Part shown: piece by piece, positions 1 to 35,338 of the stretch
Layout: every line of letters starts with the position of its first letter
Position numbering within the stretch: position 1 is the first letter of the stretch
DNA from: Nitrospirota bacterium
Lineage (GTDB): Bacteria; Nitrospirota; Thermodesulfovibrionia; Thermodesulfovibrionales; UBA6898
Length of the DNA stretch: 35,338 nucleotides
Direction of reading: 5' to 3'
Assembly (NCBI GenBank): GCA_021811105.1
Contig: JAJZPM010000041.1
Span: 1 to 35,338, forward strand
Translations under genes and position numbers: made by a program
Notes under the pieces: model-generated
What the model saw: only the letters and a program-made list of their open reading frames with translations
What the model was told of the DNA's origin: nothing
The model's database searches: none

Positions 1-11
1 TAGTTCTTTTT

Positions 12-94
12 CCGTCATGCCCGAGGTTCTCAGTCGGGCATCCATGTTTTCTTAAGAATGGATTCCCGCCTAAAGACTGCGGGAATGATGACGG
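12..94. repeat. Palindromic intergenic repeat, family 1, copy 1
   Basis: An imperfect palindrome bounded by CCGTCAT (12-18) and ATGACGG (88-94). Inside are the stems TGCCCGA/TCGGGCA (18-24 and 34-40) and ATTCCCGC/GCGGGAAT (62-86). A related element lies at 4015-4110. This is the design of dispersed non-coding repeats of bacterial intergenic regions. No coding sequence was seen in 1-264. Confidence 0.6.
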
Positions 95-264
95 CCTAAA
101 TACACACACTTTATGCAACGTTAGGGTTTATTGTCATCAGTCATGAGCATACCCTTTTTTGCTGACTTGGGGGGTGGCCGCATTCGATGATCAAGCCGGT
201 TTCGAAAAGCGACCGTGTGGTGTTCTGGAAGGAATTGTTGCAGCGGCGTCTGCACGCCGTCGGC

Positions 265-456
265 TCAGCTCCTCTTCCCCTTCTTCATGTCGGCGTAGAA
301 GTTAACGAGAAGGTCGGAGTCCTTCGGGGAAAGATCGAATTTCAGGCACGCCTCTCCGATCAACTCCGGCAGGCCGGCCTTCGGATTCTCCAACTGCTGG
401 TCCGATATCCATTTGATCGCCCTTCTCAGTTGTTCGCCCTCGGGCAGAATGCTCAT
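265..456 (-). CDS. Small conserved protein of unknown function (63 aa)
   Basis: A 63-residue soluble protein, acidic and basic residues mixed, predicted mostly helical. It has no signal peptide, membrane segment or cysteine. The start at 456 is well supported: AAAGGAGGG lies just upstream on the minus strand. I do not recognise a named family; the length and the helical pattern (SPKDSDLLVNFYADM near the C-terminus) resemble small conserved proteins found singly in Nitrospirota and Desulfobacterota genomes, but that is an impression. It stands alone: about 206 bases of non-coding sequence with a repeat separate it from the next gene. Confidence 0.6.
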   Translation of the reverse strand: MSILPEGEQLRRAIKWISDQQLENPKAGLPELIGEACLKFDLSPKDSDLLVNFYADMKKGKRS

Positions 457-539
457 GGTCGTACCCTCCTTTTCTATTCCTGCACATACTCTACAACATT
501 CCAGCCCTTTTTTGAATCGCTTATAATGGTCCTCCTATT

Positions 540-577
540 CAACCCCTCCCTTCCTCCCCTTATCAGGGGAGGGGTTG
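540..577. repeat. Palindromic intergenic repeat, family 2, copy A
   Basis: A C-rich/G-rich palindrome: CAACCCCTCC at 540-549 faces GGGGAGGGGTTG ending at 577, with an inner CCTCCCCTTATCAGGGGAGG hairpin. The same CCTCCCCTT/AAGGGGAGG theme occurs at 2597-2675. No gene is seen in the rest of 457-661. Confidence 0.55.
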
Positions 578-661
578 AAAGAGACCTTGCGGCTACTGCA
601 GACACTTTTGGAAGGAAGGTATGGCGTTTTTAGTATGTCTGCCACCCTCAGCTATGCGACA

Positions 662-1186
662 TTAACCCCCGGCTGCCCTGATGATCTCCTCTATCCTTGC
701 GGACCATATCCGGTATCCCTCGTCGCTGAGGTGAACACCGTCTTCTTCGAAGCAGGAGGCTTTGGGCTCGCCTCTTTTGTTCAGAAAAAGCGGATGGATA
801 TCCACATAGCCGACTGCTTCCCGCTCCGCGAGGGCGCGCAATTCCTTGTTCATCGCCCTGATCTCGTTGTTCGGGATGAAGGGATAGCAGACGGGCAGGA
901 GGCTGTGGACAAATATGCGGGCTGCGGGATAGCGGCTCTTTAGCCGCGCAATGATAGCGGCATAGGTCTTGACAAAGCCGCGGTCATCCATCGAGAGGTT
1001 GTTGATACCTGTCATGATGAAGACAAAGTCGGGGGATGATGCCTTCCCGATAATCGTATCTAGCCTTCGATAAAGCCCTTCTGCCGTCTCGCCGGCAATA
1101 CCGAAGCTAAAGACCTCGTGAGGTGTAAAACGCCCAGCCCAGTCGAAGAACTCTATCAGAGAATCGCCGATAAAGAGCAGTCGCAT
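662..1186 (-). CDS. SGNH/GDSL-family hydrolase
   Basis: An esterase/acylhydrolase of the SGNH fold, 174 residues from the ATG at 1186. Block I is FIGDS with the nucleophile Ser9. Block II is the Gly in SFGIAGETAEG, block III the Asn in TGINNL, and block V DGVHLS with the Asp149/His152 pair. A GTG at 1198 in frame is an alternative start, but AAAGGTG sits 9 bases before the ATG, so the ATG is preferred. There is no signal peptide, so it is probably cytoplasmic. The stop of the deaminase gene lies only a few bases upstream, so the two are co-transcribed. The substrate cannot be told from sequence; related proteins act on acetyl or acyl esters of carbohydrates and lysophospholipids. Confidence 0.85.
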   Translation of the reverse strand: MRLLFIGDSLIEFFDWAGRFTPHEVFSFGIAGETAEGLYRRLDTIIGKASSPDFVFIMTGINNLSMDDRGFVKTYAAIIARLKSRYPAARIFVHSLLPVCYPFIPNNEIRAMNKELRALAEREAVGYVDIHPLFLNKRGEPKASCFEEDGVHLSDEGYRIWSARIEEIIRAAGG

Positions 1187-1204
1187 TGACCGGTTCACCT
1201 TTCG

Positions 1205-2533
1205 CTACGCAGAATTTCCTGCCCTGATCTTTTTTCCCCACGAAGCGGCCTTCCGCATGATCTCCGCCTCATCGCCGGTGACCAGCGAACGGGCCCGAAG
1301 GACTATCTTACCGTTTATGATCACGGTATCGATGTCCGCGGCGTTCATCGAATAGACGAGGTGGGAAAAGATGTCATACATCGGCGTCAGGTGGGGCTTT
1401 CTCATGTCGGCAAGGACGATGTCCGCAGCCTTGCCGGTTTCGATACTGCCGGTCTTGTCGTCCATACCGAGCGCCTCGGACCCCCAACGGGTGGCCATTA
1501 GAGCCACCTGGCGGGTATTCAGGACCGTCGGGTCTTTTGCGATTGCCTTATGGACCTTGGCCGTCGTCGACATCTCGCTCAGGATATTCAGGTCGTTATT
1601 GCTCGCCGCGCCGTCGGTCCCGAAGGTTACCCTTATTCCCTCGGCGAGCATCGTCACCACCGGGGCAAATCCCGACGCCAGTTTCAGGTTGCTCTCCATG
1701 CAGTGGGCCACCGAGACTCCCTTCTTCGCAAGGACCTCGATCTCTTCGTCCTCGAGCCAGATGCAGTGGGCGGCGGTAACGGTCTCATCCAGAAACCCAA
1801 GGGAGTCGAGATAAGTGACCGGTCGGCTGTGGTGCAGTGCCATGATCTGGGCGACTTCCCATTCTGTCTCGGAGATATGCATATGGAGGGGGACACCATA
1901 TGCCTCGGACAAGGCCTTGGCCCTGCGCAGGGTCTCTGCGCTGCAGGCATAGGGTGAATGGGGCGCAACGCAAGGGATGATGCAGTCGTCGTCTTTCCAG
2001 TCCCTGATGAAGGATTCGGCCTTTTCAAGGTACTCAGCAGGAGTCTGCGCGGTCCTCGTCGGGAAGTCGAGTATCCCCGCGCCCACAACCGCCCTCATCC
2101 CCATCTTCCTGGCCGCAGCCGCGATCCGTTCTCCGTAAAAATACATGTCGTTAAAGGCGGTAATGCCGGACTTGAGCATTTCGAGGCAGGCGAGTTCCAC
2201 GGCATCTCCGACGAATTCCGGACCCAGCCATTTCTCTTCCGCGGGCCAGATATGTTTTTCGAGCCAGTCTTTGAGCGGCAGGTCGTCGGCAAGCCCCCTG
2301 AAATAAACCATTGGGGAATGGGTATGGGTATTCACAAGCCCCGGAAATGCGACGAAGCCCGTACCACCGATCACTTCAGTGGACAGATATCGTCCAAGTA
2401 TCTCATCGGCCGGCCCGACTGCTGCGATCTTTTCGCCGATTACGGCCACTGCACCGTCTTCTATGACGGTAAGGTCCCCGTCCATCGTAAGGACGTGGTC
2501 AGCTCTGATGATGATATCTGCGTGCGACTTCAT
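1205..2533 (-). CDS. mtaD: MTA/SAH deaminase-type amidohydrolase
   Basis: A metal-dependent amidohydrolase of the 5'-methylthioadenosine/S-adenosylhomocysteine deaminase group, 442 residues from the ATG at 2533 (GGAGAGA just upstream; an extension to 2593 is open but has poorer signals). Metal ligands are visible as the HTH pair (His70, His72), His219 in LHMHISET and Asp307 in TFGTDGAASNN. These enzymes convert MTA or SAH to the inosine analogue, in nucleoside and methyl-group salvage. Close relatives deaminate aminofutalosine in menaquinone synthesis or are guanine deaminase/TrzN-like, so the substrate is inferred. It is the first gene of a two-gene unit with the SGNH hydrolase. MTA is also the by-product of polyamine synthases, one of which may be encoded at 14964. 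Confidence 0.85.
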   Translation of the reverse strand: MKSHADIIIRADHVLTMDGDLTVIEDGAVAVIGEKIAAVGPADEILGRYLSTEVIGGTGFVAFPGLVNTHTHSPMVYFRGLADDLPLKDWLEKHIWPAEEKWLGPEFVGDAVELACLEMLKSGITAFNDMYFYGERIAAAARKMGMRAVVGAGILDFPTRTAQTPAEYLEKAESFIRDWKDDDCIIPCVAPHSPYACSAETLRRAKALSEAYGVPLHMHISETEWEVAQIMALHHSRPVTYLDSLGFLDETVTAAHCIWLEDEEIEVLAKKGVSVAHCMESNLKLASGFAPVVTMLAEGIRVTFGTDGAASNNDLNILSEMSTTAKVHKAIAKDPTVLNTRQVALMATRWGSEALGMDDKTGSIETGKAADIVLADMRKPHLTPMYDIFSHLVYSMNAADIDTVIINGKIVLRARSLVTGDEAEIMRKAASWGKKIRAGNSA

Positions 2534-2596
2534 TCTCTCCACTAGTAATAGTCTCAAAATAGTGTTGACATCTGATGAAACGAAATGAACCAAAGT

Positions 2597-2675
2597 AACT
2601 CCCCCCTGCCCCCTCTTAACCTAAGAGGGGCTATACGTTCCTCCCCTTGAGGTAAGGGGAGGTTAGGAGGGGTCA
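2597..2675. repeat. Palindromic intergenic repeat, family 2, copy B
   Basis: Two perfect hairpins in tandem. The first is CCCCTCTT (2610-2617) with AAGAGGGG (2623-2630). The second is CCTCCCCTT (2640-2648) with AAGGGGAGG (2654-2662). A looser outer pairing of CTCCCCCCT with AGGAGGGG encloses them. The element lies between the asd 3' end and the deaminase start. No T-tract follows, so it is not a standard terminator. The rest of 2676-2775 holds nothing I recognise. Confidence 0.6.
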
Positions 2676-2775
2676 TGAAATTAGTAGTCGACAGCAATGC
2701 ATATTCTATTATGAGACCGTTAATATCTATCTTACCGCTGCAGTAAATGTTATAAAGATGCAGTTGCGTCGGCGC

Positions 2776-3888
2776 TTATCTCTCCACGAGTATCCTGAGC
2801 ATCCTCCGCAAGGGTTCCGCGGCGCCCCAGAGGAGCTGGTCCCCGCAGGTGAAGGCGGCAAGGTACTGCGGCCCCATGTTCATCTTTCGCAGACGCCCCA
2901 CAGGCACCGTGAGCGTCCCGGTCACCGCGGCGGGGGTGAGTTCGCGAATCGTGATCTGGCGCTCGTTCGGCACCACCTTTACCCATTGGTTGTGGCGGGC
3001 GATCATGTCGTTGATTTCGTCGAGCGGCACGTCTTTCGTGAGCTTGAGGGTAAGAGCCTGGCTGTGGCAGCGCATGGCGCCGATGCGCACGCAGATGCCG
3101 TCGATCGGGATAGGGTTATCTTCGCGGCCGAGTATCTTGTTCGTCTCTGCCTGGCCCTTCCATTCTTCTTTGCTCTGGCCGTTTTCGAGCTGCACGTCGA
3201 TCCACGGGATAAGCGAGCAGGCAAGGGGCGCGCCGAAGAATTTCGTGGGATAGTCGTCGGAGCGGACATGTTCGGCGACCGTGCGGTCGATCTCGAGGAT
3301 CGCGCTCGAAGGGTTTTCGAGAAGGTTTTTCACCGAGCCGTGGGCCGACCCCATCTGGCTGATAAGCTCGCGCATATTCTGAGCGCCTGCGCCTGAGGCC
3401 GCCTGGTAGGTCATGGCCGACATCCACTCGACCAGCCCTGCTTCGTATAAACCGCCGAGGGCGATAAGCATCAGGGAGACGGTGCAGTTGCCGCCGATAT
3501 AGTTCCTTACTCCCTTGGCGAGACCGTCCTTGATCACGTTCCTGTTGACCGGGTCGAGGATGATGATCGCAGCCTTGTCCATGCGGAGCGCCGAGGCAGC
3601 GTCGATCCAGTAGCCGTTCCAGCCGGCAGCCCGCAGTCTGGGGAAGATTTCCTTTGTATATTCGCCTCCCTGGCAGGAGACGATCGCGTCCATCGCCTTC
3701 AGTTCGTCGATCTTCTTTGCGTCCTTGAGCGCGGGCGCGGCCTTGCCGACTTCGGGGGCCTTGCCTCCCACGTTCGAGGTCGTGAAAAAGACCGGCTCGA
3801 CGAGATCGAAATCCTTTTCTTCGCGCATGCGGCCCATGAGCACCGAACCTACCATGCCGCGCCATCCTACAAAACCCACTCGCATCAT
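2776..3888 (-). CDS. asd: Aspartate-semialdehyde dehydrogenase
   Basis: NADPH-dependent reductive dephosphorylation of aspartyl phosphate to aspartate semialdehyde, the branch point to lysine/diaminopimelate, threonine and methionine. The protein has 370 residues, the size of the Escherichia coli enzyme. It shows the N-terminal [11 protein letters not shown] nucleotide-binding motif, the catalytic Cys135 in [10 protein letters not shown], the substrate-binding [21 protein letters not shown] block, and Arg268/His275 in [11 protein letters not shown]. Two ATGs in tandem occur at 3888/3885; GAGGGAG precedes them. The sequence matches the long gammaproteobacterial class of Asd better than the short class common in Gram-positives and archaea. 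It is monocistronic as far as can be seen. Confidence 0.95.
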
Positions 3889-3923
3889 ACGTTACTCCCT
3901 CGGCTGTAAGATTTGAATTTAAT

Positions 3924-3929
3924 ATTATA
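3924..3929 (-). promoter_or_regulatory. Candidate -10 box for asd
   Basis: TATAAT on the minus strand, 36 bases before the asd start. The expected -35 position holds only TGCAAA (3 of 6 matches), so the call rests on the perfect -10 and the spacing. Confidence 0.4.
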
Positions 3930-4014
3930 CTCAAAGCGACGGGATCTTTGCACACGGCTTAATCTGCCGCGGACGCCCTCTATAGAGTCGTGTATTAAAG
4001 TCTCTTTTTCTGTT

Positions 4015-4110
4015 CGTCATTCCCGCAGCCCTTAAGCGGGAATCCAGTGTTTTCAGGATTTTCTGGATCCCCGGGTCGAGCCTGCCTGCCGCAAGCGGGC
4101 CCGAGGATGA
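4015..4110. repeat. Palindromic intergenic repeat, family 1, copy 2
   Basis: Starts CGTCAT at 4015 and ends near GGATGAC at about 4110. The stem ATTCCCGC (4019-4026)/GCGGGAAT (4036-4043) is identical to the one in the copy at 12-94. The following AGTGTTTTC and GGAT blocks also match that copy. It lies between asd and the TonB-dependent receptor gene, which diverge here. Confidence 0.6.
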
Positions 4111-4178
4111 CAACTTTTTACGTTATGGACAAACTTTATATAGAAACTTTATAACACTGATTTCACGGGCACTTACCG

Positions 4179-4207
4179 TTGACAAATCAGGAGCCAAATG
4201 ATATTTT
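4179..4207 (+). promoter_or_regulatory. Sigma-70-type promoter of the TonB-dependent receptor gene
   Basis: TTGACA (4179-4184), 17-base spacer, TATTTT (4202-4207). The -35 is perfect and the -10 matches 4 of 6. Transcription would begin near 4214, between the ATG at 4208 and that at 4232, which argues for the 4232 start. Confidence 0.55.
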
Positions 4208-4231
4208 ATGGAACTAAGCAAGGGGAGGCAT

Positions 4232-6160
4232 ATGGCAAGGAAATGCTTTGTTGTCGCCGTTGCAGTATTTGTCTTTTATCTGTTCTTCTTCCCTGTCTCA
4301 GGTTTTTCCTCCGAGACAGACGCCGGTAATCAGACCGAAGGCGGAGGGATGTCCGCCGCCGAATTGACAAAGAAGGAGCTTCTCCTTTTCTGGGACGAGA
4401 AAGACCTCTACGTCCAGTCTGCCACGAGGCATGAGAAGCCGATCTCGCAGGTGGCCGAGAACATGACGGTGGTCACCGCAAAAGAGATCGAGGACATGAA
4501 CGCACATACCGTCGCCGAGGTCCTCAACCGGGTGACAGGTATCTTCGTCGATTTTGGTACCCAGGATTTTGGGAGTCCTTCTGTCCTGCATATCCAGGGC
4601 TCTGAGAACAGGCATGTCCTTGTCCTGCTCGACGGCGTCACCTGGAATTTCCTCTCAGAGGGCGGCGCAGAGACGAATTCGATACCAGTCAGGATCATAA
4701 ACCGCATAGAGATCATAAAAGGGCCTGCGTCCTCGGCTTGGGGTTCGTCGCTGGGAGGTGTTATCAACATCATCACGAAGAACACCGGAGACACTGCCGT
4801 GCCTTCAGGGACACTGAGCGGCTCATACGGAGAAAGGAATACGCAGGACTATAACGGCGAGGTTTTCGGCAAGGCAGGTCCTGTCGGATATTATGTGTTC
4901 GGGGGCAAGCAGCGGTCTGACGGCCTGAGAGAAAACAGGTGGTTCGATAATTATAGCCTCTATTTGAAGTTCAGGGGCGATATCTCGAAGGACGTGAATA
5001 TCGGCTTTACAGCAGGTTACAACGAGCCGCACCAAAAATTCCTTGATTCCCCTGCCAACGATTTTACTTCCAGGGGAATTACTCGTACTTTTTTTGTGAC
5101 GGGCTCGCTGGATGCTGCTATAACTTCGGAACTTAGCTTCCAGGCATCTTTTTACACGTTCAAACAGAAATTAGCCCAGTTGAACGACTTTCTCAGCACC
5201 GGTGAACCCTTCCTGCATATCACGTACGATGAAAAAACGACTGCAGGGAGCGGCAAACTGGTATGGACGCATGGTATACATACAGGGGTGGCAGGCGCCG
5301 AATTCAGCAGGGGGACGCTCGACCAGACGTTTGGTGGCATGTTTTCTTTGACCACGAACCCCTCTATCGACAAATGGGCGGTGTATGCGAACGATACGGT
5401 TTCCCTTGGTAAATTTACGGTTACGCCAGGCATCAGGCTCGACCATAATAATGTTACAGGCTCTTTCACGAGCCCGAGCATCGGGGTCACATACAAACTT
5501 CTGGATAAAACAATCCTAAGAGCGTCGGTCGCACGGGGATTTACCATTCCACCGCTTTCGTTTACTTCCGGCGGCGGAGTTTTCCTCGACCCGAACCCGG
5601 ACTTGAAGTCCGAGAGTGTCTGGTCGTACCAAGTCGGCGCGGAATCGAACATCACAGATTTCCTATGGGTGAAGGCGACCCTCTTCCGCTACGACCTGAA
5701 GGATGCTCTTACGCCTGTACTTGCGGCTTCCGGCAATCTTATAGAGATTAACAGCGGAGACGAGAGGCGCCAGGGGCTCGAACTGGAGGCAGAGACAGTA
5801 CCCTTCTACAATGTTTCTCTCAAGGCGGGTTTTGCCTACGTGGATAAGAAGCCTTCCGAAGAGCTGGAAAGCACGGTGAATTATTCATACAACATAGGCA
5901 TCAAGTACGACGATAGGAAAACCTTCATGGCACAGCTTTTCGGCCATTATGTTTGGTGGGACTTGACGGAAGGAGATGCCGCAAAGTACGATACCTTTAT
6001 ATGGGATCTCAATATGCGGAAGGGCGTATACTCGACAGGAAAGATAAATGCGGAGGTTTTTGCGACCGCCCACAATATCTTCAATGGTTCCTACTACACC
6101 TTCGGCGACCGGATGAACCCGCGGAGATGGGTGGAGGCCGGCCTCAGGGTCAAATTCTGA
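4232..6160 (+). CDS. TonB-dependent outer-membrane receptor
   Basis: A 22-strand-barrel-type outer-membrane transporter energised by TonB, 642 residues. The ATG at 4232 is chosen over 4208 because GGGGAGG lies 4 bases before it and because the protein then begins with a normal signal peptide (MARKC, then a hydrophobic run to about residue 25). The plug domain (about residues 60-175) shows the typical AENMTVVTAKEIEDM entry, a VLVLLDG strand and the IEIIKGPASSAWGSSLGGVINIITK end. The barrel ends in a terminal Phe (GLRVKF). The class resembles BtuB/colicin-type receptors, whose ligands are cobalamin, siderophores, other metal chelates or peptides. The ligand is unknown. It precedes the small peptide and radical SAM genes by 118 bases, and a peptide-related ligand is possible. 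Confidence 0.9.
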   Translation: MARKCFVVAVAVFVFYLFFFPVSGFSSETDAGNQTEGGGMSAAELTKKELLLFWDEKDLYVQSATRHEKPISQVAENMTVVTAKEIEDMNAHTVAEVLNRVTGIFVDFGTQDFGSPSVLHIQGSENRHVLVLLDGVTWNFLSEGGAETNSIPVRIINRIEIIKGPASSAWGSSLGGVINIITKNTGDTAVPSGTLSGSYGERNTQDYNGEVFGKAGPVGYYVFGGKQRSDGLRENRWFDNYSLYLKFRGDISKDVNIGFTAGYNEPHQKFLDSPANDFTSRGITRTFFVTGSLDAAITSELSFQASFYTFKQKLAQLNDFLSTGEPFLHITYDEKTTAGSGKLVWTHGIHTGVAGAEFSRGTLDQTFGGMFSLTTNPSIDKWAVYANDTVSLGKFTVTPGIRLDHNNVTGSFTSPSIGVTYKLLDKTILRASVARGFTIPPLSFTSGGGVFLDPNPDLKSESVWSYQVGAESNITDFLWVKATLFRYDLKDALTPVLAASGNLIEINSGDERRQGLELEAETVPFYNVSLKAGFAYVDKKPSEELESTVNYSYNIGIKYDDRKTFMAQLFGHYVWWDLTEGDAAKYDTFIWDLNMRKGVYSTGKINAEVFATAHNIFNGSYYTFGDRMNPRRWVEAGLRVKF

Positions 6161-6192
6161 GAACCAGGATTCGATTTAAATAAAAATTGACG

Positions 6193-6222
6193 TTGACACC
6201 CTGAATCAGCCCGTGTTATAAA
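6193..6222 (+). promoter_or_regulatory. Sigma-70-type promoter of the precursor peptide gene
   Basis: TTGACA (6193-6198), 18-base spacer, TATAAA (6217-6222). The predicted start near 6229 gives a leader of about 49 bases to the peptide ATG. It gives the peptide cassette its own promoter, separate from the receptor gene. Confidence 0.6.
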
Positions 6223-6277
6223 AACTCGAATGTCCTTGAAGACATATAAATTTTTTTATCTCATTAAGGAGGATTCA

Positions 6278-6379
6278 ATGGAAAGAGAAGAGATCGAAGT
6301 GATCGACTGCGGCATGGACCTCGGGGGCGTGGGTTCCTTGGCTGGATGCTGTATGACTGCGTTTATTCCTTTCAGGTAA
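6278..6379 (+). CDS. Putative RiPP precursor peptide (33 aa, Cys-containing)
   Basis: A 33-codon reading frame with an excellent start (AAGGAGG 6 bases upstream) behind a near-consensus promoter. The N-terminal part (MEREEIEVIDCG) is acidic. The middle is Gly-rich (GGVGSLAG), followed by the Cys-Cys pair and a hydrophobic end (CCMTAFIPFR). Cysteines are residues 11, 24 and 25. A short acidic leader, a Gly/Cys core and a radical SAM/SPASM gene next in line are what one expects of a ribosomally made, post-translationally modified peptide. The pair reminds me of the putative geopeptide/maturase systems annotated in Geobacter, but I cannot confirm family membership. The product structure and role (signal, metallophore, toxin or cofactor) are unknown. 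Confidence 0.65.
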   Translation: MEREEIEVIDCGMDLGGVGSLAGCCMTAFIPFR

Positions 6380-6392
6380 TATCGGCGAACGA

Positions 6393-6422
6393 GAAGAGGG
6401 GGATGGCAACATTCCCCTCTTC
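6393..6422 (+). promoter_or_regulatory. Hairpin between precursor peptide and maturase genes
   Basis: GAAGAGGGG (6393-6401) pairs perfectly with CCCCTCTTC (6414-6422) around a 12-base loop. Only three T residues follow, so it is a weak terminator at best. An attenuator or an mRNA-stabilising 3' end for the short peptide transcript fits, because RiPP precursors are usually needed in excess over their enzyme. It would sequester the ATG at 6403. Confidence 0.55.
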
Positions 6423-6438
6423 TTTGAGTAGACCTTTC

Positions 6439-7746
6439 ATGCACCTGTCCAATTATATTAAGTCCTTTAATTACGACGAAAAACCCGGTAGCCATCTCGT
6501 ATACTCCACGAAAAGGGCAGCGGTGCTTGTCCTCAAGAAAGAGATCATCGAATCAATAGAGAGTGGCACGTTGTCCCTGGCGGCAGAGAAAACCCTGTCC
6601 GACCTCGGGATTATCATCCCAGACAAAGAGGCAGAAAAGAAATCCATGCTCGGTCTCATCGACGGACTCAATGCAAGGGACACGGGGATGAACGTCACGG
6701 TCGTGCTGAACATGGACTGCAACTTCGCCTGCGTCTACTGCTATGAGGGCGAGATGAAGGGCAGGCTCTACATGACGGAAGACATTGCGGACCTCCTCAT
6801 AGATTTCATTAAAGAAAAATTCACTGATACAACAAAATCGATAAACATAGATTTTTTCGGCGGAGAGCCGCTTTTGAGTAAAGATCTTATCAAGTATATT
6901 TCACATGCCATGAAGTCTTTTGCGGGAGACAAAGGGGCTGAATATACCTTCTCTCTCGTTTCGAACGGTTCGCTCCTGAAAAGGGAGGTGGCGGAGGAGC
7001 TGAAGGCACTGGGGATGCAGGGCGTGAAGATAACCCTCGACGGCCCCGCGGAGATCCACAACAAATACAGGCCATTCAAAAAAGGCGGCGGAAGTTTCGA
7101 TGCGATCATCAGGAACATAAAGGAGACCTGCGATCTCGTAAAGATCGGCATCGGCGGCAACTTCGACCAGGAGAACTATCAACGCTTTCCCGAACTCCTC
7201 GATTACCTCGAAAAGGAGGGGCTGACGCCGGACAAGATCTCGCAGGTGAAATTCGATGCGGTGATGAAGCGGCCCAAGGGCGATGCGTCGCCGGCCGATT
7301 ATGTGGACGGATGCATGTCGATCAACGAGCCGTGGCTGATAGCGGCCGGTATCTATCTGAGGGAAGAGATTTTGAAGAGGGGTTATTCCACCCCCAGGAT
7401 AATGCCGATGCCCTGCCAGGTCGAGCTGAAGAACTCCTATGTGGTGCACTTTGACGGGACGCTTTACAAGTGTCCGGGGTTTATCGGGAAAAAAGGGTTC
7501 GAGACAGGCAGTCTCAGGGAAGGGATGACGGACTACTCTGCTTCTTACAAGACCGGCATCTGGAAGAACGACGAATGCCTCGGCTGCGAATACCTGCCGC
7601 TTTGTTTCGGCGGTTGCAAATACATGACCTATATACGAGATGGAAATGTCGAAAGCATAGACTGTAAAAAGCCTTATCTCGACGCGTCTCTCGAGGCGCT
7701 GGTCAGACAGGACATCAACTACAGGCGTCAGGCAAGGGCGAAATAG
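6439..7746 (+). CDS. Radical SAM/SPASM peptide maturase
   Basis: A radical S-adenosylmethionine enzyme of the SPASM class, which installs thioether or carbon-carbon links in ribosomal peptides using extra iron-sulfur clusters. From the ATG at 6439 it has 435 residues. The N-terminal 90 residues (HLSNYIKSFNYDEKPGSHLVY onward) look like the peptide-binding region of such maturases. The radical SAM motif is CNFACVYC (Cys94, Cys98, Cys101), followed by FFGGEPL. The SPASM cysteines are 326, 345, 380, 383, 389, 393 and 409, the normal seven-cysteine pattern. Earlier in-frame ATGs at 6346 and 6403 are less likely: the first overlaps the peptide gene and the second lies in the hairpin. There is no clear Shine-Dalgarno before 6439, so the start is uncertain. 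Its likely substrate is the 33-residue peptide just upstream. Confidence 0.88.
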   Translation: MHLSNYIKSFNYDEKPGSHLVYSTKRAAVLVLKKEIIESIESGTLSLAAEKTLSDLGIIIPDKEAEKKSMLGLIDGLNARDTGMNVTVVLNMDCNFACVYCYEGEMKGRLYMTEDIADLLIDFIKEKFTDTTKSINIDFFGGEPLLSKDLIKYISHAMKSFAGDKGAEYTFSLVSNGSLLKREVAEELKALGMQGVKITLDGPAEIHNKYRPFKKGGGSFDAIIRNIKETCDLVKIGIGGNFDQENYQRFPELLDYLEKEGLTPDKISQVKFDAVMKRPKGDASPADYVDGCMSINEPWLIAAGIYLREEILKRGYSTPRIMPMPCQVELKNSYVVHFDGTLYKCPGFIGKKGFETGSLREGMTDYSASYKTGIWKNDECLGCEYLPLCFGGCKYMTYIRDGNVESIDCKKPYLDASLEALVRQDINYRRQARAK

Positions 7747-7759
7747 GCCTGCCTTCGCT

Positions 7760-8317
7760 ATGAAAAAAATCAGCAGCCTCCTTGTCTTCACCCTCGTCAA
7801 TTCCGTATGGGGAGTGGTCTACGGGATGATAGGCCCTTTCTACACGCTTTACATCGCCGATAAGAGCGGGGGCATGGAGAAGCTCGGGTACGCCTTCAGC
7901 ATCATGATACTGGTGCAGGCCGCCGCCTCCTATTATGTCGGGCATTATTCGGACAGACTCGGAAGGAAGCCTTTCCTTTTTGCGATGGCCTATGTGGATG
8001 CCTTTGTCCTTTTCTGCTACACAATTGTCGACAAGACGTATCAAATCTACATACTGCAGGCCCTTTTGGGCCTGACGAACGCGGTGAGTATGACAATCAG
8101 GGGATCGCTGCTTGCGGACCTCACAAGGGCCGACAGAAGAGGGTCTGAAATCGGCAGGTTCAACGCGCTGGTGAGCGTATTTACTGCTGCCGGTTTTATC
8201 CTTGGCGGATATGTTGCGAAGTATTATGGACTGAAGTCGATATTCTATTTCGGGGCGATCGTTATCGTATGCTCGACGGCACTTCTCCTTTTCATACGGG
8301 TGCCGGCAAACGATTGA
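7760..8317 (+). CDS. Half-size major facilitator (MFS) membrane protein
   Basis: A 185-residue integral membrane protein with six predicted helices (about residues 8-30, 42-62, 72-90, 96-115, 130-152 and 155-178). The loop between helices 2 and 3 carries the MFS signature GHYSDRLGRKPF. Ordinary MFS transporters have twelve helices and about 400 residues; this one ends after helix 6 with a normal stop. I found no continuation of the fold in other frames downstream, so a simple frameshift is not supported. It begins 13 bases after the maturase stop, so it is in the same operon and may export the mature peptide, perhaps as a dimer. A degenerate remnant is the alternative. Confidence 0.75.
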   Translation: MKKISSLLVFTLVNSVWGVVYGMIGPFYTLYIADKSGGMEKLGYAFSIMILVQAAASYYVGHYSDRLGRKPFLFAMAYVDAFVLFCYTIVDKTYQIYILQALLGLTNAVSMTIRGSLLADLTRADRRGSEIGRFNALVSVFTAAGFILGGYVAKYYGLKSIFYFGAIVIVCSTALLLFIRVPAND

Positions 8318-8382
8318 GCTTTTCCCCCGGGTGGGTATATAATATGCAACTTATTGAATCGGGGGGCACCGGGGCAAAACAT

Positions 8383-9282
8383 ATGTTCTGCAACATGATT
8401 CTGAGTGCGATCAGATGGCGGCAGGCCGTCCGCGCCTTATTTCTCACTCTTTTCCTCTTCTCTGCGCGGGCCGAAGCTGCGAAGGTGATCGTAATCGGAG
8501 ATACGCATCTTGCTCCTGTCGTGGAAATCATTTCGGGTATCAGGGAGACCCTTGAAACTCCGGTGAAGGTATATTCGCCTTCGGGCGTGAAAGACAGGCT
8601 GAAGGAAATTGCCGAGAGAGAGGATGCAAAGGTGGTTGTGGCGCTCGGCAGGGAAGCACTCGATGAGGCCCTCCGTCTCCCGTCTTCCATTCCGGTAATC
8701 TATGACCTTGTCATCACCCCCCCGGCTGTTACCAGGGCGAATACCACAGGCTTTTATATGGCAACGCCGGTCAGGGAGTATGCCGCGATCGTGCGGAAAT
8801 ACCTGCCGTCGATAAGGCGGATCGCGGTAGTCGGCAGCGCCGATATGATCAGGACCGTGGAAGGCGATGACGATCCTCAGGTGATCCCTCACAGGGTGAA
8901 AACTTCTTTTGAGCTCGTCGAGGCCGTCAAAAAACTCGATGCGCCTGATGCGATACTGCTGTTGCCGGATGTCTCGCTTCTGACTTCTTCGTCCCTCGAG
9001 GAGATTTATCTCTACTCGTTCAGAAGAGGGGTCCCGGTCCTCGGCATATCCGAAAGAAGCGTGAAGGAAGGGGCGCTCCTCGCGCTTGTTTTCGACCCGG
9101 TGAGCGTCGGCAGGCATATCGGGGAAGTTGCATCCAGTGCGATGCGAGGGGTCGACGTGGGGCAGATATCCCCTTCGCCTCCACGGAAATTCGAACTCTA
9201 TATAAACAGGAGCACAGCCAAGAAGATGAAGATACGCGTCTCGGCGGAACTGCTGAAAAAGGCAAAGAAGACTTATCCGTAA
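8383..9282 (+). CDS. ABC transporter substrate-binding protein (ABC_sub_bind type)
   Basis: A periplasmic binding protein of the TrpX/ABC_sub_bind group (Pfam PF04392-like), about 299 residues. A basic stretch and a hydrophobic run (ALFLTLFLFSARAEA) form a signal peptide. The mature part has the two-lobed alternating beta-alpha pattern: KVIVIG at the start, KVVVALGREAL, RRIAVVGSAD, DAILLLPDVSLL, PVLGISERSVKEGALL. In-frame starts at 8344, 8383 and 8395 all leave the signal peptide intact; 8383 is a compromise. No permease or ATPase gene is adjacent. The next gene, nine bases on, is a membrane histidine kinase, so this protein probably presents a ligand to the sensor rather than to a transporter. 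Confidence 0.8.
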   Translation: MFCNMILSAIRWRQAVRALFLTLFLFSARAEAAKVIVIGDTHLAPVVEIISGIRETLETPVKVYSPSGVKDRLKEIAEREDAKVVVALGREALDEALRLPSSIPVIYDLVITPPAVTRANTTGFYMATPVREYAAIVRKYLPSIRRIAVVGSADMIRTVEGDDDPQVIPHRVKTSFELVEAVKKLDAPDAILLLPDVSLLTSSSLEEIYLYSFRRGVPVLGISERSVKEGALLALVFDPVSVGRHIGEVASSAMRGVDVGQISPSPPRKFELYINRSTAKKMKIRVSAELLKKAKKTYP

Positions 9283-9291
9283 AGGATTACA

Positions 9292-11535
9292 ATGAGACTG
9301 ACTTTCAGAAAGAAGGCGCTTCTCCTCATACTGCCGATCCTCGGCATCGTGTCGGCGGTCTATACCTATGATGCGATCAAGACCGAAAAAGAGATAGTGC
9401 GGACCGAGATCATCAAGAGGGCCGAGGCGATCACAACGCTGGCGACAAGAACAGGGGAACTGCCGGTCCTCTCCAGTAATCCCGAACTGCTGAAAGGGGT
9501 GGTATCGTCGCTCAGGGCGAATTCGGAGATCTCCTCAGTCGCCTTTTTCGATACGAAAATGAACCCGCTCATCCAGGAGGGTGTCCCGATCTCAGGCCGA
9601 TTGCCGGCGCTTTCTCCCGACAGGCCTATCACCATGTTCGACGAGGGGAATTTCTTTGTTTTTTACGCTCCGGTCTTTACCGTGAGGGCCGGGGATGATA
9701 TCGACATCTTTCATGGCGGCATCCAGTCCAGAGAGGCAAGGGAAAATATCGGATGGGTCAGGCTCGGTTTTTCGAAGGCTGCAATGAACGAGACCACCAG
9801 AAAAGTCGTCCTGCGGGGTTTTCTGCTCGCAGTCGTTTTCACCGTAGGCAGCAGCATCGCTGTCTTCATTCTCATCACAATAGCCACCAGGCCGCTCATG
9901 ACGCTTTCTCATGCAGCAAGAAAGCTCGAAAAAGGCGAATATCCCGAGATCAGGGAGATATCTACTTCGGATGAGATCGGCGAACTCGGGGCGGCCTTTA
10001 ACAGGATGAGCGTGGCGATAAAGGAGAGGGAATCGAGGCTGGTGGATTCTGAAAACAGGATACGGGAGCTTTTTGAGCGGGTCGAACATGCGATCTTCAG
10101 GCTTGATACGAAGGGCGTCGTCGTCGAGGCAAATTCGAAGTTTCGTGACCTGTTCGAAGATGCGGAGAAGTTCTCGGATATCCTCTACGGCGAGGAGCGG
10201 GTAGCCGCCTGTTTTCAAAAAGCGGTTTCCAGAAACGGCGTGCATCAGGAAGAAAATGCCCGCGGGAAAGGCGATGCCGAACGCATTGTCCTGCTGTCCC
10301 TTTATCCCGAGACCGACCAGAAGGGGAGCCTGAAAGGTTTTGACGGCTACATTATCGACATCACGGAGAAAAAGGGCCTGGAAGAAAGGCTGCTCAGGTC
10401 GCAGAAACTTACGGCGGTCGGCACCCTTGCCGGAGGCATCGCACACGACTTCAACAACCTTCTCCAGGCGATACTCGGCTATTCGGAGATGCTGCTCGAC
10501 ATGTCGAAGGAAGGGGACACCTTCCGCAACCCGGTGAAGATCATCCATAATGCCGCAAAAAGGGGGGCCGAACTGACGAAGACGATACTGTCGGTCACCC
10601 GCAAAGAAAAAATGGAGATCAGGAATGTCGATATCAATGAGGTGGTGAAGGGCGCCGTGGAACTGCTCGGGAGAAGCATCCCCAAATCCATCGAGATCGT
10701 GGTGGACCTCGGTAAAGATATGCCGGCAATAATGGCCGATCCCTCACATCTGCAGCAGGTGATCCTGAACCTGACCGTGAACGCCCGCGACGCGATGCCC
10801 GACGGCGGACGATTGACGATCGAGACAGCGGTCGTCGGAAAGGAGTACGGCGCTGCAGTTTCCGGCCGGACAGAGGACGAACGGTTTGTTAAACTCAGTA
10901 TTTCGGATGCCGGGATAGGAATGGACAAGGCAACGCAGACGAGAATATTTGAGCCCTTTTTCACGACAAAGGAGGCGGGAAAAGGGACAGGCCTCGGTCT
11001 TTATATGGTATATTCGATCGTCGAGAATCACGGCGGTTACATCAATGTCTATAGCGAACCCGGAATGGGCACCCGGTTCAACGTATATCTTCCCGTGAAA
11101 CAGGGCGAGGTCACCGAGACACCGTCCGGAAGCCTGCAGATCGCAGGATCGGAAACCGTTCTTGTCATTGATGACGACGCATCAGTGAGGGACATCTATA
11201 AGGATATGCTGACTCCCCTTGGCTACACGGTAATCGCCGCAGAGGGGGGCGCGGCCGGCATCAAGACGTTCAGGGAAAAGCAGAATGAAGTATCGCTGGT
11301 GATCCTGGATATGGTGATGCCCGTGATGAGCGGGAACGAGGCATTCCGGTTATTGAAGTCCATACGTGCGGACGTAAACATATTGCTCTGTTCGGGGTAT
11401 ATCCGGGACGGACACGAAGGGGTGGAGAACCTCGTGAAGGATGGCGCCGCAGGTTTTCTGCAGAAGCCCTTCTCCCGCGACGATATCGGCGTCGCGATCA
11501 GAGCGGCGCTGTCGAAGTCAGACGCAACGGGCTGA
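9292..11535 (+). CDS. Hybrid sensor histidine kinase (HAMP-PAS-HisKA-HATPase-REC)
   Basis: A membrane sensor kinase of 747 residues. Order: transmembrane helix (about 8-24), extracytoplasmic sensor (about 25-165), second helix (about 175-200), HAMP (about 200-255), PAS-like (about 260-365), HisKA with phospho-acceptor His385 in GGIAHDFNN, HATPase with N box NLTVNARDAMPDGG, G1 DAGIGM and G2 GKGTGLGLY, and a C-terminal receiver with acceptor Asp673 in VILDMVMP. The start has AAAGGA upstream and follows the binding protein by nine bases. No separate response regulator or output gene is next to it, so the phosphorelay partner lies elsewhere. The position at the end of the receptor-peptide-binding protein cluster suggests it senses the ligand or peptide handled by that cluster. 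Confidence 0.93.
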   Translation: MRLTFRKKALLLILPILGIVSAVYTYDAIKTEKEIVRTEIIKRAEAITTLATRTGELPVLSSNPELLKGVVSSLRANSEISSVAFFDTKMNPLIQEGVPISGRLPALSPDRPITMFDEGNFFVFYAPVFTVRAGDDIDIFHGGIQSREARENIGWVRLGFSKAAMNETTRKVVLRGFLLAVVFTVGSSIAVFILITIATRPLMTLSHAARKLEKGEYPEIREISTSDEIGELGAAFNRMSVAIKERESRLVDSENRIRELFERVEHAIFRLDTKGVVVEANSKFRDLFEDAEKFSDILYGEERVAACFQKAVSRNGVHQEENARGKGDAERIVLLSLYPETDQKGSLKGFDGYIIDITEKKGLEERLLRSQKLTAVGTLAGGIAHDFNNLLQAILGYSEMLLDMSKEGDTFRNPVKIIHNAAKRGAELTKTILSVTRKEKMEIRNVDINEVVKGAVELLGRSIPKSIEIVVDLGKDMPAIMADPSHLQQVILNLTVNARDAMPDGGRLTIETAVVGKEYGAAVSGRTEDERFVKLSISDAGIGMDKATQTRIFEPFFTTKEAGKGTGLGLYMVYSIVENHGGYINVYSEPGMGTRFNVYLPVKQGEVTETPSGSLQIAGSETVLVIDDDASVRDIYKDMLTPLGYTVIAAEGGAAGIKTFREKQNEVSLVILDMVMPVMSGNEAFRLLKSIRADVNILLCSGYIRDGHEGVENLVKDGAAGFLQKPFSRDDIGVAIRAALSKSDATG

Positions 11536-11543
11536 CCCTGCCG

Positions 11544-11584
11544 GCCGGGAAGTTCCTGCGGACGCCGTATCGCTGATTCCCGGC
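11544..11584. terminator. Inverted repeat between convergent genes
   Basis: GCCGGGAA (11544-11551) and TTCCCGGC (11577-11584) form an 8-base perfect inverted repeat filling the 49-base gap between the kinase and the convergent dehydrogenase gene. No T-tract is present, so it would act as a factor-dependent or structural 3' end at most. Confidence 0.35.
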
Positions 11585-12670
11585 TCAGATCGTTGCGACG
11601 AGCGTTGAGACCTTGTCGCCGACTTCGGTGGTCCCCATTCCCATCTTGCCTGCGTTCTGGCTCTTCATCTTTTGCATGACTGCAATTATAGCGGCCTCGA
11701 TCATCTGCGACGCACCGGATTCGCCGAGCGAATCGAGCATCATCATCACGGCGCCGATCGCGGCCATCGGGTTGATCACGTTTTGTCCCGCATACTTGGG
11801 GGCGCTGCCGCCCATGGGTTCGAACATCGAGACCCCGTCGGGATTGATGTTTCCCCCTGCCGCAACGCCGAGCCCCCCCTGGATCATCGCTCCCAAGTCG
11901 GTGATGATGTCCCCGAAAAGATTTTCTGTCACGGCCACGTCGAACCATTCGGGGTTCTTCACGAACCACATGTTTGCGGCATCGACGTGATTGTAATCCC
12001 GCCTGAGTTCCGGATACTCCCCGGATCCCATCTCCTCGAAGGCCCGGAACCAGAGGTCTCCGCAGTGGGTGAGCACATTGCGCTTGTGGATGAGGGTGAT
12101 CGGTTTTTCCGCATAGCGGGGGTTAGCGGCGTTGCGTCTCCTCTTCAGCTCGAAGGCGTACTTCAAACAGCGGTCCACCGTACGCCGGTCGTACACCATG
12201 AGCTGCGTAGCGATCTCGTCCTGCGTGCCGACCCGGGTCGCCCCGCCGAGCCCTGTGTAGATGCCTCCCGTGTTTTCCCTGATGACCACAAAATCGATAT
12301 GCTCCGGCCCCTTGTCCTTAAGCGGCGTCTCTACGTTGGGATAGAGCTTCACCGGCCGGAGGTTGATATACTGGTCGAGCGAGAAACGTATCTTGAGGAG
12401 GATCCCGGCTTCAAGTATTCCGGGTTTCACCTCGGGGTGCCCGATTGCGCCGAGAAAGATCGAATCGCACTTTTTAAATCCGTCGATTGCGCTGTCGGGA
12501 AGCGTTTCTCCGGTCTTCAGATACCTGCTGCCGCCGAAATCGAAATAGTGCAGGTCGGTCGTGAAGCCGAACCGCCGGGCCGCCGCGTCTAAGACCTTTA
12601 TCCCTTCGGAAACCACCTCCGGTCCTGTACCGTCCCCCGGAATAACTGCGATCTTATATGTTTTGGACAT
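11585..12670 (-). CDS. leuB: 3-Isopropylmalate dehydrogenase family enzyme
   Basis: A decarboxylating beta-hydroxyacid dehydrogenase of 361 residues, the usual LeuB length. It starts IAVIPGDGTGPEVV, has the substrate loop around RFSLDQYINLRPVKLYP, VIRENTGGIYTG, the catalytic Lys in THKRNVL-like LIHKRNVLTHC, the metal-binding Asp in DAANMW and NLFGDIITDLGA, and the NAD-site loop EPMGGSAPKYAG. LeuB oxidises 3-isopropylmalate to 2-ketoisocaproate in leucine synthesis. Isocitrate, homoisocitrate and tartrate dehydrogenases share the fold; the GSAPKYAG loop fits an NAD-dependent LeuB-type enzyme. AGGAGG precedes the ATG. No other leucine genes are adjacent, so the family name is safer than the exact substrate. 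Confidence 0.82.
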   Translation of the reverse strand: MSKTYKIAVIPGDGTGPEVVSEGIKVLDAAARRFGFTTDLHYFDFGGSRYLKTGETLPDSAIDGFKKCDSIFLGAIGHPEVKPGILEAGILLKIRFSLDQYINLRPVKLYPNVETPLKDKGPEHIDFVVIRENTGGIYTGLGGATRVGTQDEIATQLMVYDRRTVDRCLKYAFELKRRRNAANPRYAEKPITLIHKRNVLTHCGDLWFRAFEEMGSGEYPELRRDYNHVDAANMWFVKNPEWFDVAVTENLFGDIITDLGAMIQGGLGVAAGGNINPDGVSMFEPMGGSAPKYAGQNVINPMAAIGAVMMMLDSLGESGASQMIEAAIIAVMQKMKSQNAGKMGMGTTEVGDKVSTLVATI

Positions 12671-12756
12671 CTCTTCCTCCTGAAATCAAAAAAGTCCCAT
12701 ATATTATCATATATAACGAGGTTCTTAGAAGAGATGTGCTCGCGGCGCAGCCCAGG

Positions 12757-12785
12757 TTGCCGCTATATACCTCTTAGGGTACAAT
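12757..12785 (+). promoter_or_regulatory. Candidate promoter of the phosphohexomutase gene
   Basis: TTGCCG (12757-12762), 17-base spacer, TACAAT (12780-12785). Predicted start near 12792, about 26 bases before the ATG. Confidence 0.45.
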
Positions 12786-12817
12786 AGACCTACCAAATTA
12801 CTGACCGGGAGGGCTTC

Positions 12818-14452
12818 ATGGCTCAGGAATATAAAGACGCGGCGACTTGCTGGAGGGCGATACTCTCCGATGTCTCGAAGAACAGGGGTCTCCTTTCTGA
12901 AATAGGGAAGTTCGCGCGGGAGAACACCGCGCCAGCGAAGATCGTCTTCGGCACGTCCGGCTGGCGAGGCGAGATCGGCACTGACTTTACGTTCAGCAAC
13001 GTGCGGGTCGTTACTGCGGCGATCATCGAGATGTTCAAGCACGCAGATGCGGATGTGATGCAGGCGATGGGGGTGTCCGATTTCCCGGAGATACGGAAGC
13101 GGGGTGTAATCGTCGGCCATGACAACCGGTTCCTGGGAGAGGCATTCTCGATGGAGGTGATCGGCCTTCTTCAAAAAGAAGGGATCAGGACGTGGTATGC
13201 GGGAGAGGCGCCGACGCCGGAGTTTTCGGCGGGGATCGAGATGCTGCATGCCGCCTGCTCGATCAACCTCACGCCTTCACACAACCCCGCGAATTATGCC
13301 GGCTTCAAATTTAATCCTTCTGACGGCGGCCCCGCCGGCTCGGAAATCACGGCAAAGATAGAGGAGATCGCTAACAGGATGATGGCGGGACATTCTCCCG
13401 ACGCCGCGGAAACTTCCTCCGGCACCGAAAAGACGGATCTTACGTCACTGTATATCCAATACATACGTGAACGAAAAACAGTCGATATCGGCAGGGTCCG
13501 CGATTTTTTGGCCGTGGCCGATTGCATCGTATGCATCGACAACGTCCACGGCGCGACGAGGGGGCGCGTGCAGAGGATTCTGGGGGAAGGTGAAAAAGTG
13601 GTATACCTGAGGACCGCGGACGATTACCTCTTTGGCGGGGTGGCGCCTGAACCTTCCGAGAAGAACATGGAGGGGGTCGAGAGGGTCCTGAAAGGCAGCT
13701 CCGCGAAATTCAGACTGGGCGTGATCATGGACCCCGACGGCGACCGGATACGTTATAGCGACGGCAACAGGCAGATACCGATGAACTATTTTGGCGCGAT
13801 GGCCCTCCATTTTCTCCATCTGCATAAGGGCATTTCCGGGGTCGTGGCGAAGTCCGTCGGCACGAGCAATCTGGTGAATGCCATCGCCGAGAAACTCGGG
13901 GTGGGGATCAGGGAGACGAAGGTCGGGTTCAAGAACTTCAGACCTTATATGTTGAGGAAGGCCCGGGAGAGGGCGATCGTCGCCTTTGAAGAGTCTGACG
14001 GCATTTCGGGATATAACCACACGCTCGAAAAGGACGCTATCTTCGGGCTGGTCCTCGCCCTGGAGATGATTGCGGTCACCGGAAAGAACCTCGGCGATTA
14101 TCTCGATGAGATCATGGACGAATTCGGGCATTACTACCCCGACCGCTCCGGCATATCGGTGGACCGCTCCCTTGTCGGAGGACCCCTGCTGAGAAAATTG
14201 TCCGTTCTGAGAGATCGCTATAAAGAGGGCACGACCCTGGATATAGGAGGAAACAGGAGGACCGTGAAAAAGGTGATCACCGTCGACGGGACGAAGCTCG
14301 TCTTCGACGACGGTTCATGGCTGATGGTCCGGCCTTCCGGCACGGAACCCAAAGTCCGGTTCTATATCGAGGCGAGGACCGAAGAAGGAAAGAAGGCGGT
14401 TTTCGAGGCCGCGGAGCGGATGACGAATGAAGCCCTCGGGATGGATTTGTAG
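12818..14452 (+). CDS. Phosphoglucomutase/phosphomannomutase family protein
   Basis: An alpha-D-phosphohexomutase of 544 residues, moving phosphate between C1 and C6 of a hexose phosphate for envelope or storage sugar synthesis. Domain 1 carries FGTSGWRG and the phosphoserine loop NLTPSHNP with Ser154; many family members have TASHNP, so Pro replaces Ala here. The metal loop is MDPDGDR, the sugar-binding loop EESDGISGYNH and the C-terminal phosphate-binding loop RPSGTEPKVRFYIEA. All four family sites are intact. GGGAGGG precedes the ATG at 12818. The specific sugar is not clear; similar proteins are annotated as phosphoglucomutase. Confidence 0.92.
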   Translation: MAQEYKDAATCWRAILSDVSKNRGLLSEIGKFARENTAPAKIVFGTSGWRGEIGTDFTFSNVRVVTAAIIEMFKHADADVMQAMGVSDFPEIRKRGVIVGHDNRFLGEAFSMEVIGLLQKEGIRTWYAGEAPTPEFSAGIEMLHAACSINLTPSHNPANYAGFKFNPSDGGPAGSEITAKIEEIANRMMAGHSPDAAETSSGTEKTDLTSLYIQYIRERKTVDIGRVRDFLAVADCIVCIDNVHGATRGRVQRILGEGEKVVYLRTADDYLFGGVAPEPSEKNMEGVERVLKGSSAKFRLGVIMDPDGDRIRYSDGNRQIPMNYFGAMALHFLHLHKGISGVVAKSVGTSNLVNAIAEKLGVGIRETKVGFKNFRPYMLRKARERAIVAFEESDGISGYNHTLEKDAIFGLVLALEMIAVTGKNLGDYLDEIMDEFGHYYPDRSGISVDRSLVGGPLLRKLSVLRDRYKEGTTLDIGGNRRTVKKVITVDGTKLVFDDGSWLMVRPSGTEPKVRFYIEARTEEGKKAVFEAAERMTNEALGMDL

Positions 14453-14471
14453 GGGCAGAGTTCAGAGACCG

Positions 14472-14741
14472 TTAATAAGTTCTCCCGGCGATCTTCTTGA
14501 GTGCATAATAAAAGCCCGTCCAGAGCAGTCCCGCAACGATTACGAAAAGCCATCCGCTCCCTTTCATGAAAAGAAACGGGATCTGAAGAGTGAGCAAGAC
14601 CGGCAGGAACGCAAACTGCAGCAACTCCATGGCCGTCGACGGATAGACGTCGCTTATCGTGGCGAATATGAGGCCATATGTCCAGACTGCGAGCGGATAC
14701 GAGACGATCACCCTGTTTCTTTTCCTCTTGATCCAGTTCAA
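14472..14741 (-). CDS. Small integral membrane protein of unknown function (89 aa)
   Basis: Three hydrophobic segments (about residues 12-30, 38-58 and 62-80) with a positively charged N-terminus (NWIKRKRNR). It begins with TTG at 14741; GAGGGGGTGAT just upstream is a good ribosome site and no ATG is available. Neighbours are unrelated and on the other strand. I recognise no family. Orientation by the positive-inside rule puts the N-terminus in the cytoplasm. Confidence 0.55.
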   Translation of the reverse strand: MNWIKRKRNRVIVSYPLAVWTYGLIFATISDVYPSTAMELLQFAFLPVLLTLQIPFLFMKGSGWLFVIVAGLLWTGFYYALKKIAGRTY

Positions 14742-14963
14742 GCCATCACCCCCTCGTCCGCGCGCCTCATCCGGGTCCGTTTAGGTTCTTAGTGAATAAT
14801 ATCTCTATTCGGTATTTTTGTACACCTCCCCAAAATCCGCGAGATCTACCATCGGGGAGCCGGCGGGCGGACTGTCTGCGAAATGAAGTATAATAGGTCC
14901 TGTTGAAGGCGGGACAACCTAAATGTCTTTTTGCGATAACGACGTAGATGCGGGCCGTAACAG

Positions 14964-16550
14964 GTGAATAGCCCAGTGACAGGACGGGAATCCCGGCCGA
15001 CGGCGTTTGTGGCCTATCTTGTTGTGACCGCGGTCCTCTGCGGGGGACTGGTCATGGTGATAGAGGTGCTCGGCTCAAGGGTGATAAGCCCCTTTTTCGG
15101 GGTCAGTCTCTTTGTCTGGACTTCCTTGATCACGGTGACACTCATCGCGCTTGCATCCGGCTATGCCGTAGGAGGCGTGCTTTCGGACAAGCGGAGCGAC
15201 CCCGACTATCTCTACGGCCTGATCTTCGCCGCGGGTCTCCTTACTCTCGCGGTCCCGTATGCAAAGGATTTTGTTTTGAAGTCCTGCATGTCTTTCGGAC
15301 TTCGTTCCGGCGCACTCGCGAGTTCCGCACTGCTGTTCGGCCCGGCCCTTTTTCTGCTGGGGTGTGTCTCTCCCTATGTGATCAGACTCGCGGCCGGGGA
15401 GATGAAGAATATAGGGAGGACGGTCGGCGTATTCTATGCTTTTTCCACGGCAGGAAGTTTTATCGGTACCGTGCTGACGGGCTTCGTCCTGATCGCCTAT
15501 TTCAGGGTAGGAAGGATCTTCGAATTCATCGGCCTTTCGCTTCTTGTCCTTTCGGTGTTCTATTTTATTGTTTTTAGAAAGAAGTGGCTTCTTCTCCCGG
15601 TGCTCTTCCTGCCGCTGCTCCAGCCGCATGAAGGTGTCCGTATCCAAAAGCAGATGCCGAACGGGACAACGGTCACAAGGCTGCTTTCGACCGACAGTTT
15701 TTACGGGAACCTGAAGGTGGTGGATTACTCCTATGGCCCGGACCACACAAGGGAAATGATAATAGACGGTCTTATCCAGGGCGGCGTTGACATCCGGACC
15801 GGGCTGTCCGTCTATGAGTACGCATACTTTATGGATTTTCTGCCTTATGGAATGAATCCGGCGGGCAAGGATTGCCTTGTCATCGGTTTGGGCGCCGGAC
15901 TCATTCCGAAGTGGTATCGGGAAAGAGGCGTAAGGACGGAGGTGGTAGATATCGATCCGAAGGTGGTCGGCATCGCCCAAAAGTATTTCGGGTTTTGGAC
16001 TGAGAACGGCGTTGTAATTTCGGACGCCCGGTACTATCTGGCCTCAACGAAGAAGAAGTTCGATTACATAGTTGTGGACGTCTTCAACGGCGACACGACG
16101 CCGGGACATCTGCTGAGTCTGGAGGCGTTCCGTCTACTCCGTGAACGGCTGACCGATCGCGGCATTGTGGCGTTTAATCTGATCGGGAGCCTCAGGGAGC
16201 CGTTTGTGATGGCGTCGGTCGTGAAGACGCTCGGAGAGGTCTTTCGGACCGTGAAGATATATCCTGAATTCACCCCAGGGGAGGGAGAAGGCTTCGGGAA
16301 TATCGCCGTCATCGCCTCCGACTATTCCCCTCTTTCATTCGATCCGGGCCGCGTGAAGGATTTCCCGGTCCATCCGCTGGCAGTCGACATTGTAAGCAGG
16401 TTCCTCGGCAGGGAGTATGCATTTCCTGAAGGGACGCCGGCGATCATACTCTCCGACGACTATAATCCCGTCGATGTGTACGACCTCGGTTTGAAGGAAG
16501 CCGTGAGAAAGAATATTATCGAGAACACGGACTGGGACATCCTCATCTGA
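14964..16550 (+). CDS. Membrane-fused spermidine-synthase-like protein
   Basis: A 528-residue fusion. Residues about 15-210 hold six or seven hydrophobic helices with EVLGSRVISPFFGVSLFVWTS near the start, typical of the membrane part of fused MFS/spermidine synthases. Residues about 225-510 are a SpeE-like aminopropyltransferase fold: TDSFYGNLKVVDY, DGLIQGG, the AdoMet-like nucleotide loop VIGLGAGLIP, VVDIDPKVV and the DVFNGDTTPGHLLS active-site region. Such proteins may make polyamines or related aminopropyl compounds at the membrane, but few have been tested. Translation starts with GTG at 14964. No AdoMet decarboxylase gene is visible nearby. The gene is monocistronic and converges on the ammonium transporter gene. 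Confidence 0.85.
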   Translation: MNSPVTGRESRPTAFVAYLVVTAVLCGGLVMVIEVLGSRVISPFFGVSLFVWTSLITVTLIALASGYAVGGVLSDKRSDPDYLYGLIFAAGLLTLAVPYAKDFVLKSCMSFGLRSGALASSALLFGPALFLLGCVSPYVIRLAAGEMKNIGRTVGVFYAFSTAGSFIGTVLTGFVLIAYFRVGRIFEFIGLSLLVLSVFYFIVFRKKWLLLPVLFLPLLQPHEGVRIQKQMPNGTTVTRLLSTDSFYGNLKVVDYSYGPDHTREMIIDGLIQGGVDIRTGLSVYEYAYFMDFLPYGMNPAGKDCLVIGLGAGLIPKWYRERGVRTEVVDIDPKVVGIAQKYFGFWTENGVVISDARYYLASTKKKFDYIVVDVFNGDTTPGHLLSLEAFRLLRERLTDRGIVAFNLIGSLREPFVMASVVKTLGEVFRTVKIYPEFTPGEGEGFGNIAVIASDYSPLSFDPGRVKDFPVHPLAVDIVSRFLGREYAFPEGTPAIILSDDYNPVDVYDLGLKEAVRKNIIENTDWDILI

Positions 16551-16563
16551 CTTCGTAATCTCG

Positions 16564-17877
16564 CTACCACGTGTATCCGCTCTCCTCGTGCTGGCTGAGA
16601 TCGAGACCCATGACCTCCTCTTCTTCAGACACGCGGAGTCCGATCGTTTTATTGATGAGTACGAGCAGGACCAGTGTGACCCCAAATGCATAAAGGGCGG
16701 TCACAAGGAGGGAAATGCACTGGACTGCCAGCTGGTGCGGGTTTCCGAAGAAGAGACCGTCGGCGCCGGCGGCATTGATGACCTTCGACGCGAAAAAACC
16801 GACCCCGCAGGTACCCAGGATCCCCCCGATCCCGTGAACTCCGAAGGCGTCGAGGGAATCATCATACCCGAGTCTGCCCTTGAGGTTCAGCGAGGCATAA
16901 CAGACCGCCCCTGCGGAGAGCCCGATCAGGAGGGCGGGCATCGGCCCGACAAACCCTGAGGCCGGGGTAATCGTTGCGAGTCCGGCGATTGCACCGGTTG
17001 CTGCCCCGAACATCGTCGGTTTGCCGCGGTGGAGCCATTCGATGATCACCCACATGAGCGTGGCCGAAACCGCGGCAATATGGGTGGTGACAAAGGCGAC
17101 CGTGCTGAGCCCTCCGGAGGAGAGCGCGCTGCCCGCGTTGAACCCGAACCAACCGAACCAGAGGAGACCGGCCCCCAGGACTGTCAGCGGCAGGTTATGG
17201 GGCGGCATCGGCTCCCGGAGATAGTTTTTTCTCCTTCCCAGGAAGACCGCGGCCGCCAACGCCGAGATCCCGGAGGTGAGGTGGACGACGATTCCGCCCG
17301 CAAAATCCAGCGTGCCGAGGCCCTTCATCCATCCCCCTGCGCCCCATATCCAGTGGGCGACCGGGTCGTAGACGAGAGTCGTCCAGAGGAGAATGAAAAG
17401 CAGGTAGGCCGAAAATTTCATTCTCTCTGCGATCGCACCGCTGATCAGTGCAGGGGTGATGACCGCAAACATCGCCTGGTAGATCATGAACGCCATATGG
17501 GGCACGGTGGGGGCATAGTCCGGGTTCGGCGCAAGTCCGACCCCGCTGAGCCCGATCCAGTCCAGCCCGCCTATGATCCCCTTGATGTCCGGACCGAAGG
17601 AGAGGCTGTAGCCTATCAGTATCCATTGGACGCTCACGACAGCGATTGCGATAAAACTGTGCATGATCGTGCCGAGCACGTTCTTTCTCCTTACCATGCC
17701 GCCGTAGAACATCGCCAGGCCGGGGGTCATAAGCATGACGAGCGCGGCTGAAATAAGGACAAATGCGGTGTCGCCGGAGTCGACTTTTGCATCGGCCTGC
17801 GCAAGTGCACTCAGGGGCGTAAGAAGCAGTATGGCGAGCGCCATAACTATGGCGAAAGGGAAAGGCCTTCTTTTCAT
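16564..17877 (-). CDS. amt: Ammonium transporter (Amt family)
   Basis: An eleven-helix Amt/Rh channel of 437 residues. The start at 17877 has GAGGAG six bases upstream and gives a cleavable signal peptide (to about ALAQA, residue 27), as in many bacterial Amt proteins. Amt hallmarks: DTAFVLISAALVMLMTPGLAMFYGGMVR, the His-containing pore segments DFAGGIVVHLTSG and DDSLDAFGVHGIGGILGT, and the C-terminal regulatory tail GLDLSQHEESGY. It conducts ammonium into the cell and is normally gated by the PII protein GlnK. No glnK is next to it here, which is unusual; PII must be encoded elsewhere. Nitrogen control is supported by a sigma-54-type promoter at 17933-17948. Confidence 0.95.
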   Translation of the reverse strand: MKRRPFPFAIVMALAILLLTPLSALAQADAKVDSGDTAFVLISAALVMLMTPGLAMFYGGMVRRKNVLGTIMHSFIAIAVVSVQWILIGYSLSFGPDIKGIIGGLDWIGLSGVGLAPNPDYAPTVPHMAFMIYQAMFAVITPALISGAIAERMKFSAYLLFILLWTTLVYDPVAHWIWGAGGWMKGLGTLDFAGGIVVHLTSGISALAAAVFLGRRKNYLREPMPPHNLPLTVLGAGLLWFGWFGFNAGSALSSGGLSTVAFVTTHIAAVSATLMWVIIEWLHRGKPTMFGAATGAIAGLATITPASGFVGPMPALLIGLSAGAVCYASLNLKGRLGYDDSLDAFGVHGIGGILGTCGVGFFASKVINAAGADGLFFGNPHQLAVQCISLLVTALYAFGVTLVLLVLINKTIGLRVSEEEEVMGLDLSQHEESGYTW

Positions 17878-17932
17878 TGATGACTCCTCGTATCTCGTAT
17901 TTCGTACGGTGCAGAACGCTTCCGTGAGATTT

Positions 17933-17948
17933 AGCCAAAGGCATGCCA
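17933..17948 (-). promoter_or_regulatory. Sigma-54-type promoter of amt
   Basis: TGGCATGCCTTTGGCT on the minus strand matches TGGCAC-N5-TTGCW with the invariant GG and GC ten bases apart; deviations are one T for C and one G for T. Transcription would start near 17922, 45 bases before the amt ATG. Amt genes are classic NtrC/sigma-54 targets. Confidence 0.55.
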
Positions 17949-18069
17949 GATGCAAAACCCTCTGTTATTGAGGAGTATTTGCCAGACGTGAATTGACGCA
18001 AAGTTACAAAAATGTAGTGGCCTGGCGCTATTTGAGAGACTTTAAGCCGTAAAAACAGAGGGATACTCC

Positions 18070-18093
18070 AGATATGACAATAATGTCATATCT
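18070..18093. promoter_or_regulatory. Perfect inverted repeat upstream of amt (candidate enhancer site)
   Basis: AGATATGACA (18070-18079) and TGTCATATCT (18084-18093) form a perfect 10-base inverted repeat with a 4-base centre. It lies about 125-145 bases upstream of the sigma-54-type promoter, the usual distance for an activator-binding enhancer. It does not match the enteric NtrC consensus. Apart from this and the promoter, I see nothing in 17878-18258. Confidence 0.45.
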
Positions 18094-18258
18094 ACAAAAT
18101 TGTCGCTACTCCGCCGGCCACCCGATACTTTCCTTCCGTTATGGGGACCCAATGCGGCGTTCCGGGTATGGGCGGCCGTCACGGCGTCCTTCCAGCGTTC
18201 CATGTATTCATGCGATAATGGTGCCAGCTGCGCTTGCCTGCCGGGAGTCCGCCTTTCT

Positions 18259-19353
18259 TTAAAGGGTGTCGGAGACCCTCGCGAGCCCGGAAAGAAAGGA
18301 CCCCACAAGTTCAGGATTGAAATCCTTGTTTGCCCCCTCTTTCAGCAGTCCCGTCACGGTCCGGACGTCGAGCGACTGCCGGTAGGGCCTTTCGGTCCGC
18401 AGTGCATCAAAAAAATCGGCTACTGTGACCATCTGGCTGACAATATGCTGCTTCCGGCTCATCCGCTTTGTGTCAGGATAGCCGCTGCCGTTGTATTTCA
18501 TGTGATGTTCGAATGCGACGATCGGTGCGAGCGGCGGGACATCCTTCATCCTCGACAGGTAGATGGCTCCGTGGATCGGATGCTTTTTCATTTCGAGCCA
18601 TTCTTCGGGAGTAAGGGCCGATTTTTTTTCCAGCACCTCGGCGGGGACGAACATCTTGCCGACGTCGTGGAGAAGACCGGCCAGGCCGATGTCGTGAAGG
18701 TCTTCCCCTCTGATTCCCAGGGCCTCTGCCTGGAAGAGGGTGAGCACGGCAACATTGGTCGCATGAATATACGTATATTCGCTGTGAGATTTCACGGGAC
18801 TGACGATGCGGAGAACGTTTATCTCTTTTTTCAGGGTCGAAATGAAGTCGAGCACCGCGTCCTCCAGGCTCACAATGTCGAGCCGTTTGAACCGGGAAAA
18901 CCCCTGAAAAGAGCTCTTTACTTTCGACAATCCCTTATTCAGAAGCGCGGCGGCATCGGTGCCGGAGGACTTGAGTTTTATCTCGACGATGCCGACCGAG
19001 ATATTGGGGCTCGGGGTAACTTCGCCGCGGGAGGCCAATCCGGCAATGAACTGTCTGAATTCCTCGATGTCCGTCCCTTTCCTTATTACAATCTTTTCGA
19101 TCTTTTTCTTCCTGAGCCGTTTGAGGAAGTTTGCCACCGAGAAGCTCTTTTCAAGGAAGGGAGTGTCGTTTACGATGAGACTCTCTCCGATCATGAGGAA
19201 ACTGACGGAACCTTCGACAAAAAGGTCTTCCAGCAGTGCGGCCGCCTTTTCGGCGTACTCGGCAAAGACCGGGTGCTGCTCCGAATAAAGCGTGCAGCCC
19301 GACAGGGCGGTCATGACATGAGAGACGAACTCAGAGACCTTTGTTTGCAGCAT
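18259..19353 (-). CDS. HD-GYP domain protein (c-di-GMP phosphodiesterase type)
   Basis: 364 residues. Residues about 10-110 form a module also present in the HEAT-repeat protein upstream (LY..HP, SLIVND, KIVIRKGTDIEEF). Residues about 180-350 are an HD-GYP domain: HATNVAVL, HD at 229-230 with Lys233 (LLHDVGK), His258, HH283-284 and GYP at 291-293, then VADFFDALRTERPYR. HD-GYP proteins hydrolyse cyclic di-GMP (some cGAMP) using a two- or three-iron centre. The site looks complete, with Asn in place of the common Asp before GSGYP. The start overlaps the end of the HEAT-repeat gene by 23 bases, so the two are translationally linked and probably work together. Confidence 0.88.
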   Translation of the reverse strand: MLQTKVSEFVSHVMTALSGCTLYSEQHPVFAEYAEKAAALLEDLFVEGSVSFLMIGESLIVNDTPFLEKSFSVANFLKRLRKKKIEKIVIRKGTDIEEFRQFIAGLASRGEVTPSPNISVGIVEIKLKSSGTDAAALLNKGLSKVKSSFQGFSRFKRLDIVSLEDAVLDFISTLKKEINVLRIVSPVKSHSEYTYIHATNVAVLTLFQAEALGIRGEDLHDIGLAGLLHDVGKMFVPAEVLEKKSALTPEEWLEMKKHPIHGAIYLSRMKDVPPLAPIVAFEHHMKYNGSGYPDTKRMSRKQHIVSQMVTVADFFDALRTERPYRQSLDVRTVTGLLKEGANKDFNPELVGSFLSGLARVSDTL

Positions 19354-21526
19354 TATCTTCGCCGCCCCTCAGGAGGCTGCAGGTGATGGACCGTATCTCT
19401 TCGTTTCTCGATTTCATGCCGATGTCGAGTAGGGGCGCGATGCGCTCGCGCGGGTAATTCTTCAGGCTCCTGAATATCTCCACTTTCAGTTCTTCAAAGG
19501 AGGAGCGGTAGAGCAGCGTTGTCGACCTGCAGAGTTTCACGAGCGCGTCGATCGCGGCCGGGTCCCCTATCTCGCCGAGCGCCCGCACTGCGGGTATCCG
19601 GTAGTACGACTCGGTCCCGAAGAGGTCCCTCTTCCTGAGCATGTCGACGAGATCCGGGACCGCGTCGGAACACCGGTGCACGCCTGCGAGCTTTATCGCC
19701 TGCTCCCTCAACCGGGGATCCCGGCTTTGCAGCTGCAGCCTGATATGGGAGAATGCATCAGGCGTTTTAAGGTCGAGAAGGGCCTTTACGGCCTCCACGC
19801 ATATCTTGCCGTTCTTGTTCTTTGCGAATTTCCGTATGTAGTTGGCATACTTTACCCCGCCTGCTTCCCGCAGCAGATAGATCATGTTCCGCAAGACATA
19901 CCAGCGGTCGTCGTCCAGTCTTTTCGCGGCTTCCTCCGCTACGTCGCTTCCCATGGCCGACAGCAGCTGAAGGTAGAATTTCCTGATCGAGGCGTCTTCC
20001 TCAGCGGCAAGGGCCTCGAAGAGGCGGTCTAGCAGATGGCGTTTTTGCACGTTTGCGAGACGGAAGACGCCTTCCCTGTCATGTCTGCCCCAGAGCCTGA
20101 TCGCGTCCATGAACTTGTCGATGAACGCCTCGGAGCGGAAGAAGTACTCTATCATGCTCCCGGCCTCGTCCCTGAATCTGCCGGCCAGCGACTGGGTGTA
20201 GACGACATTGTAAATTTCCGACACCTCGCTGAATCGCCCTGTCTCGAGAAAATCCTCGGCAAATTCGGATATCCGGGTGAGGGATGCAAGATAATCGTCC
20301 CTGTCCCGGGAGTCCGCGTCGAGCAGTTCGAGGGCGATCTCCGCGAATCTCCGCTCAATAGTCCCATCCCTGAGTTCCTCCCCCAGTCCTTTCGTGATGA
20401 CCGGTAGCGGCGCCCTGGTGGCGCTCATCATTCTGTCGAGTTCATTCTGGTAGTCGGCATTCACGAATGACTTGAAATGGTCACCCTCGAGGAGGTCGGT
20501 GATATTCTGGTCTATCTCGATATCGTCGAAAAAGGCCTTCTTTTCATGCGAAAGCTTCTCGAAGAAATCGCCTTCAGTCTGTGTGCTTTTCAGTTTGTCG
20601 AGCAGGTTCCTGACACTATCCGGGATTATGGATGGGTTTTCCTTTAAGACCGCTGTTATCTTTTCTATATCTCGTGGAGAGAGTTCGCCCAGAAGTTTTT
20701 CGGCCTCGATCGCTTCTACCGACGGATGACTAAGTGCCCTTCTCAGGAATTGCTGCTTGAGTTCAGGACTGAGATTGCTGACCAGCGACAGGAACCTGCT
20801 GAAAAACTCGCTCCTGATCCCTGGGTGTTCTTTCCTCCTGAGATAGGAGGTGATGACCCGGTCGTATGTCTCGTCTGCTGCTTCGGAGGGTACCTGTTTG
20901 TTGACGAAGAGGGCGATATCTTCGGGCGCGGCATTCAGAATTAGCCCCTCGGCGTCGCTGTCAGCCAGCTTCCCTTCGACGAGGCCCGAGACATAATTTT
21001 CCCAGAGCCCGATATCTACGTCGTCCTCCCGGCGGCGGCCTTCGGCAAAAGAAAGCCTGGATACGTCGAGGGGGATGAGCATAATGTGATGAAGCCCCTT
21101 TCTTTCGGCGAGCTCGGCGACTGTCTTCCCGGTCGCGGGGTCTTTGGAGATGATGATTTCATGGAGGTCCAGGAGTTCCTCAAGAGTGGTTCCGGCCCTG
21201 AAGGAAACGGCAGCGATCCCTTTACCGTGAAGGCTGAGGGCGAACTCCCTGAAGACAGGATTTTTCCTGTCGAGGATGTTGTCGTCGATAATGAGGCTGT
21301 CTTTGGCGATCCCAAGGGTTATGCTGTTACGGAACTCAAAGAGCTTTCCGAGAAAGCCGAAGGCCCTCTCGATCGACTCACGCGTGATCGGGTGTTCCCT
21401 GGGATAAAGCCCGACACTTCTCCTGGAGATATTCAGTTCGATGATCGCATCGGAAAGCAGTTTGGCATCGATCGGAATTTTTTCCCGGTTGCCTTCTGTT
21501 GCAGTATGATTGGTTCCCTCACCCAA
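19331..21526 (-). CDS. HEAT-repeat protein with N-terminal module shared with the HD-GYP protein
   Basis: 731 residues, mostly helical, no signal peptide or membrane segment. Residues about 20-125 resemble the N-terminus of the downstream HD-GYP protein (LYPREHPITRES, DSLIIDDNIL, VSFRAGTTLEEL). The middle is a long helical region without a recognised domain. From about residue 530 to 710 there are PBS-lyase-type HEAT repeats (RWYVLRNMIYLLREAG, KICVEAVKALLDLK, RLREQAIKLAGVHR, YRIPAVRALGEIGDPAAIDALVKL), usually protein-binding scaffolds. The start is a TTG at 21526 with CAGGGA upstream. It forms an operon with the HD-GYP gene. A scaffold or sensor role in c-di-GMP signalling is inferred. Confidence 0.75.
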   Translation of the reverse strand: MGEGTNHTATEGNREKIPIDAKLLSDAIIELNISRRSVGLYPREHPITRESIERAFGFLGKLFEFRNSITLGIAKDSLIIDDNILDRKNPVFREFALSLHGKGIAAVSFRAGTTLEELLDLHEIIISKDPATGKTVAELAERKGLHHIMLIPLDVSRLSFAEGRRREDDVDIGLWENYVSGLVEGKLADSDAEGLILNAAPEDIALFVNKQVPSEAADETYDRVITSYLRRKEHPGIRSEFFSRFLSLVSNLSPELKQQFLRRALSHPSVEAIEAEKLLGELSPRDIEKITAVLKENPSIIPDSVRNLLDKLKSTQTEGDFFEKLSHEKKAFFDDIEIDQNITDLLEGDHFKSFVNADYQNELDRMMSATRAPLPVITKGLGEELRDGTIERRFAEIALELLDADSRDRDDYLASLTRISEFAEDFLETGRFSEVSEIYNVVYTQSLAGRFRDEAGSMIEYFFRSEAFIDKFMDAIRLWGRHDREGVFRLANVQKRHLLDRLFEALAAEEDASIRKFYLQLLSAMGSDVAEEAAKRLDDDRWYVLRNMIYLLREAGGVKYANYIRKFAKNKNGKICVEAVKALLDLKTPDAFSHIRLQLQSRDPRLREQAIKLAGVHRCSDAVPDLVDMLRKRDLFGTESYYRIPAVRALGEIGDPAAIDALVKLCRSTTLLYRSSFEELKVEIFRSLKNYPRERIAPLLDIGMKSRNEEIRSITCSLLRGGEDNAANKGL

Positions 21527-21695
21527 CTCCGTTGTCCCTGCATGGTAATGATACGGTATTCTTTCTTTTTGCGCAAGCCTGGGAGGCCGTGTCTCTGCGG
21601 CAGGGTTCTTGACAACAATGCTCTTGGCAGCACCGATCCGGGGCGGTACAATAGGCCATCGGTAAATTCATTTGTCAGGGGGCATCGAGAAACGC

Positions 21696-22889
21696 ATGGT
21701 TCAGATAGAGGATATACGCAGGGCCGCGGACAGGATTGGCGCCTTTGTCCACAAGACTCCCTTGATCCGTTCGGACTCCTTCAGCAGACTGACCGGGGCC
21801 GAGGTATATCTAAAGGCCGAAAACCTTCAAAAGACCGGTTCCTTCAAGGTCAGGGGAGCTTTCAACAAGATCATGGAAGTAAGGAACGACAGGGTGGTTG
21901 CCGCATCGATGGGAAACCATGCACAGGGCGTTGCTTTTGCCGCCGGGAGGCTGGGGAAGTCCGCAAAGATAGTGATGCCGGTGACCGCGCCGATCGTCAA
22001 ACAGGAAGCGACAGAGGGATACGGCGCCGAGGTCGTGCTTTTCGGCGAAAGTTTCGCCGAGGCGCTGGAATATGCCCGCTCGCAAAAGGGGTATGAATTT
22101 ATCCATGCCTTTGACGACGAAGGGATAATTGCGGGTCAGGGTACGGTCGGGATGGAAATCGCCGCGGATATGGCTGATGCGGACTGCGTTTTGGTTCCGG
22201 TCGGGGGCGGCGGCCTAATTGCGGGGGTCGCTGTTGTGATGAAGGCCCTGTCTCCGAAGACCAGGGTCATCGGGGTGCAGGCTGCTGCGGCGCCGTCGGC
22301 TTTCGTCTCTTTTAACGAAAGGAAGATTTCCGGCCGGGCGCCTCTGCCGACGATCGCAGACGGGATCGCGGTCGGTCAGGTGGGTGAGAAGTCCTTCGGC
22401 ATCATTGCCGGCAATGTGGATGACATGGTCCTGGTCGAAGAAGACGCGGTTGCGATGTCCATTCTCTATTTTCTCGAGAGGAAGAAGCTCGTGGTCGAGG
22501 GCGCAGGCGCTGTGCCTTTGGCGGCCTTGTTCGGGAACAGGGAGAGATTTTCCGGCAAAAAAGTCGTGCTCGTCATAAGCGGGGGCAATATCGACTTCAC
22601 TCTTATCGACAGGATCATCCATAAAGGGCTTGTGACGAGCGGGAGGATAGGAGTGTTCGAGGTGACCGTGGACGACGTGCCGGGGAGGCTGCATACGCTG
22701 TCGGGGATTATCGCCGGCCGGCGGGGGAATATCCTGAATGTGGTCCATGAAAGACTCGCCCATGATCTGCCCGTGGTCAAGACGAAGGTCATCTTCACCG
22801 TTGAAACGAGAGGGAAGGGGCACCTCGACGAAATCCTTGCCGACCTCGCGGCACAGGGGTTTGAGTTCAAAAAGAGGAACGGGGCCTGA
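21696..22889 (+). CDS. ilvA: Threonine ammonia-lyase (threonine dehydratase) with ACT domain
   Basis: PLP-dependent deamination of threonine to 2-oxobutanoate, for isoleucine synthesis or catabolism. 397 residues from the ATG at 21696; a TTG at 21672 is also possible and ribosome signals do not decide. The PLP lysine is Lys51 in GSFKVRGAFNK, the phosphate-binding loop is VPVGGGGLIAGVA and SGGNIDF closes the cofactor site. Residues about 325-395 are a single ACT domain (GRIGVFEVTVDDVPGRLHTL). One ACT domain and about 400 residues fit the shorter TdcB/IlvA2 class rather than the 514-residue E. coli IlvA with two ACT-like domains. ilvA or tdcB would both be fair symbols. Confidence 0.9.
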   Translation: MVQIEDIRRAADRIGAFVHKTPLIRSDSFSRLTGAEVYLKAENLQKTGSFKVRGAFNKIMEVRNDRVVAASMGNHAQGVAFAAGRLGKSAKIVMPVTAPIVKQEATEGYGAEVVLFGESFAEALEYARSQKGYEFIHAFDDEGIIAGQGTVGMEIAADMADADCVLVPVGGGGLIAGVAVVMKALSPKTRVIGVQAAAAPSAFVSFNERKISGRAPLPTIADGIAVGQVGEKSFGIIAGNVDDMVLVEEDAVAMSILYFLERKKLVVEGAGAVPLAALFGNRERFSGKKVVLVISGGNIDFTLIDRIIHKGLVTSGRIGVFEVTVDDVPGRLHTLSGIIAGRRGNILNVVHERLAHDLPVVKTKVIFTVETRGKGHLDEILADLAAQGFEFKKRNGA

Positions 22890-23053
22890 CCGTCGCCCTC
22901 CCATTCTACGGGTCGCTCAAATGCGGCAATTTCCTTTTCGGGGCTTCGGACCATCGTTGACAAAGCCGACTGCTATGATAAGCTTCTATCAGAGGGAGAC
23001 GCCTGCATGGCGATGCGCGCAGTCCCTACCCAACGCCAAAGGAGGAGAAAACG

Positions 23054-23644
23054 ATGTCTTATGTTGCAAAAGATTACAGCAAACTGATAGGGATGGCGGG
23101 ATTCAGCGAAACGCTCCTGAAGAACCATTTTACCCTGTATCAGGGGTATGTGACGAACACGAACAAGGCGCTCGATATTTTGGACCAGATGCTGAAAGAC
23201 GGCAAGACGGGTGTGCCTGAGTATGCGGAAATCAAGAGGAGGCTCGGGTGGGAGTTCAACGGCATGAGGCTGCATGAGTATTATTTCGAAAATCTCGGCG
23301 GCAAGGCTCCCCTCGACAAGTACGGCCCTCTGGGCAAGCAGATGCAGTGCGATTTCGGCAGCTATGAGATGTGGGAGAAGGATTTCAGGGCAACAGGGTC
23401 GATGCGGGGCATCGGATGGGCGGTGCTGTATCAGGACAGCGTGAACCGGAGACTCTTCAACTTCTGGATAAACGAGCACGATGTTTCGCATCCCGCCGGG
23501 TGCGCGCCGATACTGATCATGGATGTATTTGAACATGCCTTTATGATCGATTACGGGCTGAAGAGGGCCGATTATATCGAATCGTTCTTCAAGAACATCG
23601 ACTGGGCGGCGGCCGGGTCGAGGGTGCTGGGAAAGGAGGAATAA
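23054..23644 (+). CDS. sodB: Superoxide dismutase (Fe/Mn)
   Basis: Disproportionates superoxide to oxygen and peroxide in the cytoplasm. 196 residues, normal for the family. Metal ligands are His25 (KNHFTLYQGY), His74 (MRLHEYYFENLGG), Asp157 and His161 (DVFEHAF). WAVLYQD stands where WAVLYYD is common. Metal choice (Fe or Mn) cannot be read with confidence; several Gln/Gly markers differ from E. coli SodB. AAAGGAGGAG gives a strong start. The stop codon overlaps the next ATG (TAATG), so the DsrC-like protein is translationally coupled to it. The gap 22890-23053 contains TTGACA at 22957 but no properly spaced -10. Confidence 0.93.
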   Translation: MSYVAKDYSKLIGMAGFSETLLKNHFTLYQGYVTNTNKALDILDQMLKDGKTGVPEYAEIKRRLGWEFNGMRLHEYYFENLGGKAPLDKYGPLGKQMQCDFGSYEMWEKDFRATGSMRGIGWAVLYQDSVNRRLFNFWINEHDVSHPAGCAPILIMDVFEHAFMIDYGLKRADYIESFFKNIDWAAAGSRVLGKEE

Positions 23645-23988
23645 TGGCGGACATGGAAATTGGCGGCCGCCAGGTCACTGTGGATGATGAAGGGTATCTT
23701 GTCAGCATGGACGACTGGAACGAAAAAGTGGCATGCGCGCTCGCGGAGCAGGAGGGCATCGACGAACTGACGGATGACAGGATGGCGATCATCAGGTTCA
23801 TGCGGGACTATTACAAACAGTACAACTACTTCCCGATCCTGGGGTCGGTCTGTCTTCATGTTCACCAGCCCGACAAGTGCGTGAAGCAGGAATTTATGCA
23901 CCCTCTCAAGGCATGGAAGATCGCGGGACTTCCCAAGCCTCCGGATGTTGTTCTCGCCTATCTGAACTACGGCCAGGTGCCGACGTAG
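23644..23988 (+). CDS. DsrC/TusE-like protein lacking both redox cysteines
   Basis: 114 residues of the DsrC/TusE/DsvC fold: EIGGRQVTVDDEGYLVSMDDWNEKVA at the N-terminus, LTDDRMAIIRFMRDYYKQYN in the middle and KIAGLPKP near the end. True DsrC carries sulfur on a C-terminal arm with Cys in ACxxAGLPKPTGCV. Here the first Cys is Trp91 and the second Val102, followed by an 11-residue tail ending YGQVPT. It cannot form the usual DsrC trisulfide. Cysteine-free homologues of DsrC have been described as regulatory (Rsp-type) proteins. Other cysteines (29-31 region, 69 region, 78 region) remain in the domain. Coupling to superoxide dismutase suggests a stress or redox-regulatory role. Confidence 0.85.
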   Translation: MADMEIGGRQVTVDDEGYLVSMDDWNEKVACALAEQEGIDELTDDRMAIIRFMRDYYKQYNYFPILGSVCLHVHQPDKCVKQEFMHPLKAWKIAGLPKPPDVVLAYLNYGQVPT

Positions 23989-23999
23989 AATGTCGCAGG

Positions 24000-24040
24000 A
24001 AAAACCCCCTCAGCCCGGACGGGTTGAGGGGATTTTTCTT
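24000..24040. terminator. Bidirectional intrinsic terminator
   Basis: CCCCTCAGCCC (24006-24016) pairs with GGGTTGAGGGG (24021-24031) with one G-T pair and a 4-base loop. AAAAA before and TTTTT after provide U-tracts in both directions. It ends the superoxide dismutase operon on the plus strand and the small peptide gene on the minus strand. Confidence 0.85.
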
Positions 24041-24056
24041 GTAAGGCATATTTACG

Positions 24057-24119
24057 TTAGCAGGAACTCTTGCATTTGCAGGTCGTCGCACATTTCTTCT
24101 GGACCTTCTTTATCGTCAT
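24057..24119 (-). CDS. Putative Cys-rich RiPP precursor peptide (20 aa)
   Basis: A 20-codon frame with a good Shine-Dalgarno (AAAGGA about 10 bases before ATG). The peptide starts MTIKKVQ and ends KKCATTCKCKSSC, with cysteines 10, 14, 16 and 20 and six lysines, then a TAA stop. It lies 43 bases after the radical SAM/SPASM gene. A promoter inside the 3' end of that gene and a strong terminator 16 bases after the stop make it a complete transcription unit. The basic, four-cysteine tail could be a thioether-crosslinked RiPP core or a metal-binding peptide. There is hardly any leader, which is odd for a RiPP. No TGA (selenocysteine) is involved. Confidence 0.6.
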   Translation of the reverse strand: MTIKKVQKKCATTCKCKSSC

Positions 24120-24147
24120 AGCCACACCGTCCTTTCGTAGGAGGATT

Positions 24148-24162
24148 GCGGCTTCACGCCGC
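24148..24162 (-). promoter_or_regulatory. Hairpin in the leader of the 20-aa peptide gene
   Basis: GCGGC and GCCGC form a 5-base stem with a 5-base loop immediately after the stop codon of the radical SAM gene. It would form the 5' end of a transcript starting near 24166 and may stabilise it. Confidence 0.4.
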
Positions 24163-25314
24163 CTATGACTCCATTATATCACACGACGGATGGCTGTAAA
24201 GGGCGCAGCGGAAAAGGTCCCTGCCGAAGGGGCCGTCGAGGGTCTCCGCCCTGTATCTGCAGCCGCCCCTGCACTGCTCGATGTAGCGGCAGTGGCATCT
24301 CAGCGCGTCGAGCCTCACAGGCGGGATCCTTTTCCAGCATTCACCAAGCCCGTCCCTGATCGTTCCCACGGAGCGGTCGGAATAGAACGTGCATTTTGAA
24401 ACTGCTCCTGCTGCATTCACCGACATGAGATGGAGACCGCAGGCAAAGCCGGGAGTGCTCGCATGAAGTCCTTCTCCGCGGCCGTAGGCAAGATATTTCC
24501 CGCCGGTTTCCGGATCGACAAGGAAGTCCCTATTCAATTCCAGTCTCCCCGTCGTGCACGGCACGTCTACAGTCCAGTCTTTCACCCCGAGTTCGTCGAA
24601 GAGCCTCTGCATGGCGTCGAAGTCACAGAGGTTCTTCGCATGGACCATCGTCGAGACCGAGACATCGAGTCCCTCATCGCGGCATTTTCTTACGGCATTT
24701 ACCGCGACTGCAAAGGATCCCTGCCCCCGGAGCGCATCATGGGCGTTTTCAAGTCCGTCAATGCTGATCTGGACCTCGTCCACCTTCAGTTGCGCAATTT
24801 TTCCCTTATCGAGGAGCGCGCCGTTAGTGAAGAGGATTTTCCTAAGGGAAAATTCAGGGAGCATTTCGTTCAGGTCAGTATATCCGCTGTGCAGAAGAGG
24901 TTCTCCGCCCGTGATCAACACACGCAGACCCTGCATGGCCTCGAACTCCGAAAGGACGGCCCGTATCTCCTTCAGGGAGAGTTCGTTCGACCCGCTCTCA
25001 CCGATGTAGCAGTGCCGGCACCTGAGGTTGCACTTGTCGGTGATCTGCAGCTCAAGATACCTGAGGGAAGGGACGGGCGACTTCAGGACGGCAGGCCGCC
25101 GCGCGGAGACCCTCTGCGTCGTCAGGATGTCTTCTTTTATGCAGTAGTCGATGAAAATGCCGGCCTCTGAAGAGCAGCCCTCGGTCAGCGCGCAGTGCTT
25201 CAGAAAGTCGAAGGCGTCTTCGTCGACTTCATAAAGCTCGTCTGCCCCGATATCGTATACCGACGGCGTTTCGAGCCATTTAAGCACGCATTTGCCGGAC
25301 AGGAAATAATGCAT
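24163..25314 (-). CDS. Radical SAM/SPASM protein, probable peptide maturase
   Basis: 383 residues. Residues about 5-75 (CVLKWLETPSVYDIGADELY and following helices) look like a PqqD-type peptide-recognition domain. The radical SAM motif is CNLRCRHC (Cys95, Cys99, Cys102), followed by ITGGEPLL and QISIDGLE. The SPASM region has cysteines 292, 308, 326, 340, 342, 348, 352 and 370; the core reads C-x-C-x5-C-x3-C instead of the common C-x2-C-x5-C-x3-C. It probably modifies the 20-residue peptide encoded downstream. TACAAT lies six bases before the ATG with TTTAAA 18 bases further up, so transcription may begin at the start codon (leaderless). The gene is divergent from the seven-cysteine protein at 25462. 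Confidence 0.85.
   Translation of the reverse strand: MHYFLSGKCVLKWLETPSVYDIGADELYEVDEDAFDFLKHCALTEGCSSEAGIFIDYCIKEDILTTQRVSARRPAVLKSPVPSLRYLELQITDKCNLRCRHCYIGESGSNELSLKEIRAVLSEFEAMQGLRVLITGGEPLLHSGYTDLNEMLPEFSLRKILFTNGALLDKGKIAQLKVDEVQISIDGLENAHDALRGQGSFAVAVNAVRKCRDEGLDVSVSTMVHAKNLCDFDAMQRLFDELGVKDWTVDVPCTTGRLELNRDFLVDPETGGKYLAYGRGEGLHASTPGFACGLHLMSVNAAGAVSKCTFYSDRSVGTIRDGLGECWKRIPPVRLDALRCHCRYIEQCRGGCRYRAETLDGPFGRDLFRCALYSHPSCDIMES
24173..24200 (-). promoter_or_regulatory. Internal promoter for the 20-aa peptide gene
   Basis: On the minus strand TTTACA (24200-24195), 16-base spacer, TATAAT (24178-24173). It sits in the last codons of the radical SAM gene. Predicted start near 24166, 47 bases before the peptide ATG. 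Confidence 0.55.
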
Positions 25315-25461
25315 GCCTTATTGTACTGCGGAGAGGCGTCTGATTTAAAGGTTAGGGGCAGGCATGCCATGCCCGTCATTGTAGTGCCACCAAGAGAAAG
25401 ACGCATCATTATGTCCACAAGTTTTTTTGCAATTGCACTTTTTGGAGAGATACTATTAAAT

Positions 25462-25788
25462 ATGACTCTCGAACAAAGTCTCTGCCGGCGTTTCTGCTTT
25501 TATTACAAGCCGTCGAAGCGCGAGGAACTGGCCTGCGGGGGCTACCGCATGGTGGAGCGCCTGATCCGGCGTGGGAAGAAGATATCGTTCGAAAGGTCAG
25601 GAAAAGCCTTTGGCCCAGAGACCGTGGATGCCCTCGAAGAGGCTTTATGCCGGAGGTGCCCTTTTTTCGCGTACGACTGCGACTTCGCCGTAAACAAGGA
25701 GGCGCCGCCTTGCGGCGGCTATCTCCTGATAGGGCAGCTTCTTGAGTCCCGAACGGTGTCTCTTGACGACCTCAGGGATATGGATTAA
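25462..25788 (+). CDS. Seven-cysteine protein with internal duplication, unknown function
   Basis: 108 residues from the ATG at 25462 (GGAGAG upstream, spacing long; an in-frame ATG at 25411 would add a hydrophobic stretch and is less likely). Two halves repeat the pattern L-C-R-R-x-x-F, then C-G-G-Y about 13-18 residues on, then a helix: LCRRFCFYY...ACGGYRMVERLI (about 7-35) and LCRRCPFFA...PCGGYLLIGQLL (about 62-94). Cysteines are 8, 12, 25 and 63, 66, 73, 84. Such clusters suggest iron-sulfur or zinc binding, or a substrate for cysteine chemistry. There is no signal peptide. It diverges from the radical SAM gene and is 32 bases upstream of the ferritin-like gene. I recognise no named family. 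Confidence 0.7.
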   Translation: MTLEQSLCRRFCFYYKPSKREELACGGYRMVERLIRRGKKISFERSGKAFGPETVDALEEALCRRCPFFAYDCDFAVNKEAPPCGGYLLIGQLLESRTVSLDDLRDMD

Positions 25789-25820
25789 GCTTTACATAGT
25801 ATTTTATTCAAGGGGGAATT

Positions 25821-26291
25821 ATGGAAAACTTTTCATTGCGCGAGGCGGTCGAACAGGCGATACAGACGGAAAAACTGGGATACGAGTTCTACCGGGCCAT
25901 GGGGGAGAAGTTCAAGGAGAATAGCGGGATGAAAGAGCTGTGTGAGACCTTGGCGGAAAAAGAGCGCGTTCACGAAAAGACGTTCTCGGACCTTATGGAC
26001 GGTGTAAAAGAGTCGGGCGAGGTGGACTGGGAAGAGGTCTCGATGTATCTGAGGGCGATCGTCGAGTCCGAGTTCTTCCTTGGAAAGGGTAAATCCCTGC
26101 CTTCTCTGGACCGCGTGAAGACCGTGGCCGATGCGGTGAAATTTGCAGTCGGGTTCGAGAAGGAGACGCTGCTTTATTTTTATGGCGTCAGGGACCTCAT
26201 CAAGGAAAAAGATGTGCTTTCCCATATCATCGAAGAGGAAAAGAGCCATATCGTGTGGCTCAATAAACTCCAGGTTACTTCCATAAAGTAG
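25821..26291 (+). CDS. Rubrerythrin/ferritin-like di-iron protein
   Basis: 156 residues forming a four-helix bundle. Carboxylate and His ligands are visible as E17 (TEKLGYEFY), E48-x2-H51 (AEKERVH), the Glu residues of GFEKETLLYFY and the C-terminal EEEKSH motif. Family members reduce peroxide or store iron. There is no C-terminal rubredoxin domain, so it is the erythrin-only type. AAGGGGG precedes the ATG. It is co-directional with the seven-cysteine protein and near superoxide dismutase, consistent with an oxidative-stress neighbourhood. Confidence 0.85.
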   Translation: MENFSLREAVEQAIQTEKLGYEFYRAMGEKFKENSGMKELCETLAEKERVHEKTFSDLMDGVKESGEVDWEEVSMYLRAIVESEFFLGKGKSLPSLDRVKTVADAVKFAVGFEKETLLYFYGVRDLIKEKDVLSHIIEEEKSHIVWLNKLQVTSIK

Positions 26292-26365
26292 TGCGTCAGT
26301 AAACCTTGCTGTTGTGCAAAAGGACAGAGTCCCACATGCACATTCTGCCGGCCTGTTCAGCTTCC

Positions 26366-26395
26366 TTTACAAAGAAGAAAAGTTGTTGGTATTAT
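26366..26395 (+). promoter_or_regulatory. Promoter of tRNA-Ser
   Basis: TTTACA (26366-26371), 18-base spacer, TATTAT (26390-26395). Predicted start near 26402, five bases before the tRNA. Confidence 0.55.
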
Positions 26396-26406
26396 ATACC
26401 GTTTTG

Positions 26407-26499
26407 GGAGAGGTGGCCGAGTAGGTCGAAGGCAGCCGCCTGCTAAGCGGTTGTGGGGGTAAAACTTCACCCAGGGTTCGAATCCCTGCCTCTCCGCCA
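26407..26499 (+). tRNA. tRNA-Ser (anticodon GCU)
   Basis: 93 bases with the long variable arm of class II tRNAs. Acceptor stem GGAGAGG (26407-26413) pairs with CCTCTCC (26489-26495); discriminator G and CCA (26497-26499) are encoded. The anticodon loop reads CTGCTAA, giving GCU, which decodes AGC/AGU. The T arm GGGTTCGAATCCC is perfect. Confidence 0.97.
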
Positions 26500-26593
26500 T
26501 TACGCGGTTTATTGGACGGCGCCGGAGCATTAGTGTGCGGTGGCTGTCGACAGTAAAATAAATATCACGAAGGAGTAGGACAAGGAGGTCCAT

Positions 26594-27136
26594 ATGAAGA
26601 AGAAAGTTTTGGCGGTGGTCTGCAGTCTTTCGCTGCTCTTGGCGGTAGGGGCCTGCAAAAAGAAACAGGAACAGCCGGCACCTCAGACGGGTATGCCCGG
26701 ACAACAGCTTCCTGCCGGACATCCTCCGATGGGCGAGCAGGGCGGGGCGCCCGGTGGTGTGGTGATGCCGAAGGGTGAGACAACCGTCAGCGTCCCTGAC
26801 TCGGTGAAGGGAAAATGGAAGGGTGTGGTACTTGTCGTGGAAGACAAGGCAACGAAGAAGTCGAAGGACTATACGGTGAATCTGCATAGCGATCTGAAGA
26901 TCCCGGATTCCAATCTGAAAGTGGAGGTGGGAGATTTTCTTCCTGACTTCAAGATGGAGGGTCTGACGATCACCTCAACGTCGAACGAGCCGAACAACCC
27001 GGCGGTAAGGGTGAAGGTGTTCGAAGACGGCAAAGAGATCTTTAAGGGATGGCTGTACCAGAAGTTTCCGACGATCCATCCCTTCGAGCACCAGAAGTAC
27101 GGGTTGGCGCTCAAAAACGGCATAAAGAAGGGATAG
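26594..27136 (+). CDS. DUF2155-domain lipoprotein
   Basis: 180 residues. The signal peptide ends with lipobox VGAC (Cys21), so the mature protein is lipid-anchored, with Lys at positions +2 to +4. Residues 25-60 are Pro/Gly/Gln-rich and look disordered. Residues about 75-178 match DUF2155: VEVGDFLPDF, NPAVRVKVFEDGKEIFKGWLYQKFPTIHPFEH, YGLAL. The function of the domain is unknown; several relatives are periplasmic. GGAGG precedes the ATG. The gene is flanked by two tRNA genes on the same strand and may be read with them. Confidence 0.85.
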   Translation: MKKKVLAVVCSLSLLLAVGACKKKQEQPAPQTGMPGQQLPAGHPPMGEQGGAPGGVVMPKGETTVSVPDSVKGKWKGVVLVVEDKATKKSKDYTVNLHSDLKIPDSNLKVEVGDFLPDFKMEGLTITSTSNEPNNPAVRVKVFEDGKEIFKGWLYQKFPTIHPFEHQKYGLALKNGIKKG

Positions 27137-27154
27137 GAAGTACGGCAGCAGTCT

Positions 27155-27231
27155 GCGCCCTTAGCTCAGCTGGATAGAGCGTCGGACTACGAATCCGCAG
27201 GTCGGGGGTTCGACTCCCTCAGGGCGCGCCA
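27155..27231 (+). tRNA. tRNA-Arg (anticodon ACG)
   Basis: 77 bases. Acceptor GCGCCCT (27155-27161) pairs with AGGGCGC (27221-27227); discriminator G and CCA (27229-27231) are encoded. The anticodon loop is CTACGAA, giving ACG (inosine-modified in bacteria, decodes CGU/CGC/CGA). Confidence 0.97.
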
Positions 27232-27255
27232 CCTTTTTTGGCTTATAACCGGTCA

Positions 27256-27297
27256 AAAAGAGGACGTGATAACAAATCACGGCCTCTTTTTTTTTTT
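27256..27297 (+). terminator. Intrinsic terminator after tRNA-Arg
   Basis: AAAAGAGG (27256-27263) and CGTGAT (27265-27270) pair with ATCACG (27276-27281) and CCTCTTTT (27283-27290), with one mismatch and a 5-base loop, followed by a run of T to 27297. Confidence 0.9.
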
Positions 27298-27425
27298 ATA
27301 TCCTCTTCACGCACAAAGACCGGAAGAGAAATCTTATGAAAAAAAATGTATAATGTAGCACTTGGAATTGGTGGCCTACTTCTTCCGGGGGCGGATAAAA
27401 AAAATTCATCAGAAGGGGATGCGTG

Positions 27426-28163
27426 ATGAAGAAGATAATTGTTGTCGATGACAGTCCTACCTTTTTAATGTACACCGGCCTTCTCTTGAAGAGGCTGAAC
27501 TTCAAGGTCATTCCCGCGGAAAATGGGGTGGAATTTTTCAGGCTTTTGAAGTTCGGCAAGCCGGATGCGGTGCTGCTCGACATCGAGATGCCGATGATGG
27601 ACGGCACGAAAGTCCTTAAGCATATGAAGGAAGATAAGCAGATGTCAAGGATCCCGGTGATCGTCCTGTCGATTGATTCGAGTCCCGAGACCATCCAAAA
27701 ATGCAAGGGTTTCGGCTGCTATGATTATCTCACGAAACCGGTGAAGATCGACAGACTGCACGGAGTCCTGCAAGAGTGTTTCTTCGGCCACATAGGCACG
27801 AACCGGCGGCACCTGAGGGAACGGTTCATCCGGAAAATCCCCGTCAGCCACGACGGAAAGCGTTACGAGTTTTATTCCGAAACGCTGTCGGAAGGTGGTA
27901 TATATCTCAGGACGCGGGATCCTTTCCCGATTGGTACCGAGGTCGGACTGACCCTCCCCCTTGAAGGAGCGACGATGGCCGCTAAGGGCGACGTGATTTA
28001 TACCAAAGACCTTTACAGCGATTATTTGGTCCTCCCGCCGGGAATGGCCATAAAGTTCAAGGAGCTGCCCGAAGCGGACCTGCGGTTGCTCAAGGGGTAC
28101 GTGGCGGACCTGCTGGCAAAGGACATCTTCGAGAGTCAGGAAGAGAGGATCATCGAAAGATAG
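27426..28163 (+). CDS. Response regulator with PilZ (c-di-GMP binding) domain
   Basis: 245 residues. Residues 1-120 are a receiver: DD at 8-9, phospho-acceptor Asp52 in VLLDIEMP, and the conserved Lys in YLTKPVKI. Residues about 135-235 are PilZ-like: basic RRHLRERFIRK entry, then LSEGGIYLRT in place of D/NxSxxG, and a beta-rich remainder. It should bring phosphorelay input together with cyclic di-GMP, often to motility or attachment. ATG at 27426 is preferred over the GTG at 27423; AAGGGG lies about 8 bases upstream. TATAAT at 27349-27354 is a possible -10, with no clear -35. The gene is alone and converges on the CBS-domain gene. Confidence 0.88.
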   Translation: MKKIIVVDDSPTFLMYTGLLLKRLNFKVIPAENGVEFFRLLKFGKPDAVLLDIEMPMMDGTKVLKHMKEDKQMSRIPVIVLSIDSSPETIQKCKGFGCYDYLTKPVKIDRLHGVLQECFFGHIGTNRRHLRERFIRKIPVSHDGKRYEFYSETLSEGGIYLRTRDPFPIGTEVGLTLPLEGATMAAKGDVIYTKDLYSDYLVLPPGMAIKFKELPEADLRLLKGYVADLLAKDIFESQEERIIER

Positions 28164-28227
28164 AGGTAATCCTACGGCGGACGTCTCCTGATGTCATCCG
28201 GCAACCTGACCGGGCCCGGGAGGCTGT

Positions 28228-28809
28228 TTATTTTCGGCTGATCGCCTTCAGGATGTCCCTTCTCGAAATGACACCGACCAGCCTGTTTTCCGGATCGACT
28301 ACCGCCAGCCGCCGGATCCTTTTTTCGTCCATTATCTTTGCGGCTTCGCTGATGTCGGCATCGGGTCTGATCGTGATGGGGGTAGGAGTCATGATGTCGC
28401 CGACCAGATCTCCCATCTTCCTTTCGGGAAGGGGGTGGCCGAAGAGGTGCATGATGAAGTCCTTGAAGGTATGCTGCCTCTGGGTCCCCATCATCGCAAG
28501 GACATCGGCCTCGGAGATGATCCCGATAACGTGGTTCTCTTTGTCGACAACCGGGAGACCGCTGATGTTATTTTCTGAAAGAATTCTTGCCGCGCTGGTG
28601 ATGTCGTCGAACTTCTGCGCCGCGATGACGTTTTCCGACATGACGTCGCGGACCAGTATCTTAGACGTCAGTCTCGACTTTGCGTGTTTGAAAGCGATGG
28701 AGTAGATTTTTTTGAGGTCTTCTGCGCTGATCTGCGCATAGGTCTTTGTCTCTTTCAGCGCTGCCATCAGATCGTCTTCCGAAATCTCATCATGTACCTT
28801 GTCGTTCAT
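28228..28809 (-). CDS. CBS-pair domain protein
   Basis: 193 residues: a helical N-terminus (about 1-50) and two CBS motifs (about 60-115 and 138-190). Each has the VRDVMSENVIAAQKFDDI / GDIMTPTPITIRPDADI beginning and the NNISGLPVVDKENHVIGIISEADVL / KRIRRLAVVDPENRLVGVISRRDIL core. CBS pairs bind adenine nucleotides and act as energy sensors. No enzyme domain is attached, so the partner is unknown. GAGGGGC precedes the ATG. It is transcribed away from the AsmA-like gene across a 216-base divergent region. Confidence 0.9.
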   Translation of the reverse strand: MNDKVHDEISEDDLMAALKETKTYAQISAEDLKKIYSIAFKHAKSRLTSKILVRDVMSENVIAAQKFDDITSAARILSENNISGLPVVDKENHVIGIISEADVLAMMGTQRQHTFKDFIMHLFGHPLPERKMGDLVGDIMTPTPITIRPDADISEAAKIMDEKRIRRLAVVDPENRLVGVISRRDILKAISRK

Positions 28810-28845
28810 TCTGCCCCTCGGTAAATCCAGGATTATTTATTGTCA

Positions 28846-28910
28846 TTTCCCCGCTCCTCCGCTAACACACTCTTATCACAAAAGAGCGGTGAGCGCAACA
28901 TGCGGGGAAA
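28846..28910. repeat. Inverted repeat in divergent intergenic region
   Basis: TTTCCCCGC (28846-28854) and GCGGGGAAA (28902-28910) are perfect inverted copies. A smaller hairpin with CTCTT/AAGAG arms lies between them. Role unknown; possibly a two-sided regulatory or structural element. Confidence 0.4.
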
Positions 28911-28966
28911 TCGCGCGGCGGTCCGTGCGCGCGAGGCCGCATTCGCCTGTCATCCATTATAAAAAT

Positions 28967-28984
28967 TTGATACACTTGTATCAA
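28967..28984. promoter_or_regulatory. Operator-like dyad before the AsmA-like gene
   Basis: TTGATAC (28967-28973), 4-base spacer, GTATCAA (28978-28984): a perfect 7-base inverted repeat. It follows an AT-rich CATTATAAAAATTT stretch that could hold a -10, so a repressor site is plausible. Confidence 0.4.
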
Positions 28985-28993
28985 GGAGTCCGG

Positions 28994-29029
28994 ATGGCGG
29001 GAGGGCCCGGGAAGGAGGAGACCGTATGA
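28994..29029 (+). CDS. Possible 11-codon leader ORF overlapping the AsmA-like gene start
   Basis: ATG at 28994 with AAGGAG five bases upstream encodes MAGGPGKEETV. Its TGA stop (29027-29029) overlaps the ATG of the next gene as ATGA. The AAGGAGGAG of the main gene lies inside it. It could couple translation or simply be chance in a purine-rich leader. Confidence 0.3.
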   Translation: MAGGPGKEETV

Positions 29030-30618
29030 AAAGGTTCCTGAAAATCTTGGGCATTGCGGCGGCCGCAGTGCTCATCGCCCTTATCGGCCTGAGCTTTTTC
29101 GTCAAGAGTTATCTCCGCGGCGAAAGGCTGAAGGCCCTCCTGGTTCCCCGAATCGAACAGGTCACGGGCAGGGGCGTAAATATTGATTCGATTCAGGTCT
29201 CCCTCTTCAGGGGGATTGTCGTCAAGGGGTTCAGCATCAGGGGGAAGTCGGGCGAGGGAGATTTTCTAAGTGCCAGAAGTCTTGTCCTCGATTACCGCCT
29301 TCTGCCCCTTCTGAAGAAAGAGCTTATCATAGAGAAGCTGGAGCTGGAATCCCCTTCAGTGAGGATCGAGAAGAAAAAGGACGGCACGTATAATTTCAGC
29401 GATATGCTCGATACGTTCAATAAGAGGGAGGAAGCTGAAAGGACGGGCGGGACGGAGCAAGCGGGCGGCCCGGGGTTTTTGGTGGCGGCGGACAGCCTCC
29501 ATATCGGGGATGCGAGACTGGAGTACCGGGACGATCAGACCGGTCTCGATGCTGCGGTGGTTGCGGATGGCGACTTTAAGATCGCCCCCGCCCGCAAGGT
29601 ATCTGAAAGTCTGTCGGGTGAGCTGAATATAAAAAGCGCGAAGGCCGCAATAGGCGGAATCGAAACCAATACATCCGGCAGGGTTGACATTACGCCACGG
29701 TCGGCGGCCTTCCAGCTGAACACCGACATCGGGAAGGAGAGCATAAAAGCGGCCGGCAGGATCGATGACTACCGGGAAAATCCTGTAATCACCTGCGACA
29801 TCTCTTCCAAAGAGATCGACATCGGTAAGCTGATGGCCGCGGCAGGAGGCAAAGAGGAAGGAGGCGCGGCCAGGGGGACGGCGAAAGCCGGAAGTCATAA
29901 AGGCGGAGGCTCCCCGGGCATGAGCAATCTCACCGCGTCCGGGCAGATAAGGTTGGAGACTGCCCGTTACAAGGAGTATGCCGTAAATAACCTCCTCTTG
30001 AAATACCGATATGAGCGGGGCTTTGCGCAGATAGAGCCCATCGAGTTGAGTTTCCGCGGAGGGCAAGAGGTGAGCGCGGCGGGCAGCCTTCGCGCGGGAC
30101 TCGCCTTTGTCGTGGGTCCCGAAAGCAGGAACATGACTGCATCCGTAATGGACTCCCTTGCCGGCAAGGGGACAATAGATCTGCGCGACATCGCGGTGAG
30201 AAGGTCGAAGATCGCCGAGGCGATCGCGCTTTTTACGGGCATAGGAGAGATGCGCAACCCCCGTTTTGCGCCCACCCGTTTCAACTTTACGGTCAGGGAC
30301 CGAAAGATTTATTTCGACGGTAAGCTCGAATCTCCCGAAATCAAAATCGACCCTTCCGGTTTTGTGGATTTCGATAAGAGGCTGTCTGTCCTGGCGGACA
30401 TGAAGATCGCGCCGGCGCTGACATCGAAACTTTCCTCTATAGCGGAGATCGCCACTTACGTGAAGGACAAGAGCGGTTGGGTAACGGTACCGCTGAAGAT
30501 AACCGGCACAACGGAAAAACCTTCGGTCGCGCTTAATAAGGCGGCTGTCGGAAGACAGATGAAAAAGGGGATCGGCCGGGAGATCGAAAAGGGAATACTC
30601 AAAGACCTCTTTAGGTGA
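29026..30618 (+). CDS. AsmA/DUF748-family envelope protein
   Basis: 530 residues with one N-terminal membrane helix (ILGIAAAAVLIALIGLSFFVKSYL, about 7-30) and a large periplasmic part. The start of the domain (RGERLKALLVPRIEQVTGRGVNIDSIQVSLFRGIVVKGFSI) is typical of AsmA-like proteins: a beta-groove that moves phospholipids between the membranes, as in the TamB/YhdP group. The middle (about 130-150 and 275-305) has Gly/Ala-rich linkers. The C-terminal half repeats the beta pattern and ends in a basic tail. This is shorter than YhdP or TamB but near the size of AsmA itself (about 600). AAGGAGGAG precedes the ATG. Confidence 0.8.
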   Translation: MKRFLKILGIAAAAVLIALIGLSFFVKSYLRGERLKALLVPRIEQVTGRGVNIDSIQVSLFRGIVVKGFSIRGKSGEGDFLSARSLVLDYRLLPLLKKELIIEKLELESPSVRIEKKKDGTYNFSDMLDTFNKREEAERTGGTEQAGGPGFLVAADSLHIGDARLEYRDDQTGLDAAVVADGDFKIAPARKVSESLSGELNIKSAKAAIGGIETNTSGRVDITPRSAAFQLNTDIGKESIKAAGRIDDYRENPVITCDISSKEIDIGKLMAAAGGKEEGGAARGTAKAGSHKGGGSPGMSNLTASGQIRLETARYKEYAVNNLLLKYRYERGFAQIEPIELSFRGGQEVSAAGSLRAGLAFVVGPESRNMTASVMDSLAGKGTIDLRDIAVRRSKIAEAIALFTGIGEMRNPRFAPTRFNFTVRDRKIYFDGKLESPEIKIDPSGFVDFDKRLSVLADMKIAPALTSKLSSIAEIATYVKDKSGWVTVPLKITGTTEKPSVALNKAAVGRQMKKGIGREIEKGILKDLFR

Positions 30619-30676
30619 GCATTCTTATCGGAGAAGAATCCGCTGCAAGACAAGCGGGTGCTTAGGGACCCTGCGG

Positions 30677-30706
30677 TTGTCAAAGAAATGGATGCGGGGC
30701 TATAAT
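30677..30706 (+). promoter_or_regulatory. Strong promoter of the MidA-type gene, abutting the start codon
   Basis: TTGTCA (30677-30682), 18-base spacer, TATAAT (30701-30706). The predicted start at about 30712-30713 coincides with the ATG at 30712. Confidence 0.6.
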
Positions 30707-30711
30707 TGCCG

Positions 30712-31836
30712 ATGGCCGCGAATGCGCTCAAGCAGAAGATTATCCAAAAAATCAGCGACGAGGGGCCCATCACCTTCGAAAGGTTTATGCAGATGGCGCT
30801 GTATGATCCCGATTGCGGATACTATGCATCCGGAGAGGCAAGGGTCGGCAGGTCAGGGGATTTTTATACGAGTTCCCATCTGCATCCGGTATTCGGCAGG
30901 ATGCTGGGCCGGCAGGTCGAGGAGTTCTGGGAGTACATGGGAGGGCCGGAGCATTTCGAGGTCGTCGAGATGGGCCCCGGCGCCGGTCATCTCTGCAGGG
31001 ACATGCTCGATTATCTTAAGGAGCGCGACCTGGGCAAATCCATGAGATACTCGCTTATAGAGCGCAATCCTTCAAGGAGGCGGGAACAGGAGGAGCTCCT
31101 CGATGAATACCGGGAGATGTTGAGCTGGTTTCCCTCACTCGATGAAATCAGTAAGATGCGCGGCTGCCTTCTGTCGAATGAACTTCTTGACGCCTTTCCT
31201 GTCCACCTTGTGATGATGGAGGACGAGTTAAAGGAGATTTACGTGACTGTGGAAGACGGCCGCCTGAAGGAGGTCCCCGGGCCGCCGAGCGATCCTGCCC
31301 TTGCGGGATATTTCAGGGACCTTTCGGTCGGTCTCGAAAAGGGCTGCAAAACCGAGGTGAACCTCAGGATCAGGGACTGGCTGGGAAGCGTGGGCCGTGC
31401 GATCATGGAAGGGTTTGTACTGACGATAGACTACGGCTATACCAGCCGTGAGTATTACAGCGAGGACAGAAACAGGGGCACGCTCATGTGTTACCGCCGG
31501 CATCAGCTGGCCGAAGACCCGCTTGTCAACGTAGGCAGGCAGGACATCACCGCCCATGTGAATTTTTCGTCCCTCAAGAGATGGGGCGAAGAGATGGGGT
31601 TGCGGACGATAGGCTTTTGCGGCCAGGGAGCGTACCTCACCTCTCTCGGCATAGACGAAGAGATACATAGACTCTCCGAAGAGTCGGGCGACTACCTCTT
31701 TGAACTGGCGCGGATAAAGAAGCTGATCCTTCCCCAGGGTATGGGGGAATCGCACATGGTGATGGTGCAGTATAAAGGAGAGGGGACCCCGACCCTCAGA
31801 GGGTTTGCCCTTCGGAATCGGACACGATACCTTTAG
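30712..31836 (+). CDS. MidA/NDUFAF7-type SAM-dependent methyltransferase
   Basis: 374 residues from the ATG at 30712. A TTG at 30706 is possible but falls inside the -10 box. The N-terminus GPITFERFMQMALYDPDCGYYASG is the family signature, followed by GDFYTSSHLHPVFGRMLGRQ, the AdoMet-binding VVEMGPGAGHL, SNELLDAFPVHLV, and DYGYTSREYY with CYRRHQ. Mitochondrial NDUFAF7/MidA methylates an arginine in a complex I subunit; bacterial members are presumed protein arginine methyltransferases but are mostly untested. The 3' end overlaps the convergent TIM-barrel gene by 41 bases. Confidence 0.88.
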   Translation: MAANALKQKIIQKISDEGPITFERFMQMALYDPDCGYYASGEARVGRSGDFYTSSHLHPVFGRMLGRQVEEFWEYMGGPEHFEVVEMGPGAGHLCRDMLDYLKERDLGKSMRYSLIERNPSRRREQEELLDEYREMLSWFPSLDEISKMRGCLLSNELLDAFPVHLVMMEDELKEIYVTVEDGRLKEVPGPPSDPALAGYFRDLSVGLEKGCKTEVNLRIRDWLGSVGRAIMEGFVLTIDYGYTSREYYSEDRNRGTLMCYRRHQLAEDPLVNVGRQDITAHVNFSSLKRWGEEMGLRTIGFCGQGAYLTSLGIDEEIHRLSEESGDYLFELARIKKLILPQGMGESHMVMVQYKGEGTPTLRGFALRNRTRYL

Positions 31837-32581
31837 CGGTAAGGAACTCCATGCTCTTCATGAAGTGCTCCGGGGTATGGGCCTCGAGGGTATAGACGCA
31901 GTCTTTTCGGCCGAGAAGTCCGAAGAAAGTATCGAAGTCAAAGGTCCCTTCTCCCACCGGCAGGTGCTGGTCGGCCGACCGGTCGTTGTCGTGGAGGTGA
32001 AGCTCGAGGATATGCGGATTAAGGGACTGCATCCATTCCTCAAGCGGCACCTTCGAGAAGAGGTGGCAGTGGCCGGTGTCGAAACAGATCCCAAAGTTAT
32101 CGGAACCCATTTCCTGCGCGAGGAGCTTCAGGTTCGACGGCTCGTCCTCGAAGATATTCTCAATCGCGACCCTGACGCCGATTGCGGCCGCCCTCCTGTT
32201 GACCGGCAGCCAGGTCTGAAGACTTTTCTCGAGCCAGAGGTCGACATTCAGCGCGTATTTCCACTTTTCGTAGCCGGAATGAAAGACGATCGTCTTTGGA
32301 CCCAGGACCTCGGCGATGTCGAGGGCATGGAAGAACCGCTCGATGGTTGCCTGCCTCACCTTTGAGTCGACCGCGCCCGGGGAAAGGTCCATGAACGGCG
32401 CGTGAATCGAGAGGGAAGGGTGATAGTCGAGCAGGTCAGCCAGGCCCCTGATTTCCGTCATGGATATCGTGTCGAGGACCGCCGAGCCGAAATATATCTC
32501 GAGGTTCAGCCGGTACTTCTTGATATAGTCCTGGTATTCCGCGATCCGGTTGAAGGGGACGTGCGCGTGCGGCGAGGTCAC
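31796..32581 (-). CDS. Sugar phosphate isomerase/epimerase-like TIM barrel
   Basis: 261 residues of the xylose-isomerase-like TIM barrel (AP_endonuc_2 family). Signature pieces: LSIHAPFMDLSP, TIVFHSGYEKWK, VAIENIFEDEP, GICFDTGHCHLF (metal ligands), LELHLHDNDRSADQHLPVGEGTFDF and YTLEAHTPE. The metal-binding Glu, Asp and His positions look intact. The substrate is unknown. The start is GTG at 32581, whose G is shared with the TAG stop of the FmdB gene, so translation is coupled. The stop lies inside the 3' end of the MidA-type gene on the other strand. Confidence 0.85.
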   Translation of the reverse strand: MTSPHAHVPFNRIAEYQDYIKKYRLNLEIYFGSAVLDTISMTEIRGLADLLDYHPSLSIHAPFMDLSPGAVDSKVRQATIERFFHALDIAEVLGPKTIVFHSGYEKWKYALNVDLWLEKSLQTWLPVNRRAAAIGVRVAIENIFEDEPSNLKLLAQEMGSDNFGICFDTGHCHLFSKVPLEEWMQSLNPHILELHLHDNDRSADQHLPVGEGTFDFDTFFGLLGRKDCVYTLEAHTPEHFMKSMEFLTAKGIVSDSEGQTL

Positions 32582-32877
32582 TATTTCGAGGCCGGTGTCG
32601 TTGTCTCGGCCTTTTTTTCGACCTTCGATTCCGTCTTCGCGGCCTTTGCCTCCGGTTTCCCCCCGTTTCCGGCCTTGGCCGCCTTCGGCGTTGTTTTATT
32701 CGAGGCATAATCCGTTGCGTACCAGCCGGTGCCTTTGAGGACGAAGGACGTGTTCGAGATCATCTTTTTCAGTTTTCCGCCGCATTCAGGGCAGTCCGCC
32801 AACGGCGAAGCAGTTATCTTTTGCATTATCTCATGATGCTTTCCGCATTTTTCACACTCATATTCGTATATAGGCAT
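32581..32877 (-). CDS. FmdB-family zinc ribbon protein
   Basis: 98 residues. [17 protein letters not shown] and [14 protein letters not shown] give the two CxxC knuckles of the FmdB/CxxC_CxxC_SSSS putative regulatory domain (about residues 1-50), with [16 protein letters not shown] following, as usual. The C-terminal third (about 62-98) is Lys/Ala/Glu-rich, low complexity and probably disordered. The function is unknown; these were named after a presumed regulator of formamidase. AAGGAGG is present about 10 bases before the ATG. It is the first gene of a coupled pair with the TIM barrel. Confidence 0.88.
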
Positions 32878-32994
32878 AGCGCATCAACCTCCTTTTCGGA
32901 CCTGACTTTTTACTATAACGCAGCCGGTAACGGCACGTCAATTCGTGCTAACGGCGCGCATCATAGGGAATAATGCGTAAAAAGGCAAGGCCTC

Positions 32995-34029
32995 TTAGAC
33001 CCTAATACCGGGCCAAGTGTGGAGCGGATCGACCGAACGCACCACGTGCATGCCTGCACCCGCGAACCGGCGGAAGGCTGCCTCGGCAACATCGGTATAA
33101 TCCATCACCCCGGGTACTACGACGGGCGAAGTGCAGTCTTCCAGGAGATAGACCTTCTCGACAAGCTTGTGGTCCCGGGCTAGGATGTCTTCGAGAAGGT
33201 CGGCGATTGTCCACGCTACGCAGTGGCTCTTGGCCTGTCCGGCTATGAGGACCGCGTCGAAGTCGAGCAGCTTCCTGTAGAACTTCTCGCTCTTGAGCCC
33301 AAGCTCCTCCCCCTTCGGCCCTTCGCGTACCTCCGGCCCGAGTACCGAATAGTGCTCGGTAAACGGCCTGTCTCCCTTCACATGAAAGTCGGGCTGGCTG
33401 TACCTTGCCATGCAGTGGAAGAATATCGCCTCCTCGACCGAGGCGACGAGGGCATGTCCGATTCCGCCGAGCATCCCGTGATAGGGCCAAATGGTGAGGT
33501 CGTACTTGCCGCCTTCCCTGAGCTGCTTCGTGTAGTGCAGCAGAAGACGCTGGCCGTATTCCTCGTCCATGCGGAAGTTGAAGCAGAGATCGGGATTGAA
33601 CCTCCAGACTCCGTTTTTTACGTCCTCGTCCGAGACCATGGTGAACGGCGCGGGATGCTCGCCTTTTTCGTTGACGAGAAAGATCGGATGAAAGATCTGC
33701 ATCGCGTTATGAGAGTCCATCGTAGGGCATATCTGGGTGATCGCCCCGAGGTTCCGGTAGATGAAGTCGCAGAGTCTCCGGCTGTCGTCGACCGCGCCGG
33801 TCCCCGAACGCCCCGCCACATAGAGGTCGTATCCCGGGATGCAGAAGGTATTCTGCACGTCGACGGCGATCAGGCATATTCTGAAAGTGTCGTCGCACGA
33901 AGGCCGGACCGCATAACGCTTCGCCCATGCCCTGGCTTCGTGCTCCCTGTCAAGATAGGGGACCTTCCACACTTCGCCCGTGCGCACAGGCTCGAAGTGC
34001 GGCGGTAGCGGAAGCTCGGTCCTGATCAT
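32995..34029 (-). CDS. Isochorismatase-fold cysteine hydrolase (large form)
   Basis: 344 residues of the isochorismatase/nicotinamidase fold, well above the usual 180-220. The catalytic Asp is Asp57 in [11 protein letters not shown] and the nucleophile Cys270 in [11 protein letters not shown]. An N-terminal extension of about 45 residues and an insert between about 120 and 220 ([21 protein letters not shown], the [15 protein letters not shown] segment) account for the extra length. WPYHGM corresponds to the metal-binding WPxH of nicotinamidases. Deamidation of nicotinamide or a related amide is plausible, but the insert makes the substrate uncertain. AAGGGGAAAA precedes the ATG. It is 19 bases after coaD, so probably the last gene of an rsmD-coaD operon. 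Confidence 0.82.
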
Positions 34030-34048
34030 GTCAGTTTTCCCCTTTGCA

Positions 34049-34537
34049 TCAGGCGCAACTGCCGAACTTCTTCATCAGCTCTTTCTCTACCGGCTTCGGC
34101 ACGAGGTCTTTCACCGGGCCGCCGAGGGAGGCGATTTCCTTGACGATCGTCGCGGTGAGAAAAGAATATTCCTCGCTCGGCATCAGAAAGACCGTCTCTA
34201 TTTGCTGGTTGAGCCTCCGGTTCATCAGCGCCATCTGGAGTTCGTACTCGAAATCCGAGACCGCCCGCAGCCCCCTGATGATCGCGATCCCTTTTTTCTT
34301 CCTCACGTAATCGACGAGCAGACCCTCGAACGCCTCTATCCTGACCCTCTTATATCCGCGCAGCGAATTCTCGATCATCGCGAACCTCTCTTCGATCGTG
34401 AAGAGCGGCTGCTTCTTGAGACTCGGCGCGACCGCGATGATGACCTCATCGAAGGTCCGAAGGCTCCTCCTGACAAGGTCGAGGTGGCCGTAGGTGAAGG
34501 GATCGAACGTTCCCGGATAAATCGCAATCTTTTTCAT
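34049..34537 (-). CDS. coaD: Pantetheine-phosphate adenylyltransferase
   Basis: Transfers AMP from ATP to 4'-phosphopantetheine, the fourth step of coenzyme A synthesis. 162 residues, the normal length. [18 protein letters not shown] holds the T/HxGH nucleotidyltransferase motif. [34 protein letters not shown] and SSTxVKE-like [13 protein letters not shown] complete the family blocks. Its ATG overlaps the rsmD stop by four bases (ATGA). The rsmD-coaD pairing is common in bacteria. Confidence 0.97.
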
Positions 34538-35106
34538 GGTTCCTTCCTGTATAAGGTGAGTGAGGTATCTCCGTAGCGGTATCTTTTGATCAGTCTGAGC
34601 GAATGCAGTCCCTCATGCGGGACTTGTTTCGAAGGTCCTTCGACGACGAGGCAACCGCCTTTTTTCAGCAAGCCGCCCGCATCGAGCATCGGCAGGATTT
34701 TTCCTGTCTCGTCAGAGGCATAGGGAGGGTCGGCGAAGATAATATCGAAATTCACCCCGGTGTTGAGCATCCTATTTATGAAGCTGCCGGCGTCCTCCGT
34801 GTATACCACGGCCTTCTCCCCGAGCCCCATGTTTTCTATATGCCCGGAGATCTCCTTCGAGACGGTCCGTACCGCCTCGACAAAGGCAACCCGCGACGCG
34901 CCCCGCGACAAGGCCTCGAACCCGACCGCACCGGTCCCGGCGTACAGGTCCAGGAACGATGCGTTCGCAATGTCGTTTCTGAGGATATCGAAGAGCGCCT
35001 CCCGCACCTTTGCCGAAGTCGGCCTGATTTCGCCCCTGTCGATTCTTTTCAATAGCTTGCCGGCGGCGACCTTCCTGCCCTTCAGTGTCCCTGCCGAAAT
35101 CCTCAT
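34534..35106 (-). CDS. rsmD: 16S rRNA (guanine966-N2)-methyltransferase
   Basis: Methylates G966 of 16S rRNA on the assembling 30S subunit. 190 residues. RPTSAKVREALFDIL, the AdoMet loop LDLYAGTGAVGFEALSRGA (about 52-70) and the catalytic DPPY (126-129) are all present. GGGGAGAAAG precedes the ATG. It leads the operon rsmD-coaD and probably the isochorismatase-fold gene. Confidence 0.95.
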   Translation of the reverse strand: MRISAGTLKGRKVAAGKLLKRIDRGEIRPTSAKVREALFDILRNDIANASFLDLYAGTGAVGFEALSRGASRVAFVEAVRTVSKEISGHIENMGLGEKAVVYTEDAGSFINRMLNTGVNFDIIFADPPYASDETGKILPMLDAGGLLKKGGCLVVEGPSKQVPHEGLHSLRLIKRYRYGDTSLTLYRKEP

Positions 35107-35264
35107 CCGCTTTCTCCCCTATATGCCGCGCATTTGAAGTAAAAGGCCATGATGATCACTGTGATTTATATTACTACAGCATAGGTGCGGCTGCAAGATG
35201 GGCGTGCGTACCGGGTGTGCGTCCTGAAATTTGGTTTTTGCATAAAGGCAGCGAATTGGCTATA

Positions 35265-35290
35265 CTATTGTAGACATTACTCTACAATAG
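35265..35290. promoter_or_regulatory. Perfect operator-like dyad at the promoter of the last gene
   Basis: CTATTGTAGA (35265-35274) and TCTACAATAG (35281-35290) are perfect 10-base inverted copies with a 6-base spacer. The dyad begins within the likely -10 box TATACT (35261-35266; TTGCAT 17 bases upstream) and covers the predicted start, where a repressor would block RNA polymerase. The remaining part of 35107-35260 shows nothing else. Confidence 0.6.
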
Positions 35291-35302
35291 GGAGGTTCCC
35301 TT

Positions 35303-35338
35303 ATGGATGTGATTGAGGGCATTGAGGCACGCAGGGAA
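35303..35338 (+). CDS. Partial gene, perhaps nitroreductase family
   Basis: ATG at 35303 with GGAGG about 7 bases upstream; the window ends after 12 codons (MDVIEGIEARRE). The pattern D/E-x-I/L-x-x-I-x-x-R-R is that of nitroreductase N-termini (for example MDxxEAIxxRRS), but 12 residues cannot settle it. Confidence 0.4.
   Translation, partial: MDVIEGIEARRE

Follow-up and report, generated by a model that had tools for sequence, protein, structure and literature searches.

A 20-residue cysteine-containing peptide and its co-occurring radical SAM/SPASM enzyme: a likely minimal RiPP-type system in Nitrospirota

The window analyzed here, the whole 35,338-nucleotide stretch of contig JAJZPM010000041.1 from a Nitrospirota bacterium, probably encodes a minimal radical SAM peptide-maturation system of the RiPP type, widely present in several lineages of the Nitrospirota. 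A radical SAM/SPASM enzyme and a 20-residue peptide co-occur across genomes whether or not their genes are linked, and a divergent cysteine-rich protein shares their distribution; the chemistry of the modification and the function are inferred, without expression, mass or binding data. The peptide would be among the shortest radical SAM peptide precursors and is easily missed by ordinary gene calling, and since such precursors can lie far from the maturase, searches limited to the neighbourhood miss them. The three-gene set behaves as a conserved function and not as an optional antibiotic, and its joint travel suggests that these Nitrospirota rely on an uncharacterised modified peptide for something basic. 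A sequence-only reading of the locus had proposed a RiPP-like peptide behind a radical SAM/SPASM enzyme. The locus held, with all of the named elements present, and is larger than first described, the third conserved component having been missed; the RiPP-like label is supported by the combined RRE, radical SAM and SPASM fold and by the co-occurrence of enzyme and peptide.

The 20-residue ORF (24057-24119, minus strand; MTIKKVQKKCATTCKCKSSC), which starts at 24119, 43 nt past the stop codon of the 383-residue enzyme ORF, is a real gene. A 20-residue ORF of the same kind is found behind nearly all of the family's enzyme copies with sufficient contig, which argues against chance; in the window's own family it has the same ending wherever the contig extends far enough, and in the L030 copy, where the enzyme ends in a run of unknown residues, no peptide is visible. 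Chance is further excluded by the third-position excess in codons 2-13, the region that no search pattern constrains (1423 differences at third positions versus 418 at first and 479 at second positions), and by the near-fixed length, 91 of the 96 distinct sequences having exactly 20 residues and the other 5 having 19.

The peptides share the end C-K-C-[KH]-x-S-C. The conservation of CKCK and SC in the table of 96 peptides is partly imposed by the search pattern, and the truly fixed residues, judged from a search for C-x-C only and from the histidine variants, are C14-K15-C16, S19 and C20, while I3, K5, V6, K8, K9 and T13 are strongly kept. Lys17 is replaced by His in some peptides (C-K-C-H-S-S-C or C-K-C-H-Q-S-C). 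Position 10 is Cys in the window and its genus, rarely outside, and elsewhere V, T, A, S, G and others, so that the earlier description of a four-cysteine peptide held only in part: three cysteines are conserved and Cys10 is not. The claimed near absence of a leader peptide also held in part, as a leader of 10 to 12 residues is real, short and conserved (M-x-I-x-K-V-x-K-K) and precedes a C-terminal octapeptide, T-C-K-C-K-S-S-C. The window peptide has no Glu or Tyr, neither of which is conserved in the set. As a rule, a genome carries a single copy of the peptide. A scan of enzyme homologues for short cysteine peptides, which the sequence-only reading had proposed as a check, was positive, with the peptide adjoining the enzyme or elsewhere in the genome; under a loose criterion (10 to 60 residues with C-x-C), the peptide adjoining most named relatives is of the CKCK[SGN]SC type. 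An NCBIfam search with the peptide gave nothing convincing. The literature searched, which omits most subscription papers, contained neither CKCKSSC nor the combinations of Thermodesulfovibrio with RiPP and radical SAM or of CutA1 with radical SAM and a cysteine-rich protein. The enzyme was not found in viral contigs, and the plasmids searched yielded nothing closer than a single distant radical SAM protein (26.5% identity). A match to the peptide pattern in a viral contig (L263), reading CCETTCKCKSCC, has no start codon before it and was dismissed as chance.

The distribution was surveyed in 396 Nitrospirota genomes, and our claims are limited to that phylum, to which the window organism belongs; its named relatives are titled Nitrospirae, Nitrospirota or Thermodesulfovibrionales bacterium, and the best 80 in a scan of 286 relatives are all titled Nitrospirota or environmental bacteria. 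The enzyme occurs in 118 of the 396 genomes (22 of 27 in the window's family), 115 of which also carry the C-K-C-[KH]-x-S-C peptide, whereas 272 genomes have neither. This meets the criterion for RiPPs of the rSAM-RRE class that the precursor be conserved with its maturase. The exact peptide pattern was present in 117 genomes, together with the enzyme in 111, and the reversed pattern used as a control gave no match in any genome. Seven enzyme genomes at first seemed to lack a peptide, and a looser pattern recovered the Lys17-to-His form in four of them; in one of these (G064) the reading frame of the peptide has no start codon, possibly through a sequencing error. Three remain without a peptide (G026, G059 and G306), and in the first two the contig runs out at the locus. 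Within the order, both genes are present in 91 genomes and absent from 35, with disagreement in 8 (126 of 134 agree), and several families hold both the presence and the absence state. The Fisher p values for co-occurrence (5e-88 in the phylum and 1e-23 in the order) are overstated, relatives being non-independent. The peptide lies within 3 kb of the enzyme in 75 of the 111 genomes; in the others (families f2, f6, f9 and others), it is far from the enzyme, beside unrelated genes, with its sequence kept. One contig (L188, G007:C26) carries the peptide twice, at a distance of about 1.5 kb and with other ORFs between the copies. Each copy follows a truncated enzyme 3' end, an arrangement that resembles a duplication that disrupted the enzyme. 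We rejected dsrA as a metabolic correlate: it is near-universal in the order, occurs in genomes without the system and was missing from the matches in some that have it. The system is therefore independent of sulfate reduction.

The 383-residue enzyme (24163-25314, minus strand) matches Pfam Radical_SAM (E 2.5e-20), and its cluster-binding motif, C95-x3-C99-x2-C102 (CX3CX2C), is invariant in 69 homologues. The SPASM region (24205-24441, minus strand; C292-x10-G-x4-C308 ... C340-x-C342-x5-C348-x3-C352 ... C370) has invariant columns in the sets of 21 and 69 homologues, and its seven cysteines, invariant in the 69, are spaced CX10GX4C ... CXCX5CX3C ... C against the general motif CX9-15GX4C-gap-CX2CX5CX3C-gap-C (PMC6231123). 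The C-x-C spacing that had been called unusual is thus real and invariant, but it is less unusual than claimed, as CXC is also marked in the SPASM domains of SkfB and PqqE (PMC6231123). The AlphaFold model (pLDDT 93) was most similar in structure to SuiB bound to SuiA (5v1t, Z 26.8, model residues 2-374, with the alignment to 5v1t_A starting at residue 2), followed by SkfB (Z 26.5, aligned from residue 7), anSME, CteB and ChlB; SkfB was the top match by Foldseek and by sequence. In the model, residues 1-70 (25105-25314, minus strand) form beta-strands and then two helices with an RRE-like wing, and they are likely to be a peptide-binding domain, a prediction without binding data behind it. The PqqD-like N-terminal region claimed earlier is therefore upheld by the predicted fold and by the SuiB and SkfB alignments, not by Pfam, where no PqqD match was found. 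In NCBIfam, 79 families matched the enzyme, the best 25 all far under their cut-offs and the top one being NirJ (105 of 515 bits).

Leaders bind RREs by strand addition in NisB, LynD and CteB (PMC6231123). In a docking construct joining the L092 enzyme and peptide, with two stop codons read as glycine, only I-R-K of the peptide becomes a strand (pLDDT about 55-60), and the core is disordered (pLDDT about 41-55). The partner of this strand was not read, and the prediction is compatible with addition of the leader to the RRE without proving it. Nor is the SuiB-like fold proof of RRE binding, since the RRE of SuiB is not what SuiA relies on (PMC6231123).

By sequence, the peptide has its own promoter, a structured leader and a terminator, whereas the enzyme gene looks leaderless. 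The promoter, TTTACA-N16-TATAAT, lies within the enzyme gene (24173-24200, minus strand) and has an extended -10 element (TGATATAAT, 24181-24173). TATAAT is found upstream of 60 of the 96 peptides, compared to 4.6 in shuffles. Among 56 linked enzyme copies, 36 have it at the 3' end (30 with a preceding TGN), as against none of 20 unlinked copies, meaning those without an exact-pattern peptide close behind. Because TATAAT tracks linkage, the C-terminal Y-[DG]-I-[IM] of the enzyme in linked copies is best read as promoter sequence. Conservation with the peptide supports an internal promoter, as an inference from sequence alone, and the unlinked peptides of family f6 have their own TATAAT and hairpins. 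Leader hairpin 1, GCGGC-GUGAA-GCCGC (24148-24162, minus strand), is supported by covariation, with two-sided changes at all six pairs and an AYGAA loop in most relatives. Hairpin 2, UCCU-ACGAA-AGGA (24130-24142, minus strand), overlaps the Shine-Dalgarno sequence and is paired in 92.4% of cells in relatives, with two-sided changes at two of three consensus pairs. For both helices together, 90.1% of cells are paired, and the covariation score of 0.597 compares with 0.199 for shuffled alignments and at most 0.249 when slid. The leader model, R1, scores 46.3 bits on the window. The hairpin is missing in some groups. The ribosome binding site is AAAGGACGG in the window and mostly AAAGGAGGTG or AAAGGGAGGTG in relatives. 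Behind the peptide, a Rho-independent terminator (24000-24038, minus strand) folds at -27.7 kcal/mol (z -5.5, with 0 of 200 shuffles as good), and terminator-like sites follow 55 of the 96 peptides versus 6.5 in shuffles. Of the elements claimed earlier, the internal promoter and the terminator thus held; the leader hairpin held by covariation in relatives, but the lowest-energy fold of the window sequence itself has other pairs here and does not stand out (z -1.2); and the binding site, given as AAAGGA, needed correction. The enzyme gene has a -10 element, TACAAT, five nucleotides 5' of its ATG (25320-25325, minus strand). A -10-like hexamer lies 3 to 9 nt (mostly 5 to 7) before the ATG in 56 of 62 homologues, compared to 2.5 when shuffled, and none of the 62 has a Shine-Dalgarno-like sequence, so that the enzyme mRNA is probably leaderless.

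The candidate third component is a protein of 108 residues (25462-25788, plus strand) encoded divergently, directly upstream of the enzyme. Its family (about 105 residues; ...CxxxCxYYKPxK...C...CxxCxF...CDF...PCGGF) has seven invariant cysteines and no significant match in Pfam, NCBIfam or PDB sequences. It occurs in 116 of the 396 genomes and in 108 of the 118 with the enzyme, and all three components are found together in 105. Mere linkage does not account for the shared distribution, since only 42 of 106 copies lie within 3 kb of the enzyme. A part for this protein in the system remains a possibility that rests on distribution alone, and since six genomes carry it without enzyme and peptide, it may have a wider role. 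Among the unlinked copies, 7 of the 12 examined overlap or closely adjoin a CutA1-like gene (L249-L252, L255, L256 and L259; three Pfam-confirmed), and in one genus the protein is fused to a cupin-like domain (Pfam matches below threshold). The Pfam name of CutA1 is divalent ion tolerance protein, and the two associations may hint at metals, though only by inference. In several f6 genomes, about 3 kb separate the cysteine-rich protein gene and dsrA.

By analogy with SkfB, CteB, SuiB and PqqE, we propose that the leader binds the enzyme and that the octapeptide is radically modified. The peptide would be produced in excess over the enzyme, and its N-terminal strand, I-x-K-V, would bind the wing of the RRE and so bring T-C-K-C-K-S-S-C to the SAM cluster. 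The 5'-deoxyadenosyl radical would then abstract a hydrogen from a core residue, and the thiol of Cys14, Cys16 or Cys20 would close onto the radical carbon with the SPASM clusters accepting an electron, giving a small thioether-bridged peptide. Thioether formation is our leading guess because of the three invariant cysteines; the sequence-only reading had suggested a thioether-bridged or a metal-binding product, and the sequence evidence settles neither. With weaker support still, the mature product may be a thiol, metal-binding or redox molecule with a housekeeping role alongside the cysteine-rich protein. The neighbourhoods examined in relatives held no recurrent peptidase, exporter or other transporter, or immunity gene beside the enzyme or peptide, and this, together with the near-invariant core and the usually single copy, favours a conserved cellular function over an antibiotic. 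Against the proposal as a whole stand the lack of direct evidence of any modification, the absence of a peptidase or exporter with the genes, unlike in typical sactipeptide clusters, the p values that ignore shared ancestry and the disordered core of the docked peptide.

The known systems that come closest share some features and differ in others. SuiB/SuiA, which makes the Lys-Trp cross-link of streptide, has the same RRE, radical SAM and SPASM parts and matches over nearly the whole model, but the identity is 14-17% and the Lys-Trp target contrasts with a cysteine-rich core without Trp here. The thioether maturases SkfB and CteB share the three-part layout and a cysteine-bearing substrate, but are only 17-20% identical to the enzyme, which scores 54 of 300 bits against the SkfB NCBIfam model, far under its cut-off; moreover, SkfA is a 55-mer (PMC6231123), compared to 20 residues here, and the SkfB and CteB clusters hold peptidases and ABC transporters that are absent here. 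The PQQ system has a very short precursor (PqqA, 29 residues in M. extorquens [PMC10906245]), PqqD-like recognition and a SPASM enzyme, but its PqqD is separate or fused to PqqC, the Glu-x3-Tyr cross-link pair of PqqA is not met by our peptide, and no pqqB/C/F-like genes recur near the peptide. GeoRSP (TIGR04303; 86 of 400 bits) and SynChlorMet (TIGR04250; 95 of 400 bits) show radical SAM/SPASM similarity only, far under the cut-offs. SCIFF peptides have six cysteines in about 45 residues, a criterion that a 20-residue peptide with three conserved cysteines does not meet. Sactipeptides and ranthipeptides are marked by a thioether from Cys S to C-alpha, C-beta or C-gamma, and our peptide has cysteines from which such a bond could form.

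The alternative that survives best is that the enzyme modifies the peptide without forming a thioether, through a Lys-Cys or Lys C-C cross-link, epimerisation or a change to the C-terminal Cys, the last in parallel to MftC, which alters the terminal Tyr of MftA. This is possible: Lys15 is as invariant as the cysteines, the Ser-Cys end is constant (partly fixed by the pattern, but also seen in the C-x-C-only search), and SuiB, the best structural match, makes a Lys-Trp C-C bond (PMC9012708). Against it, three invariant cysteines within seven residues point to sulfur chemistry, His can stand in place of Lys17, and the top matches SkfB and CteB work in thioether chemistry. It is unlikely that the peptide is no substrate at all and works unmodified, either by binding a metal or cluster or by serving the enzyme as carrier or activator. 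The cysteine-rich end, the lack of a protease or exporter, the partner with seven invariant cysteines and its CutA1 and cupin associations would fit, but the enzyme is built like the peptide-modifying maturases, RRE-like domain included, and nothing else conserved beside it looked like a candidate substrate. A classic secreted sactipeptide, antibiotic or signalling, is very unlikely: the enzyme has the same architecture as SkfB, but transporters, immunity genes and peptidases do not recur next to the genes, and the core is near-invariant in many families, unlike the cores of antibiotics, which are usually variable. A conserved regulatory RNA with the short ORF as a mere by-product, which the flanking covarying hairpin and terminator might suggest, is all but excluded by the third-position bias in codons 2-13, the fixed length of 19 to 20 residues and the keeping of the peptide sequence where the leader hairpin is absent (e.g., L059, L064 and L139).

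Beyond the minimal maturation system that we favour, a bolder reading is that one radical SAM enzyme turns the octapeptide core into a novel small molecule, a thiol-based cofactor or one that handles metals, which the cysteine-rich protein would use or act alongside in a core function of these Nitrospirota. The product would then be likened to PQQ and mycofactocin, which are peptide-derived cofactors; on balance, we lean against this reading.

Some further observations concern the leader RNA and the surroundings of the locus. Outside the peptide gene, the next-best match of R1 in its own genome is a flagellin leader (L225 1501-1563, G000:C45:55877-55939; 31.7 bits) with two similar hairpins ending in a Shine-Dalgarno sequence; the remaining matches are terminators or ordinary leaders, and we therefore claim no leader-RNA regulon. 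Terminator-like hairpins with the same kind of loop (GGCCGGC-AUGAA-GCCGGCC) occur in a relative (L235 and L236), and the leader loop may thus be merely a stable one. The only Rfam match near the locus, to a miRNA model below threshold, was put down to chance. The flanking genes encode an Fe/Mn superoxide dismutase, a DsrC/TusE-like protein and a rubrerythrin-like protein (in the window, 23054-23644, 23644-23988 and 25821-26291, plus strand), and about 16 of 80 relatives also have the superoxide dismutase close to the enzyme. Elsewhere in the window, another radical SAM protein (6346-7746, plus strand) is encoded beside a TonB-dependent receptor (4208-6160, plus strand), and this pair is perhaps the first RiPP-like locus implied by the sequence-only reading, which had called the present locus the second.
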